In this document: piece by piece, positions 1 to 64,000 of the stretch
Position numbering within the stretch: position 1 is the stretch's first letter
Layout of the letters: every line of letters starts with the position of its first letter
Assembly (NCBI GenBank): GCA_032622095.1
Contig: CP136065.1
Span: 155,069,577-155,133,576, forward strand
Direction: 5' to 3'
DNA from: Siphonodentalium dalli
Lineage: Eukaryota; Mollusca; Scaphopoda; Gadilida; Siphonodentaliidae
DNA length: 64,000 nt
Notes under the pieces: generated by a model
What the model was told of the DNA's origin: nothing
Seen by the model: only the letters and a program-made list of their open reading frames with translations
The model's database searches: none
Program-made: the position numbers and the translations under genes

Positions 1-960
1 CCATGTTTGGTACAACATTATGTAGAAACGCTTAAGGGGCATAAGCATTGTATTCAGTTGAGAGATTTCAGCACGAAAATGATTGCGCCTTCATGTAGAC
101 AGAGGTCACTTCACTTTTAATACTGCATTTTGGTGCTTTTGCGTTGACATACGGTGTTTGTTTTTTATTGTATTTATCTTCAAAATTACAGTTACGATCA
201 ATATATTTGCAGTTTAAACAACCACACCTTTTAGCAAATAGATATAATACATGGGTAAGATTAGTATATCACTGATTTTATGTATCATTACGGTTGCGAA
301 TTTGAAACCACATTTGGGCGTACACCATGTCATAATTTTGTTTAACCACATTGTACGGAAACGGTGGAGGATGGGTGAATACACACACACATTTCAGCGT
401 AAACGCGGAGGCGTGCTGACTGGTGATACTATAACGTCTTACACGACGAGTATAGTTGGAATGAATGTTTAAAATGGGCACAATTAAACCCTGAGGTATT
501 TATTTCAATAAACGTCTGGAACATACACCACACATCTTATCATTGAAACTAAAGTATTCGGTAAACATTCCGATGTTTGGTGTGTAATTCCACGATGGTC
601 GTGAACTCCCGGCACTATAAAAAGAACCTGTACATTAAAAGTGGCTTGTTTTTCCTCAAACACACACACCACACAAGCACACTTGGGGTGTATGGAGTTT
701 TTGTTTATTTGGGTTTTTTATTGTCGTTTCAACCGCTAGGCCATATTAAGGACATTTCCAGTTTTATGGGTGAATGAAAAAAGACCGCGCAAAAAGTTAA
801 TTTCACGGGAAAATAACTCCACCGAAACGAATGAACATGCACCGGAAAGTAACTGACATACTTGCACATATCAGGTTAACTTCCGTATATATAAACTGAG
901 TGAGTCACACATGTGCGCTTACCGGACATCGAGCCAGCTTTGCCACCATTGGACGGCCGC
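1..960. other. No gene recognised
   Basis: AT-rich sequence with only short open frames on both strands, none resembling a known family. Short CA-rich runs occur near 380-395 and 660-680. I see no repeat ends or RNA gene here. Confidence 0.5.
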
Positions 961-964
961 TCAT

Positions 965-1375
965 ATTATGTGCCCTACACCTTCCCAACTGATATTCTGA
1001 CCCCTTATTATAACATTGAAAAACAAGGCAGGGATTATATTTATTTGTTTATATTTATTCATCGATAATCTACTTCAAAGTATGGCTGGTCCCAGCTCGA
1101 AATTGCATGACTTTATTGAGCCGATATCGCAAATATACATTGAATTAATTACCCTGGAGAAATTCCATGATTGTAAGTGGCACAAAGCAAAATTGCCGAC
1201 AAAGTGCCTTAAATAATGTAATCTCGAGCTGGGACCTTCGATGAATAAACTATTAAGCAACGGGTATTAACAAAGAAATATATTCCCCGCGTTATGTTTT
1301 CGACTTTATAAGGTTCACTGTCAAAACTTCAAAAAGTTACCAGGTTTAGAACTGGTTGAATATGATCTATGCGGG
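965..1375 (+). repeat. Dispersed repeat N, copy 1
   Basis: This stretch aligns by eye with 41525-42140 and in parts with 49765-49910 and 55925-56335. Shared landmarks are 'tattctgaccc', 'tataacattgaa', the MITE M core, and then 'cccgcgttat', 'gactttataaggtt' and 'cttcaaaaagtt'. It is probably an old non-autonomous element. I see no coding capacity and no clear ends. Confidence 0.55.
1088..1236. mobile_element. Short MITE M, copy 1 (149 bp)
   Basis: The element has inverted ends: GGTCCCAGCTCGAAATTGCA on the left and the complement of GGTCCCAGCTCGAGATTACA on the right. Related copies lie at 41734-41894 and 56342-56480. Two of the three sit in the same larger repeat N, so M may be its core and not an independent insertion. 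No target duplication is evident. Confidence 0.6.
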
Positions 1376-1533
1376 CGTTAGCCAGGGTAGATATTCATGT
1401 ATATGTATGTTGCCGGTATCGCACACCGTTATGATGTAGATGACTATATTAGAGTGTATGCACATAATGACACTATAGTACTTTCCCATCCACAGCTGTC
1501 TGGAAAACCATATAGTGAAAGCTAACATCCACC

Positions 1534-2036
1534 TTAAAGGTACGGTTGGCCTTGGCGGTGGGTATCCTGTGAAAATATTTCCACCCGTCAAAAACCACAA
1601 CAAACAGAAAGAACATCAAAATGTAGACAGACTTTGTCCGTATACAAATAAGAAATATCGCATAAATAGTATGTTATTGTCAAATTTTTGACCATTGTTA
1701 TGTAAACAAAAGCATAAAAAGTTACTTTTCTGGTGTTTGTTTATATTATGATGGTAAACATAAAGAGCATTCTTTGTTGGTGAATTCCTGATATGGAACT
1801 AATAAAGAGCGTTTATGCCATTTGTGTGTGATTAGCCAGTAGCATTGTGCTGTCTTCTGTAATACAATCAGGCTCTTGCTTAGGTAAAATATAGTAAATA
1901 TTTATGATAACATGCTGTTTACGCGATGGTCATGGTATATATGAACGAAACTGTATGCGTTTTAATGTTTTTTCTGTTTACGGTGATTAGAACAATTATG
2001 AATATTTTCGACAACTAAGGCCTCACGTGCCTTTAA
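1534..2036 (+). mobile_element. TTAA-flanked MITE-1a, copy 1
   Basis: About 503 bp bounded by TTAA on both sides. The left end starts AAAGGTACGGTTGGCC and the right end reads (complement) AAGGCACGTGAGGCC. It matches full copies at 12207-12708, 37779-38280 (inverted) and 61236-61736 over its whole length. It encodes nothing obvious. It contains AAAGAGCGTT at 1804-1813 and a variant near 1763. TTAA duplication fits piggyBac-like or Kolobok-like mobilisation; the family is not settled. Confidence 0.9.
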
Positions 2037-2044
2037 GCAAGAAC

Positions 2045-2412
2045 AAACTTGGACAAACAGAATGGAACAAGACACAACACTCACCTCATTTGTCAATTGC
2101 TTTAAAATCGTACCACTTAGGAGCTTATACCGGGTCTTCCCTAATTTGAAACAAGAATGCATCATCGTGGGAACGCCGCTATATAATGGCATGTATGTAT
2201 GTATCATAATGTATGATACCGGAAAGTGCCACCATTGCAATTCAACGTACAACAACATCGCCAAACATGTCATTATTCGCTGTTCCAATACATGCACCCT
2301 AACCATAATAAAGAATAATATATGGCATTCTGTCCTTAATAACCTTAGCATCGCCTACTTTTTTACTGTCGAGGAAATGGGTATATTTTTGGCATGTGTA
2401 TACCCCAAGTAA
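2045..2412 (+). pseudogene. Possible LINE C-terminal zinc-knuckle relic
   Basis: An open frame of about 116 codons begins just after MITE-1a. At 2227-2283 it contains C-x2-C-x9-H-x4-C, the same spacing as in the C-terminus of the CR1-like LINE at about 32.6 kb in this window. Such motifs close the reverse-transcriptase ORF of many non-LTR elements. A W and hydrophobic residues follow (around 'NNIWHSVLNN'), as in those tails. No reverse-transcriptase motifs lie upstream, so this is at best a 5'-truncated relic. It could be a chance ORF. Confidence 0.4.
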
Positions 2413-3129
2413 TCGGTCGTCATATTGATTCCTTGAAAATATTCGGAAAACTTACCGCAATGACTCTGATACATCACTTATCTCCAGTAAATACCATATA
2501 AGCAACCCTTTGACAATCGACCTACATTGATGTCCCACCACCAATTGATTTCCATTAACTCAGCAGTATACTCTTCTCAAACGAAAAGACGGCAACATTT
2601 TAATAGTATAAGCATATAAGAAAACTATATGGTGTTCGCGGTAAGGGGAATGTATCCATTATGTAACACAGCGAAGAATATTTCGGTTGATGTGCCCATG
2701 TATATAGCACCTGGATCTCAAAACTCGCATATACCCCAGGACAATCATTTTATATAATTCATTTTACATCGATCTTATTATGTATGCGAGAAGCTAGAGC
2801 GAAAGAGATGAGTGGATGAAAACTGATGAGTAAAGGTTTTATAAACTGTATAATTTTACTGTATTTAATTAATATTTCATTGTATCGTTAATGTTAACAT
2901 TGAGCTATGCTCCAAACCACTTGTATGACTATATGCAATGTACATCCACCAATGGAGAAAATAAAGGCATATATAAATCGGAACCTGCGAAACTTGCAAC
3001 ATGCACTGCTTGTCGGGAAATTAAATACAATGGCAATCATTCCAGCATGGCATACAATTAGGAGACATATTCACAGCAATTAAACCTGAATCGTGAATGG
3101 TATGATCTATCGAATATAATTGTCAACTA
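2413..3129. other. No gene recognised
   Basis: AT-rich sequence without recognisable repeat ends, RNA genes or long frames on either strand. Confidence 0.5.
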
Positions 3130-3720
3130 TTAAAGGGGTACTGTACGCCACATGTTGTTGTTGGTTTCTATAGTCTCCGAGTCGGAGAATAAGGTAACAA
3201 TTTTTCCATTATTTGAAAGTCTGTTGAGTATGAAGTCATGTTACGGATGACAAATTTACCGGAATGCAAATAGACAAATTGTCGTCGTCGAGTAATTTTT
3301 GTAAAGTTTTCAACCAAATGAATCAAATAAAAGTTATATTATATGCATACTAGTCCCATATAATCATTTAAGTTATTGTATCGTCGCTAGTCAGTGAGTG
3401 GCTTGAGTGTTCTCCCCGTATCATCATAATATTTTAAGCAATCGTGTGTGCGATCGGTTTAAAAATCCAGTATCCCTCAATTACTATTTTTGATTACGGT
3501 AATTCGTAATTTAATTGACGCCATTTTATGGCTCCAGTCATAAATTCAATTTATATCAAATTATTAACTTTTAAATTATTAAATTTTAAGATAGCCTATT
3601 AACCTGAGCGTTTACAGAATACATCTTCGACTCAAATTACTTATGTTTCTATATATTATCGATATTAGATCGTTGTTGTCACCGGAAATTTAATGAAAAT
3701 GGCGTACAGTACCCCTTTAA
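3130..3720. mobile_element. TTAA-flanked MITE P (591 bp)
   Basis: Both ends are TTAA followed by the same inverted terminal sequence, AAAGGGGTACTGTACGCC, read inward. The match is perfect over at least 17 bp beyond TTAA. The interior has no significant ORF. This is the only copy in the window. The symmetric perfect TIR suggests a fairly recent insertion. Confidence 0.85.
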
Positions 3721-4849
3721 GGCTATAGCAGTCAGTTGCTACATGCTGAGATGCTTGCTATCTAAATGCAAAACATTAACGTCAGTACCATGCATTGGTC
3801 CTATAATTATGAACTGCATCTGAGACCTGTCATATGAACTGGTTGGCTAAACAATTGTGTGGAAAAACTAAGTAAAATGCCAATTTTTAAAGCTTTGCAT
3901 ATAGGATATTGATTATGTCAGTCTGACATTTTAAAATGCCCGTCACATAATCGCCTTGTGTGTTCCAGGATCGATGGAATGTTACATCACGCAATGGGCA
4001 GAAGAAGATCCCGAACAAAGATGTCTGCGTGAACGTGCAATCGTATTTATCAAACCTTACTATTACAGACGACAGAACACTTTAAAGCTGAAACTAATAC
4101 ATGTAGTTAACTCTACTATCGAGCGGATGATGCGGAAATTAGCGATATTCATAATCAAGACAGCCAATGACTGTTTAGTCGCTCACCGGCTGCAACGACT
4201 GAGAAGCATGTGACCCCGAAGACCAAAACAGTCAGTACTTGTCAAAATTACTTTTAAACAAGTGATACCATGTTCCCCAAAGGTAGCAACAAATTGTATG
4301 GAGGCAAGGGTCAATGAGACGTGTTAGTTAGCATGGCACTCCTGATATTTATTCATTAATATTATCAACATGCTTGATATACACCTCATTACATAAGCAA
4401 CGGGTTAACAGCTTATAGAAACATAATAATATAACAATACGTATTGAACCGTATTGGTTATGTTAATGCAATTATCTAAATTATCAAAACTATAGTCACA
4501 GAAATCTATATATATATATTTATATATATACACGCACCAAACTTGAATTAAACAGTACAAATTGTTTCTCTTATGGAGGGGTGGGGTGATTAAATCTCCT
4601 ATCCCTGTCCTATTTGTTTTAAACCCAATCATCCAATGATCTATATGGTCCACTGATCTTGTTATTTCAGAGGGTCTGTTTTGGAACTTGAAGTGAATTC
4701 ATTGAAAGGAGAAGCGTTAAATCTGTTTGAGCAAATTATATCATAAATATATATTACTTTTAAAACAAAATGTACCCTGGCTGCTGGCATAACCCACAAT
4801 GCCAAAATTTAAATAACGGAAACTAATTAAAAAATAAACAAAGAATTAT
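3721..4849. other. No gene recognised
   Basis: An 85-codon frame at 3956-4213 (+) and an 82-codon frame at 4405-4653 (-) resemble nothing I know. An AT microsatellite-like tract lies near 4505-4530. No repeat ends are seen. Confidence 0.45.
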
Positions 4850-5260
4850 AACTCTAGAACAGAAAATGTACACAATGCCATTTTGACACTCTTCTGCAAG
4901 CAGCCATGATGACGAATCTCCATACTAAATTCCATCTTGATCCAATAACCTATGGCTGAAATATTTGCCTGGACAAACAAAAAAACCCACTATTTTCAGA
5001 TGAACAAAGAAGGATATGTCGAGAGCGGAAAACACGAACAACATCATATCTTTGAATGCAATTATGATGATGAACATCCATGCCAAATTTCATTCAAGCC
5101 AATAACAAATGGCTGTGATGTCAGCTCGTACAGACAAAAAACTATTTCCAGATGAGTCTTAACTCTAGAACGGTAAACACGAACATCCTAGGCCCCTCAT
5201 TTGAAAGCATTCATGGTGGCGAAGCTCCAGACCAGAACGGACAAAGTCAATTCAATATAT
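4850..5260 (+). repeat. Diverged tandem repeat, unit about 160 bp
   Basis: Around three degenerate units can be lined up on recurring landmarks: 'catccatgccaaatttca' against 'ctccatactaaattcca', then 'ccaataac..atggctg', 'acaaaaaa', 'ttttcagatga' and 'gaaaacacgaac'. Open frames running through it follow from the repeat and do not look like genes. Confidence 0.5.
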
Positions 5261-5976
5261 TTGCAAAATGGGGGTATAATAAATTCACCTGGGTAAGTGG
5301 CGACAACACACACCAGCTAGATTGCATTGGTGTTATTTATTCCAGTTTGTCAGATAAGATACAATCTCCCATGATGACATGTTTACACTACAGGCAATTG
5401 TCGCTTATTATTGACTGCTGGTGATATAGGTGGATGGGGGCAGGGTGGGGTCTGGGTCAGCGGGGGACCAGAAGGTTTCAATGAGTATAGATCGGTGATT
5501 ATATTAAAGACAAACATTTTAGTCCCCAAACTCAGACCCTTTTGAGCGGTCGATCCCATCTTAACAAATCTGGATCTCTGTCACACACGGACCATCCACA
5601 CCAAGTATAAGCTAAATATGCATGGATGTTCTCAAGAAGAAGATGTTTTAATAATTACTATAAAGGTCCCCGACTATTTGAATTGGTGACCTCATTTGAA
5701 TAAATCTGAATCCCAGTCATATATGCATGGACCAGCCTGATATGAATATGAAGATAATGTTCAACTTTCAACTACCTTCCACGTCTCCCTTGAATATGAG
5801 GGTTGGGATCTTGGGCGTACGTATCTGCACGTAATATTATTTTGACCAGAATGTCACCAAAGTTGTTCTTGATCACCTAACATGTCTGATAAGTGCACAC
5901 GCATACCATATTATATTGCTGGGTGGACGTTAAACATGCGCAAAGATGGGGCTTATTCTGAAATATTTAGTTAACC
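5261..5976. other. No gene recognised
   Basis: Includes a G-rich stretch at about 5430-5475. I see no coding or repeat structure I can support. Confidence 0.4.
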
Positions 5977-6302
5977 TTAAAGTGATGTGAAACACTCTGG
6001 TTGTGTGATCAAATAGAAATGGAGAATAATCTTGCTCAAAGTAGTTATTTTTATTAATAATAATCCAAATTTACAACACATACCGTCAGTCTTATATATT
6101 TATTAAATGCAATGAGTATCGATGGCGAAATAATTTGCGAATCGAGATGTGAATATTTACAATTGAGCGTAGTTGAGACGGTGTTTTATATGGGGTTGTA
6201 TGGTCGATTTCGATATTTTGGGCAATGTTAGTAGAATGCTACAACCCCCTGGTTGACATAGCGCCTGAGTTCTAATTTATCAGTTTCACGCACCCATCTT
6301 TA
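5977..6302 (+). mobile_element. TTAA-flanked MITE J, copy 1
   Basis: Starts TTAAAGTGATGTGAAACAC and ends at TTAA 6299-6302. It matches in inverted orientation 10097-10439 and the partial copy at 9673-9943. Shared segments include 'agaaatggagaataatct', 'caaagtagttatttt', 'tgaatatttacaattgagc' and 'agtagaatg'. Non-coding. Confidence 0.65.
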
Positions 6303-6517
6303 AGATATTCATCCGCAATATGCGAGGTCAAACAAAAAGCATGAACGTAACATATCTCATTACATTGACACCATCACGAATCTCCTTGATCATAAAACTT
6401 ATCCCCATATGGCTGCATGCGGAATCCATTTTTGTTATTGTGAAATAGAATGAAATTCACAATTTCGATTAAAGGCCCACTTAATTTTCGAACCCCCAAA
6501 TTACATTATATAAAATA

Positions 6518-7458
6518 CTAGCAGGTTAGCAGTGCCTTTTTAATTTTTTTATTTTTTGTTTTTCAATTTGACCCGATTTGACCTTTAATTGATCATTTTC
6601 AAGGTCAAGGTCAGGTCGGGGTCACAATTTAACCCGTCCATGACACTTCCCGTAGGTAGGAAGTTTGAGGTCAATCGGTTCGTGTCTATAAAGGACACAC
6701 ACACACATATATATGACACTTCCCGTAGGTAGCAAGTTTGAGCTCAATCGGCATTCCCTGGAATTTCCCAGAAGATAATCATGGGGAGGTCAAGTGACCA
6801 ATTTTGAAATTTGCTGGTCGCATTCGTCTGTAGGTCTGAGGAATTATCGGCTAGATATTGTTACCAACATGACATATTTAAATTTATCCCGCCGTGCACC
6901 CCCGTCGCCAACGCGACGTAATTTTGGTCGAGATGACGAAATGTGAGTGCGACAGAGAATATTGTTTGATCGAAAGCATTTGAATGAATACGTCACAAGA
7001 CTCGACTTGATGCTGGCTAATAGACATTTGTCCCTGCTAGGTGTTGGGAATGTGAATTAAAATTGCCGTGGGGATACCGTGGGGTCTAATCCGAAGAAAA
7101 TGTCCCCGCTCCTAGGAAGCGAGTTCCAGATAACGTAAACAAACGCCGTATGCGGAAGCCGAAGGGAATAAAGAGCGTTAACCGGTTAACGAACCCAAAT
7201 ATGGAAGATCTTTATGAACGACAATGCGGATACGAACGCTCTTTAACTATCAACGCTATTAACTCAGAAGTGCCGTTTTTGTGACTGAGAGTGGAGAACG
7301 GGTGCTCTGAGCTTCTCCAAAACGCCACGACGACGATTCCCGTGGGTTTTTATCCTTAGATGGGAAGTTTGGTCTCGATCGGTGCAGCCGTTTTCGATTC
7401 TATAAAGGATATACACACATATTTATATATATACGTAGTTCGCAAAATATATAGTAGA
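6518..7458 (-). mobile_element. Non-autonomous Helitron HelB, upstream member of a pair
   Basis: On the minus strand the element begins TCTACTATATATTTTGCG (complement of 7441-7458) and ends AACCTGCTAG at 6518. The next plus-strand base outward is A, that is host T after CTAG. The 3' hairpin of other HelB copies (CCGCC-AGT-GGCGG) is missing because of a deletion just inside the CTAG end. The interior shares long segments with 28748-29924, including a 16-bp palindrome at 7176-7191 and AAAGAGCGTT motifs at 7170 and 7235. No Rep or helicase coding is seen. Confidence 0.85.
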
Positions 7459-7846
7459 CTAGCCGATGAGCCCGACGTTGTCCGGGCTATTCAAAAACCA
7501 AATTTCAAGTCGATAGCTCCACCCGTTTCCGAGATCTGGTCTGCGCATGCGCGAAGCTGGCGTGGCACGGGCTCGGTGACCCGATAAAATTCGTATCCGG
7601 GGCAAGATACATTCACATAGCAAATTTCAAGTCGATAGCTCCACCCGTTTCCGAGATCTCGTCTGCGCATGCGCGAAGCGGGCGCCGCACGGGCTCGCCA
7701 ATACGACAACGACGACCGCCTGGTCAAACTACACACACGTACCAAGTTTCGTCCCGATCGGTCGAGAATCGTAGATTTGTATAAATGACATACATACATA
7801 CATACAGACATACAGACAGACAGAGGTCTTCAAAATATATATGAGA
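7459..7846 (-). mobile_element. Non-autonomous Helitron HelA, abutting HelB
   Basis: The minus-strand 5' end is TCTCATATATATTTTGAAGA (complement of 7827-7846). The 3' end is a hairpin (AGCCCGG...CGGGCT), then CATCGG and CTAG, ending at 7459 directly against the TC start of the HelB copy. It contains two 122-bp tandem units with the NRF-1-like palindrome at 7542-7553 and 7664-7675, and a degenerate TACA/CAGA microsatellite near the 5' end. Frames through the repeat are not genes. Confidence 0.88.
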
Positions 7847-8405
7847 TATCCCATAGTATATACCATTTGAAATAGGAAGTTCCAAAACATTGTATTATCA
7901 ACTTATCCGGTATAATATACTGTGGACATGTTGTTTTTGTTGAGTTGCCAACGCGTTTTGTCATCTAGATTGCGGTAAAAAGCAGTATTATTTTCAATGC
8001 AGGGGTAATATCTCTAAATATTAAAATATATTAAAGAGTTCTTCCCCCTCCATTAAAAAAGTTTGAATTCTGTTGCATTCTGGGAGTCAAAAGGGGGGGC
8101 GGGTCATTCTATGATTTCTGGAGGTTTCTAGTTCTCTGTACACAGATGTTTCAAATAGTGATGAATTATAGTATTTTAATCATATTTTATGTCATAGATT
8201 GTTATTAAAATCGTATATCAAGTCACATACAAAAAATAATCGGCGACTCGAAAATTAAGTGGGCCTTTAAACTTATTACATACACACGCTTGTTAAAGTA
8301 GTCGGTCTGATGACACAGAGGAAAGTTGACACTTGAGCGTTACACGTATACACATGCATTTTACACAATATAATGCTAAAACTAAACCGTCTAGCATATA
8401 CATTG

Positions 8406-9257
8406 GCTGCGGACACACGTATCACAGTAGCGATGGCATAGTAGGTGTGACAATTAATTATGGTGCAATTTTTGTGACAATTGGTCGTCATATTCCTGTG
8501 TCATAGCGAGCAATGTCGCCCGTCGCACATTCACACAATGAGTCTCTTCCAAGCTCTATCAGCGTCGAGATCGACATCTCAATGATTTATCTAACCGAAT
8601 GTATTGTCGCTGTTGATCTTTACTCAACACGCAATGTTATATTTTAATGCTAACACACAAGTCCACTTGATAATTTAATAAATATCTCGTTTCTGTCAAC
8701 AGTCATGATTGTTACTAAGAACAAATCACCGGTGTAATTTCTCAGCATATATAAAAGTGGGGCAAACATTGTTTATTCCATATACTTTCTCTTATCTGCA
8801 TCTCTTCCAACAATTCCGATACAGCTTCATCTGTCCACATGATGTTAGCCTAATTATGCGTAGCATTTAACGTCGCAAAATAAAACACGCAATTGGGGAA
8901 CTGGCTTAATACGCGTGAAAATAATATATGTAGATAAACATGTATTCAGATCATATCAATAAAACATGCCACTTGCATGATATGTGAGTGAATGGGTTCA
9001 AACACAATTCTGGACGATCGATCGTGCAATTTTATGTATGGTAGAGAATACACAATGTGGCTAAACGTAATGAGTAGAGATCAGCCTTAGTGAATCGTAA
9101 TGGGTTAATTGGTCAGTCGACTCACTGTGTGAATATGCGGCGGGCGACATGACTTCCTATGGCATATAAATTATGTTGGCCAATTGTCACCAAACTCCAC
9201 CATAATTAATTGTCACACCCACTATGCCATCGCTACTGTGGTACGTGTGTCCGCAGC
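8406..9257. mobile_element. Long-armed inverted-repeat element
   Basis: The left arm (about 8406-8560) and right arm (about 9110-9257) are inverted copies. Shared stretches include GCTGCGGACACACGTA, 'cacagtagcgatggcatag', 'gtgtgacaattaattatgg' and 'atgtcgcccg'. The middle has no ORF I recognise. I could not find a target duplication, so the exact ends are approximate. Confidence 0.65.
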
Positions 9258-9672
9258 TATGTTGAACCTAGATTGCATTTACCAATTAACGCGTTGTCTG
9301 TACACACTCTTCACTGGCCAGCTCAGTAGTTAAAATCGATTCGCAAATCAAATTATTCAATTACTGTGCTTATAATAACAATGCATTCCACAGAACACGG
9401 GATATCGCAGACACTCCCCACAACATTTGCCAGCACACTGAAGTGGCTCGCATCATCTGGGATGGCGGACGAACCACCTGTGTTAATCATATGCGTGAAT
9501 CAGCTGCAGATGTACATACACACAACGATCAAACACATCTTCTGTTTTGTCTGGCTCAGTGCGTGTAATGATGCTATGAAGCGATTCGTGCAGATAATTA
9601 TATAACATGCATTTTCCCATACTTTTATTTTATTATGAATCCTATCAGAATCGCCAATCAAGTTTCAAGAGT
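9258..9672. other. No gene recognised
   Basis: A 79-codon frame at 9366-9605 (+) resembles nothing known. No repeat ends are seen. Confidence 0.4.
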
Positions 9673-9943
9673 TTAAAGACATATTATTGACTTGTTCGGG
9701 TACATGAAACTGATACTCAGGCGCTATGCCAGCTGGCGGAATGTGGAATTCTACTGGCATCGCCGAAGCAAATCACTCCATAGAAAACATCGTCTGAACA
9801 ACGCGCAATTGTAAATATTTGCATCTCGATTCGGGACGCAACAAACAGCGATAAACCATTGAATGTATTTGATAACAATGACGCGTGTGTTGTAAATTTT
9901 GATTTATATTCGTAAAAATAACTACTTTGAGCAAGATTATTTT
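9673..9943 (-). mobile_element. MITE J, copy 2 (truncated)
   Basis: Begins TTAAAGACATATTATTGACT and follows MITE J in the inverted orientation up to 'actactttgagcaagattatt', where it stops before the TTAAAGTGATG end. The copy has lost about 70 bp. Confidence 0.6.
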
Positions 9944-10096
9944 ACATAAAAACTAGATGAACTTGCTATTATTTTCATTAGTCATAACTTGACAATAATG
10001 AGATTCCAAATGTCAAAACCATTGTTGTGTAAACATTATTGTTTCAATGGAATACCAATACAAGTCCATTTTGTCCAATAAGATACCAATGTTTAA

Positions 10097-10439
10097 TTAA
10101 AGAAATATTATGGACTTGTTCGAGTACGATAAACTTATAAGTTAGTTCTCAGGCTCTATGGCAACCAGGGTGGTGTAACATTCTACTAACACCGCCTAAA
10201 ATTTCAAAGAAACGACCATACCACTCCATAGAAAACATCGTCTGAACTGCGCTCAATTGTAAATATTTACATATCAATTCGGGACGCAACAATCGGCGTC
10301 ATTGCATTTAATTGATATATACAAGAATGACGATGTGTGTTTTCAATTTGGATTAATATACCTAAAAATAACTACTTTGAGCTAGATTACTCTCCATTTC
10401 TATCTGCTCATCCTGTCGGGGTGTTTCGCATCACTTTAA
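10097..10439 (-). mobile_element. MITE J, copy 3
   Basis: Begins TTAAAGAAATATTATGGACT and ends ...GCATCACTTTAA at 10436-10439. It is complete and inverted relative to 5977-6302. Copies 2 and 3 lie about 150 bp apart in the same orientation. Confidence 0.7.
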
Positions 10440-11929
10440 AACTAGACGGTAATCATTTGTTCAGAGAATTCAAAAAAGATTCTGAAAATCATATTCAGAC
10501 TAAAATATTTGAACTTTTTAAACGATTAGTGATGTTTGTTGACAAAGCACTGTAACAGGTTTGTAACACTGGTTTCAACATGCGAAATTTCGTTAATGGA
10601 GAAACAACAATAATGAATATAAGAAAAACATTTCATATTGTATCCATGTTCTTTTTTATTGGTGATGTTTTTACACACTTTTATAACTATTGCACATATG
10701 AAAGAATCATAAAATAGAATTAACAGGCGTCGGCTGCCTTAGAACTTCGCAATGATCTCGATTTGTCAGAAGAAAACTCCACAACATATCTGGCATTAGT
10801 TGTTATTAGCCAGTAATAAAATTCATCAATACTCATGTTTTTTCTAACTTATGATAAGAATTGTGATTTTTTGTGCAACACCTGTCGAATTGGTTTTGCG
10901 TACCCGGATCAGCGCGTTGTTTTTCTTCTCGTTGGAATGCACTAATTTCTATGGCAACCAATAATTATGATGACTGAGAGCCTACAAACAATCCTCGAAT
11001 AATTCCATCACGGCGTCATTCTGTGAAAGTAGTTAACAAGAATACAAAGATGCGAGGGTCTGGTGCGCTTCCGTTAGTAAAATCAACAATACCACAAAGC
11101 TAATGGTAAAAATGTATCCATATAACCTTCCTGCTTTCGCCTTTTTTCTTTCTCAAAACAGGCATATAGCATTGGTTCACACTTGAATGTGTCATGCATG
11201 TACCAACACATTCCTTCATACATGTTCCCGCTAAAAAAGAAGGCAACCCGATTACTCCACAGCTTACGTTGCGTGTACGCCCATGGTCAAGTGGTCCTGC
11301 CAATCGTTTTGTTTAGTTTTTTTCATTCTATACTTATTCATCTCATCTCTGTAAATATGAAAATGCTGTATCTGTCTGAGTATATCAGTCATATGGGCGG
11401 TATGCCACTCGGGGGTATGCATCGGACGACAGTCCATCTCATGATATTAAGTGATTATGTGGTGTTTGTGGAGAGGGGCTGTTGGTGACCACCAACACTT
11501 TATTCTTTCTTGCGACGAACTGGAAAGATCGTGAGGAATGTTATTTTATTCGGAAAAATCCAAGCGGTAGAATTCGAAAACGTTTTTAACATTTTCAGCA
11601 ATGATCTGTTTGGCAATCAGCTATATAATTATAAAACTAGCATCAGATCTTTTGCGACAACGGCGCGAGAACAAAAGAGATGCTTACTAAGCATAAAAAG
11701 GGGAGGCATAATGGGAGGCCGCAAATATATGGATTTTGGCATGCAGTCTTCAATCGATGATCTGCATTGTGTTGTTTTACGATACATGATGGGCATTCCC
11801 CATGAATGTTTAATTTGACTAAACATAAAATGCATGCATCAATTTCATATCACAGGTTAATGAAATAGACAGCAATAAATCCTGATTCATGTATTGTATG
11901 TATATTTAGAGTGTCCCCATTGCGGATCG
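10440..11929. other. No gene recognised
   Basis: Two frames of about 100 codons (11183-11488 and 11510-11818, +) and their antisense shadows match no family I can name. No splice context or repeat ends support them. A decayed element or an unrecognised exon remains possible. Confidence 0.35.
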
Positions 11930-12850
11930 AGGTGTCCACCTTGAAATTTTCAACCTCCTACCTTGAACCAGACTAAAAACTCCCAGGTTCACAATTCCAT
12001 TTACACCACCCCCTTGGGTCGGAACTTTTCAACTGGTACCTCAAGTATTCCAACTGTTGGAAATTTCGAACCTGACACCCCCTTAAGAGTTGGAAAAATT
12101 CCAACCAATGGCCATTTCAGAACAAAATGTTTAAGAAAGGTAGAAAAATGTGCTACTGTTCGGTCTAAAAAAAAAACAAATTTCCCACTAAATATTGATT
12201 GGAAAATTAAAGGTACGGTTGGCCTTGGCGGTGGGTATCCTGTAAAAATATTTCCACCCGTCAAAAACCGCCACAAACAGAAAGGACATCAAAATGTAGA
12301 CAGACTTTGTCCGTATAGAAATAAGAAATATCGCATACACAGTATGTTATTGTCATTTGTTTGACCATTGTTATGCAAACAAAAGCATAAAAAGTTACTT
12401 TTCTGGTGTTTGTTTATATTATGATGGTAAACATAAAGAGCGTTCTTTGTTGGCGAATTCCTTATATGGAACAAATAAAGAGCGTTTATGCCAATTTTGT
12501 GTGATTAGCCAGTAGCACTGTGCTGTCTTCTGTAACACAATCAGGCTCTTGCTTAGGTAAAATATAGTAGGTCTTTATGATAACATTCTGTTTACGCGAT
12601 AGTCATGGTATATATGAACGAAACTGTATGCATTTTAATGTTTTTCTGTTTACGGTGATTGGAACAAATATGAATATTTTCGACAACTAAGGCCTCACGT
12701 GCCTTTAAACAATGAAAACAATTTCAACCTATATATGGGTGTACAATTTCCAAATAATTTTGTGTCAGTCATGGAATTTTCAACTGTTAAAATTATTTAC
12801 CAAAGTTGGGAGGGGTAGACACATCCAAACACCACCATGTCGCTACGTCC
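11930..12850 (+). repeat. Dispersed repeat R, copy 1, interrupted by MITE-1a
   Basis: The repeat flanks the MITE at 12207-12708. It carries recurrent TTCCAAC/GTTGGAA words every few tens of bases, such as 'caactggtacctcaag', 'caactgttggaaatttc' and 'ttggaaaaattccaac'. Related sequence occurs at 22600-22950, 34390-34690, 50680-50840 and 54850-55140. It resumes after the MITE with 'caatttccaaataatttt'. Ends are undefined and I see no coding. Confidence 0.55.
12207..12708 (+). mobile_element. TTAA-flanked MITE-1a, copy 2
   Basis: 502 bp between TTAA 12207-12210 and TTAA 12705-12708, nearly identical to the copy at 1534-2036. It carries two exact AAAGAGCGTT motifs, 12435-12444 and 12477-12486, 42 bp apart. 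Confidence 0.92.
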
Positions 12851-14674
12851 CTGATAGTGAGTGACTATTCTCAATAAAATGTCAGATTTTCAAACACACG
12901 GGAAACATTGTGATTTGTGATGACCAATTGCAAACCGTTTTGGCGTGTTCGACGTGATGGATTTCCTGTGTTATACATGGATAATTGATGAGAATCGCAT
13001 GGCGGCTGAATGAATTCCCAAGCAGTATTAAAGACACACACAGAGTGGAATCACTGAACTAAATGGTTTCCCTTCGACAACAGTGTTAACGTTTCAGCCA
13101 AGTTCAACGAATTTAAGAGTCTGAAGGCCATGCACTCCAGCGATATATACCCAGCTAGATTGACACCAGTTGATCACGAAAATGCAAGAAACATCATAGG
13201 TCATGTGTTTACTTTTTAAAATAAATCCCCAAGTGTACGACAGGGCTATCCCACAGACAAATTTTATCTGGAAAAACCCAGAACTACATCAGCTAGTTAA
13301 ATAAATTTCACACTCGCAAAAATCCATTCCTCCATTAATTCACCAGATTAAATTATTTAGATATGATGTACAAATCAAATACACAAGATTCCATCCTTTA
13401 ATAACGTACCACATGTATCAGGTGAATGTTATTCTTCAGTTACCTTCACCTCTAGCATTCTAGGGTGCACTCGCTTCCCGACTCTATAGCTGGAACACAT
13501 TTAGCTGCCTGATTCTTAGTGTTTGGATATCTTTTACAGTTACTAGTCGGGTTATAAGTCAGCTCGAATAAGCAGAATGATTTATACATTCTGTTTTACA
13601 CGTATACTTTGCTTATATAGCTAACAAAATGATATTCGAAATATTAAAACTAGAAATTATAAATCCCAGTTGTTATGAAAGGGATTCCTTCTGTTAGAAC
13701 AATCGCATAATACATCCCCAATTGATTTAATGCTATACCAAAATAGAATGATGTATAGTTGTTGAAATATCGCAGGATATAAATTCATTGTATCTCAATT
13801 TCATTATCTCCTGAGAACAAATAGACATATACTGATGATATAGAGAACACAGCGGGTGTATGCTAACTGCATGTATGGTGGGTTTAGTCTTAAACAATTA
13901 GTTTAACGAAGTGGCACAATATGATAATATGACGTACGCATGTATATATGCAAAATACGCGGTGATGGTCCTTTGACATTTTGCTGATGGAATGGGTGCG
14001 TTCTAAACAAGGTTGCGATCCAAGAAAAGCGGCCAACGACCTTGGCATTTATATACATCGCAATTATGACAATTGATTTGGTTCATTACATGTATGTCAG
14101 AAATCTTAAATTATGCTAGGAAGCCAAAATGTTTGAAAGAAGGCGAATAATGCGTTTAGTAGACCAGAACTGCATGCGTGTTATATATATAGTCACACAC
14201 ACACTCACACTGGTTAAACACATATACTCCTCAGTCACACTCAAAAGCATTTTGATATTGGCAAAGTACTCAGTAGATAAAAGCACACGTCATCAATTTA
14301 TTAATTCAGGAAAGTGGTTAACTTGAAGGTATGAGTACATACCGTCTAACGACATTATGAGTCAATTAGTTATCACAGTATATAAGCAAAACAACTCCCA
14401 CCGACATTCATCATGCCTCGGGTTGCTGAGTATTCGCCGGAGTCATGCAGCATGTGCGTTTCTACTGTTTAGTCAGTACATTACGTGTACTCTGTATTAT
14501 AAGTTATCGGCAGCCTTCGTGCTGGATAAGTACACTGTATGTATATTCACCCAACTATGGACCCAGCACGTATACTGTTCATTTAAACATATCGATCTTG
14601 TAAGTTGTTATATATAAGCCACATCGACAGTGGCTCGGAGAGGACCCAAGACTGAATGTATAATATCGTTTGAA
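12851..14674. other. No gene recognised
   Basis: Ordinary AT-rich sequence. Small frames at 14129-14326 and 14357-14617 (+) have no recognisable similarity. A short CA tract lies near 14195. Confidence 0.45.
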
Positions 14675-15203
14675 TTAAAGATACGGGCGGCGTTGGGGGT
14701 AGGTATGCTGTTAAAATATTCAGCTCCGTCAAAAACTGCCATGAACAGAAAGAATAGTAAAATATAGACAGACCTTGTTCTTATACCAATCAGAAATATG
14801 GCATAAACAGTATGTTATTGTCAAATGTTTTTTCCTTTGTTATGTAATCAAAAGCAAAAAACGTTACAGAACCTGGCTTTTGTTTAGATCTGGATATGGT
14901 AAACATACAGAGCATTATTTGTTACTGTTTTCTTGATATGGAAATAATAAAGAGCGTTTATATGATTTGTGTGTGATTAACCAATAGAATTGCGCTGTGT
15001 TATGTAAACAGAAGCAAAACTTCTGTAACACGAGCAGGTTCCTGTTTACGTGCACCACCGTACGCCTTGACGACAATATAATATTTACGCGCTGATTATG
15101 TTTGGCATATGAACAAAACTATATATATTTTAATATTCCTTCTGTTGATGGCGATTTGAACAAATATGAATATTTCTGCAACGAACCCCGCCCGTGCCAT
15201 TAA
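14675..15203 (+). mobile_element. TTAA-flanked MITE-1b
   Basis: 529 bp between TTAA 14675-14678 and 15200-15203. It is a diverged relative of MITE-1a with the same end plan: left AAAGATACGGGCGGCG, right (complement) TGGCACGGGCGGGG. It shares 'tatgctgttaaaatattcag', an AAAGAGCGTT at 14949-14958 and the 'aatatgaatatttctgcaacga' right end. Another copy, split by a LINE, lies at 31733-40044. Confidence 0.88.
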
Positions 15204-15500
15204 AAGCTGCAAGAAAGTTAATGTTATAATGAAGAATGATATAAGCCTCATATGAGTAGAACAATCTGCAACGTGGTCCAGCACTTCTTTGATAAGCGTT
15301 CTGAATAATTATTATGCATGTAATCACAGAATAAAAAATACTGTATGGTATAACTAGACATGTTATGTTCATATGTATTTATTTATTACTTATTGTTTTG
15401 TTATGAATTATATTGTTTTGTTAGAATACTGCCTTTATTGGCGTTTAGGAAAAACAAAATCGTATGGTATCCTATCGTATATCTCCATCGCCGTAATATG
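15204..15500. other. No gene recognised
   Basis: Short AT-rich spacer with TTG/TTA-rich sequence and nothing identifiable. Confidence 0.4.
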
Positions 15501-15984
15501 TTAACCCTTTCAGTGCCAGGTCCGATTTTTGTATCAACCCATATACCCTGTGCCAATGCATTCTCTTATACATGCGAGTCGACCATAGGTCGCCTCGCAT
15601 ATATAAGAGAATGCATTGGCCTAACAATTTTTCGTCATTTGTTATTATTTTTTACAATTTTTTACAATTTTAATAATTTTTTATTATATTCTTTAGCAGA
15701 CATATTTTGTATGTTTAGTGCCAGGGTATCTTACGTGTTTCATGGGCATCAAAATTATTACTATGAATACTTGGTGATAGTTTTGAGTTATAACATGCCC
15801 CTAAGGTTTTATCCAGTTTGTTTTTAAATTCACTATAGCGTGCTTAAGCATACCCAAAAAAAAATCAACCCAAAAAAATCTAAACAAAAAACAAAACAAA
15901 TAATTTTTTAATTTTTTTTAGGGCCGATTTTACAGACCGTAAATTAGGGCCGATGAGATCGGCCCCTGGCACTGAAAGGGTTAA
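15501..15984 (+). mobile_element. piggyBac-like MITE K, copy 1
   Basis: 484 bp bounded by TTAA, with inverted ends CCCTTTCAGTGCCAGG at 15505-15520 and its complement at 15965-15980. TTAA duplication plus CCC...GGG ends is the piggyBac pattern. The interior holds a 69-nt hairpin at 15552-15620 and long A/T-rich runs. A second family member is at 51074-51537; the two differ greatly except in the hairpin. Confidence 0.85.
15552..15620. repeat. 69-nt near-perfect hairpin
   Basis: A 27-nt arm (GCCAATGCATTCTCTTATAC...) pairs with its complement at 15594-15620 with one mismatch (C in TATACATG against TATATATG). After a T/C mismatch, an inner CGACC-ATA-GGTCG stem closes on a 3-nt loop. The same hairpin recurs at 51104-51172 and 51316-51384. 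Its length and shape resemble a miRNA precursor, but it may simply be a transposon foldback. Confidence 0.85.
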
Positions 15985-17604
15985 AGTGTCATCACTACCG
16001 CCAGTGCAAGTACGTTAATCCACAACATGAAGGTACATGGCCAGTGCATGAAGTACATGTATAACCGGTGGGATGTCACTTCCCCTGATAATGCCCATGT
16101 AATGTTGATGATTATGCGAAGAACTTGAAAAGTGTGAACATTTCTCAGCAAGTGGTGGTTATTATACAGTGGTTTGGACAGTTGGCAATCCAGGATAAGG
16201 ACACCCTTCCCACTCTATACACCCCTGACAACGATATGGGTTGTTCATATATATATTGAATCATTGATGGGCTTCTCTGTAAATGTGCATCAGAAAAACC
16301 TCTCAGATGCACAGTGTGTACATAGCAGGGACTTGGACATATTTCTTTTCAAGTGCCGAGATGTTGCTGCCGAATACCTCTAAAAGTGATCGAAGCCACG
16401 TCAAACCCACAGGTGATTTGTGAATCCATTTGTGGAAACCACGCAAAAGTGCCATTGATTTTCTTCAAGAAGACTAAATTATCACACGCAAGATGGTATT
16501 GGCATGGTAGCCAGCATAACACAAGACCTAATGGTTTTAATAACAGTCAGAAGCTGCCTTATTGCCACATATGGACGTTAATTGTAGAACATCTTGCTTG
16601 GCTGCTTTCATCTCCAGGCTGGGGTAATGAAGTAAAAAACCACATGAATTCTTGAGAACAAAGGCTAGTCCCAGTCCGGCTTGACACGCTGAATCAACAC
16701 GAATTGAATGCCATGTGCAGTGAAGTGATGAATGCATAATATGCAATATTAACCACAGAAAAAAGACGTACAATAGTGTTTTCTTCCATACAAAATTGGA
16801 AAGTCACTAAAACTATTTTGATCGTAAAGGTACAAAATAAATTCACTCTGAACTGTCATGATACACGGACAGGTATTGCAATAAGCCGAAGTATTAAAAC
16901 ATACTATTCCAAAGCCGTAATTTCAAACAGAGTTTGTCGAAAGCGTTTGCGGGGAAAGGAACAATAGTAAATACCCTATATGGCTAAACAATAAAGATGG
17001 TTCGTTTTCTCGCGTGCCTCAATTGTTGGAAATTTTATTCAACCGCGTGTATTGTAGTTCTAGAATATGAAAGGAAAATATTAACCCTACATTTGACCGA
17101 AAAACTAAATTCACTCAGCTGATGTACATCGCACTAAATATTGATTTGAATTTAAATAATCAGACCCATACTAGCATATTGTTCATTATGATATTTCCCA
17201 CTGTTCAACTTATTGTTTTTGGGAGCATGTAACTTCCATAATTATGTTGATCACTATTGGATGTTCAGGTGGGAGTGTTAAATCCCACCTAACTCTGTCA
17301 GTGCAATTAGGTTTTCTTAAATTGATCCATAGTAAATCTGATAAAAATATAAAGTCACCACTGACAAGAACATGGATAAATAGATTAATTTTGCTCAAAT
17401 ATATTCATTACTGATAGTTCTCCACTCTCGCGTGTTGAGAACAGTGTTATGCTATAACATAAATGTTACAGTGATTTCTTAACAAACAACGCTAATAGGT
17501 CAGTATAAGTTCACAGATATTTTAGTCCAGGTAGGCCAACATTCATGCATGCACATGTCTGGTCTGAATCATTAGTTGGCCAATTTACTATTCATGTCTG
17601 CCCT
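15985..17604. other. No gene recognised
   Basis: Overlapping frames at 16174-16383, 16353-16655 and 16537-16773 show no recognisable domains. The 16350-16650 stretch reads somewhat like a decayed coding region but I cannot name it. Confidence 0.35.
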
Positions 17605-18240
17605 GATCATTCAGTATGAAAAGTAGGAAATGGATGCGGACATGCATTCCCCTGCGTAAAGATATGTAATGTAGGTATAAATATGTCGTGTATAGTGTGG
17701 ATGAGAAGACCTTTTCCAATGCTTACCGTCAAGCATTGATTAAACTTTGGTATCTTATTGGATTAATTGGGCCTTTATTGGTAATAATTCCACTGTAACA
17801 GTGATTGTTACATACAAATGATTTTGACATGTGAACTATATAATTATTTGGAAAGTAATTAATAATGGAAATAAGAAAATCTTTTACAGACCTTTACGGT
17901 AATGCCCTAAATAATCGGCTCCTGCCCACAGCAGAATTAAGGGTAATTTTTCAGGATGTAGTCGGAAATATGGCTTATTGCCATTTATCGGAAAGCTCTT
18001 ACTGATTAAATCCTGAAAAATTACCCATAATTCTGCTGTGGTTAAGGAGTCGATTATTTAGGGCATTATTGTATGTCATTTCGCATGGACCCACTTCGAA
18101 GGCCTTGATCCCATTTAACATCACCAATGTGCACCATACACCAACATCATACGGTAGCTGACGTAGGAAATGTATGCGAACATGTATTCGATGCGTGAAA
18201 ATATGTAATGTAGGTATTAAAATGCTCTGCGACATCCTGC
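17605..18240 (+). repeat. Local direct duplication flanking a palindromic MITE
   Basis: About 17620-17690 and 18163-18230 are diverged direct copies. Both read gtaggaaatg-atgcg-acatg-attc, then a tgcgt/aaaatatgtaatgtaggtat core. The palindromic element at 17902-18066 lies between them. Confidence 0.6.
17902..18066. mobile_element. Palindromic 165-bp MITE with TA flanks
   Basis: Two arms of about 57 bp (17902-17957 and 18008-18066) are inverted copies with a few mismatches, around a loop of about 50 bp. Termini are ATGCCCTAAATAAT. Direct TA dinucleotides flank it at 17900-17901 and 18067-18068, as expected for Tc1/mariner-type insertion. Confidence 0.75.
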
Positions 18241-19248
18241 TGACAGAGTGACTGATATATATATATATATATATGTGGTATAACTAGGGACAATAAGCGT
18301 TTACTCTCTCATTGACTAATTGTCGCTGCATGGCGAAACAGTTGGTGGCAGAGTAAATATTAACCAAGCAATCATATAGTGGAATTATTCATACAAAATA
18401 CGGAAACGTACAATTATAATGGCCCGCGGGCCTACATATAATGGCCCTGATTTGTGAACGACTTTAGCGCATGTTCCAATTTCGGTTAGCAGATGTCAGG
18501 CGCTGCATGGTGGATGCCACGAACCGCTATAGCTTTCTGAATAATTCATTATGAAAAGTATTGTAATCGAACTAATGATCAGATCAGAGATGATGGTTGG
18601 CCGACTTGGACACTTAATTTGAAAGTTTATGGCCACTAAATTTCTAACATTATCTATAAAGTTTCTATCGATTTCCTATCGGCTTGCACAAGGGACTGAA
18701 TATGCTATATTATTTGTGGTGGACATGCTTGCGTGGGTTGATGTCTGATGCTGACTGAACAGATTTCCAGCCCCAGGGTGTTTGGAGGTAAAGAAGAGGT
18801 CAACAAACGCGGTTGAATTATTTATCACGGTGAAAATATCGGCGATACGGTGATGCTAATTTGGTTCGAGTTTCTTACATATGGCAAGTGAAGTTTAAGA
18901 AGTTACCATATACTCGTAACCAAGCAGTATATATCGAGTGGCACAATACATGCACATGTATACCCACTAGTACCGAAAAATTATGGCCTTGTTACAAACA
19001 AGGAATTAGTAACGGAAACCGTAGCTTGAATAATATTGGCTTCCACAAGAGGATCGATCGATCGTGGGAGAGAGTATTCCTAAAGATGCCAGACCCGCCG
19101 ATTTCACACTAAATTAGAGAAAACCTCCTGAGTAAAATTTAGCAGGCGAATAGATGTAAACATTCCTTGCAACCGTGACTTACGTATAGAGTAACACGCA
19201 CAGACAACATACAAGATCATCCAACAAATATTATGTTTATATATAGAA
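18241..19248. other. No gene recognised; (TA)n at 18254-18274
   Basis: A short AT dinucleotide run is followed by unremarkable sequence. The 83-codon frame at 18861-19112 is not recognised. Confidence 0.45.
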
Positions 19249-20169
19249 CTAGAAGGTGACCCGACTTCGTCCGGGCTTTGACCTTGAATTGTCTATTTTG
19301 AAGGCCAAGGTCAATTGGGGTCACGATTTGACCCGTCCAAAACACAGTGCCCGAACAAAAGTACCCGACAAAAGTACCCGTCGAAATCCATCCGGTTTTA
19401 CCCGATTTGACCTTGAATTGACCATTTTGAAGGTCAGGTGGGGTCAAACACCAACACCCCAAAAATGGTGGAAATCGGCCCAGCGGATACCGGGAAATCG
19501 ACCCAGCGGATACCGAGATACCCTATGCATCAAATTTCGTCCGTAAAAATCCGCCAGTTTAACCCGATTTGATTTCCACTCAAGTATATAAACGCGCCTC
19601 ATACACACACGCTCATTAATTATCAAGTTTCAACGTAAAGATAAATTACCATCGGTGCCCGAGATATTGCCAAGACGTATGAAACAGTCAAATGCATCGG
19701 CCGGTTAAGCGTTAACGTGATCTAACGTTATGACCTCTAACGACGTCATAGAAGTTACGCATTGTTTTTATCCTGATGGAAGATAGTACCACTTCTTCTT
19801 GATAATTGAGGCAGATAACTAAAACGGATACATACGCATTATATATCGTTGGAAAGAGGAAACACGAAAGATTCTCACAGTGTCATTATTATGACTGGCA
19901 TTTTATTATTCGCGCTGTTTCGAATCGATTTGTAAGCACCGAACTCAAATGAAAGTCCCGTAACACAGCGTAAAAACAGATTTGACCGGTTTTAAGGTCA
20001 AGGTCACGCCGCACGAACAAATGGACGGGCCCATGTTCGTTCCCGGGTCGAAATACGTGTCCGTACCAAGTTTGGTCGGAATCGGTCCAGCCGTGTTCGA
20101 GTCCATCGCGAACACACACACACACACTCACACACACAAACACACAGATCTTCCAAAATATATAATAGA
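19249..20169 (-). mobile_element. Non-autonomous Helitron HelC, in a triple array
   Basis: Minus-strand 5' end TCTATTATATATTTTGGAAG (complement of 20150-20169). 3' end: hairpin AGCCCGGACGAAGTCGGGT, then CACCTT and CTAG, at 19249, with host A19248 outside (T after CTAG on the element strand). A CA microsatellite at 20111-20145 lies near the 5' end. The interior repeats 'ccgatttgacc' and 'ggtcaaggtca' phrases. No coding is seen. Confidence 0.83.
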
Positions 20170-20541
20170 CTAGCCGATGAGCCCGACGTTGTCCGGGCTA
20201 TTCAAAAACCAAATTTCAAGTCGATAGCTCCACCCGTTTCCGATATCTGGTCTGCGCATGCGCGAAGCTTGCGTCGCACGGGCTCGGCGACCCGATAAAA
20301 ATCGTATCCGGGGCAAGATACATTCACATAGCAAATTTCAAGTCGATAGCTCCACCCGTTTCCGAGATCTCGTCTGCGCATGCGATGCACGGGCGTCGCA
20401 CGGTCTCGCCAATACGACAAGGACGACCGCCTGGTCAAACTACACACACGTACCAAGTTTCGTCCCGATCGGTCGAGAATCGTAGATTTGTATAAATGAC
20501 ATACAGACAGACAAACAGAGGTCTTCAAAATATATATGAGA
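20170..20541 (-). mobile_element. Non-autonomous Helitron HelA, second of triple array
   Basis: Starts with CTAG plus the complement of the AGCCCGG...CGGGCT hairpin, directly against the TC end of HelC. It ends at 20541 with the complement of TCTCATATATATTTTGAAGA. It holds two 122-bp units. One has the NRF-1-like palindrome intact (20253-20264); in the other it is mutated near 20374. Confidence 0.88.
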
Positions 20542-21055
20542 CTAGCCGATGAGCCCGAAGTTGTCCGGGCTATTCAAAAACAAAATTTCAAGTCGATAGC
20601 TCTACCCGTTTCCGAGATCTGGTCTGCGCATGCGCGAAGCTGGCGTCGCACGGGCTCGGCGACCCGATAAAATTCGTATCCGGGGCAAGATACATTCACA
20701 TAGCAAATTTCAAGTCGATAGATCCACCCGTTTCCGAGATCTCGTCTGCGCATGCGCGAAGCTGGTGTCGCACGGGCTCGGCGACCCGATACAATTCGTA
20801 TCCGGGGCAAGATACATTCACATAGCAAATTTCAAGTCGATAACTCCACCCGTTTCCGAGATCTCGTCTGCGCATGCGCGAAGCGGGCGCCGCACGGGCT
20901 CGCCAATACGACAACGTTCACCGCCTGGTCAAACTACACACACGTACCAAGTTTCGTCCCGATCGGTCGAGAATCGTAGATTTGTATAAATGACAGACAG
21001 ACAGATAAACAAACAAACATACATACAGACAGAGGTCTTCAAAATATATATGAGA
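20542..21055 (-). mobile_element. Non-autonomous Helitron HelA, third of triple array
   Basis: Same termini as its neighbour, with host T21056 following. It has three 122-bp tandem units, with NRF-1-like palindromes at 20625-20636, 20747-20758 and 20869-20880 (exactly 122 bp apart). A CAGA/CATA microsatellite sits at the 5' side. Confidence 0.88.
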
Positions 21056-22599
21056 TAAACATATATATATACATATATTTTGGGACGCTCTTTGCAAATT
21101 TCCACTAATGGGTGAAGATACCATAAATGATGTTTATCGTGTGCGATTTTCTAAATATTCGGAAGCCCGACATCGAATATGACAGTTGCTATCACCCTGT
21201 CCCATATTGAAAAAAAAGTAATATCGTTTTTTTGGCATCATGGAATTCAGATGAAAGGAAATGATCTACTGACGCCTGTAGATGCCACTGAAATGCGTCA
21301 GTCATGCTTGAGTATAATGCTCGTAGTTTATTATGGACTACAGAATCACACAAAATGTGTAAAAACTGGCGGGTCGATGTTGCAAACATATATGTCATTT
21401 GAGTATATTATGGGTATACCATGCAGCGTTGCACTAGCTATGAATATCACAATGGACGATCCGTGTACCGAGGGAAACAAATTGTTGGATGACTGGGCTA
21501 TTCATTTCTCCATTATTTATGTCATTTCCCAATTTGGGGGTAAAAAAAAAACATATATTTGGACTCCTCAGCTATCAGCCGTTCCTCTGCAATCACCCGT
21601 TCCCGGTTACCAGGGTTGCTAGCTAATGTGTATGATCTCATTTTCGAGTGTAGAATCGTACACGTAGCAGTTTATGCTGTCAAATAGAAAAGGCTATGCA
21701 ACATAGGGCATAGAAAACTACATGGTGCAAGAATATGAACGGAACATGTATATAAAATTCAACTGTACTAAAGCTAACGATATGAGAAGTAGAAAATATG
21801 TAAAGTTCCACATGTATCGGCGCGACTGACATTTGCCTTTAAATACATGTATGATTGATTCCTCCGTGATAAATGCATATATTATTTACAGGCAAACTAC
21901 GGTAGCATCGCTACATGTGGAACTACGGATATTTATCTTTACACACACACAGGGCCGCATAGTAATTTGTGGTACAGATCCATTTTATATGCATGTTTTC
22001 GTTCATATTCCTGCACCATATGGTTTTCTACGACGAAATTCATGAAACATATACCGTGCAAACTTGTGGGCGTGTGAACGTATACCTTAATTTATAAATA
22101 CGTACGGGCGGGTCCCCATGTTGAAATGCACCAGCATTTATCATATAAACGTCGCGAGAGGTCAATATGTCATAGCAAGAATTGTCACGTGCAAATTCAC
22201 ATCCATGCTAATTAGTGATGCTATGTAACTTGTGACTGCACAACTTGCTTATCGAGGGTAATACTGACAAATAACTAAGAGCGTGCGTCATCTTTATTGA
22301 GAGCTCCAGGGCTAGATTAGATAACCTAGACTTGGTAATTTGAAGATGACGTCGCCCAGGTTAGGTAATACCCAGACGATTCCGACCATATAATTATGCA
22401 GCTTGATTTAATTAGTCTGAAGTAACCATTAGCTCTGAAAATGTGATTGTGTGTAAAGTTTCCGCATGTGCAGACATATGCGTTTAACCAATTATTTGTG
22501 CATATACATGTACATAATCGAGAAACCAGTCGCACCAAAATAGATATAAACACGACATAAACGTGGCACAATGCGATTGGGTTGTCTATCTCATCCCAT
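21056..22599. other. No gene recognised
   Basis: The longest frame is an ATG-initiated 147-codon ORF at 21179-21622 (+). It has no motif I recognise, no splice context and unremarkable composition, so I do not call it a gene. The rest is plain sequence with a short (AT)n at 21061. Confidence 0.35.
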
Positions 22600-22950
22600 T
22601 TTTGGTCAAAATTTCAACCGTTGGAAATGTCATGTATGATCCAACAGCAGTTAGAAATTTCAGATCGAAAATAAAAACAAATTCTGATAGTATTATTTTC
22701 TGAGCTATATACAGTAAAACGTTTTAGACCAATATTAAAATAGTTTCTTATTATAGTCAAGTTGTAGACTGAAATAGTCATCACTTGAAATTTGTTTTAT
22801 TTTCCAACCTTAGGGGTTTTGGGTTGGATTATCCAACATTTATTATTTTATATGGTAGATACGGTCCAGAAGTTTTCAAATGAAGTGGAGCGGAGTGGTG
22901 AAAAATAAATTTCCACAGAGTTGGGAATGTTGGTCTTCAATTAGGGGGGA
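22600..22950. repeat. Dispersed repeat R, copy
   Basis: Contains 'caaccgttggaaatgtcatg', 'ttttccaaccttaggggtttt', 'tggattatccaaca' and similar spaced TTGGAA/TTCCAA words, as in the repeats at 11930, 34390 and 54850. Diverged; ends unclear. Confidence 0.4.
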
Positions 22951-23705
22951 GTTTGTTTGTGCAACGTGACACCGCCTATATCACATATCATCTGGCCCGA
23001 CGACGTTTCCTCTTTGATTTGCACCAATCATGGCAGCACATGGTTACACCAACGTATATGCTATAGAGAAATGTATAGAGAATATATGGATCATGGCTCA
23101 TAGATAAGATGGAATTTCAAATAAGCCGGTTGGCCCTGCATGGTGCTATTACTAGTCTACCAGCCAGTTATATTTAATAATTTTTCTGCAACATTATTAG
23201 CTATATTGGTGTAGCAAATTAGTATCTTGTAATAACAAGTTAACTATCTTCCTGTTATAAGTAAGTAATCATTATAGAGAGACCGATATCGACAGACAAA
23301 GATATGGGAGCTAGCCAGGGAAGTATAATTTTGTTTGTAGCTGCCCCCTCCATTGTGGTTTCTTATTACATAAGTGGGAAATTTGAAATTTTTCAGGCAT
23401 GAAGATACTACAAATGTGTTGTAATAACTACATTTTGAACTATAAAGTTGATCTTTAAGTTAAATAATGAACATTTTCTATATATTCTGAATTTATGACT
23501 GTTAGACAAAAAGTTTGACTAGAAAATTAGAAAATAGGAATCGATGGTAACTTTCCTAAATATTGAAAACCTGGAGCTGTGTAGTGCGTAGGAAAGTTTC
23601 TAGTGGGGGTAAGGGTTAAATACCCAAAATTTGAACATTCGGAGCCTGATCAATCTGAGATGAACCTTGCAGAAAACGGAGGTGCACATGGACATTCGAT
23701 AAAGT
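22951..23705. other. No gene recognised
   Basis: AT-rich sequence without supported features. Confidence 0.4.
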
Positions 23706-24193
23706 TTAAAGGTACTCAATCCGATAAAACTCCTCTCAATTACTATTTCAATGGCTTCGGGGGTCAAAAATATTTGATTCGAGTCGAGGAAGTCACCCAT
23801 TAAAGCTCAGATTTGTTAGATATCGATTTTAGAAATAAATTATTTTTCATTATCGGGAGTACTTTCTGGCCCAGAACTCAGTCAAAATTGCGTTATTATT
23901 ACCACTTGATTTTAGAGTTAACCATCCTTGTCTGTTTGAATAGATTTTGGTGTACACATCCCGAGCAGATTACGGCAGTTGAAGGCAATTATTAGTACTC
24001 ATCTCGAGTAAATAACAAATTTCAAAAATCAATATCTAATAACTCTGAGCTTTGTTTGATGGGTTCCTCGACTCGAATCAAATATTTTTTACCCCCAAAG
24101 CCAAAGAAATAGTAATATAGGACCCTCTGATCGGATTGTTGTTGTTGGAATCTGTTGAGATGGGGACCCTCTGTTCGGATTGAGTACCTTTAA
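23706..24193. mobile_element. TTAA-flanked long-TIR MITE L, copy 1
   Basis: 488 bp between TTAA 23706-23709 and 24190-24193, starting AAAGGTACTCAATCCGAT on both strands. Arms of over 100 bp carry the conserved 'ctcgaatcaaatatttttt' and 'aagccaaagaaatagtaat' words. The right end contains a local ~50-bp duplication of 'ggaccctctg-tcggattg'. A second copy is at 60421-60874; end fragments lie at 42050-42140, 56220-56328 and 61955-62040. Confidence 0.82.
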
Positions 24194-24495
24194 ACAGAAG
24201 TAGATTGTTCTCATTCACAGTGACGCCCCAGGTAAGATTGAGAGAGTACCAATGTTGCCTGGATTGTCAATGCATGGTAGGATTTTAGTGCACTAAACTT
24301 TCGAAGATCGATATATTAATTCACTTGGTATAAAGCGGCAACAGTTCGAAATCCACACATGCCCATAATTATGTTAATTTTATCATGCTCATGTTCATCT
24401 GCACGCACATTATTGTATGCAATTAAGAGCTTCGTCGACTAAGTTCACAGAGTAAGATGCAGATCGAACTATAACACATATAAAAAGTATCTTAC
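24194..24495. other. No gene recognised
   Basis: Short stretch between the MITE and the CpG-rich patch with nothing identifiable. Confidence 0.4.
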
Positions 24496-24910
24496 CTTGA
24501 TGTTTTCCTTGTTTAAACGAACTCCCTGCTTCACACGTCTGTGCTAATAAGCACGCCAACAGACGGAAAGTAAACCTCAAAGGAAACTCCAAACTTCTAT
24601 GATTTACTCCAGAACCATAATCAGTCGAAAATCCGAACACTTCCGAACACCCCCGCTACACTGGCGCCCACAGAACAGCGCCCAATGTTCACCCACGCAG
24701 AATTCCAACGCGTTAATCCGAGTTCCCAGTTAAATGGTGTACTCGACTGAACAGCGATACTTTCCTAGGGCGTGCCGGTAAACACTGCGACCACGCCGGA
24801 GTGAATCGCTGGTTTGTCGTTGCGGTGTAGTCATGTAAGAAACACAGCTAACTCAAACTAAGAGTAGAGAGCTGCGCGACGAAACACTCGCGCGTAGGTG
24901 AAATAGCTGA
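24496..24910 (-). promoter_or_regulatory. CpG-rich patch with downstream splice-donor-like site
   Basis: From about 24655 to 24900 CG dinucleotides are dense (roughly 25 in 250 bp) in otherwise CpG-poor DNA. On the minus strand an open frame runs from this patch into a good donor, CATCAAG/GTAAGATA, with the exon ending at 24496. The frame encodes a hydrophobic, signal-peptide-like stretch (FPLRFTFRLLACLLAQ). It has no ATG: it opens after a stop with GTG. This may be a non-coding first exon and promoter, or chance. Confidence 0.3.
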
Positions 24911-25517
24911 CCTGGTTTCTACCTAAATAATAATTAGTCCCTTTGTAAAAGTTGTATTTATTTTCCAGCCTTTCCCGCCGACGGCGAGGTATGAATACCG
25001 GTTTGAACGTATTCGATCCGCGGTCAGAATGATCTAGCGAGTATAATTTATTGAAATATTTAATGGGACTTTCCGTTGTAAGCTTAGTTGATTTGTTATT
25101 TGATTTGTTATCTGGCCTAATGGCTGGCTGGCCAGCTACTCAGCTACTCTGTGTATTCGAGCTTCATTATTAGTTTGGGCAGCCTCTCGTGTGTATCAAA
25201 GCGGATTACTTCCAATCGTTATAAGCGTGATGTATTCATCCAACATTCCGACTACCACTGAATGAGAATATTGCATTCGATACTCCACACAGCCTGCAGG
25301 TCAAACAGAAACAGCGAATATTAACAGAATCCGAGTAAATCAAATAGTGGTAGTGGATTAACCCATGGCCTTAAAAGCGCACATAGCGTTTGGAATTTCA
25401 AAATATATTATTAAAATACTATTATTATTACCAACACTGATGGTCCTTTATTAAACTTTGAAGTATGTTGTGAATGACTACACATTCCAAATCTGGAAAT
25501 TGTGTGTATGACATTTT

Positions 25518-25606
25518 GCAGAATGAGCCCCCCTCCCCACCCGGAGGGTGAATTTAGTGGTGCGGGCTAATATCACAAAATTCACCCTCTGAGAACCTCA
25601 TTCTGC
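25518..25606. repeat. Imperfect 89-bp inverted repeat
   Basis: GCAGAATGAG at the left pairs with CTCATTCTGC at the right. The inner GAGGGTGAATTT pairs with AAATTCACCCTC, around a loop of about 22 nt. Probably a small foldback element. Confidence 0.6.
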
Positions 25607-25921
25607 TTAGGCATCATCTTCTGTGAAATTAGCATTGTTTTAGTTGAATTTTCCTTTTTGTTCTATATCCCCTAGTTTGCAGAAGATAAAATGCACAATG
25701 GAGGTGACTAATGGACGAAGATCACCAACTTCAACTGGAGAACTTCAACCCCCATAGCAGTTGATACCTAAGCAGGGATAGCGTCACTAAATTATCCCTC
25801 CCTTTGACCTATTCTGCAAATATCAGACACGCTATTTCCAGGGTTGACACATTCGCTTCCAATTTGAAAGATGGTGATTCTCTTCCCTGACATTAATTAT
25901 ATGTATAGATTCGGAAGTGAA

Positions 25922-25949
25922 AAGAGAGAGAGAGAGAGAGAGAGAGAGA
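25922..25949. repeat. (GA)n microsatellite
   Basis: Uninterrupted GA dinucleotides of about 28 bp. Confidence 0.95.
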
Positions 25950-26639
25950 TATGGAAAATTATTCTCTAGAAATCTAGAACCTGGGAGAGTTAACGTGGCT
26001 ATATTTGTCGACCGTTGCAACAAATTTGATTGATATATATTTTTAAAAACATTTTAAGTGAAATATGTGCAACAACATGACACTGGTGTTGCTCTTGTGT
26101 TTGTTGTAAATATTAATTGAAACGTATCTTGTGAAGGAATTTCGTATGAATGGTGTTGGTATTGTTGGTAGTGCTTCTGGGAAGAGATTGAGCATATTTA
26201 AGAAATAAACAATAAAACAACCCAATTTATTGTTTGTGCACCCGAGTGCTCTTTTTACTGATATACATGTATACACGCATTATATATACTAATATAACTC
26301 AAGTGTTTGTTTTCCCGGGCCATGCAGGCGACCAAACGGCCGAACCACTGGAGCTGAAATGTGTACATAGGGGTCTTATTAGATATAGGTCACGATGACA
26401 TCAGATGTCTTAATTATGGTCGCACGTGACACGTAGTGGAACAACCAATCATGCTGCCATTCGATATTACAGTAATTGCATGGTTATTATTAGGTGTATA
26501 GTGCCACAATTAATAACGTACAGTCCACTATTAGTATACCACTCGAGGATACATAGGCCTGCGTTTTTGTATTATCATCAAAATAAAATACCAATACATG
26601 TTGGAAAATCAAACTATCACAACAATTTCACCTACATGT

Positions 26640-26775
26640 GGTTTGCAAATTCCAACTGTTGCTGTGTCAGGCATGGCGTTTCCAAATGTTGAATATTTTC
26701 ACAAAATTTTGAGGGGCGGATTTCACGGGACACTACAGGGCAACCACCCTGCCGCCATGTCTTTCGATCGTTAAA
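26640..26775. repeat. Dispersed repeat R, short copy
   Basis: Contains 'attccaactgttg', 'gtttccaaatgttgaa' and 'ttttgaggggcgg', resembling the R repeats elsewhere. Weakly supported. Confidence 0.3.
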
Positions 26776-26905
26776 GCAACTCACACACTTCAGTGTTCAA
26801 ACTAAACCTAGCAATTTCCCACGTTTGTCACTGATGACCTGGTGACTAAAATAGATCGGTGAACGCAGGACATCTACTATATATTTTTAGAACTACGTAT
26901 ATTAA

Positions 26906-27467
26906 TCTCATATATATTTTGAAGACCTCTGTCTGTATGTCTGTCTGTATGTCTGTATGTCATTTATACAAATCTACGATTCTCGACCGATCGGGACGAA
27001 ACTTGGTACGTGTGTGTAATTTGACCAGGCGGTCGTCGTTGTCGTATTGGCGAGCCCGTGCGGCGCCCACTTCGCGCATGCGCAGACGAGATCTCGGAAA
27101 CGGGTGGAGCTATCGACTTGAAATTTGCTATGTGAATGTATCTTGCCCCGGATACGAATTTTATCGGGTCGCCGAGCCCGTGCGACGCCAGCTTCGCGCA
27201 TGCGCAGACGAGATCTCGGAAACGGGTGGAGCTATCGACTTGAAATTTGGTATGTGAATGTATCTTGCCCCGGATACGAATTTTATCGGGTCGCCGAGCA
27301 CGTGCGACGCCAGCTTCGCACATGCGCAGACCAGATCTATGAAACGGGTATAGCAATCGAATTGAAAATTGTTTTTTGAATAGCCCGGACAACGTCGGGC
27401 TGGGTAGAGCTATCGACTTGAAATTTGGTTTTTGAATAGCCCGGACAACGTCGGGCTCATCGGCTAG
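26906..27467 (+). mobile_element. Non-autonomous Helitron HelA, nested, first
   Basis: 5' TCTCATATATATTTTGAAGA after host A. 3' hairpin AGCCCGGACAACGTCGGGCT, then CATCGG and CTAG, ending 27467. It has about three 122-bp units, with the NRF-1-like palindrome intact at 27073-27084 and 27195-27206 and mutated in the third. A partial duplicated 3' hairpin lies just inside the end. Confidence 0.88.
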
Positions 27468-28259
27468 TCTCATATATATTTTGAAGACCTCTGTCTGTCT
27501 GTATGTCCTTTATAGAATCGAAAACGACTGCACCCATCGAGCTCAAATTTCGTATATAAGTGTAAAAACCCACGGGGATCGTCGACGTCGCGTTTTGGAC
27601 AAGCTCTGAGCACCGATTCTCCACTCCCAATCATCAAAATCACCGCAAACGCCACTTGGGGGGGGGGGGTTAAGGCATCAACGATCTTTATATTGACCAT
27701 ATTCGTAGGTGTTAATGATCAACGCTCTTTATTACAATCGAAGCTGCTCAGCGGATCAGTCTTTGAGGGACGGGTACCATGAATTAATTCATGAAAAACC
27801 AAAAATGGGTGTTGTGCTGTCTTTCATAGGAAGGGAAGGGGGGATTTCATCGGGTCATTTTTCCGCCGATAACAATCGAAGCTGCTAAACGGCTACCCAT
27901 GCGTAAAATACGGATGCAAAACGAAACGCGGAATGCAATTATCTCGATTAAAAAGGCAGAATGGGTTGTTGTGTTATATATGTCATAGGAACAGGGGAAT
28001 TTTTCAGACGAGATCTCGGAAACGGGTGGAGCTATCGACTTGAAATTTGCTATGTGATGTATCTTGCCCCGGATACGAATTTTATCGGGTCGCCGAGCCC
28101 GTGCGACGCAAGCTTCGCGCATGCGCAGACCAGATCTTGGAAACGGGTGGAGCTATCGACTTGAAATTTGCTATGTGACCAGATCTCGGAAACGGGTGGA
28201 GTTATCGACTTGAAATTTGGTTTTTGAATAGCCCGGACAACGTCGGGCTCATCGGCTAG
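27468..28259 (+). mobile_element. Non-autonomous Helitron HelA variant, nested, second
   Basis: Begins TCTCATATATATTTTGAAGA immediately after the CTAG of its neighbour and ends with the same 3' hairpin and CTAG at 28259. The central part is not HelA-like. It resembles HelB and the 57568 element ('agaatcgaaaacg', 'cgtcgcgttttggac'). It includes a G-run at 27658-27670 and AACGCTCTTT at 27721-27730. It is therefore a chimera of a HelB-like middle and HelA ends. One intact NRF-1-like site lies at 28116-28127. Confidence 0.82.
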
Positions 28260-28747
28260 TATATATAAATATATATATAAATATATATATAAACTTTATA
28301 GAATCGAAAACGGCTGCACCGATCGAGACCAAACTTCCCATCTAAGGGTAAAATCCCACAGGAATGGTCGTCGCGACGTTTTGGAGAAGCTCCGAGCACC
28401 CGTTCTCCACTCTCAGTCACAAAAACGGCACTGTGGGGTTAATCGCGTTGATAGTTAAAGAGCGTTCGTATCCGCAGTGGTAGATTTTCATCGGGTCAGT
28501 TTTTCCGCCCGAGGTGATCTTCACCTTGAAACGGGTACCCACAAATCGATCTGACCTTGACCTTGAAAATTATCAATTCAAGGTCAAATTGAAAAACAAA
28601 AAATTTAATTAAAAAATTAATTAAAAAAGCCAGTAAATTAAAAAGGCACAATTAACTTATTGAAAAACAAAAAATTAAATTAAAAAATTAATTAAAAAAA
28701 TTGTCATGTTTCTGACGTTTGCCGCCAGTGGCGGGCTAACCTGCTAG

Positions 28748-29924
28748 TCTACTATATATATTTGAGAACTACGTAAATATATGTGTATATAAATATATTT
28801 GTCCTCTATAGACTCGAAAACGGCTGGACCGATTGGGCTCAAACTTCCCATCTAAGGGTAAAATCCCACTGGAATGGTCGTCGCGGCATTTTGGAGAAGC
28901 TCAGAGCACCCGTTTTCCACTCTCAGTCACAAAAACGGCACTTCGGGATTAATAGCGTAGTTAAAGCGCGTTCGTATCCGCAGTGTCGTTGACAAAGATC
29001 TTCCATATTTGGGTTCGTTAACCGGTTAACGCTCTTTATTCCCTTCGGCTTTCGCATACGGCGTTTGTTTACGTTATCTGGAACTCGCTTCCTAGGAACG
29101 GGGACATTTTCATCGGATTAGACCCCCACGGCATCCCCACGGCAATTTTAATTCACATTCCCAACACCTAGCAGGGACAAATATCTATTAGCCAGCATCA
29201 AGGCGAGTCTTGTGACGTATAATACGGTATTAATTCAAATGCTTTCGATCAAACAATATTCTCTGTCGCACTCATATTTAGCCATCTCGACCAAAATTAC
29301 GTCGCGTTGGTGTCGGGGGTGAACGGCGGGATTAATTTAAATATGTCATGTTGGTAACAATATCTAGCCGAGAATTCCTCAGACCTACAGACGAATGCGA
29401 CCAGCAAACAAAATTGGTCACTTGACCTCCCCATGAATATCTTCTGGGAAATTCCTGGGAATGCCGATTGAGCTCAAACTTGCTACCTACGGGAAGTGTC
29501 ATTTATATGTGTGTGTCCTTTATAGACTCGAACCAATTGAGCTCAAACTTGCTACCCACGGGAAGTATCATGGACGGGTTAAATTGTGACCGCGACCTGA
29601 CCTTGACCTTGAAAATGATCAATTCAAGGTCAAATCTGGTCAAATTGAAAAACAAAAAATTAAATTAAAAAATTAAAAAGGCACAATTAACTCATTGAAA
29701 AACATAAAATTAAATAAAAAAATTATTAACAAAAATTATTAAAAAAGCCAGTAAATTCAAAAGGCACAATTAACTCATTGAAAAACAAAAAAAACAAAAA
29801 ATTCAATTAAAAAATTCAAAAGGCACAATTAACTCATTGAAAAAAAAAAATAAAAATAAAAATTAATTAAAAAATAATTGTCATGTTTCTGACGATTGCC
29901 GCCAGTGGCGGGCTAACCTGCTAG
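28748..29924 (+). mobile_element. Non-autonomous Helitron HelB, last of array
   Basis: 5' TCTACTATATATATTTGAGA directly after CTAG of the previous HelB. 3' hairpin CCGCC-AGT-GGCGG plus GCTAACCTGCTAG ends at 29924, followed by host T29925. The interior holds the 16-bp palindrome CGTTAACCGGTTAACG at 29016-29031 overlapping AACGCTCTTT. Repeated 'aaaaggcacaattaactca' blocks and A/T-rich repeats come before the 3' hairpin. Confidence 0.88.
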
Positions 29925-30884
29925 TACTATATATATAGACTTCGTATTCTGAAAAGACTGATCAAAGTCAAGTATACATTAATAAACTGTTTCCGAATTT
30001 CTAACAAAAGCGATTATACGCGGTGGTGATAGAGCCTCTATGGGTGTCCCTCGCTAATACGGTAATTAAAACGTGTCTGTGTATATATAATTATGTCTAG
30101 TCTAGCGATGTGAAATCAGTATTCCCGGCCAGAGGCGCGTGGTTGGTAAAATTGCACAACTGGGCATTAATAAACAAGTCGCTATAGATGCTCCATATAA
30201 GTGAACAGAACGCTCTTTATCCATACCATGTTAGGAATAGAAACGACCAGAACGCCCTTTATCCAATTAATCTATATTGGTACTAAGTTGCCGCACACGG
30301 GCGAGGAGAACGCTCTTTAATGCACACAATACCGATTAACATTAAACTTTCTGTATAATAAACAGAACACTGTTTTGTATTAGAATACCATGCCTCCACT
30401 TCTAGCTTTCACACGTGATTGAAACAACATGTATGACGTCAGGAAATTCCCAGCTCAAAGTTTTTTGCTGGCAAAGCATTTGTTTTGTAAATGGCGACTT
30501 CTACTCTTCTAGTTGGTTTACAAATCTACATTTTTTCAAGAAAACGCTCAACGGTGTCGGTGCACTGGACTCATATCATATTATATTCAAGTTATCGTGA
30601 CTTCATGCGGGAGCTGTACCTTTGGACGCTGTTAATAGTAGGTTTGGCGAGCGACTGATGCAGACCGACATTTCGTGAACTTGTGAAGGGGTGGCTGCGG
30701 GGGCGGGCAGGTCGGGATTTGGGTTCGTGTTTTGGAGGAGTCTTCGTATACAGGTCGTTGACGTTATTTATTTGTAGTCTCCACGGAACGAAGATGTGCA
30801 GTTTATTCACAAAATGTTTCGGAGGGCAGGAGTGGGGGGAAAAAAAGAAGAAGATTGAAACAACATTTATGAATGTGTTTATCA
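29925..30884. other. No gene recognised; AACGCTCTTT cluster
   Basis: AACGCTCTTT occurs at 30209-30218 and 30309-30318, with a one-base variant at 30251-30260, about 50 bp apart. This lies outside any element I can delimit. No coding is supported. Confidence 0.45.
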
Positions 30885-31173
30885 AAGGAGAGGATATTTT
30901 CACCCGGGAATACCAATCCTCACAACAGACCTATGCCCTTCCAGTTCAAGCGCCTTCAATTTTCAGTTCGCTCCAGTTAGACAAGCTTTGCAATGAATAT
31001 CAATAAGGTTCAGGGGCAATCCATCGAGATCGGTGGACTCAAGTTATAGCATCGCCATGTTCTCAGATGACCAGTTCTACGTTGGGTGCTCAAGTGTTGG
31101 ATCATCGCAAAACGTCTTCATCGACACAGCAGATGGGAAGACAACCAATGATGTGTACAAAGAAGTTCTTTAA
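30885..31173 (+). pseudogene. Broken Pif1-family helicase C-terminus (Helitron-type)
   Basis: Three frames must be combined by eye, so this is a relic. At about 30925-30975 one frame reads PFQFKRLQFSVR. At 30987-31050 it continues FAMNINKVQGQS (motif V region of Pif1/RecD-like helicases) and hits a stop. After a frameshift, about 31060-31173 reads QFYVGCSSVGSS...KEVL and a stop codon, the motif VI region (usually YVACSRVGS). Pif1-like helicase domains form the C-terminal half of Helitron Rep/Hel proteins and exist as cellular genes too. The position about 1 kb from a Helitron cluster favours the former. No Rep domain or helicase motif I is visible. Confidence 0.75.
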
Positions 31174-31301
31174 ATTGACTAAATAATTTTCAAAAGACTT
31201 CAAGTTGCCTGAAAGACCTGACGTATGGATATGCAGCATGTCCTAGCACAAATAGGTTCACAATCGACATATAATATCAGAATAGGTTCATATTGAATTA
31301 T
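31174..31301. other. Spacer, nothing seen
   Basis: Short AT-rich sequence between the helicase relic and MITE G. Confidence 0.4.
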
Positions 31302-31736
31302 TTAAAGGCCCACTTAATGTTCGAACGACCAGATTACATTATACACAACATATCCCATATTATATACCATTTGGAAGAGGAACCAAAAAATATATATATT
31401 CCACCAGAATACGGAACAGCTGTGGCCTAGGAGTGTCCATCAAGTGATAGAGATTCTCAGATTCATTCCAAGACTCCCCCATTCTCAACCCAGAATTCAA
31501 ACTAAGAGATAGAGTTATTCCCCTTCCATTGAGAATAATAGACTTTATAGTTCAGTCTGGACCAAATTAATGACAGAACCTCGACAAAAACAATATATAT
31601 GTTCCCAGTTTATTCGACCGGATCAGTTGATAATACAGTGTTTTGGAGCTTCCTCTTTCAAATGGTATATACTATGTAATATGTTGTACATGTGTATAAT
31701 GTGATCTGGTGGTTCAAAAATTAAGTGGGCTTTTAA
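31302..31736. mobile_element. TTAA-flanked long-TIR MITE G, uninterrupted copy
   Basis: 435 bp between TTAA 31302-31305 and 31733-31736. The ends are AAAGGCCCACTTAATGTT and the complement of AAAAGCCCACTTAATTTT. Inverted similarity extends about 100 bp inward, including 'tatataccatttg-aagagga'. It serves as the empty site for the Helitron pair at 6518-7846. Its right TTAA is also the left TTAA of the neighbouring MITE-1b. Confidence 0.87.
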
Positions 31737-32539
31737 AGGCACGGGCCGCATTCGTTGCAGAAATATTCATATTTGTTCAAATCGCCATCAACAGAAGGAA
31801 AATTAGAATATATATAGTTTTATTCATATGCCAAACATAATCAGCGCGTAAATAGTATATTGTCGCCAAGACGTATGCTGTTAAAATATTCAGCTCCGTC
31901 AAAAATCGCCATAAACACAAAGAATAGTAAAATATAGACAGACTTATGAAGAAATATGGCATAAACAGTATGTTATTGTCAGAAGTTTTTCCTTTGTTAT
32001 GTAAACAAAAGCAAAAAACGTTACAGAACCTGGCTTTTGTTTAGATCCGGATATGGTCAACATAAAGAGCGTTATTAGTTACTGTTTTCCTGATATGGAA
32101 TACTTTATATCACTTGTGTGTGATTAACCAAAATAATTGCGCTGTGTTATGTAAACAGAAGCAAAGCTTCTGTGACACGATCAGGTTCTTATTTACGTAC
32201 ACCATCGTACGTCTTGACGACAATATACTATTTACGCGCTGATTATGTTCGGCATAGAATAGAATATTTATTGCAATACACCAGATATATAGGCAGTTGC
32301 AAGTTACAAAATGAATTAAAACTTAAAACATGTAAATACGAACGAAAATAAATTGTGTTCAATAATTGTTTGATGCACTGCATCGCCATTCAACTACCAC
32401 CAATAACTTCTCGTGTTTATCATTATAATATACTAAACTTTCAAAGACCCCCTTCTGAGAAAGAATAACCGGATCATGTTGCATACGGTATTTATAATTT
32501 TTGCTTCATCATTTCTCATAATCGTTTGAAATTTTTCAC

Positions 32540-35500
32540 TATCGCTCATTTAAAAAAAATTCACCCTTATTTTCTTGAATATTTCGAAATAGTCTTGCCC
32601 TGAGATCAGAGTATGCACTACACTCGATGACAAAATGATATTCAGTTTCAACACGCGCCTGATCGCACATTGTACACAATCTGTTTTTAACTGGAGTTTT
32701 CGGTTGTTTATGTCTACCTTTTTCTATTTCCAAATTGTGATTATTAACACGAAGTCTTGTAAACATTTCTCGCACTTCGTGGCATCGTGTATGTTCGAGG
32801 AAAGGCTCCATTATATACGTATCCTTAATAGATCTATACGTACGAAGCTTATTTGCTCAAGACGATTTTTCATCATCGTATATATCGCGTATAAAGTTCT
32901 CGATATGTCTTGATTTCAAATCATTCGCTATATATTTGTCATTTGCAATTAGTTTTCCGATGTCATTAACTTTATGTTATATGTTGCTAAAATTTGCATC
33001 CAAGTGTTGGGTAATGTACACTTTAATGATTCAGAGAATGAATCAGAAAGTATACCTGTATCTTTTATTTGCGAGATTCTATTCATATATATGAAAAGCT
33101 GAACAATCGCGTCATTGGTTATTGGAAACCGTCATAGCTCGGCTCTAGAAGCATGGTTAGATGCTTTCTGGTTTATACCTAATATTCGTTTACAGAATTT
33201 CAGGTGTGCTTGTTCACATGGGTTATTATCAGTGCAACGAAAATTTAGATCAGTTGACCAAACTTCACAACCATATAACAGAATGGGTTTAATAAGTTTA
33301 TCGAATAGCTTACATTTTGTACTTAGAGTTAAGTTTATCCGTGACTTTATTGACTTTATTAAGAAATACATAGCTTTGATTGCTTTTGAACTTATGTTTT
33401 CCTGCGTTTTTTTTCATCCTCCCAGTAGAACTTAATGTAACACCTAAGTATTTATACTCGTCTGCCATTTCCAATTGTATATCGCCAATATGGTATAAAG
33501 TATCTGTTTTAACTTTACGTTGTCGAAAGACCATGCATTTTGTTTTTTTCAGAATTTATTTGAAAATTATTATTTATTGCATATTCTTCTAATTTTTTAA
33601 TACATGTTTGTAAACCACTGTGTGATTCCGAGAACATTACCAAATCATCTGCAAAAAGGAGATGATTGAGTGAGCGTCCATTCACATGGACTGGGTCACA
33701 GGATCTGTCAAAAATTGAACTTATATTTTTCTATGAACACTTTGAATCATGTCGGTGACAAGGAAAACCCTTGTCTAACGCTTGTAGTCGATAGCATTGA
33801 GGGACCAATACCGGCAGACGTTTTGACTCAATAATAACTTGAGGCATATAACGAAGATAAAATCCTCAAAAGTTGCTCGTGTATTCCAATCCTTTTAAGT
33901 TTTTCAAATAGTATCGACCTATCTACTGAGTCAAAAGCTTTCCGAAAGTCCACAAACACAGCATACATAGGTTTTTTAATTCGTTTTGTATTTGTTAATT
34001 ATCGTTCGTAAAATAAACACACTGTCAATCGTGCTTCGTTGCTTTCTGAATCCAAATTGATTATCACTTATTAGACCATTGTCTTCCAAATGTGAATTTA
34101 TTCTCGTGTTTATTGCCCAAATTGCTACCCTTAGGGTGCATTTACATTGCTATAGAAATGTACACAGATCTACACGCAGACTAGTGTAAACGGGTTGATA
34201 TAGAAATGCACACAGAAAGAAAACGGTATTAGTTCGTGTGAGCAAAAATCGTGTCCGCTATACGTCACGATCAACACCGAAGCATTGCGACAGGCAAATC
34301 AGTTTTGATTAATTGTTACTCGGGCTTGGCGAATGTTTTCGTTGTCATTTCAACCTGTGTATTTCGAATATTGAACACGGACAGGGACGTGGCAACTTGT
34401 TCAACGGTTGGAAATTTCATACCTGACACAACATTAGTTGTAATTTCCAAACCAACAATAGATTGAAAATGATCTTGTAGTTTGATTTTCAAACATTTTA
34501 TTTCGGGGGGGGGGGGGGGTATATGGGGGGGGGGGGTATTGTTTTCGGACCAATATTTGCATAATTTCCTACTTTTTATAAAAATTTTGGGCTGGAATGG
34601 TCATCAGCTGGAAATTTTCCAACCTTATCATATAGGGGCGGGTGTCATGTTGGAAATGTCCAACACTTGGAAAGATTGTGTCCTGGTCCCTCCCCGTGGC
34701 CAGTCATCATCATCATATTTATTGTCTAACAGCTGTATATAAAAACTGCATGTAATTTAAGAAAACAATATTGTCCTACATTGGTCAACATTGTCATTGG
34801 AATTGTCATCAGTTGGAATTTTACTACATTTGGTCAAATAAACGGTGTTGTAGGGTAACTGCATGATTTTCATTCTTTCTTCGAACCATCATCAAGTGGT
34901 ATAAGGATACACTTTAAATACATGCGGCACATACCAAATCGCTGTTATCTGCTGATAGTTGATACATTTTTATGTCTGACCTAAACTGACACGACTCGCA
35001 GTGAATTGCCAATTACCAGAGTACTGATCAGCGAGCGTTCAATATTAGTAATCATGTTGTGATCACAGTAATGCGCGACACGTGACTTCATACAGATCTG
35101 TATACATTTCTACAGCAGTGTAAACCAAACCTAAGAGCAATTGGCTTATACTTATTTGGATCATGCCTGTCACTTTTTTTGTGCAATGTTTTTATTTGTG
35201 ATTCACTCCAAGATCTGGGATAGTGCCCTGATTCTAAATTATGATTGAAAAGCTTTGTAACGTCATCAATAATAAGTGGGACAATTGTCTTCAATAATTC
35301 ATTTGAAATGTTGTCTGATTCTGAAGATTTCTTATTTTTTTAGCTGTTTTAAAGCATTTAATATTTCTGAGGACGCCATGGGTTTGTAGCTGAGGGGCAA
35401 TTTTACGTTATACGGTGGTAACAATTCATTTGATGGACTATTTACTCATGGACATAGTAACTGTTTGAAAAATTCAACAGTTTCATCTGGATTTAAATTA

Positions 35501-35560
35501 TCAGAGCTATCTTTTTTCGACCGAAGACTGTTTATTATTCTCCAGTATTCTGAAGGATCA
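32540..35560 (-). pseudogene. LINE ORF2 reverse-transcriptase region, broken
   Basis: In minus-strand order: GHYPRSWSESQIKTLHKKSD followed by DPNKYKPIAL (finger motifs, about 35140-35235), then a 1-kb insertion (34131-35134). QFGFRKQRST follows at about 34050-34080, then the catalytic LLFADDLVMFSE with FADD at 33644-33655. Next are EYKYLGVTLSSTG (about 33440-33480) and KLIKPILLYGCEVW (about 33250-33300). The C-terminal LRVNNHNLEIEKGRH is followed by C-x2-C-x9-H-x4-C, ending at 32539. Several frameshifts and stops separate these blocks. The enzyme would prime cDNA synthesis on nicked target DNA. Confidence 0.9.
34131..35134. mobile_element. Non-autonomous DNA element inserted in LINE RT
   Basis: 1004 bp with imperfect inverted ends: TTAGGGTGCATTTACATTGC at 34131 against the complement of TTAGGTTTGGTTTACACTGC at 35134. 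Both continue into GTAGAAATGTA(T/C)ACAGATCT-like sequence. It interrupts the reverse transcriptase after 'KPIAL'. The interior contains an R-type repeat (34390-34690) and G-runs at 34505-34519 and 34525-34536. Terminal TTA/TAA may reflect a 3-bp target site as in Harbinger-type elements. I could not confirm a direct duplication. Confidence 0.7.
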
Positions 35561-35639
35561 ATGGTTTCAAGATTAGTTAATTTTTCGGAAATGCCCTGAT
35601 AAAAGATTCTAGATTTTAATTTTGTTTGTTTCTTTTATG

Positions 35640-36873
35640 CCTTTTTCGCATTAAAAAATCGCAAAATTAACGATTTGTCATATGGCATTTTCTTCATTTC
35701 CCCTATAGCACTTTCCATTTCTTTCTTCAACTGTTTGCACCTATCATCAAACCAAGCTATCTTCTTCCTCTTTTTATTTTTGTTAACATTAACTCTCTTC
35801 GTCGAAGCATTATTAATTGATGTGAGTATCACACTAAGATCACGCGTCACCATTTCCGAGCCACAAGCATCCGCCGGATATTTGTTTGATCTATATTGAT
35901 TAATTTTATTTTGAATAATATTTTGAGAGAAGGCCTCCTTCGCCTTACACGCACTCTCCGCACACCATTTCGTTGTGAAGTTAGCCTCTTTGTAAATATA
36001 TTTAAATGTTTTGTTGTTTACAGTGAACAACTTTAATTTCAAATGTATTGAAAGTTGACAATGGTCGGAAAAGTCAGTTGGAGATTTAATACAGAAGTAA
36101 GTAATATCGGATAGATATCGTTCATGTATCAATATATAGTCGACTGTGTTCGCGCCGTTATAATTTTAGCTGGTAAAGCTTCCGAGCGAATCTCCAAACT
36201 TCCTACCATTTATAACCCGTAATCCAGTCGATTTACACATTGAAAGTAAACATTTTCCAAATGTATTGCATTCTTTATCTAAGGTTGCTCTTTCCTTCAT
36301 AGAGTCAAATGTATAGTTTTCGGGAAGAGAAATATAATTGTCCTCGTCGTATGCAACATAATCGGACCTCCCTCCTGTTCTTGCATTGAAATCACCTCCC
36401 AATATAATTAGTTTATCAGATTCTAAGTCTGTTAAATATTGTTCAATATCTGAACAAATTAAATCTTTCCTATCATTCGTTTTCCAGTAACTTGAATTTT
36501 GAGGCGGTATATACACTGATATAAACATGTTTGTATCCAAGCCAAATATTTTGCCATCAAATTCTACGCTTAGTGCGAAATCTTGCACGTGATTTATTCC
36601 TTTGATGAATTTCTGATATTTAACTCGGCAGAAAAGTGCAATACCGCCTCTTACAGTTTTACCTATATGAGATAGATCAACACATTGGTATCCCGGTAAA
36701 TGTATTGATGCAACATCTTTATGCCATGTTTCGGTTATTGTTATGAAATCGTATCGATCAAGATGTGCAATGAACTCTTGGTCTTCAATTTTATTTACCA
36801 GGCCTTGTGCATTCCACGAAGTATAGCATATATTTCTCACATTGGAAGATTGTAAATGTATATGAGACGTCAT
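35640..36873 (-). pseudogene. LINE ORF2 start: apurinic-like endonuclease
   Basis: ATG at 36873-36871. Endonuclease motifs appear in order: SWNAQG (residues 19-24), TETW (47-50, catalytic Glu), RGGIAL (75-80), GGDFNAR (159-165, catalytic Asp-Asn) and, after one in-frame TAA near 36168, VDYIL and SDH (catalytic Asp-His). A basic linker (NKNKKRKKIAWFDDRCKQLK) follows and the frame is lost at 35640. This nuclease nicks the target site. Apart from the single nonsense codon, about 410 codons are open, making this the best-preserved part of the LINE. Confidence 0.92.
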
Positions 36874-37159
36874 GTTTGCTCTATCTCGTGGATCACCGGA
36901 GACAATTTCGAAAAACTTGATACACCAAAAACTTTTTCTTGTGAAATATTGTTTAAATATTAGATAAGCTTAGAATTGAAATAATCGATCATCTTACTAG
37001 TAGATGAGATTAGATTTTTAAAAATTAAACGTTTTTCCGTTAGCTTGTTGTCAAAACCTATTGAATTCAGCATATACGGATTTTATGATTATGCACAAGT
37101 CTATGTAATTTGTGTAGCGACATTCAACTATTGTAACGCAATATCAACATGTATATTAA

Positions 37160-39801
37160 CAATTTAAAAATTTCCTACTGATGACATCTGAAAATTTAAA
37201 GAGTTGATTTGTAAACATAATCAAGTCTTTTTGTAAATATGAATCACCACTGACATTCTGGTGCGAATTATTTGCAGGCATTCTATTAATTGTCTGTCTT
37301 CTTATTGGCTGACGTTCGTTGTTGAACATCAATTCGGACCTCGGGCGATAGTCCCGCATACCATTCGCATTAACATTCTTACCCATATGTCCTCTGTCTA
37401 TAGAATTCTTCTTGTTACCACACGAAACACACCGCCGTCAGAGCTGTTTCTCCAGTTTGTGACATATTTAATATTTCGAGCCAATACTCTGACCCCATCA
37501 AAGCTCGGGTGCCAATTATCCCAATAAAGATTGCTTCTTATTTCGGATGTTCTAATGTCAACGAATCCCGTGTATTGTCCACGAACGTACAGTTTTATTC
37601 TCGACACACCTCTCCTTAGCATTCATTTGTTTCCTCAACTAGACGATTGCTATAGTTTGAATGCAGAGTTGGCAGGATTGGAGAGAAGCGTATATCAGCA
37701 ACTGAAAGTTTGTCTTTAATTTTATGAATGAGTTCCGTAATTTCTGACTTTTTTGTGTGAATATTATTTCGGCAGCTATTAAAGGCACGTGCGGCCTTAA
37801 TTGTCGAAAATATTCATTTTTGTTCCAAACACCGTAAACAGAAAAACAGTAAAACGCATACAGTTCCGTTCATATATACCATGACCATCGCGTAAACAGC
37901 ATGTTATCATAAAGACCTACTATATTTTACCTAAGCAAGAGCCTGATTGTGTTACAGAAGACAGCACAATGCTACTGGTTAATCACATACAAATGGCATA
38001 AACGCTCTTTATTATTTCCATATCAGGTATTCACCAACAAAGAACGCTCTTTATGTTTACCATCATAATATAAACAAACACCAGAAAAGTAACTTTTTAC
38101 GCTTCTGTTTACATAACAATGGTCAAACACATGACCATAACATACTGTTTATGCGATATTTCTTATTTGTATACGGACAAAGTCTATCTACATTTTGATG
38201 TTCTTTCTGTTTGTGGCGGTTTTTGACGGGTGGGGATATTTTCACAGGATACCCACCGCCAAGGCCAACCGTGTCTTTAATGCCAATATGCACAGTTACT
38301 TTGTTAACATTTCTGAATTTAGCTGCATTGTCATCCTGCAACCACCCAATGAGTCCCCCGATCCTCTGACCCGGACGAAATACAATGTTAACTCTTTCGT
38401 TTTCAACTCTCATTTTATCAGAATTGAGTTTCCTCAAACATGAATCGCCGAGTATCAGATGAAGGGGCTGGTCAGGTTCATTACGATTCTCAAGATATTG
38501 AGAAATTGCAGAGGCGTCAGTCTCGTTAATCACATGTGCACCACTGTCATCCGAGAAATCTTCTTCACATTCACAAGGAATTGACACCAGTGTTTCGTTG
38601 TGTTCGGCTAGCACATCATATTTGTTTGCAATTGGAATTGTGTGTTCAATAATCTCCATCGTTGTCCGATTTTCAGCGATATCCACACTCTGAACGATTA
38701 ATGGCTTATTTCCTGCATTGATCGAAGGTGTTTCCGTTGTGGCGTTCGAGACAGAATTACTTTCAGAAGCACTTCTCGATCCTTCAGTGACTTCTTCAGG
38801 GAAGACACCTGATTCGCGAGTCTGCCATTATGCATTCGTAACTCTTTAGATTCCTGTTCTAATTTAGAGATCTTCTCACCAAGCTCAGATTGTAAGCTTT
38901 CATATCGTTTACTTATCTTCAATTCCAATTCTGCAGTTTTTGCGTTTATGTTGTCAGTCATTTCACTACGAATATCATTAATGGTTTGATGAAAATAGTC
39001 GTTCATTTCTATCCCATCCAGCTTACTTTCTTCCATCATCATATGCATCTCATCAACAGACCGTTTTAACGTTGTGGTAGATATGTAGTCTCCAATATAT
39101 TTCCGAGCCTTTTTATTAACAGTCACACCATGTTTCCTTTTTGGAGTAACAAACAAGACAGATTTACATTGTTTTTGTCAATATCAACGGATGACACATT
39201 TATTTCTTCGTTGCTTTCAGTATTCATTGTGACCTGCGAATTTTGGTTTTGAATAACATCTGCTTGTTCAGTATAATGTATCACAGGTTGAACATTCCCC
39301 GTATCAGCGTGTTCATATTGTTTATCGAGAACAGAATCCAGATTTCTAAGAATTTCCATATTGAATTCCGAATCAAATCCGGACTTGTGAATAACAGGCA
39401 AAATGTTTTTTAGCCACCAAGACACATTCTCTTTTGTTCCTTGCAGCATGATTTTATTTTGTGTACGAATGAGGTGAATAGTGACTCGCCGGGCTTTGGT
39501 TTTCGCAGGTACATTACAATGTCCTCGACTAAATTTCTATCTTTATCACTTGCACATCTCCATATCGCACCACATTTCTCGATAGATTGTTTTTTATTCC
39601 AATATTTGTCCCTGATGTCTTTTTTGTAACATTCAAAACGGTGTGTATCGAGTTCCAATGTTATGCATTTACCTTTGTTTTTAACTTCAATTTTCTCGAA
39701 AGTGTCCATCATTCCGTCTGTTTTCTTTTTTCTGCTTTCTTCACATCCAGCGAATAGTCCCTCTCGTCTGTTACGATGAAATTCTCTTCATTAACATCCA
39801 T
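37160..39801 (-). pseudogene. LINE ORF1 with coiled coil and SGNH-type domain, broken
   Basis: ATG at 39801-39799 begins MDVNEENF. A frameshift follows within 35 codons. Later pieces at 39712-39123 and 39156-38698 give a basic N-terminal part and a heptad-like coiled coil (ELGEKISKLEQESKELR region). The piece at 38686-38290 carries LILGDSCLRKL (SGNH block I, Ser) and VHIG(I)N (block III). After the MITE at 37779-38280 the frame continues, and DNWHPSFDGVRVLA at about 37500-37545 is block V (Asp...His). Esterase-like ORF1 domains are known from CR1-like elements. There are several frameshifts. Confidence 0.82.
37779..38280 (-). mobile_element. TTAA-flanked MITE-1a, copy 3, inside LINE ORF1
   Basis: 502 bp, inverted relative to 1534-2036, between TTAA 37779-37782 and 38277-38280. 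The LINE frame reads ...VHIGI on one side and resumes ...NSCRNN on the other across one TTAA, so the insertion site is known to the base. AACGCTCTTT lies at 38001-38010 and 38043-38052. Confidence 0.93.
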
Positions 39802-40044
39802 TTTATTCCAGTTTAATGTCTAATTGACTGTCTCCGGTGATCCGCGAAGTTTGTTTAGTAGATTTCCATCAAATTTCAATATGCAGAGATATAGAGAAAA
39901 CCTACGGAGCAATTTCCGTTCTTGCCTATCACGTCGCGACGTTATAAAGTTTACATAACTATATATGTTTTAATTTTCCTTCTGTTGATGGCGATTTGAA
40001 CAAATATGAATATTTCTGCAAACGAACGCCGCCCGTGCCTTTAA

Positions 40045-40696
40045 ACGTCCATATCCAAATTAGCAGCTATAATACGGTGTCTTATATCCAGTTGTTGATA
40101 ACTCTCTGCTTGATATCAACATTTGTTTACATTGGGTTGTAATATTTGTGGCTGCTTTATTCTGTATTGCAATATATGGTTGAATGATGTTATATCATGA
40201 AATGAAATATTTAACTCATCAGTACCTCTCATAGATCCAGTGATTAGATAGTGTGGAAATCGTTAATTATTTAACAGTTCTTGGCACTTAAATGGACAAC
40301 AACGAAAACAATATTTTCAACCTCTCAACTGTATTAAAATTACATTTTATCTTTTCTTTTTGTTGTTCATATTTTATATAGTAGATCTGCATATGATGAT
40401 GATGTTCTTTCCCCAAATGTGGTTATCAAGAAAATTTATACTGCTTTATTATATATATCTACATGGAAATAAACCGCGAGGCCAAAAAATGCCATACCCC
40501 GAGATCTGTTTTAAACATGAAATCAACCATATTTGACATATACAAATGGACACGTCTTCTCTGTCATAGCTGAAGTTGACCCAAAACTCATGATGGGGTG
40601 GACAGGAAGACAACCTATTGGCATGGCTCTGTCCACTCCAGGCAGAGTTGCACCCATTTGGGAGTACGTGTGATATAGTTTTCTATATCACATTGA
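40045..40696 (+). repeat. Unannotated stretch with dispersed repeat S
   Basis: About 40120-40360 resembles 63410-63700: 'ggttgtaatatttgtggctg' against 'ggctggaatatttgtgactg', then 'ttaacagttcttgg' and 'tttcaacc(t/c)ctca'. Part also occurs inverted at 57390-57470. Function and ends unknown. The rest shows nothing. Confidence 0.45.
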
Positions 40697-40723
40697 CCCC
40701 CCCACCCCCCCCCCCCCCCCCCC
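40697..40723. repeat. Poly(C) tract
   Basis: Run of C broken by one A, length about 27 bp. Length is likely unreliable in assembly. Confidence 0.95.
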
Positions 40724-40807
40724 ATGGGCAAGAAACTGGTTTACAAGACAAAAAACTAATCCTGTTTTATTAATAACCACGCTTTGTATTAAATGTATAA
40801 TGTATTA

Positions 40808-40808
<1 letters not shown>

Positions 40809-40889
<81 letters not shown>
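40809..40889. repeat. (CT)n microsatellite
   Basis: About 80 bp of CT dinucleotides with few interruptions. Confidence 0.97.
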
Positions 40890-41524
40890 ATCTCTGCATG
40901 TGAAATTCAAGAGTTTTCGCTGAATAGAAATTCTTGTTGAAATATGATGAAATTTTTGCTTGAATTTAAACAAAACGCCATTAAAGTGCATAATTATAAT
41001 ATCATATACATTCTTTGTAGTAGCTCCATAAATATGCTTGGTCGATCCATATGTAAGTTAGAACATAACACGACCATTTGACCCATGCATGAGGTCTTAA
41101 CAAATGGTTGTTGACGAAACTCAATGAAGGGCATACTCATTTTGATTTCAATCCACTCTAACTATTCAATGCATGAGACATTCAGAGCGGAAATGCGCTT
41201 TATCTATGGAGTCACTACTTCGAAAGCGTCCATGACCTTCGGTAAAGACGACACGACAGGCGGAGGAATCAGATAAAGAAGACGGATAATCATTCATATC
41301 GTGGAATCTCATGAACTACGGAGATTATTTGAGGATAGCATGCAGAGGAACGCGACATGACATCATCTACAAATGTACGAAGTTTTCGCACACAACGATA
41401 CAATATACACCGATAGCTCAATCTAGCAGTTAGACAAAAATGCAGGTATGTGTCTCGTGTTATAAATAGAACTATGTTATGATGTTTGCGTTTGCGTCGA
41501 ATGGCTATAGCGTTATACTGTTCT
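40890..41524. other. No gene recognised
   Basis: No coding or repeat structure that I can support. Confidence 0.4.
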
Positions 41525-42140
41525 TGGTTTTGTCTATAGATCATGCCACGAATGATCAATCTCTACTCTGGCTAACACCCGCAGAGATCATATTTCACAG
41601 ATACAAAACTTGGGAACTTTTTGATGTTCTGACCCTTTCTGACAAGGAACTTTATAACATTGAACATACAGGACAGGAAATATATTTCTTTGTTAATACT
41701 TGTTTCCCAATAATCTATTTCATATTAGGGAGTGGTCCCAGGTCGAGATTGCATGCTTTTCTGTGACATACATGTGTGAGCAATATCGCAATAAACATTG
41801 AATTGATTACTCATGAGATATTCCATAATTGTAAGCGACGCAAAGCAAAATCGCTTACTAAATCACTTAACTCGTGCAATTTCGAGTTGGGACCTTCACT
41901 TACAGTGAAGTACATTATTAAGGGACAGGTAATAACTAAGAACTATATTTCCCGCGTTATTTTTTTGACTTTATAAGGTTCCCTGTCAAAGCTTCAAAAA
42001 GTTCCAAGGTTTTGTATTGGTGGAATATGATCTCTATACCACTGGTGGGTGGGTTCCTCTACTCGAATCAAATATTTTTTACCCCCGAAGCCAAAGAAAT
42101 AGTAACTTGGGAGCGTCAATTCGGATTATGCATCTAAATA
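41525..42140 (+). repeat. Dispersed repeat N, copy 2, ending in an L-type fragment
   Basis: It shares 'gatcatgccacgaatgatca'-like sequence, 'actttttgatgttctgacc', 'ggtaataactaagaactata' and 'cccgcgttat' with other N copies, and includes MITE M at 41734-41894. The right end (42050-42140) carries the MITE L terminal words 'actcgaatcaaatattt' and 'aagccaaagaaatagtaa'. N and L may therefore be parts of one larger family. Confidence 0.55.
41734..41894. mobile_element. Short MITE M, copy 2
   Basis: GGTCCCAGGTCGAGATTGCA at the left and the complement of GGTCCCAACTCGAAATTGCA at the right, 161 bp, aligned with 1088-1236. Confidence 0.6.
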
Positions 42141-42459
42141 TCTGCATGGTGAACCCAACTATGCTATAATTCATTCATGCAGTATTCATCACATGTTTTG
42201 AGCTGTGAACGGTTGAGTGGATATATTGGTCGAAATAAATCATTCGCAACACAAAGCAACCATCAATTTCTGGAAAAACCAATTGCCATGTCATCCAATT
42301 TCATGGTAAATATTGGCGCCCCCTATCATTAATATTGCACGAGTGAATTCATTTGAGAAAATAAGATATACAAAATGTGGTCCCCTGATCCTTGCAGCTC
42401 CTAAACTCACAACACGAAATGTCTTTCATGTAGGCAAACTTGACGTCCGTTCAGTGGCC
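42141..42459. other. No gene recognised
   Basis: Spacer before the 41-bp tandem array; nothing supported. Confidence 0.4.
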
Positions 42460-42750
42460 GCATTCGTAGATAAAATATGTCTCATATTCATGAGATATGT
42501 GCATTCCTGGATAGAACAGTCTGTCATATGTTGGAGATATATGCATTCGTAGATAGAACATGTCTGCCATTGATAGGATATAAGCACTCGTAGATAGAAC
42601 AAATCTGCCATTTATATAAAATATGCATTCGTAGATAGAACATGTCTGCCCAATATAGGAGATATGCATTCGTAGATAGAACATGTCTGCCATTATATGA
42701 AGATATTAGCATTCGTAGATAGAACATCGTTGCCATATATATGATATATA
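42460..42750 (+). repeat. Tandem array, unit about 41 bp, seven copies
   Basis: 'gcattcgtagatagaacat' recurs starting at 42460, 42501, 42543, 42584, 42625, 42666 and 42709, with 'gtctgccat' following in most units. It ends about 40 bp before the Foldback element. Frames through it are repeat artefacts. Confidence 0.9.
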
Positions 42751-42790
42751 ATTATATTGCATTTGCACTGTGGCCTATGGAAAACATTTA

Positions 42791-42798
42791 GTTCCTTC
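42791..42798 (+). repeat. Left 8-bp target-site duplication GTTCCTTC
   Basis: GTTCCTTC immediately precedes GGGACATG. The same octamer follows the right end at 47084-47091. Confidence 0.9.
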
Positions 42799-44080
42799 GG
42801 GACATGACAATCTGCGGGATGGGATGGGATATGGGACAAAACGACAATCTGCGGGAAATAATTTCAAATTGCGTGGGACGGCCGATATCTCGAGGAATAC
42901 AGGGCGCAGGGGGCTCATTTTGGTGTTTAACGAAAGGTCCACATTCGCCCTACTCACACATATTAACCCCACCACTGACCGGACATCAGAAGTTGCATTA
43001 TTTGATCGACAACTGACCTAACATGGGGTGGAATTTGGGATAGAATGACAATCTGCGGGACAGGATTTTCAAATTGCGTGGGACGGCCGAAATCTCGAGG
43101 AATACAACGCGAAGAGGGCTACTTTTGGTGTCTAACGAAAGGTCCACATTCGCCCTATCCACACATATTAACCCCGCCACTGACCGGACACCGGAAGTTA
43201 CATTATTCGGTCGACAACTGACGTAACATAAAATTCCACAAACACGAAAAACTGCGTTCGACATTAATGTTTAGAATTTAGATTTCTCGTTGATTACAAT
43301 AGCAAACAACAAGTTTTAAGTATCAAATAACGCAGTGGAATACTGTGCATTCGTTTTTAGCTACAATATGGCTGTTTTAGTGCGAATATTGTAATAGCGA
43401 ACACGCAAACACGCTCCGATAAAACAGCTAAAAATAGACTCGATGTTTACAATTACAGGATCGATTTCAGCCGGTATATTCAATATAATGGGGCGTATAG
43501 TATATCAAAATGTAGAATTAGACACGGGGAATGTATTATTTTCCATATGGGTCCACCAGGCGGTGAAATTGTTGCAGAAATTCGCTCCAAGATATTCTCA
43601 CTTATTTTTATTTCAGTTGTGACTAAAAGCCCAGATGCCGGAGACCAGCGACTAAAACCCAAGTTACAAAATATATCAACTGGTTTGAACAAATGAATAT
43701 GTCAATGGTAAGACTATTCAAAAGAATATTCAAATCAAATAGTGTTTATAGACTTAAAAACTTATGTATCCGCCATTCATATGCGGTGGAGGTTCTCATA
43801 TTATCTGCCAGTCATACGCGGGGGAGATTCTCATATGAACATATTATCTGCCGGTCATACGGGGTGGAGGTTCATATTATCCGCCGGTCATACGCGAGGG
43901 AAGTTCTCATATTATCCTCCGGTCATACGCGGGGGAGGTTCTGATATGAACATATTATCTGCCGGTCATACGCGGTGGAGGTTCATATTACCCACCGTCA
44001 TACGCGAGGGAGGTTCTCATATTATCCTCTGGTCATACGTTGGGGAGGTTCTCATATGAACATATTATCCGCCGGTCATA
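42799..44080 (+). repeat. Left inverted arm of the Foldback element
   Basis: In order: tip with two 204-bp units (42799-43240), middle (43241-43769) and tandem array (43770-44080). Mirrored by 47083 down to about 45800. Confidence 0.88.
43770..44080 (+). repeat. Left tandem array of 33/35/43-bp units
   Basis: Units read GGTCATACGCG...GGAGGTTC then CATATTATCYGCC, in 33-, 35- and 43-bp versions that alternate to give a 111-bp higher-order repeat. The array breaks at 44080/44081, where the orientation inverts. Confidence 0.9.
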
Positions 44081-46112
44081 TCCTCCCTCGCGTGTGACCG
44101 GTGGATAATATGAGAACCTCCCTCGCATATGACCAGCGGATAATATGAACCTCCACCGCGTATGACCGGCAGATAATATGTTCATATCAGAACCTCCCCC
44201 ACCTATGACCGAAGGATAATATGAGAACTTCCCTCGCGTATGACCGGCGGATAATATGAACCTCCACCGCGTATGACCGGCGGATAATATGTTCATATGA
44301 GAACCTCCACCGCGTATGACTGGTGGATAATATGAACCTCCACCGCGTATGACCGGCAGATAATATGTTCATATGAGAACCTCCCCTACATATGACCGGA
44401 GGATAATATGAGGACCTCCCTCGCGTATGACCGGTGGATAATATGAGAACCTCCCTCGCATATGACCGGCAGATAATATGTTCATATGAGAACCTTCACT
44501 GCGTATGACCGGTGGATAATATGAACCTCCACCGTGTATGACCGGCGGATAATATGTTCATATCAGAACCTCCCCCACATATGACCGAAGGATAATGAGA
44601 ACTTCCCTCGTGTATGATCGGCGGATAATATGAACCTCCACCGCGTATGACCGGCGGATAATATGTTCATATGAGAACCTCCCCAACGTATGACCGGAGG
44701 ATAATATGAGAACCTCCCTCGCGTATGACCAGTGGATAATATGAGAACCTCCCTCGCGAATGACCGGCGGATAATATGAACCTCCACCACGTATGACCGG
44801 CGCATAATATGTTCATATCAGAACCTCCCCCACATATGATCGGAGGATAATATGAGAACTTCCTTCGCGTATGACCAGCAGATAATATTATCCTCCACCG
44901 CGTATGACCGGCGGATAATATGTTCATATGAGAACCTCCACCGCGTATGACCGGTGGATAATATGAACCTCCACCGCGTATGACCGGCGAATAATATGTT
45001 CATATACGAACCTCCCCCACGTATGACCGGAGGATAATATGAGAACCTCCCTCTCGTATGACCGGCGGATAATATGAACCTCCACTGCGTATGACCGGCA
45101 GATAATATGTTCATATGAGAACCTCCCCTATGTATGACCGGAGGATAATATGAGAACCTCCCTCACGTATAACCGGTGGATAATATGAGAACCTCCCTCG
45201 CGTATGATCGGCGGATAATATGTTCATATGAGAACCTCCCCATCGTATGACCGGAGGATAATAAGAAAACTTCCCTCGCGTATGACCGGTGGATAATATG
45301 AACCTCCACTGCGTATGACCGGCAGATAATATGTTCATATCAGAACCTCCCCCGCGTATGACTGGGGGATAATATGAAAACTTCCCTCGCGTATGACCGG
45401 CGGATAATATGAACCTCCACCGCGTAAGACCGGCAGATAATATGTTCATATGAGAACCTCCCCTACGTATGACCGGAGGATAATATGAGAACCTCCCTCG
45501 CGTATGACCGGTGGATAATATGAGAACCTCCCTCGCGTATGACCGGCGGATAATATGTTCATATGAGAACCTCCACCGCGTATGACCGGTGGATAATATG
45601 AACCTCCACCGCGTATGACCGGCGGATAATATGTTCATATCAGAACCTCCCCCACATATGATCGGAGGATAATATGAGAACTTCCCTCGCGTATGACCGG
45701 CGGATAATATGAACCTCCACCGCATATGACCAGCGGATAATATGTTCATATGAGAACCTCCACCGTGTATGACCGGTGAATAATATGAACCTCCACCACG
45801 TATGACCGGCTAATAATATGTTCATATCAGAACCTCCCCCACGTATGACCGGAGGATAATATGAGAACCCCCCTCGCATATGACCGGTGGATAATATGAA
45901 CCTCCACCGCGTATGACCGGCAGATAATATGTTCATATCAGATCCTCCCCGCGTATGACTGGAGGATAATATGAAAACTTCCCTCGCGTATAACCGGCGA
46001 ATAATATGAACCTCCATCGCGTATGACCGGCAGATAATATGTTCATATGAGAACCTCCCCCGCGTATGACTGGCAGATAATATGAGAACTTCCACCGCAT
46101 ATATGAATGGCG
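44081..46112 (-). repeat. Right tandem array of the same units, inverted, about 2 kb
   Basis: The same units in opposite orientation, about six times longer than the left array, with the 111-bp higher-order repeat visible in long runs. It generates long open frames on the minus strand with repeated SAGHTRWRF and YYPPVIRGGGS peptides. Unit lengths divisible by 3 as a set explain the openness; I do not call a protein. Confidence 0.9.
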
Positions 46113-47083
46113 GACACATAAATTTTTAAGTCTATAAACACTATTTGATTTGAATATTCTTTTTAATAGTCTTACCATTGACATATTCATTCGTTCAAAC
46201 CAGTTGATCTATTTTATAACTTGGCTTTTAGTCGCTGGGCTCCGGCATCTGGGCTTTTAGTCACAACTGAAATAAAAATAAGTGCGAATATCTTGGAGCG
46301 AATTTCTGCAACAATTTCACCGCCTGGTGGACCCATTTGGAAACAAATACATTCCCTGTGTCTAATTCTACATTTTGATATACTATACGCCCCATTATAT
46401 TGAATATACCGGCTGAAATCGATCCTGTAATTGTAAACATCGAGTCTATTTTTAGCTGTTTTATCGGAGCGTGTTTGCGTATTCGCCATTACAATATTCG
46501 CACTAAAACAGCCATATTGTAGCTAAAACGAATGCACAGTATTCCACTGCGTTATTTGATACCTAAAACTTGTTGTTTGCTAGTGTATTCAACGAGAAAT
46601 CTAAATTCTAAACATTAATGTCGAACGCAGTTTTTCGTGTTTGTGGAATTTTATGTTAGGTCAGTTGTCGACCGAATAATGTAACTTCCGGTGTCCGGTC
46701 AGTGGCGGGGTTAATATGTGTGGATAGGGCGAATGTGGACCTTTCGTTAGAAACCAAAAGTAGCCCTCTATGCGCTGTATTCCTCGAGCTATCGGCCGTC
46801 CCACGCAATTTGAAAATCCTGTCCCGCAGATTGTCATTCTATCCCAAATTCCACCCCATGTTAGGTCAGTTGTCGATCAAATAATGCAACTTCTGGTGTT
46901 TGGTTAGTGGCGGGGTTAATATGTTTGGATAGGGCGAACGTGGGCCTTTCGTTAGACACCAAAATGAGCCCCCTGCGCCCTGTATTCCTCGATATATCGG
47001 CCGTCCCACGCAATTTGAAATTATGTCCCGCAGATTGTCGTTTTGTCCCATATCCCATCCCATCCCGCAGATTGTCATGTCCC
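46113..47083 (-). repeat. Right inverted arm (middle and tip)
   Basis: Mirror of 43769-42799, including the two ~204-bp tip units and the terminal CATGTCCC. Confidence 0.88.
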
Positions 47084-47091
47084 GTTCCTTC
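47084..47091 (+). repeat. Right 8-bp target-site duplication GTTCCTTC
   Basis: Perfect direct copy of 42791-42798. Confidence 0.9.
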
Positions 47092-48728
47092 TAACCTTTT
47101 GGCGATCGGCAAAGGCGCACTAACTCTACTTGATCGTTTAGTTTTGACAATGTGTTTTTTCTCCCTTCGATGGGACCTTGGTTTTGCGTGTAGTTGCTGT
47201 ATGAAACCATATCCTGTTTCCCTCGTGGAGATATACATAGTAATAAACTTTATAAATATATCAGCACAACATTACACAAAATACCAATGGCGAAAATGCT
47301 TTCTGAATTAATTTACCACTGGCTGACATGGGTACGTTCGAATGCGACAAACGGCATGTATACAGCGCTCCTCCGTTCACACTCCGTACGTAGATCGAGC
47401 GTAACAAGGGAGAAAACACTATCGTGATGTCGAATCAGTCTGTCGGGCGAGCACGAGTTATCTTCCATGACCGACTATTTTTTTCACTTTCAGTTTTTGA
47501 ACTTCCGTGTTATTTTTGTTATCTTTTTGGACATGTTTAGGATTGTAAGACTTATTAGAGAGTGCGAGGCGATTATTAGATGTTTATTCTTGTCAGCACC
47601 TATATATATAGGACATAGACTTAACTGTATATACATCTGACAGTGCGAGGTATAACTATACATAACAGGTATTATATACTATCTTAAGTTTATGATTGCT
47701 TCACGAAAGTTTACATTATTGTGTTGGGCTAGTTGCACTTGTATATCTAGTATATACGACCAGCGATGAATCGGGAACGACGTTGATTGTATATTTATGA
47801 AATAAAAACAGTTCATCAATTAATAACAAATAGAGAAACTATCTACACATCATTTGGGTCTATCCGTATCACGAGCTCGACAACAATGAACACACAATGT
47901 AGCAACAAAACAACTACTCAATTTATACTTTCACTGCATGACAATGCGGAATTAAAACTTCAGAAATAGCTTTATTGAACTCTATTCAAAGGCTTAAAAA
48001 TTACATCTTCTGCATATAGTCAAAGTTTCCTCCGACTAAATCAGCTTGTGCTATCGGTTGTTAATTTGATATAAAGACCTAAAAAAATAGTAAGTTCACC
48101 CCTGCTATTTTAGAGGATATCTTCAGATGCGTTTATCAGAATGCGATGAAGTTTTGGGAAAATAATCTATCTTATAACTAATTATATGGTGAGTGGCTAT
48201 ACACACTTGAAAGAACACCAATTGAATCGGAAGACTCGACTTTCCAAAAATCACAAAATCTCGTGGTTCATTAAGAGGTGGCATGTCCACGTATGATGGG
48301 CATTTTGTCATGTTAAAATATGAAATTCTCGGATAAAGACAGGTGGACCTTTCATTGGTGACTTGGCACCTGGGACTAAATGGACATCGTGAGCAGTTTA
48401 CAAAAGAGTGGATAATGATACTGAACATTAGGACAGTGCTCAGCTACTGCACGGGGAATTGGAAGCCCCATGACAAATGTCCCATGTTCATTGTATATAT
48501 TCACTATAATGAAGTCAGGGTGCCTCCATGTCGTGTATAAATTTTTCACTACTTGCTAAGCATGACATTCTGTTATATTCAGAGCTAACTTGACATGATA
48601 TTGGGTTACACGCAGCGCCAAGTTCTTCCCATATGTCTTCAAATGAGTTTTGCACCCTCGTATCTGTGTTGTGACTTTTGATCTGAGCACTACCTCAATA
48701 CAAATGTTCCTCACTCAAGTTGTTCTCC
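47092..48728. other. No gene recognised
   Basis: Non-repetitive by eye. Frames up to about 100 codons (such as 48123-48428, -) show no recognisable domain. A polypyrimidine/AG acceptor-like site occurs at about 47490-47500 without a convincing exon. Confidence 0.35.
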
Positions 48729-48798
48729 GGTCTCTTTGAAAAGCCGACGAAAATCCTAACGGATCCATTAGAATTTCCGTCAGCTTTCCAAAGAGACT
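48729..48798. repeat. 70-nt imperfect hairpin
   Basis: The arms of about 31 nt start GGTCTCTTTGAAAAGC and AGTCTCTTTGGAAAGC (complement) and enclose a short loop with GGATCC. It could be a small foldback element or a structured RNA precursor. It is a single copy in the window. Confidence 0.7.
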
Positions 48799-49047
48799 GG
48801 GTGTTCTCAATTATCGGATGTAACAACACCAAAAAATAATTTATGATTTCTATATATTTTCTCATTGGTGTGTAAGGTTCCCCGCAAATGACATAATTAT
48901 CGCTTGGATCATAATTGATGACTCACTATGTTACCAAGCATGCAAGGTGGTGGACACATTCAGTGTTGTCAAACTGGTCTTTGTCTATTTTAAAAATGAA
49001 TTAATATGTACGTTCTTCAGAATCTAATAAACCTGACATGTAAGCAC

Positions 49048-49320
49048 TCAAAGGATAAGCTTATTCATCGACAACCAAACACTAGTTCATTTTTAATGGG
49101 CTGTTTATTGATAAAACAACCAATATTTTTAAACGTGAACAAACTAACGTTGTCATTAACGTGGAAGGAAATAACCACAACAAGGCAACGAAGTTACTAT
49201 CCATATACTACAGTAATCAAGATTCCTCCCCCACCGGGATACGAAGAGGGAAGAAAGACCGGATATGCAAACATGATTAACCTCACCAGTGCCCGCTGGT
49301 AGCAAGAGATTCCATATAAA
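49048..49320 (+). repeat. Dispersed repeat T, copy 1
   Basis: Matches 62888-63110: 'aagcttattcatcgacaacc' against 'gagcttgttcattgacaaca', then 'gggctgttta' and 'ataaccacaac' against 'ataaccgccc'. No coding or ends identified. Confidence 0.5.
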
Positions 49321-49419
49321 TGTGAAAGTTGTTGAATGATGACTACTGAAACTGTACTTCCGTTTAAAGCGTAACGTTCTGTGAAATGATGAAATAAAAA
49401 TAAAGAGTGCAATCAGATG

Positions 49420-49583
49420 GTGTGTAAACAAAATATTTTAGTTGGCCTGTGTAAACAAAATATTTTAGTTGGCCTGCGTAAAACAAAATATTTTAGTTGG
49501 CCTGCGTAAACAAAATATTTTAGTTGACCTGCGTAAACAAACTATTTTAGTTGGCCTGCGTAAACAAACTATTTTAGTTGGCC
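49420..49583. repeat. Tandem array, unit about 30 bp, five copies
   Basis: 'gtaaacaaaatattttag' followed by 'ttggcctgc' repeats five times with little divergence. Confidence 0.93.
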
Positions 49584-49764
49584 ATGCTAATGCTAACTTT
49601 GTGTATGGCGATACATTATAGTGCATGTTGTAATAAATCGTTAAAAATGCAAGAACGCGACTCACCAGTTGGACCAATGGATTGAATTTCTAACTTAGGT
49701 CTGTTTCAATGGAGCCTATATAGAGGCGTGTAGTTGGAAATACCAAGTTGGACATTCCCTGTAT

Positions 49765-49910
49765 CATGTCACGAATCTCCACTCTGGCTACGCTCGTAAG
49801 AATATTTTGATGTTCTGGTCCTGACAGAGATTTATGATAATGAAAAACAACGCAGGTAATATATTTCTGAGTTAATACCTATCACTTAAGAATGCATTTC
49901 ACAGTAGATG
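49765..49910 (+). repeat. Dispersed repeat N, short copy
   Basis: 'catgtcacgaatctccactc', 'ggctacgctcgtaagaa', 'ttttgatgttctgg' and 'aggtaatatatttctgagtt' match N copies at 41525 and 55925. Confidence 0.5.
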
Positions 49911-49987
49911 TAGGTGAAGATGAATTTCTCCCTCGAAATAATGCAATATGTATTACGATATCGACTTAAAGAAGTCACAACAAATAT

Positions 49988-50335
49988 GCAATCTCACCCT
50001 GGACCACCCCAATCTCACCCTGGACCACCCCAATCTCACACTGGACCACACCAATCTCACCCTGGACCACCCCAATCTCACCGGGACCACCCCAATCTCA
50101 CCCGGGACCAATCCTTCTGTGAAGTAGGTTATCGAAGGCAATCTCACCCTGGACCACCCCAATCTCACGCGGGACCATCCCAATCTCACCGGGACCACCC
50201 AAATCTCACCGGGACCAACCCTTCTGTGAAGTAGGTTATCGAAGGCAATCTCACCCTGGACCATCCCAATCTAACCCGGGACCACCCTTTCTGGAAATAG
50301 GTTATCGAAGGCAATCTCACCCGTGACCACCCCTA
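49988..50335 (+). repeat. Tandem array of CAATCTCACC(C)TGGACCACCC units
   Basis: Units of about 17-19 bp are repeated many times. They are grouped by an interspersed 'cttctgtgaagtaggttatc' block that itself recurs at least twice, giving a higher-order pattern. Frames on both strands are compositional artefacts. Confidence 0.92.
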
Positions 50336-51073
50336 CTGTGAAGCAGATTATTAAGGAACAAATGTTATAAAATAAATACAGTATTCGTTGTTTGTTCAAT
50401 GTTATAATGTTCCCCGTCATAACAGATCAGAACATCATGAAGTTATCATGCTTTGAATGGGTGGAGTATGCTTTCATGCTAGAGTTGATATTCATGGCAC
50501 TATCCTGACACACCAGCTATAGAGACACCCTCTTTGGGCTAGATGGTATTTCTTCTGGGATTTCCGCTGATATGTCCAACTGCACTCACGAACACCAACA
50601 TTCACAAATCTAGATGACTTTAATTCAAACCCATTGAGTTAATATTATCGAACTACTACCTCAAAATGTGCATCTATGACCTGATTGACATGTTATAATC
50701 TAACACATCCCCTGTGGTTTGAATATTTCAAACTGACACCCATACCAGTCCTCACAAACTGATATATAGTTTCCACCTTAGAATTTTTCCAATTGCATCC
50801 CATGAAGACCAATGTTCCCAAATCTAGATGACGTAAGTTGCACTTTACCTTGTATGTACTAAATGGATTCTCCCAACAGTCTATTATTCATTTAGAGAGG
50901 TGTTGGGGTAATAAAAGCAGACGACAGAGAGTAAAACAGATACGATAAGAGCAGAATGATTCATATTCAGTGGTGTGAATTTTTCGGATAATAAGTTCAA
51001 CAAACGACGTATTGAACGTATTATCTGCACATTTCCTAACTCAAACGTTGCAACTGGTCGAATATTTCGAATC
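50336..51073. other. Weak R-type sequence, otherwise nothing
   Basis: 50680-50840 has 'aatatttcaaactgacaccc' and 'tttttccaattgcatccc', reminiscent of repeat R. No gene is recognised. Confidence 0.35.
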
Positions 51074-51103
51074 TTAACCCTTTACCAAATAGAACGGCCC
51101 TGT

Positions 51104-51172
51104 GCCAATGCATTCTCTTATATATGCGAGTCGACCATAGGTCGCCTCGCATATATAAGAGAATGCATTGGC
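51104..51172. repeat. 69-nt perfect-stem hairpin
   Basis: 27-nt arms fully complementary, inner CGACC-ATA-GGTCG stem, 3-nt loop. It matches 15552-15620 at all but one position. Confidence 0.88.
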
Positions 51173-51315
51173 TTAACAAATATTAAAAATGATAAAATTG
51201 TCAAAGAATGTAGAAAAATATTATAAAAATTGTTAAAAAATGTAAGAAAAAATTATAAAATTGTTAAATAATGTAAGAAAAAATGGTAAAAAGTGTTAAA
51301 AAAGATTTTTTTTAG

Positions 51316-51384
51316 GCCAATGCATTCTCTTATATATGCGAGGCTACCTATGGTCCACTCGCATATATAAGAGAATGCATTGGC
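51316..51384. repeat. 69-nt hairpin, inverted partner
   Basis: Outer 27-nt arms identical to those of 51104-51172. The inner stem is degraded (CTACC-TAT-GGTCC), which fits the reverse orientation. Confidence 0.87.
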
Positions 51385-51537
51385 ACAGGGCATAACTGTA
51401 ACCATCACAATGTGGTCAATGAACCGGTTCCAATGATATCCATATCTGTATGGTGTTATTGAGACAGACCGAAGATATTTTAGGCTGTTGAAGCTTTATT
51501 TGGGCGTTTTTGGCCGTTCTGTTGGGTAAAGGGTTAA

Positions 51538-52979
51538 CACATGCCACTATGATGTAAAGATTTCCAACTATTCTGGCTGCAGTCTTGAAGCCATTTTCCA
51601 AAAATAGAAAGTAGAAAACTTGTCGAATTCTCTACAAATGATATATGTCATACTAAATCTTGGTTGGAGAAACGAGTTATCAGAACAATACAAACCTATT
51701 TTCGGTTTCAACAGTTGTTGATTCGGGCATGTAATTCTCAATTGAAAATTCTGGTCAGAGATAACGGTTTCACACCCTCAAAGAGACATGTAGCCACTCC
51801 CATGTGAGTATTGGGGACTGACAGTTCGTATGAACTATAGGGGTGCTATTCACCGGCTGGGTTTATAATATAGTCCAGGTAGTTTTACGAGGCGACGCCC
51901 AATGCGAAGCTGTCGTGGACATATCGATGGGAAGACATCGCCGCGCGGTATAGGATTATCCAATCAAGGTGATTGGCGTCAATCATAGATTGACCATCGG
52001 TCACATAAACATGCTGCGTGTAACAGTACACGTTTGGTTCATTTCAACAATGAGCAATCGAGGAAAATTACGTGGGGCAAAATATACCACCGACGACATG
52101 GGGGGTCTACAAATAAAATTCCGTATATAGGGTCGGGGTGGGTGGGTGGTCCAGAGGCCGAAACAATCGTGCTTGTAAATTTTTTTCCAAAATGGGTTTT
52201 TTTTTTCAAACAATTTACAAGTACTGACCATGTAATGTTGTTTGTAAGCATGTTAGTATCATGTTTGTTGAAATATGGCTATATAGCCAGCTATAGTGAC
52301 TATATAGCCTCAGATTTAGCAACCTTCTGGATTTCACAGGATCCCGTCCCACTTCACAGTGAAAAACCGTAATTTAGTAAAACAAATTAATATATTACCC
52401 AGTTGTATTACCCGAATAAAAGTAATAAAATAAAAACAAACTGTATCACAAATACTACATGGTGAATACTCAATGGTGACTAGATATCATTAACCCGATT
52501 GTTGCATAACATGACATTGAAAAGGGTATCTCATAATTTCTAATGTCTGAAATACTGTCTTGTTCTGGCATGCAATCAAATTCATTCCTTCTGGTTATTT
52601 CTCATCTTTAATGGTTGCAAGTAATGTTAATTTGCAACACTTATCCAAATAAAACTGAATTGCTTATGATGAATGACCGTTACTGTTTATTGTTCAGACA
52701 ATCCCAACCGAAGGCGACGCTATTCTCCTTGAATTTACGAACTTCATATTGAAGCTTAAATACTGCTCAACAAGACTAAACTATACTAATTGTACACTGT
52801 TATCGCTTATAAATAGATGAACTGAAATAATGTGATGCATTCAGATGCTTTGAGAAATGACATTCTTCAAAGTTCAAACTGAAATCAAGAATAAAATCTG
52901 ACTGAGACTATACTGCAGACTCTAGTGCACAAATATACATAGAAATGGTTTAGTTATAATAATGCAAAATGTGTTTACG
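51538..52979. other. No gene recognised
   Basis: The 112-codon frame at 52034-52372 (+) and its antisense show no known domain. Confidence 0.35.
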
Positions 52980-53370
52980 GATGGAACCAGGTTGGTAGCT
53001 CTGGTATGCATCGACAGGCAAAACCTGTGATATGCAGTAATATCTGCATACATCCTTCCCGTATCATTCAGGTCTATCACCATACCAAACCACTTCAAAA
53101 TTCGACAACCGACACTTCAACTTATATTGCAAAAACTTTGTACGGACTGAATTTCATAAACAGGGCCCATGGATAACTCTGGTAGGCATTGGTGCTCACA
53201 ATCCGTGATATTATGCATATTCGTTCCCCATTTCTGGTCCGTCACATGTCATAGAGCATCAAAATATGACAACCGACTCTTGAGTTATAACGCAAATGTC
53301 TGTATGGACGGACGCATGGACGGCTCGAGACGTCAACTATATACCCGCCGACTAATATCGGGGGTATAAT
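52980..53370 (+). repeat. Two diverged ~165-bp units ending in a hairpin tail
   Basis: 'agctctggtatgcat' and 'aactctggtaggcat', 'cctgtgatatgcag' and 'ccgtgatattatgc', and 'gacaaccgacact' and 'gacaaccgactct' define two units. The tail 'ctatatacccgccgactaat' ATCGGGGGTATAAT forms a short hairpin and looks like the 3' end of a non-LTR element. Not assigned to a family. Confidence 0.45.
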
Positions 53371-54068
53371 AACCATATATCTATGTGTATACCTAACCAA
53401 AACAATTCTCCTCCTCACCCACCCCGGTGGATAAGACTAAAGAGTTCTTTGATCATGCACAAATAATTGTAGAATCCCTGACCTGTTTACCACTTTTTAC
53501 ACTGGCCAGTGTTCTCTGTCAGACTAAACACGCTTCTTCCCGTCCGACCCCCTGTACACTTAATGAAGAGTGGGCGCGAAACAAAAGGGGAGCAAACTTA
53601 ATAAAAGCCCTTGGGCTTGTTGTTTAATCCCCTTTCCAATCATCCGATTATATGTATTATTCTGTTTTACTGTAAACTATTTGTCAAATGTCTAAACATG
53701 TTATTTTTTGATTGGAATACAATATGTTTACATCAAACACGCTCGATATATTAAGGCTATAATGCGGTAATACAGTTTATTTTTCGTTTTTCTGACCTGG
53801 GCTTTACCGATTAAGCATGTTATTGCTTGAGTCTTAATTTTACACAGTTTGCACCAACAAAGGACAGTGTAATGGGATTGCAAGGCAGTTAACACAGTTA
53901 TTGAAGAATGGCTAAAAACAAACTCTTGAAATTTGGATAAAAACATGAGAAAGAAAGGGGGTGCACATGGGTCCCTAACATTTGGAGGAAAACATTTGCA
54001 TAAATGGGTGGTGGGTCCCTCGGGTCCGAAAAAAACGTTTTGGGCCCTATATGTGCAATTGTTTTCCA
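53371..54068. other. No gene recognised
   Basis: Frames on both strands without recognisable domains. Confidence 0.35.
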
Positions 54069-54070
54069 GA

Positions 54071-54086
54071 CCCCCCCCCCCCCCCC
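54071..54086. repeat. Poly(C) tract
   Basis: Sixteen C residues directly after an acceptor-like 'gttttccag'. The reading frame of what follows depends on the exact length. Confidence 0.9.
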
Positions 54087-54091
54087 GCCCC

Positions 54092-54260
54092 AACTGCCGA
54101 CGAGCGTAAAACGTTTTTGGGCATTGTGGAGAGAAGAATCAAAATATTAAAGAACAAAGAAACCGGCACCATTCACCAGCGCCGGAAAAATGATGGATGG
54201 AAAAAAAAATTCTTTGGAAATGGCAAGGAAATATCCAAACAGAACCAAAACACAAACAAA
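54092..54260 (+). CDS. Probable Myb/SANT-like DNA-binding segment (fragment)
   Basis: The frame reads TADERKTFLGIVERRIKILK followed by NKETGTIHQRRKNDGWKK. This fits the zeste-type Myb/SANT pattern: an acidic start, L..(I/V)VE, IL..K.T, then K..(A/G)W. Such domains bind DNA in regulators and in Harbinger-type transposon Myb proteins. An acceptor-like tract (gttttccag/ac) precedes it at 54061-54069. The third helix is poorly matched: after GWKK a nine-A run (about 54202) probably hides a frameshift. It could be an exon of a host gene or a decayed transposon gene. No start codon is assigned. Confidence 0.45.
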
Positions 54261-54668
54261 ATTCTTCTGAGACGTTATCTTCTTGGCTCTTCATTTTCAC
54301 ACTGTGCTAATTAAAAAACCTCATTAATATCATTGAAACTCATTCTGCAGATATATAAACGCAAGCATGAGTCTCCACACAATTGTACCCAAAAATTATA
54401 CCGCTATACATGCCGATTGTGGCCGGTGAGTGTTCATGAATTAGTCGTAAGACGGCGTCAATTGACAAGTGACAAATCTGATAGATTGGATCAATCACAC
54501 CATCGACAACGTGTGTCGTTTGCGCTAAAGCGAAGATACCTTTGCGTTCAGCCGCTACCATATAAACTACCTGGTTTATAAAATAGTCTCGCTTGGTGAA
54601 TAGCACCCTATGTTTCAGATTGATAATGTATAATTCTATATCAGCCAATTTGGTGCTTTCCTTTTCAG

Positions 54669-54795
54669 ATGGAAAATGCAACACCCCAAATTAACATCAT
54701 CATCATAGGATCGTATTCTATTGGGAAGACTTCATTGGCTCACAGATTTGCATATGACACATACGAATTCCCAAATAATCCAACAATCGAACCAG
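54669..54795 (+). CDS. Exon of a Ras/Rab-type small GTPase (N-terminus)
   Basis: The exon is bounded by a polypyrimidine acceptor (tgctttccttttcag) directly before ATG and a donor (ACCAG/GTAAGC) after 42 codons plus one base. The peptide contains IIIIGSYSIGKTSLAHRF: a hydrophobic beta-1 strand and the P-loop G-x4-G-K-T (residues 14-21) that holds GTP phosphates. NNPTIEPG at residues 36-43 corresponds to the switch I region (Thr39). In the Rab/Ras family the next exon should carry DTAGQ. I cannot find it within the remaining 9 kb, so the gene probably continues beyond the window or is a solitary duplicate. GSYSIGKT lacks the usual GESGVGKT/GDSGVGKS wording, so the subfamily is unclear. Whether upstream coding exons exist is unknown. 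The intron begins with a repeat R copy. Confidence 0.75.
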
Positions 54796-54849
54796 GTAAG
54801 CGCGGGCGTGTGTAGAGCGTCTGTAACACGCTGTATTGGAGGTATCCAG

Positions 54850-55140
54850 CATGGAATTTCCAACTAGAACTCCACTGAATCCGCCGCTTTCGATGTATTT
54901 CCCCAACTGGTACCTCAAGGCTTTCAACTGTTGGAAATTTCCAACTTTAAACACTCTACCTATCATTGGACATTTTCCAACTAATGCCATTTCAATGCAA
55001 AAAAGTACTGAAAGTTGGACAAAATTTATTCCAACAAAGTTCATATTAAATATTGATTGAAAAAGAAAGAAAAAGAAGAAATTTAAACCTATGTTCGGAC
55101 TGAAGTTTCTACTTGCCTTTGATTCAGGCATTTCATTTCC
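54850..55140. repeat. Dispersed repeat R, in the first intron of the GTPase
   Basis: 'ccaactggtacctcaag', 'caactgttggaaatttccaa' and 'attttccaactaatgccatt' match 12027-12120. The TTCCAAC/GTTGGAA words recur about every 35-45 bp. Confidence 0.6.
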
Positions 55141-55924
55141 AAAATGTTGATTGTCGCTACTTTTTGTTTTGGCATTGTTAGCGTAAAGTTTGCTTGGGAA
55201 ATTCTGAATTATTTGGCATCAATTCGAAGAGTGGATATTTAAACTCTGTGTATGTGATGGATAAGTCAAGGAGCATCAGACACAATCTCTATCACAGCGC
55301 ACCAGTCATATCCCCTTTCTGACTATGTCATCGGCTGGGTACCAGTTTAGTGAAAAGTTTGGTATTCGATATTTAGAGCGGGTTTTCTATACAACAATGG
55401 CTGATACCACAAGTTGCCAAATCCTTAAAAAGTGTTGAAAGTTGAATGTTTTGTCTGATTTGGTAACATTTTCACGACATATACCCTTTGTGGTAGGTCG
55501 GAATTGCAAACCAGAAGGCTCCGTTGATAAACTCCGTCTGCTTATTAATATTAACACATTCAGACAGATTGAACATTTTTTACACTAGTGAAGAAGTTTC
55601 ACGTGGGATTGTATAAAAAATTCACCGGATCACACCATTGTATGAAATAGTTCTCGGATTTTATTTGTGTTTTTCAAACTTAAGGTTTGAATTTTTTTTT
55701 TTATTTGATATATTGTGGGCTGACTAAGAGCTATAATTTGTAGCTCTTTTCGCTTGGTACATGTAAGATTATCGCGCAAGTCCACACTAAGTGGGTAAGT
55801 TTGCGTTAGGTCGTGGGTGGCTTTTAGCAAACTCCAGGTCAGCTGGTCAGCACGCAAAAGTCCTGTCGTTTACTGTTGCATGTTTATTGTGTTGGCCTGC
55901 GTGTGGATTACTCGATGCTGGAGA
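55141..55924. other. No gene recognised
   Basis: No GTPase exon or repeat end is seen here on either strand. Confidence 0.4.
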
Positions 55925-56335
55925 TGTTTAGACCATGACACGAATCTGTAGTCTGGCTACGCTCGTGGAGATCATACTCCAGCAGTCCACATGAGAACTT
56001 TTTGATGTTCTGACCGGGAAGTTTATAACTTTGGAAACAAACAGTGCAAGTAATATATTTCTTAGTCAATGTGTTCCTTAATAACAATAATAACCACTTG
56101 GTTTTAGAGTTATCCATCTTACACCCGCAATATGTCCGTAATTTGTCCGTTTGAGACGTGGAAATGGCCCACATCTCCAAAAATTAAAACATTTCAAAAT
56201 CGATATCTGATCACTCTGAGCTTTGAAGGGTGGGTTCTTCGACTCGAATCAAATATGTTTTACCCCCGAAGCCAAAGAAATAGTAATTTAGGGGTGCTTA
56301 ATCGGATTGAGTACCTTAATAATCTATTTCACAGT
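55925..56335 (+). repeat. Dispersed repeat N, copy 3, joined to an L end
   Basis: 'gaccatgacacgaatctgta', 'ggctacgctcgtggagatca' and 'actttttgatgttctgacc' match N. From 56100 onward the sequence is the right half of MITE L ('ttttagagttatccatc', 'ctcgaatcaaatatg', 'aagccaaagaaatagtaatt', 'ggattgagtacc' into TTAA). Confidence 0.6.
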
Positions 56336-56341
56336 AATCGA

Positions 56342-56480
56342 AGGTTCCAGCTCGAAATTTCATGAATATGAGCCGATTTGGATTTGGAATGCTTACATTC
56401 ATGGAATTTCTCCCGGGAAATAATTAAATGTTTAAACGCGTTACCGACTCACAGAAATCACGCAAGCTCGAGCTGGGACT
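56342..56480. mobile_element. Short MITE M, copy 3
   Basis: GGTTCCAGCTCGAAATT at the left and the complement of AGTCCCAGCTCGAGCTT at the right, 139 bp. It is the most diverged copy. Confidence 0.5.
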
Positions 56481-56660
56481 ACCTGCACTGAAACAGATTC
56501 TCTCTCACTCATGTGCAACCGACATTATTTCAATAAATTGAACGATATCTTAACGATCTAAAAGCGATAAAGTTACCAAAATCGTAATACAGCCGTCAGA
56601 AAGCATTCGGAGAAATCTTGGGCTCGTTGTCTCTGATGCAAAATCGACTCAAATTAATCG

Positions 56661-57150
56661 ATGTCAGGTCATGATTCGAAAGGGAGCAGTTTGGCGAAAA
56701 CGAACTCCCACAAAATTTACTGGAAAGATTCTGCGTTGCAGCAAACTGTTACAAATTTGACACCTGATGTACCAGGCCAGTTGGGTTCTGACTTGCTAGG
56801 CGATTCTGATGTTCATGTCCGCGATTCTCAATGCAATGCTGGACAAAATGCTTTAGCTGGTCTAAAACGCAGTGCTAATTTTCAAGCTGGCGATGGATCT
56901 CGCATTGATGACGAGTCATCAGATATTTTTACATCTTTGCTGACAAATGGCACAGTCTAAGAGCAGAGACATACTGCCTTGAATCATGTGGCTCGCCCAG
57001 AGAACTGTCAATAGTTTGATGTTGTTCGCGTCAATCGAGAAATGTTGAATGTTGTTAACAAGGACCATACGCACCGTGATGTGATGTTACAGAATGTACA
57101 GAAGTCATTACTCAAATGCTTGACTTGCGTTGGTGATTAGCGACCTAATT
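56661..57150 (+). pseudogene. Possible gag-like relic of a retroelement
   Basis: An ATG-initiated frame at 56661-56960 (99 codons) has coding-like polar composition rich in S, D, G and Q. After one or more frameshifts the sequence continues as RPENC, stop, FDVVRVNREMLNVVNKDH and VMLQNVQKSLLKCLTCVGD before decaying. RPENC...VN...(D/V)x(M/Q)LQ..QK is a pattern I associate with gag-like proteins of invertebrate tyrosine-recombinase (DIRS-type) retroelements. That assignment is from memory and tentative. No reverse transcriptase follows. Confidence 0.4.
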
Positions 57151-57567
57151 GTTGCAACAAAGCAGAGACTGTCCGATGCAACAGCACTCATTGCCGGTGT
57201 GTCACATTAAGGGGGAGACACATGCTTTGCATAAATCCAGCCAAAAAAGTATTTCTCTGGATCTATCTGATAAAAAAATCTTGAATTTCACATATCGTTA
57301 TCTTGCATTGTATGTAGAATCTGAGCACTTATTATTGTATGTAGAATCTGAGCACTTATTAAGAGACAAGAAAACTTTAATACATTTGAGGGGTTGAAAA
57401 TATTATGTTATGTTTTGCCCCTTTCGGTACCAAGAACTGCTGGAATAATTAATAATTTCACACAAAACTCCAATCACCAAATGGCTCATTGCCTTGGCTA
57501 TATATGGGAGGCTTCATTTGTGTCATAATGTTGTGTTAGATTTTTAATTGCATAATATAGTATTTTA
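57151..57567. repeat. Decayed sequence with inverted repeat S fragment
   Basis: 57390-57470 is an inverted piece of repeat S ('gaggggttgaaaata', 'ctttcggtaccaagaactg'). A ~28-bp direct repeat 'tgtatgtagaatctgagca' occurs twice at 57308-57358. No gene. Confidence 0.5.
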
Positions 57568-59012
57568 TCTACTATATAATTTGAGACTTCCGTATATATG
57601 TGTGTATATATTATGTGTGTGTGTGTGTGTGTGGGTACTTCATAGAATCGAAAACGGCTGGGCGGATCGAGCTAAAATTTCGTATATAAGTGTAAAAACA
57701 CACTGGGATCGTCCACGTCGCATTTTGGACGAGGTGTGAGCACTCCTTGACCCTTAAAGTGCGACCTTCGTTTCGATACGACGGGTTTCGCTATCGATTC
57801 GCTCGCGATCCAAGAGGCGTAACTCTACATTTTTAATATCTGTATATGTATATTTTTATATCCATATTCACTTCAAACTGCTAAACCCGTTGAGCCAAAA
57901 CTTGCTAATACCTTCCAAAATATAGAATTTACATTTTCTCATATGTACATTTCTTGTTACGGCTGAAAATCTTAGTCTATTTTCGATACATTCATATCAA
58001 CAAGCTCTAAACTTACACCCCTCAATTCGTGCTAACTCACGCACCTTATATGGCTGCTAAAATTTAGTAAATACGAGGCACTGTGATACGTCCCAGAATC
58101 TGACGGGACTTCCACTGCCTCAAGCCGTGAATACCAACAACAACGACATTGTTGGACTCGCCAAGCCGTGAATACCAACAACAACGACGTTGGCGAGAAC
58201 GCAGCTTATATGGCTGCTAAAATTTAGTAGCGAGAACGCAGCTTATATGGCTGCTAAAATTTAGTAACTAAGAGGCACTGTGATACGTCCCAGAATCTGA
58301 CGGGACTTCCACTGCCTCAAGCCGTGAATACCAACAACGACATTGTTGGACTCGCCAAGCCGTGAATGCCAACAACAACGACGTTGGCGAGAACGCAGCT
58401 TATATGGCTGCTAAAATTTAGTAAATACGAAGCACTGTGATACGTCCCAGAATCTGACGGGACTTCCACTGCCTCAAGCCGTGAATACCAACAACAACAA
58501 CGACATTGTTGGACTCGCCAAGCCGTGAATGCCAACAACAACGACGTTGGCGAGAACGCAGCTTATATGGCTGCTAAAATTTAGTAAATACGAGGCACTG
58601 TGATACGTCCCAGAATCTGACGGGACTTCCACTGCCTCAAGCCGTGAATGCCAACAACAACGACATTGTTGGACCCGCCAAGCCGTGAATGCCAACAACA
58701 ACGACTTTGTTGGCGAGAAAACACACAATGCTATTTTCTCTTTACGGCAATGTGAGAATTTTCGGGTGGCCCCAAGCCGTGAATGCCAACAACAATGACA
58801 TCGTTGGCATACCTCTTTTAGGGACGGGTATCATAATTCCTCTTGATTAAACAATTTTTCATCGGGTCAGTTCTTTCCGCCCGATGTACCTTAAATCTTT
58901 TAGGGACGTGTACCATAATTTCTCTTGATTAAAAAGGCACAATTAACTCATTAAAAGCCAAAAAAATGTCATGTTTCTGACGAACGCCGCCAGTGGCGGG
59001 ATAACCTGCTAG
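57568..59012 (+). mobile_element. Solitary non-autonomous Helitron HelB variant, 1445 bp
   Basis: Host A57567 is followed by TCTACTATATAATTTGAGAC. The 3' end is hairpin CCGCC-AGT-GGCGG, then GATAACCTGCTAG at 59012, followed by host T59013. A GT microsatellite lies at 57613-57632. The centre is a ~160-bp tandem array and the 3' part has the typical 'aaaaggcacaattaactca' block. No coding. Confidence 0.87.
58041..58735. repeat. Tandem array, unit about 157-161 bp, about four copies
   Basis: 'cttatatggctgctaaaatt' recurs at about 58043, 58199, 58238, 58395 and 58556, with 'gatacgtcccagaatctgac' and 'caagccgtgaataccaacaa' in each full unit. A short 39-bp extra copy lies at 58199-58238. It is internal to the Helitron. 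Confidence 0.93.
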
Positions 59013-59068
59013 TATATTATAAAAGAAGAATAAAGTAGACACAAATATTCCAGATCAATGCAAACAAT

Positions 59069-59345
59069 AATAATAATAATAATATTTATATAGCGCCTAT
59101 CTCCCGTAAGGGGCCCTAAGCGCTTTACACATTATATAAATACACAATAAATGCACATGCAAAATAAAATCAATAGATATGTGGAATTATATATACTAGT
59201 AATCAGATTTTGTTAGTTTTCTTTGTGTCGGGGTAGCGTCGTCGGAACATATAAGTTTTTAATGCAGATCGAAAATTGGTTAGCAAACAAGATTGCCGCA
59301 TTTCATTTGGTAGAGAGTTCCAACCGTCGATATGCAGTGTGGTCC
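59069..59345 (+). repeat. (AAT)n-headed repeat with GCGCTTTACA motif
   Basis: (AAT)n runs into 'atttatatagcgcctatctc' and 'cctaagcgctttacaca', then 'atataagtttttaatgcag' and 'ggtagagagttccaa'. This word order is familiar to me from a repeat found in many marine invertebrate genomes; family name not assigned. Confidence 0.55.
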
Positions 59346-60420
59346 ACTCAAGCAGGGATCATTCAACAGGAATTAGGTCACAGTGTCAAGCGATATGGTG
59401 GCAGCGTTAACTTTGTTATTTGCCAATGACCCATAACTCATCTGAGCCCAATTGTTCATTGATCAAAATTGATGGCATGAATATCCTCAAATATGGATAT
59501 TCATTTATGGGTAGTTGCCTTTCTTAATGAATCTAATCATTAAATTCCACAAATAAGATTAATTAAGTCTCATATCATGATCTTGAGATATATCATGGAT
59601 ATATGAACTGCACTTTTGAAAATAAAGTGTATTTTACAGAAGTTCTTGGTATCTGAAAACAGTGAGATTTTAAATATGTTTCATGCCATAAAAGTAAGTA
59701 AATCAGGTTATAATTATATCCTATTGGTCGATGGTTCTTTACATTGTGTCACAATAATTGCTTGTACAAAATTTCACAACGAAATTCTTAACATATTTTG
59801 AGAAAATCCGTTTTGAAATACCAGGGAATTTTGGCAAAAACAAATATAGATATTAATTATGAGAATATTTTTCTTTAAGTTTTCTAAGAACGGATTCATT
59901 TTTTTCTCATATTTTCTTATTTCTTAAATCATAGAAAGACTTTTTCTCAGTATCTAGAAAAGGTAAGAAATATGTTCTTACATCCTAGAAAGTCTTTCTA
60001 ACATCTAGAAAACGTCAAGAAAAAGTTTTCTAAGCTAGAAAATTTGTGAGTATTCTTTTGTTCTCGATCTTATGTTTAGAAAATAAATTTCTTAACTCTA
60101 AAATTTATTTCTAATATGTTAAGAAAGACAGTTTCTTACTTTCTATACCAAATAAAAAACATATCTCAATTTTCTAGAAATATAAGAAAATATATTTCTA
60201 GAAGTTTACCAAGTAAATTTAATTCTCATAATTGGAAACTTATTCTCACATGTTTCTTGAATGGTAAATTCTTGAAATGAGAACATGATGCGTGTTTAAT
60301 TGGAATTCTAATTTCTAGTTGTACTGTGTCCAGGGGGTAATTTGGACCCTTAAACATTCGGCGGATTCTTGAAATTGGGCAGAATCAGGCTCTGAGGATG
60401 GCCAAATCAATTTTTTTATG
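59346..60420. other. AT-rich stretch dense in TTTCTAGAAA words
   Basis: From about 59870 to 60260, 'tttctaagaa', 'tctagaaa' and 'ttctagaa' recur many times in nearly pure A/T sequence. No coding. A small hairpin (ATGAATATCC/GGATATTCAT) sits at about 59478-59505. Confidence 0.55.
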
Positions 60421-60874
60421 TTAAAGGTACTCAATCAGATCAGATGGTCCTATATTACTATTTCTTTGGCTTTGGGGGTAAAAAATAATTGATTCGAGTC
60501 GAGGAACCTACCAATCAACGCTCAGGGTGATCAGATATCGATATTTGAAGTTTTGTTATTTCTATTTTTTCTGTCACAGAACACGCCGTCAAAAGGATGT
60601 TCTCGGTCAAAATTGCGTTATTATTACCACTTGATTTTAGAGTTATCCATCCTCGTCTGTTTGAATTGTGTTTCTGGTGTACACATCTCGAGAAAATTAC
60701 GAAGTTAGGGGCAATTATTAGAACACATCTCGAGAAAATTACAAATTTCAAAAATCAATATCTAATAACTCTGAGCTTTGTTTGATGGGTTCCTCGACTC
60801 GAATCAAATATTTTTTACCCCCAAAGCCAAAGAAATAGTAATATAGGACCATCTGATCGGATTGAGTACCTATA
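60421..60874. mobile_element. TTAA-flanked long-TIR MITE L, copy 2
   Basis: 454 bp starting TTAAAGGTACTCAATCAGAT. The right end reads 'cggattgagtacctataa', with the terminal TTTAA mutated to TATAA. Inverted arms of over 100 bp carry 'tttctttggctttgggggta' and its complement. Confidence 0.8.
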
Positions 60875-61235
60875 ATACGTATCTATCCTAATCAGCACAT
60901 GTACGCAGGCTGAATTTAATTGGTGGCTCGGAAATGATTCAAATGATCGGCTAATCTGCTATGGAAATTCGTCTTTGAAAATCCAAACTGATGTATATGG
61001 ATCGTGTTTAAGTTGTAAACCTATAGGTGGAATCTCAATATCACGACGTCATATATCAGAGTAAATATAACACTACACATTAACTGTCTTCAGTTTCAAG
61101 ATGCACACATATTACACATATTAAGATAGATAACACAACTGTTGTAGTATACCTAACAGATGGGAGTTGGTGTACCGAAAAATATATTTGGCTGTATCAC
61201 ATATACCGGGAAAAGAGAATTTGGAGGCTGATACA
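60875..61235. other. No gene recognised
   Basis: Short spacer between two MITEs; nothing identified. Confidence 0.4.
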
Positions 61236-61736
61236 TTAAAGGTACGGGAGGCCTTGGCGGTGGGTATGCTGTGAAAATATTTCCACCGGTCAAAACCCGC
61301 CACAAACAGAAAGAATATTAAAATGTAGACAGACGTTGTCCGTATACAAATAAGAAATATCGCATAACAGTATGCTATTGTCATATGTTTAACCATTGTT
61401 ATGTAAACAAAAGCATAACAAGTGACTTTTCTGGTGTTTGTTTATATTATGATGGTAAACATAAAGAGCGTCCTTTGTTGCTGAATTCCTGATATGAAAC
61501 TAATAAAGAGCGTTTATATCAGTTGTGTATGATTAGTCAGTAATACTGTGCTGTCTTCTGTAACACAATCAGGCTCTTGCTTAGGTAAAATATAGTAGGT
61601 CTTTATGATAGCATGCTGTTTACGCGATGGTCATGGTATGTATGAACGAAACTGTATGCGTTTTAATGTTTTTCTGTTTACGGTGATTGGAACAAATATG
61701 AATATTTTCGACAACCAAGGCCCCCCGTGCCTTTAA
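61236..61736 (+). mobile_element. TTAA-flanked MITE-1a, copy 4
   Basis: 501 bp between TTAA 61236-61239 and 61733-61736, full length. AAAGAGCGTT is at 61505-61514 and a variant (AAAGAGCGTC) about 42 bp upstream. Confidence 0.92.
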
Positions 61737-62279
61737 GCAGATTGCATGACGACAAAACTGAATGGAAACTAATTCTAAACTATTTTCTAGAAATCATAGA
61801 CAGATGGTCAATTCATCAAAGCGAATTAAAAAAGGTTTGCTTCACAATTGAATTTTCAATTCAAGCCATACGTGACCTAACAATCTGACGCGGCAGATGC
61901 TTTTACAATGTAATGGGAGGGATATCTTATGTTCGATTCTCATATATACCTTTCCGTTCATCCTCGAATCAAATATTTTTTAGTCCGGAGCCAAATAAGT
62001 CGCAATTTAGGAGCGTTAATTCGGATAATGCATCTTTAGCTCTCCAATAATGATATATCGCCTGTCGAAACCATCGCAGAAAAGTCCATTTAGTTCAATA
62101 AACAGCCGAAAATTAATCTTGACTGAAAACATTGGAAAAGGTCGATGCGTTGAAAAATATTCTGAAAATCCTAATCTGACCTCCATATATCTTAACACTG
62201 CCTAATTCCAATCGATTGCTCCCTGTTTGAGTGGACCACACTCATGTCAACATTTTTTATTCTTCAGAATCTCAATGAC
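61737..62279. repeat. Unannotated stretch with an L-type end fragment
   Basis: 61955-62040 carries 'cctcgaatcaaatatttttt' and 'ggagccaaataagtcgcaat', diverged from the MITE L terminus. The remainder shows nothing. Confidence 0.4.
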
Positions 62280-62863
62280 TACCTTACTCGTATTTGAATT
62301 TGCGCAGTACTATTTTTCGCTCAGTTTTGAATTCGCGCACTTTAAATTCGCGCACTTAGCTGCGCGAATTCAAAACTAACAACAATATTTTCGTAATAAT
62401 TCTGTGATATTTTCGTATATCGAGCTGACGACTGTTTCGTTTCTTTGTCATTGCTGGAGATAGTATATGTCAATATGAAACACCATCGGGCGGATTTACC
62501 GTCGTATAGAGAACTGGTAACTACATACATCATCATTTCGTGGCGAACTGGAATATTATAGTATTTCTTATGCAAGCATTTCAACAATGTCTATGTTACC
62601 ACGGTTTGTCGGTTGGCGTTGTGAGCAATGGTCTTGATAGTGGTTGGCCGAATGCAAATATATGCATACAGGTATATGCGTATAATGGTCTATTCAACCG
62701 TTTATAATATATGTAAACTCAGCTACATAACCCTCTTGTATTTCCAATGCACCGTGGTTTAGATTAAACTTGAAAGCCGTACTATTTTTCGCTCAGTTTT
62801 AAATTCGCGCACCAATGGGTGCGCGAAAAATAGTACTGCGCGAATTTAAATACGAGTAAGGTA
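62280..62863. mobile_element. Inverted-repeat DNA element with TA flanks (584 bp)
   Basis: The inverted ends CCTTACTCGTATTT-AATT-GCGCAGTACTATTTTTCGC extend about 48 bp. An inner block GTACTATTTTTCGCTCAG is repeated near each end. TA lies directly outside the CCTTACTCG termini on both sides, compatible with a Tc1/mariner-like target. No transposase. Confidence 0.75.
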
Positions 62864-62887
62864 TGTATAGGGACAAGAGGGGAACTA

Positions 62888-63110
62888 AGGGGATGAGCTT
62901 GTTCATTGACAACAAACACTGTAGTTCAGATTCAATTGGGCTGTTTATTATTATAAACATAAACAACCAATAATCAACTTAAACAAAATATATTGTCAAG
63001 AAGGTGGAGGCCAATAACCGCCCTCCCACCTGCTGATATATAACTATGTTCCATAAACATACCTAGCATCACTAATCTAGCTATTGCCTTAGTAATAGTG
63101 GTAACATATA
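62888..63110 (+). repeat. Dispersed repeat T, copy 2
   Basis: Aligned with 49048-49320 (see there). The best conserved part is the first 90 bp. Confidence 0.5.
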
Positions 63111-63409
63111 TGTAGCCATAATAACAAGTTTTGGAATTTCAAGAGACAGATTAGTGTGAGATGAAACATAAATCTCAAGCTGCTAACATAATATTGGGGT
63201 GGGAGGGTGGGAAAATGAATCCTGATAATCAAAGAAATATGGGAATTATGTTTTCACAAAAAGATATTTTTCTATTCCCGATTAAATGGAGGACAAATAG
63301 ACTGCGCATGTCCGTACATAAAACGTACGCACTGCTCTGAAAGGGGCACCACCCGTTCTGCTTGAGTTCGATGCTTTGAAAATAAAATTTATTATTTCAT
63401 AAGATTCAA

Positions 63410-63700
63410 GGTTTTGTTTTCATTAGGCTGGAATATTTGTGACTGATTTATTCTCCATTATATTATATGGAGGTGTGATGTTAAATTATGCAATTAAATA
63501 TAAATTTAACTAAAATTTATGATACAAACGAAGCCTTCTCTCAGAGAGTCAAGACCATAAACTATTGGGTGACAGCCCTGGCCTGGGGTGTTGTGTGACA
63601 TTATTAATTATTCTAACAGTTCTTGGTACCGAAAGGGACAGAACAGAAAATAAAATGTTCAACCCCTCAGACGTATTCAAATCCATTGATTTGTCGTCTC
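63410..63700 (+). repeat. Dispersed repeat S, copy 2
   Basis: 'ggctggaatatttgtgactg', 'ttctaacagttcttggtacc' and 'gttcaacccctcagacgta' match 40120-40360. An ATG frame across 63565-63747 is not supported as a gene; it ends in a GATGAT microsatellite-like run. Confidence 0.5.
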
Positions 63701-64000
63701 TTAATAATTCCTCAGATGATATTTATAATGATGATGATGATATGTGAAATTCATGATTTTTCACCCGATAGATACTGAGAAATTATTTGTTGAAAATCTC
63801 TTGCCATTTTAGGCTCGATATATGCAAAGCTTATACGTTTGCCCCTTAAATTGAATGAGACAGGGAGCTTTACGGCCGGCTTGATATATATTAAATTATA
63901 ATGTGACATAATGCGATAGATACTCTTCATTTCTCACGAAAGCATGGGTGTCAATTCCAAGTATGGTATTTCATAGAATGTTGTTAACCTATACACATGA
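63701..64000. other. No gene recognised
   Basis: AT-rich end of the window; no features supported. Confidence 0.4.

Follow-up and report, generated by a model that had tools for sequence, protein, structure and literature searches.

Foldback elements are often described without the enzyme that mobilises them, and the locus studied here raises the same question: is its long inverted repeat a mobile element with exact boundaries, and what moves it? The locus lies in a window of 64,000 nucleotides of the Siphonodentalium dalli genome (assembly GCA_032622095.1, contig CP136065.1, positions 155,069,577 to 155,133,576). The analyses described below confirmed that it is a real foldback DNA transposon with exact boundaries and without coding capacity. 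It is very probably a non-autonomous foldback-type member of the Mutator-like (MULE) family, with transposase-bearing relatives in the same genome as its likely movers.

Structure and boundaries of the element

The complete foldback element occupies positions 42799-47083 (4,285 bp), starting with GGGACATG and ending with CATGTCCC, and the octamer GTTCCTTC stands perfect on both flanks as an 8-bp target-site duplication (TSD). The window flanks were joined into an empty-site query of 207 bp, and genome matches were scored for 40 of 695 candidates; they comprised the two halves of the window locus and 38 non-self matches. All 38 listed non-self matches run unbroken across the insertion point (40-50 bp, 92-100% identity) and extend 7-17 bp past the octamer on the right side. 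At 24 of them the identity is 100%, and these therefore hold a single exact GTTCCTTC. The empty-site matches thus indicate that the window element entered a repeat and duplicated 8 bp, which bears out the original prediction of a complete Foldback-type transposon with a perfect 8-bp duplication.

Long modular inverted repeats with tandem units make up most of the element (Table 1). The outer arms form inverted blocks of 560 and 428 nt with 96% complementarity, followed by an array that flips orientation. Each arm consists of two tip repeats of about 205 bp and a middle of about 537 bp, followed by the 35/111-bp array, in agreement with the modular arms claimed earlier (204-bp tip repeats, middle and tandem array). 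The array measures 314 bp in one orientation against about 2,030 bp in the other. The turnaround junction, with up to 3 substitutions, is common to 8 of the 14 fetched copies, so a single asymmetric founder seems to have given rise to many array copies, whose long side differs in length from copy to copy.

The stop-to-stop frames of at least 90 aa in the element are translations of the array (up to 232 aa) or of the middle and tips (up to 111 aa), and two frames (136 and 148 aa) extend past its right end. Four of the window frames were scanned against Pfam and none exceeded a cut-off, which is consistent with the earlier claim that the arms encode no transposase. The Rfam search at gathering thresholds gave no match in the window.

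Table 1. Features of the foldback element and its target site (positions in the window).
Feature	Position	Strand	Basis
Left target-site duplication GTTCCTTC	42791..42798	+	Flank reading and empty site
Outer left tip repeat, terminus GGGACATGACAATCTGCGGG	42799..43024	+	Inverted-repeat and tandem analysis; 40-bp end in 599 + 598 genome matches
GCGTGG in outer left tip, candidate CG-1 site, inside longest conserved tip run	42871..42876	+	Predicted
Inner left tip repeat	43025..43229	+	Inverted-repeat and tandem analysis
GCGTGG in inner left tip, candidate CG-1 site	43076..43081	+	Predicted
Left middle module of arm	43230..43766	+	Also in transposase-bearing copies
Short array half, 313-314 bp, 35/111-bp units	43767..44080	+	Tandem-repeat analysis
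Long array half, reversed orientation	44081..46115	-	Tandem-repeat analysis; turnaround junction common to 8/14 fetched copies
Right middle module	46116..46652	-	Inverted-repeat analysis
Inner right tip repeat	46653..46857	-	Inverted-repeat and tandem analysis
GCGTGG in inner right tip, candidate CG-1 site	46801..46806	-	Predicted
Outer right tip repeat ending CATGTCCC	46858..47083	-	Inverted-repeat and tandem analysis, end reading
GCGTGG in outer right tip, candidate CG-1 site	47006..47011	-	Predicted
Right target-site duplication GTTCCTTC	47084..47091	+	Flank reading and empty site

Copies in the genome and target preference

The search of the 2.23-Gb, 9-contig genome with the 40-bp end (at most 3 mismatches) gave 599 forward and 598 reverse matches, and the reversed control gave none. 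The family thus has hundreds of copies. A second end type, GCGGAATGGGATGGAATATGG, matched at 206 + 191 sites when up to 2 mismatches were allowed; the counts of the two end types may overlap.

The 8-bp duplication is perfect in 12 of the 14 fetched C1 copies, the exceptions being L014 and L020. Among 100 C1 ends, those listed out of 874 ends, 19 adjacent plus/minus pairs lie within 25 kb, many of them being copies already among those fetched; their octamers are perfect in 16 pairs and differ by at most one mismatch in 18. The one pair left over was wrongly joined; with the nearer partner, left out by the first letter of the search pattern, the octamer is CAAAAATC on both sides (copy L008). The C1 copies were retrieved by the GGGACATG pattern, which alone cannot show where the ends start; the position of the end is shown by the octamer, which sits immediately outside GGGACATG in the perfect pairs. 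The ends do not extend farther in these pairs, and the exact boundaries can be used to seed a family, as had been proposed.

In the second-type copies L033, L034, L036, X7 and C6 the octamers match. The right tip of X1 is without its first 8 bases, and the right end of the C6 copy, located by alignment, has one base changed. Of the 40 adjacent pairs of second-type ends (among 100 listed), 16 measure 3,876-3,882 bp, which points to one deletion form that spread at constant size.

The 72 distinct octamers favour C-A-n4-T-G. With each octamer taken in both orientations, the p value of the bias is 1e-9 at position 1 and 2e-8 at position 2; when the chi-square is halved for double counting, these become 6e-5 and 2e-4. 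This bias and the differing ends ruled out a hAT element, the TSD bias of hAT being nTnnnnAn.

Transposase-bearing relatives and their derivatives

The array-free copies, traced through their inner arm, provided the route to a transposase. The relative at C6:183134507-183152166 is 17,660 bp long, carries the 8-bp TSD TATTATTT on both sides, has tips and arms closely similar to those of the window element and encodes a MULE transposase with an open frame of 1,083 aa. It is complete at both ends, but the N-terminal CG-1 part lies in a different frame from the remainder. The genome search with the C6 protein (42 of 1,953 candidates scored, 58 matches) revealed two uninterrupted ORFs, one of 1,171 aa at C5:134736976 (99% match) and one of 1,176 aa at C7:76314405 (98% match), as well as one broken copy at 81% and over 30 additional loci that are 36-56% identical. 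The original prediction had suggested looking for an autonomous relative with the same TIR; the transposase-bearing copies on C6, C5 and C7 have closely similar tips.

The C5 and C7 genes adjoin a right arm. The right tip of the C7 copy is of the window type, with the same terminal sequence, its outer tip repeat being 95.6% identical over 226 bp and its middle 92.9% over 506 bp, so that the ends of the window copy are shared with a transposase-bearing copy. The tips of the C6 and C5 copies represent a second subtype, 91-92% (C6) and 90% (C5) identical to the window tip. The left arm was not found in about 20 kb upstream of the C5 gene or in about 19 kb upstream of the C7 gene; the latter stretch includes a 100-N assembly gap (C7:76309471-76309570), and the TSD to expect at any left end of the C7 copy is CTATTATA. 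The case is limited in that no one copy combines both ends and a TSD, an open ORF and the window-type tip.

The transposase copies share the tips and middle of the window element without its array, and the first 499-506 bp of the left middle module are 90.6-92.9% identical in them. A minisatellite (137/271 bp) starts at the stop codon in C6 (according to TRF) and in C5 (by alignment), and 60-75 bp after the stop codon in C7 (by alignment). In all three near-identical copies the gene adjoins its minisatellite and right arm.

Copies L034, X1 and X7 are deletion derivatives: over kilobases they are 98-99.9% identical to the C6 copy, but the transposase gene is wholly or almost wholly missing from them; L036 was compared with B16 only (96-98%). 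In the array-free copy B16, window-type tips are combined with the inner arm of the transposase copies, and an internal segment, bordered by 149-bp inverted repeats, runs in the opposite direction to that of L034. The window copy has kept the tips and the middle and has an array in place of the interior; it is best read as a non-autonomous derivative in which the outer arms were kept and the interior was replaced by a back-to-back array.

Several other candidates were rejected. The copies B10 and B19, which their size had made candidates for autonomous elements, bear arrays and have no transposase-like ORF among frames of at least 150 aa, and B16 has none among ORFs of at least 75 aa. B16 also holds LINE ORFs, named by eye and taken as an insertion, and the interior of the long copies includes an SGNH-like ORF and LINE-like and KptA-like fragments.

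The genome search with PF10551 by itself did not point to the partner. Of the 150 scored MULE-domain matches, 20 are on C1, and none of these comes closer than 142 kb to any of the 100 C1 ends listed; this is a weak negative result, as the C5, C6 and C7 copies are absent from the 150 scored matches.

Domains of the transposase

The domain order is CG-1 (the DNA-binding domain of CAMTA), MULE DDE, Ulp1-like and PHD-like finger. Six ORFs were analysed, those of the C6, C5 and C7 copies and of three more distant relatives: fam5 (C5:34853294, L047/L050), fam3 (C3:73781704, L048/L051) and fam4 (C4:266098148, L049/L052). The MULE domain PF10551 exceeded its cut-off of 27.6 in all six (C6 35.1, C5 35.4, C7 35.1, fam5 30.3, fam3 29.1 and fam4 29.0). 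Peptidase_C48 was over the cut-off of 20.7 in C6 and C7, and scored 20.5 in C5 and 15.4-16.1 in the three relatives. Pfam PHD scored 12.9-16.7 bits, under the cut-off of 24, in five ORFs, in which the C4HC3 spacing, read by eye, is kept; fam4 is without PHD. Reading by eye, following the general definitions of these features, also gave the DDE residues and a SWIM-like CxC...CxH motif; there was no Pfam report of SWIM in the transposase ORFs.

The CG-1 domain (PF03859, cut-off 23.5) scored 26.6 in C5, 26.7 in C7 and 29.1 in fam3, while fam4 reached 20.0 in the fragment and 29.7 in the genome search. No match was obtained for the 140-aa fragment of fam5. Because fam3 and fam4 are closely related, the evidence for CG-1 comes from two independent lineages. 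The four matches listed in the genome-wide CG-1 search included one transposase locus only (C4:266097932), and the alignment of the N-terminal part matched no solved structure.

The ORF of fam5 is followed, at a distance of about 0.3 kb, by a 305-bp repeat; fam3 and fam4 have longer tandem repeats more than 2 kb away, which may be unrelated. The Pfam matches of the transposase ORFs included no THAP or P-element family, and a P/Galileo element was ruled out by the absence of P and THAP domains.

Proposed mobilisation of the window element

The mobilising enzyme, which the original prediction had described as poorly known outside flies, has a strong candidate within the same genome, and we infer that the CG-1/MULE transposase moves the window element in trans. 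The transposase would bind the tip repeats, with the conserved GCGTGG as a possible contact site of CG-1, bring both tips together and cut at GGGACATG, and insertion would follow with an 8-bp stagger, CAnnnnTG targets being favoured. As the interior would be dispensable, deletion forms and array-bearing forms could multiply in trans. The length of the array changes freely; slippage, unequal exchange and processing of the long inverted repeat are the presumed causes.

It is unlikely that a different, unseen transposase recognising the same tips moves the element and that the CG-1/MULE copies are a sister lineage only. Such an enzyme would be compatible with the many further MULE relatives in the genome, with the other subtype of the C6 and C5 tips and with the C7 copy, which has a window-type tip and no left end in the assembled upstream sequence examined. 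However, the 95.6% identity of the C7 tip to the window tip, with the same terminal sequence, and the structure of B16, which is array-free and connects window-type tips with the same inner arm as the transposase copies, argue for a common system.

An origin unrelated to MULEs, in which the element would belong to the FB/TU lineage and the MULE gene would be captured cargo, is very improbable. Cargo may be acquired, as the SGNH-like ORF and the LINE-like fragments in the long copies suggest, but the constant position of the gene beside the minisatellite and right arm in the three near-identical copies, together with the repeat following the ORF in fam5, speaks against capture. Long TIRs and the 8-bp TSD also fit MULEs, for which a TSD range of 8-11 bp is given for the superfamily (PMC6446971). 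An inverted segmental duplication or an assembly artefact in place of a transposon can practically be dismissed: assembly errors are common in arrays and long inverted repeats, and the C7 copy has a gap, but the balanced numbers of forward and reverse ends, the differing matched octamers at differing sites and the empty site all speak for transposition. The reading of the window element as a non-autonomous foldback MULE is thus preferred.

Comparison with known systems

In architecture, the element resembles Drosophila FB and sea-urchin TU, by the general description of these elements, through its modular inverted repeats with tandem units. It differs from FB, which has a 9-bp TSD, in its TSD of 8 bp, and from TU, whose outer domain is built of 15-bp tandem repeats, in its outer units of about 205 bp.

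Among MULEs, the closest comparison is with Rehavkus, described with a PHD finger, a minisatellite before the 3' TIR, 9-bp TSDs and TIRs of 26-400 bp (PMC6446971). Our family shares the MULE-related transposase and the minisatellite before the 3' TIR and has a candidate PHD-like finger scoring under the Pfam cut-off, and the tandem arrays in its inverted termini recall Rehavkus-1_TC, for which short arrays of 164-bp repeats in the inverted termini are described (PMC10218199). The minisatellite after the ORF is not unique to Rehavkus, as it is also present in aphid Phantom elements (PMC6446971). Unlike Rehavkus, the TSD here is 8 bp rather than 9 bp, and the left arm of the C6 copy, matched against the arm sequence of its right end, measures about 1.4 kb. 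CG-1 and Ulp1 are unmentioned in the Rehavkus descriptions in PMC6446971 and PMC10218199. As the TSD and TIR length differ, although the minisatellite and the putative PHD finger fit, we file the family as a Rehavkus-like MULE rather than Rehavkus, a distinction drawn from published descriptions.

The foldback shape occurs in different superfamilies, such as P (Galileo, PMC3688188) and MULE (Tm1, PMC3169594). Tm1 Mutator/Foldback elements of root-knot nematodes likewise have foldback composite TIRs and a MULE transposase, with non-coding and transposase-coding members within one genome, but are described with a 9-bp TSD and a Phantom-subclass transposase (PMC3169594). Tetris, a foldback of Drosophila virilis, is similar by description in its long TIRs, internal tandem repeats of about 220 bp, lack of coding capacity and TSDs of 8-10 bp; unlike here, its authors report that no transposase-coding partner was found (PMC4079207). 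Galileo has foldback-like long repetitive TIRs that hold several binding sites for its transposase, which is of the P type with THAP, in contrast to the MULE transposase with CG-1 described here (PMC3688188). In the present case, a single assembly contains an abundant foldback family with exact ends, together with intermediates and relatives that bear a transposase, which allows ordinary binding and excision tests to be designed.

A possible role of the CG-1 domain

In the 87 tip units compared, no run conserved at 95% or more is longer than ATTTCAAATTGCGTGG, which holds the sole CG(C/T)G core of the tip consensus when both strands are considered. Each of the four tip repeats of the window element has one GCGTGG, and the motif is found nowhere else in the element; it fits the CG(C/T)G core and not (A/C)CGTGT (as given in PMC10417383). 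This coincidence is weak alone, since we estimate a chance of about 1 in 18 for a random 6-mer to fall inside the conserved run. We tentatively suggest, as a possibility that is still rather doubtful, that the MULE lineage finds its DNA through CG-1, that the foldback tips are arrays of CG-1 sites and the arms multi-site docking platforms, and that the CAMTA and transposase domains share ancestry. A parallel is offered by Galileo, whose tandem TIR repeats bind its transposase (PMC3688188); for the window family this is a suggestion.

In the literature on Rehavkus, on Ulp1 and PHD fingers in Mutator-like elements and on CG-1 and CAMTA, no title or abstract start among the matches listed ties CG-1 to a MULE transposase, subscription papers and Repbase lying outside this scope. 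PMC13290587 names transposase once, in a glossary, and PMC10027918 is without CG-1 or CAMTA. If confirmed, CG-1 on a transposase would connect mobile DNA with a transcription-factor domain that is old in eukaryotes, and a conserved site in every tip repeat would offer a direct way to test the purpose of long repetitive TIRs.

The array was also considered as a CG-1 platform, which the results do not support. Its CGCG density is about 10 times that of the remainder of the window, but the positions of CGCG show less conservation than those next to them, and CGCG is absent from the C6, C7 and L047 minisatellites.

Interior of the long and array-free copies

The long copies contain an SGNH/GDSL-hydrolase-like ORF (Lipase_GDSL_2, E 0.0024, under the cut-off) as well as KptA/Tpt1-like fragments, whose scores were also under the cut-off; both may represent cargo or accessory genes. 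Within one long element (L039+L037), a 5.9-kb internal segment is present twice, with 99.9% identity. In an element without the tandem array (L029+L030), part of the interior is in inverted orientation, bounded on both sides by inverted repeats of 149 bp; this element also has an open ORF of 1,118 aa that was named by eye as LINE reverse-transcriptase-like.

Coordinates of the features described
Feature	Position	Detail
SGNH/GDSL-like ORF	C6:183145238-183145942	G000
SGNH/GDSL-like ORF	L039 4176-4814	
Element with doubled segment	C1, ~112.37-112.38 Mb	L039+L037
Array-free element	C1:151968495-151985154	L029+L030
C1 ends with common flank	47385091, 63316729, 63694269, 64592786, 179649796, 180218824, 193591095	10 bp
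Transposase relative	C3:279864279-279867272	47% identity
Second-type element	C3:279871178-279875056	
41-bp tandem repeat	window 42460-42749	~7 copies
Degraded LINE	window 35638-36969, 38701-39787	minus strand
Repeated DNA	window 7470-7829, 19996-20989, 26850-28152	
45-bp tandem unit	L048 6365-6454	reverse strand

Flanks and neighbouring repeats

Seven tips on C1 share one 10-bp flank, ATCGGACGGC (variant ATCGAACGGC at end 47385091). The tip and flank may together form a composite repeat, or these tips may have been cut short where they abut a different repeat. On C3, a transposase relative and an element with the second type of ends are ~4 kb apart, a closeness that is probably due to chance.

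In the window, the 41-bp tandem repeat is located immediately left of the foldback insertion site. The LINE remains include an Exo_endo_phos endonuclease domain above the cut-off and, upstream of it, a stretch read by eye as ORF1-like. The frames of the repeated DNA translate as NFKSIAPPVSEI..., and the same translation was found for the 45-bp unit at the locus of the transposase relative fam3 (C3:73781704), on a contig other than that of the window.
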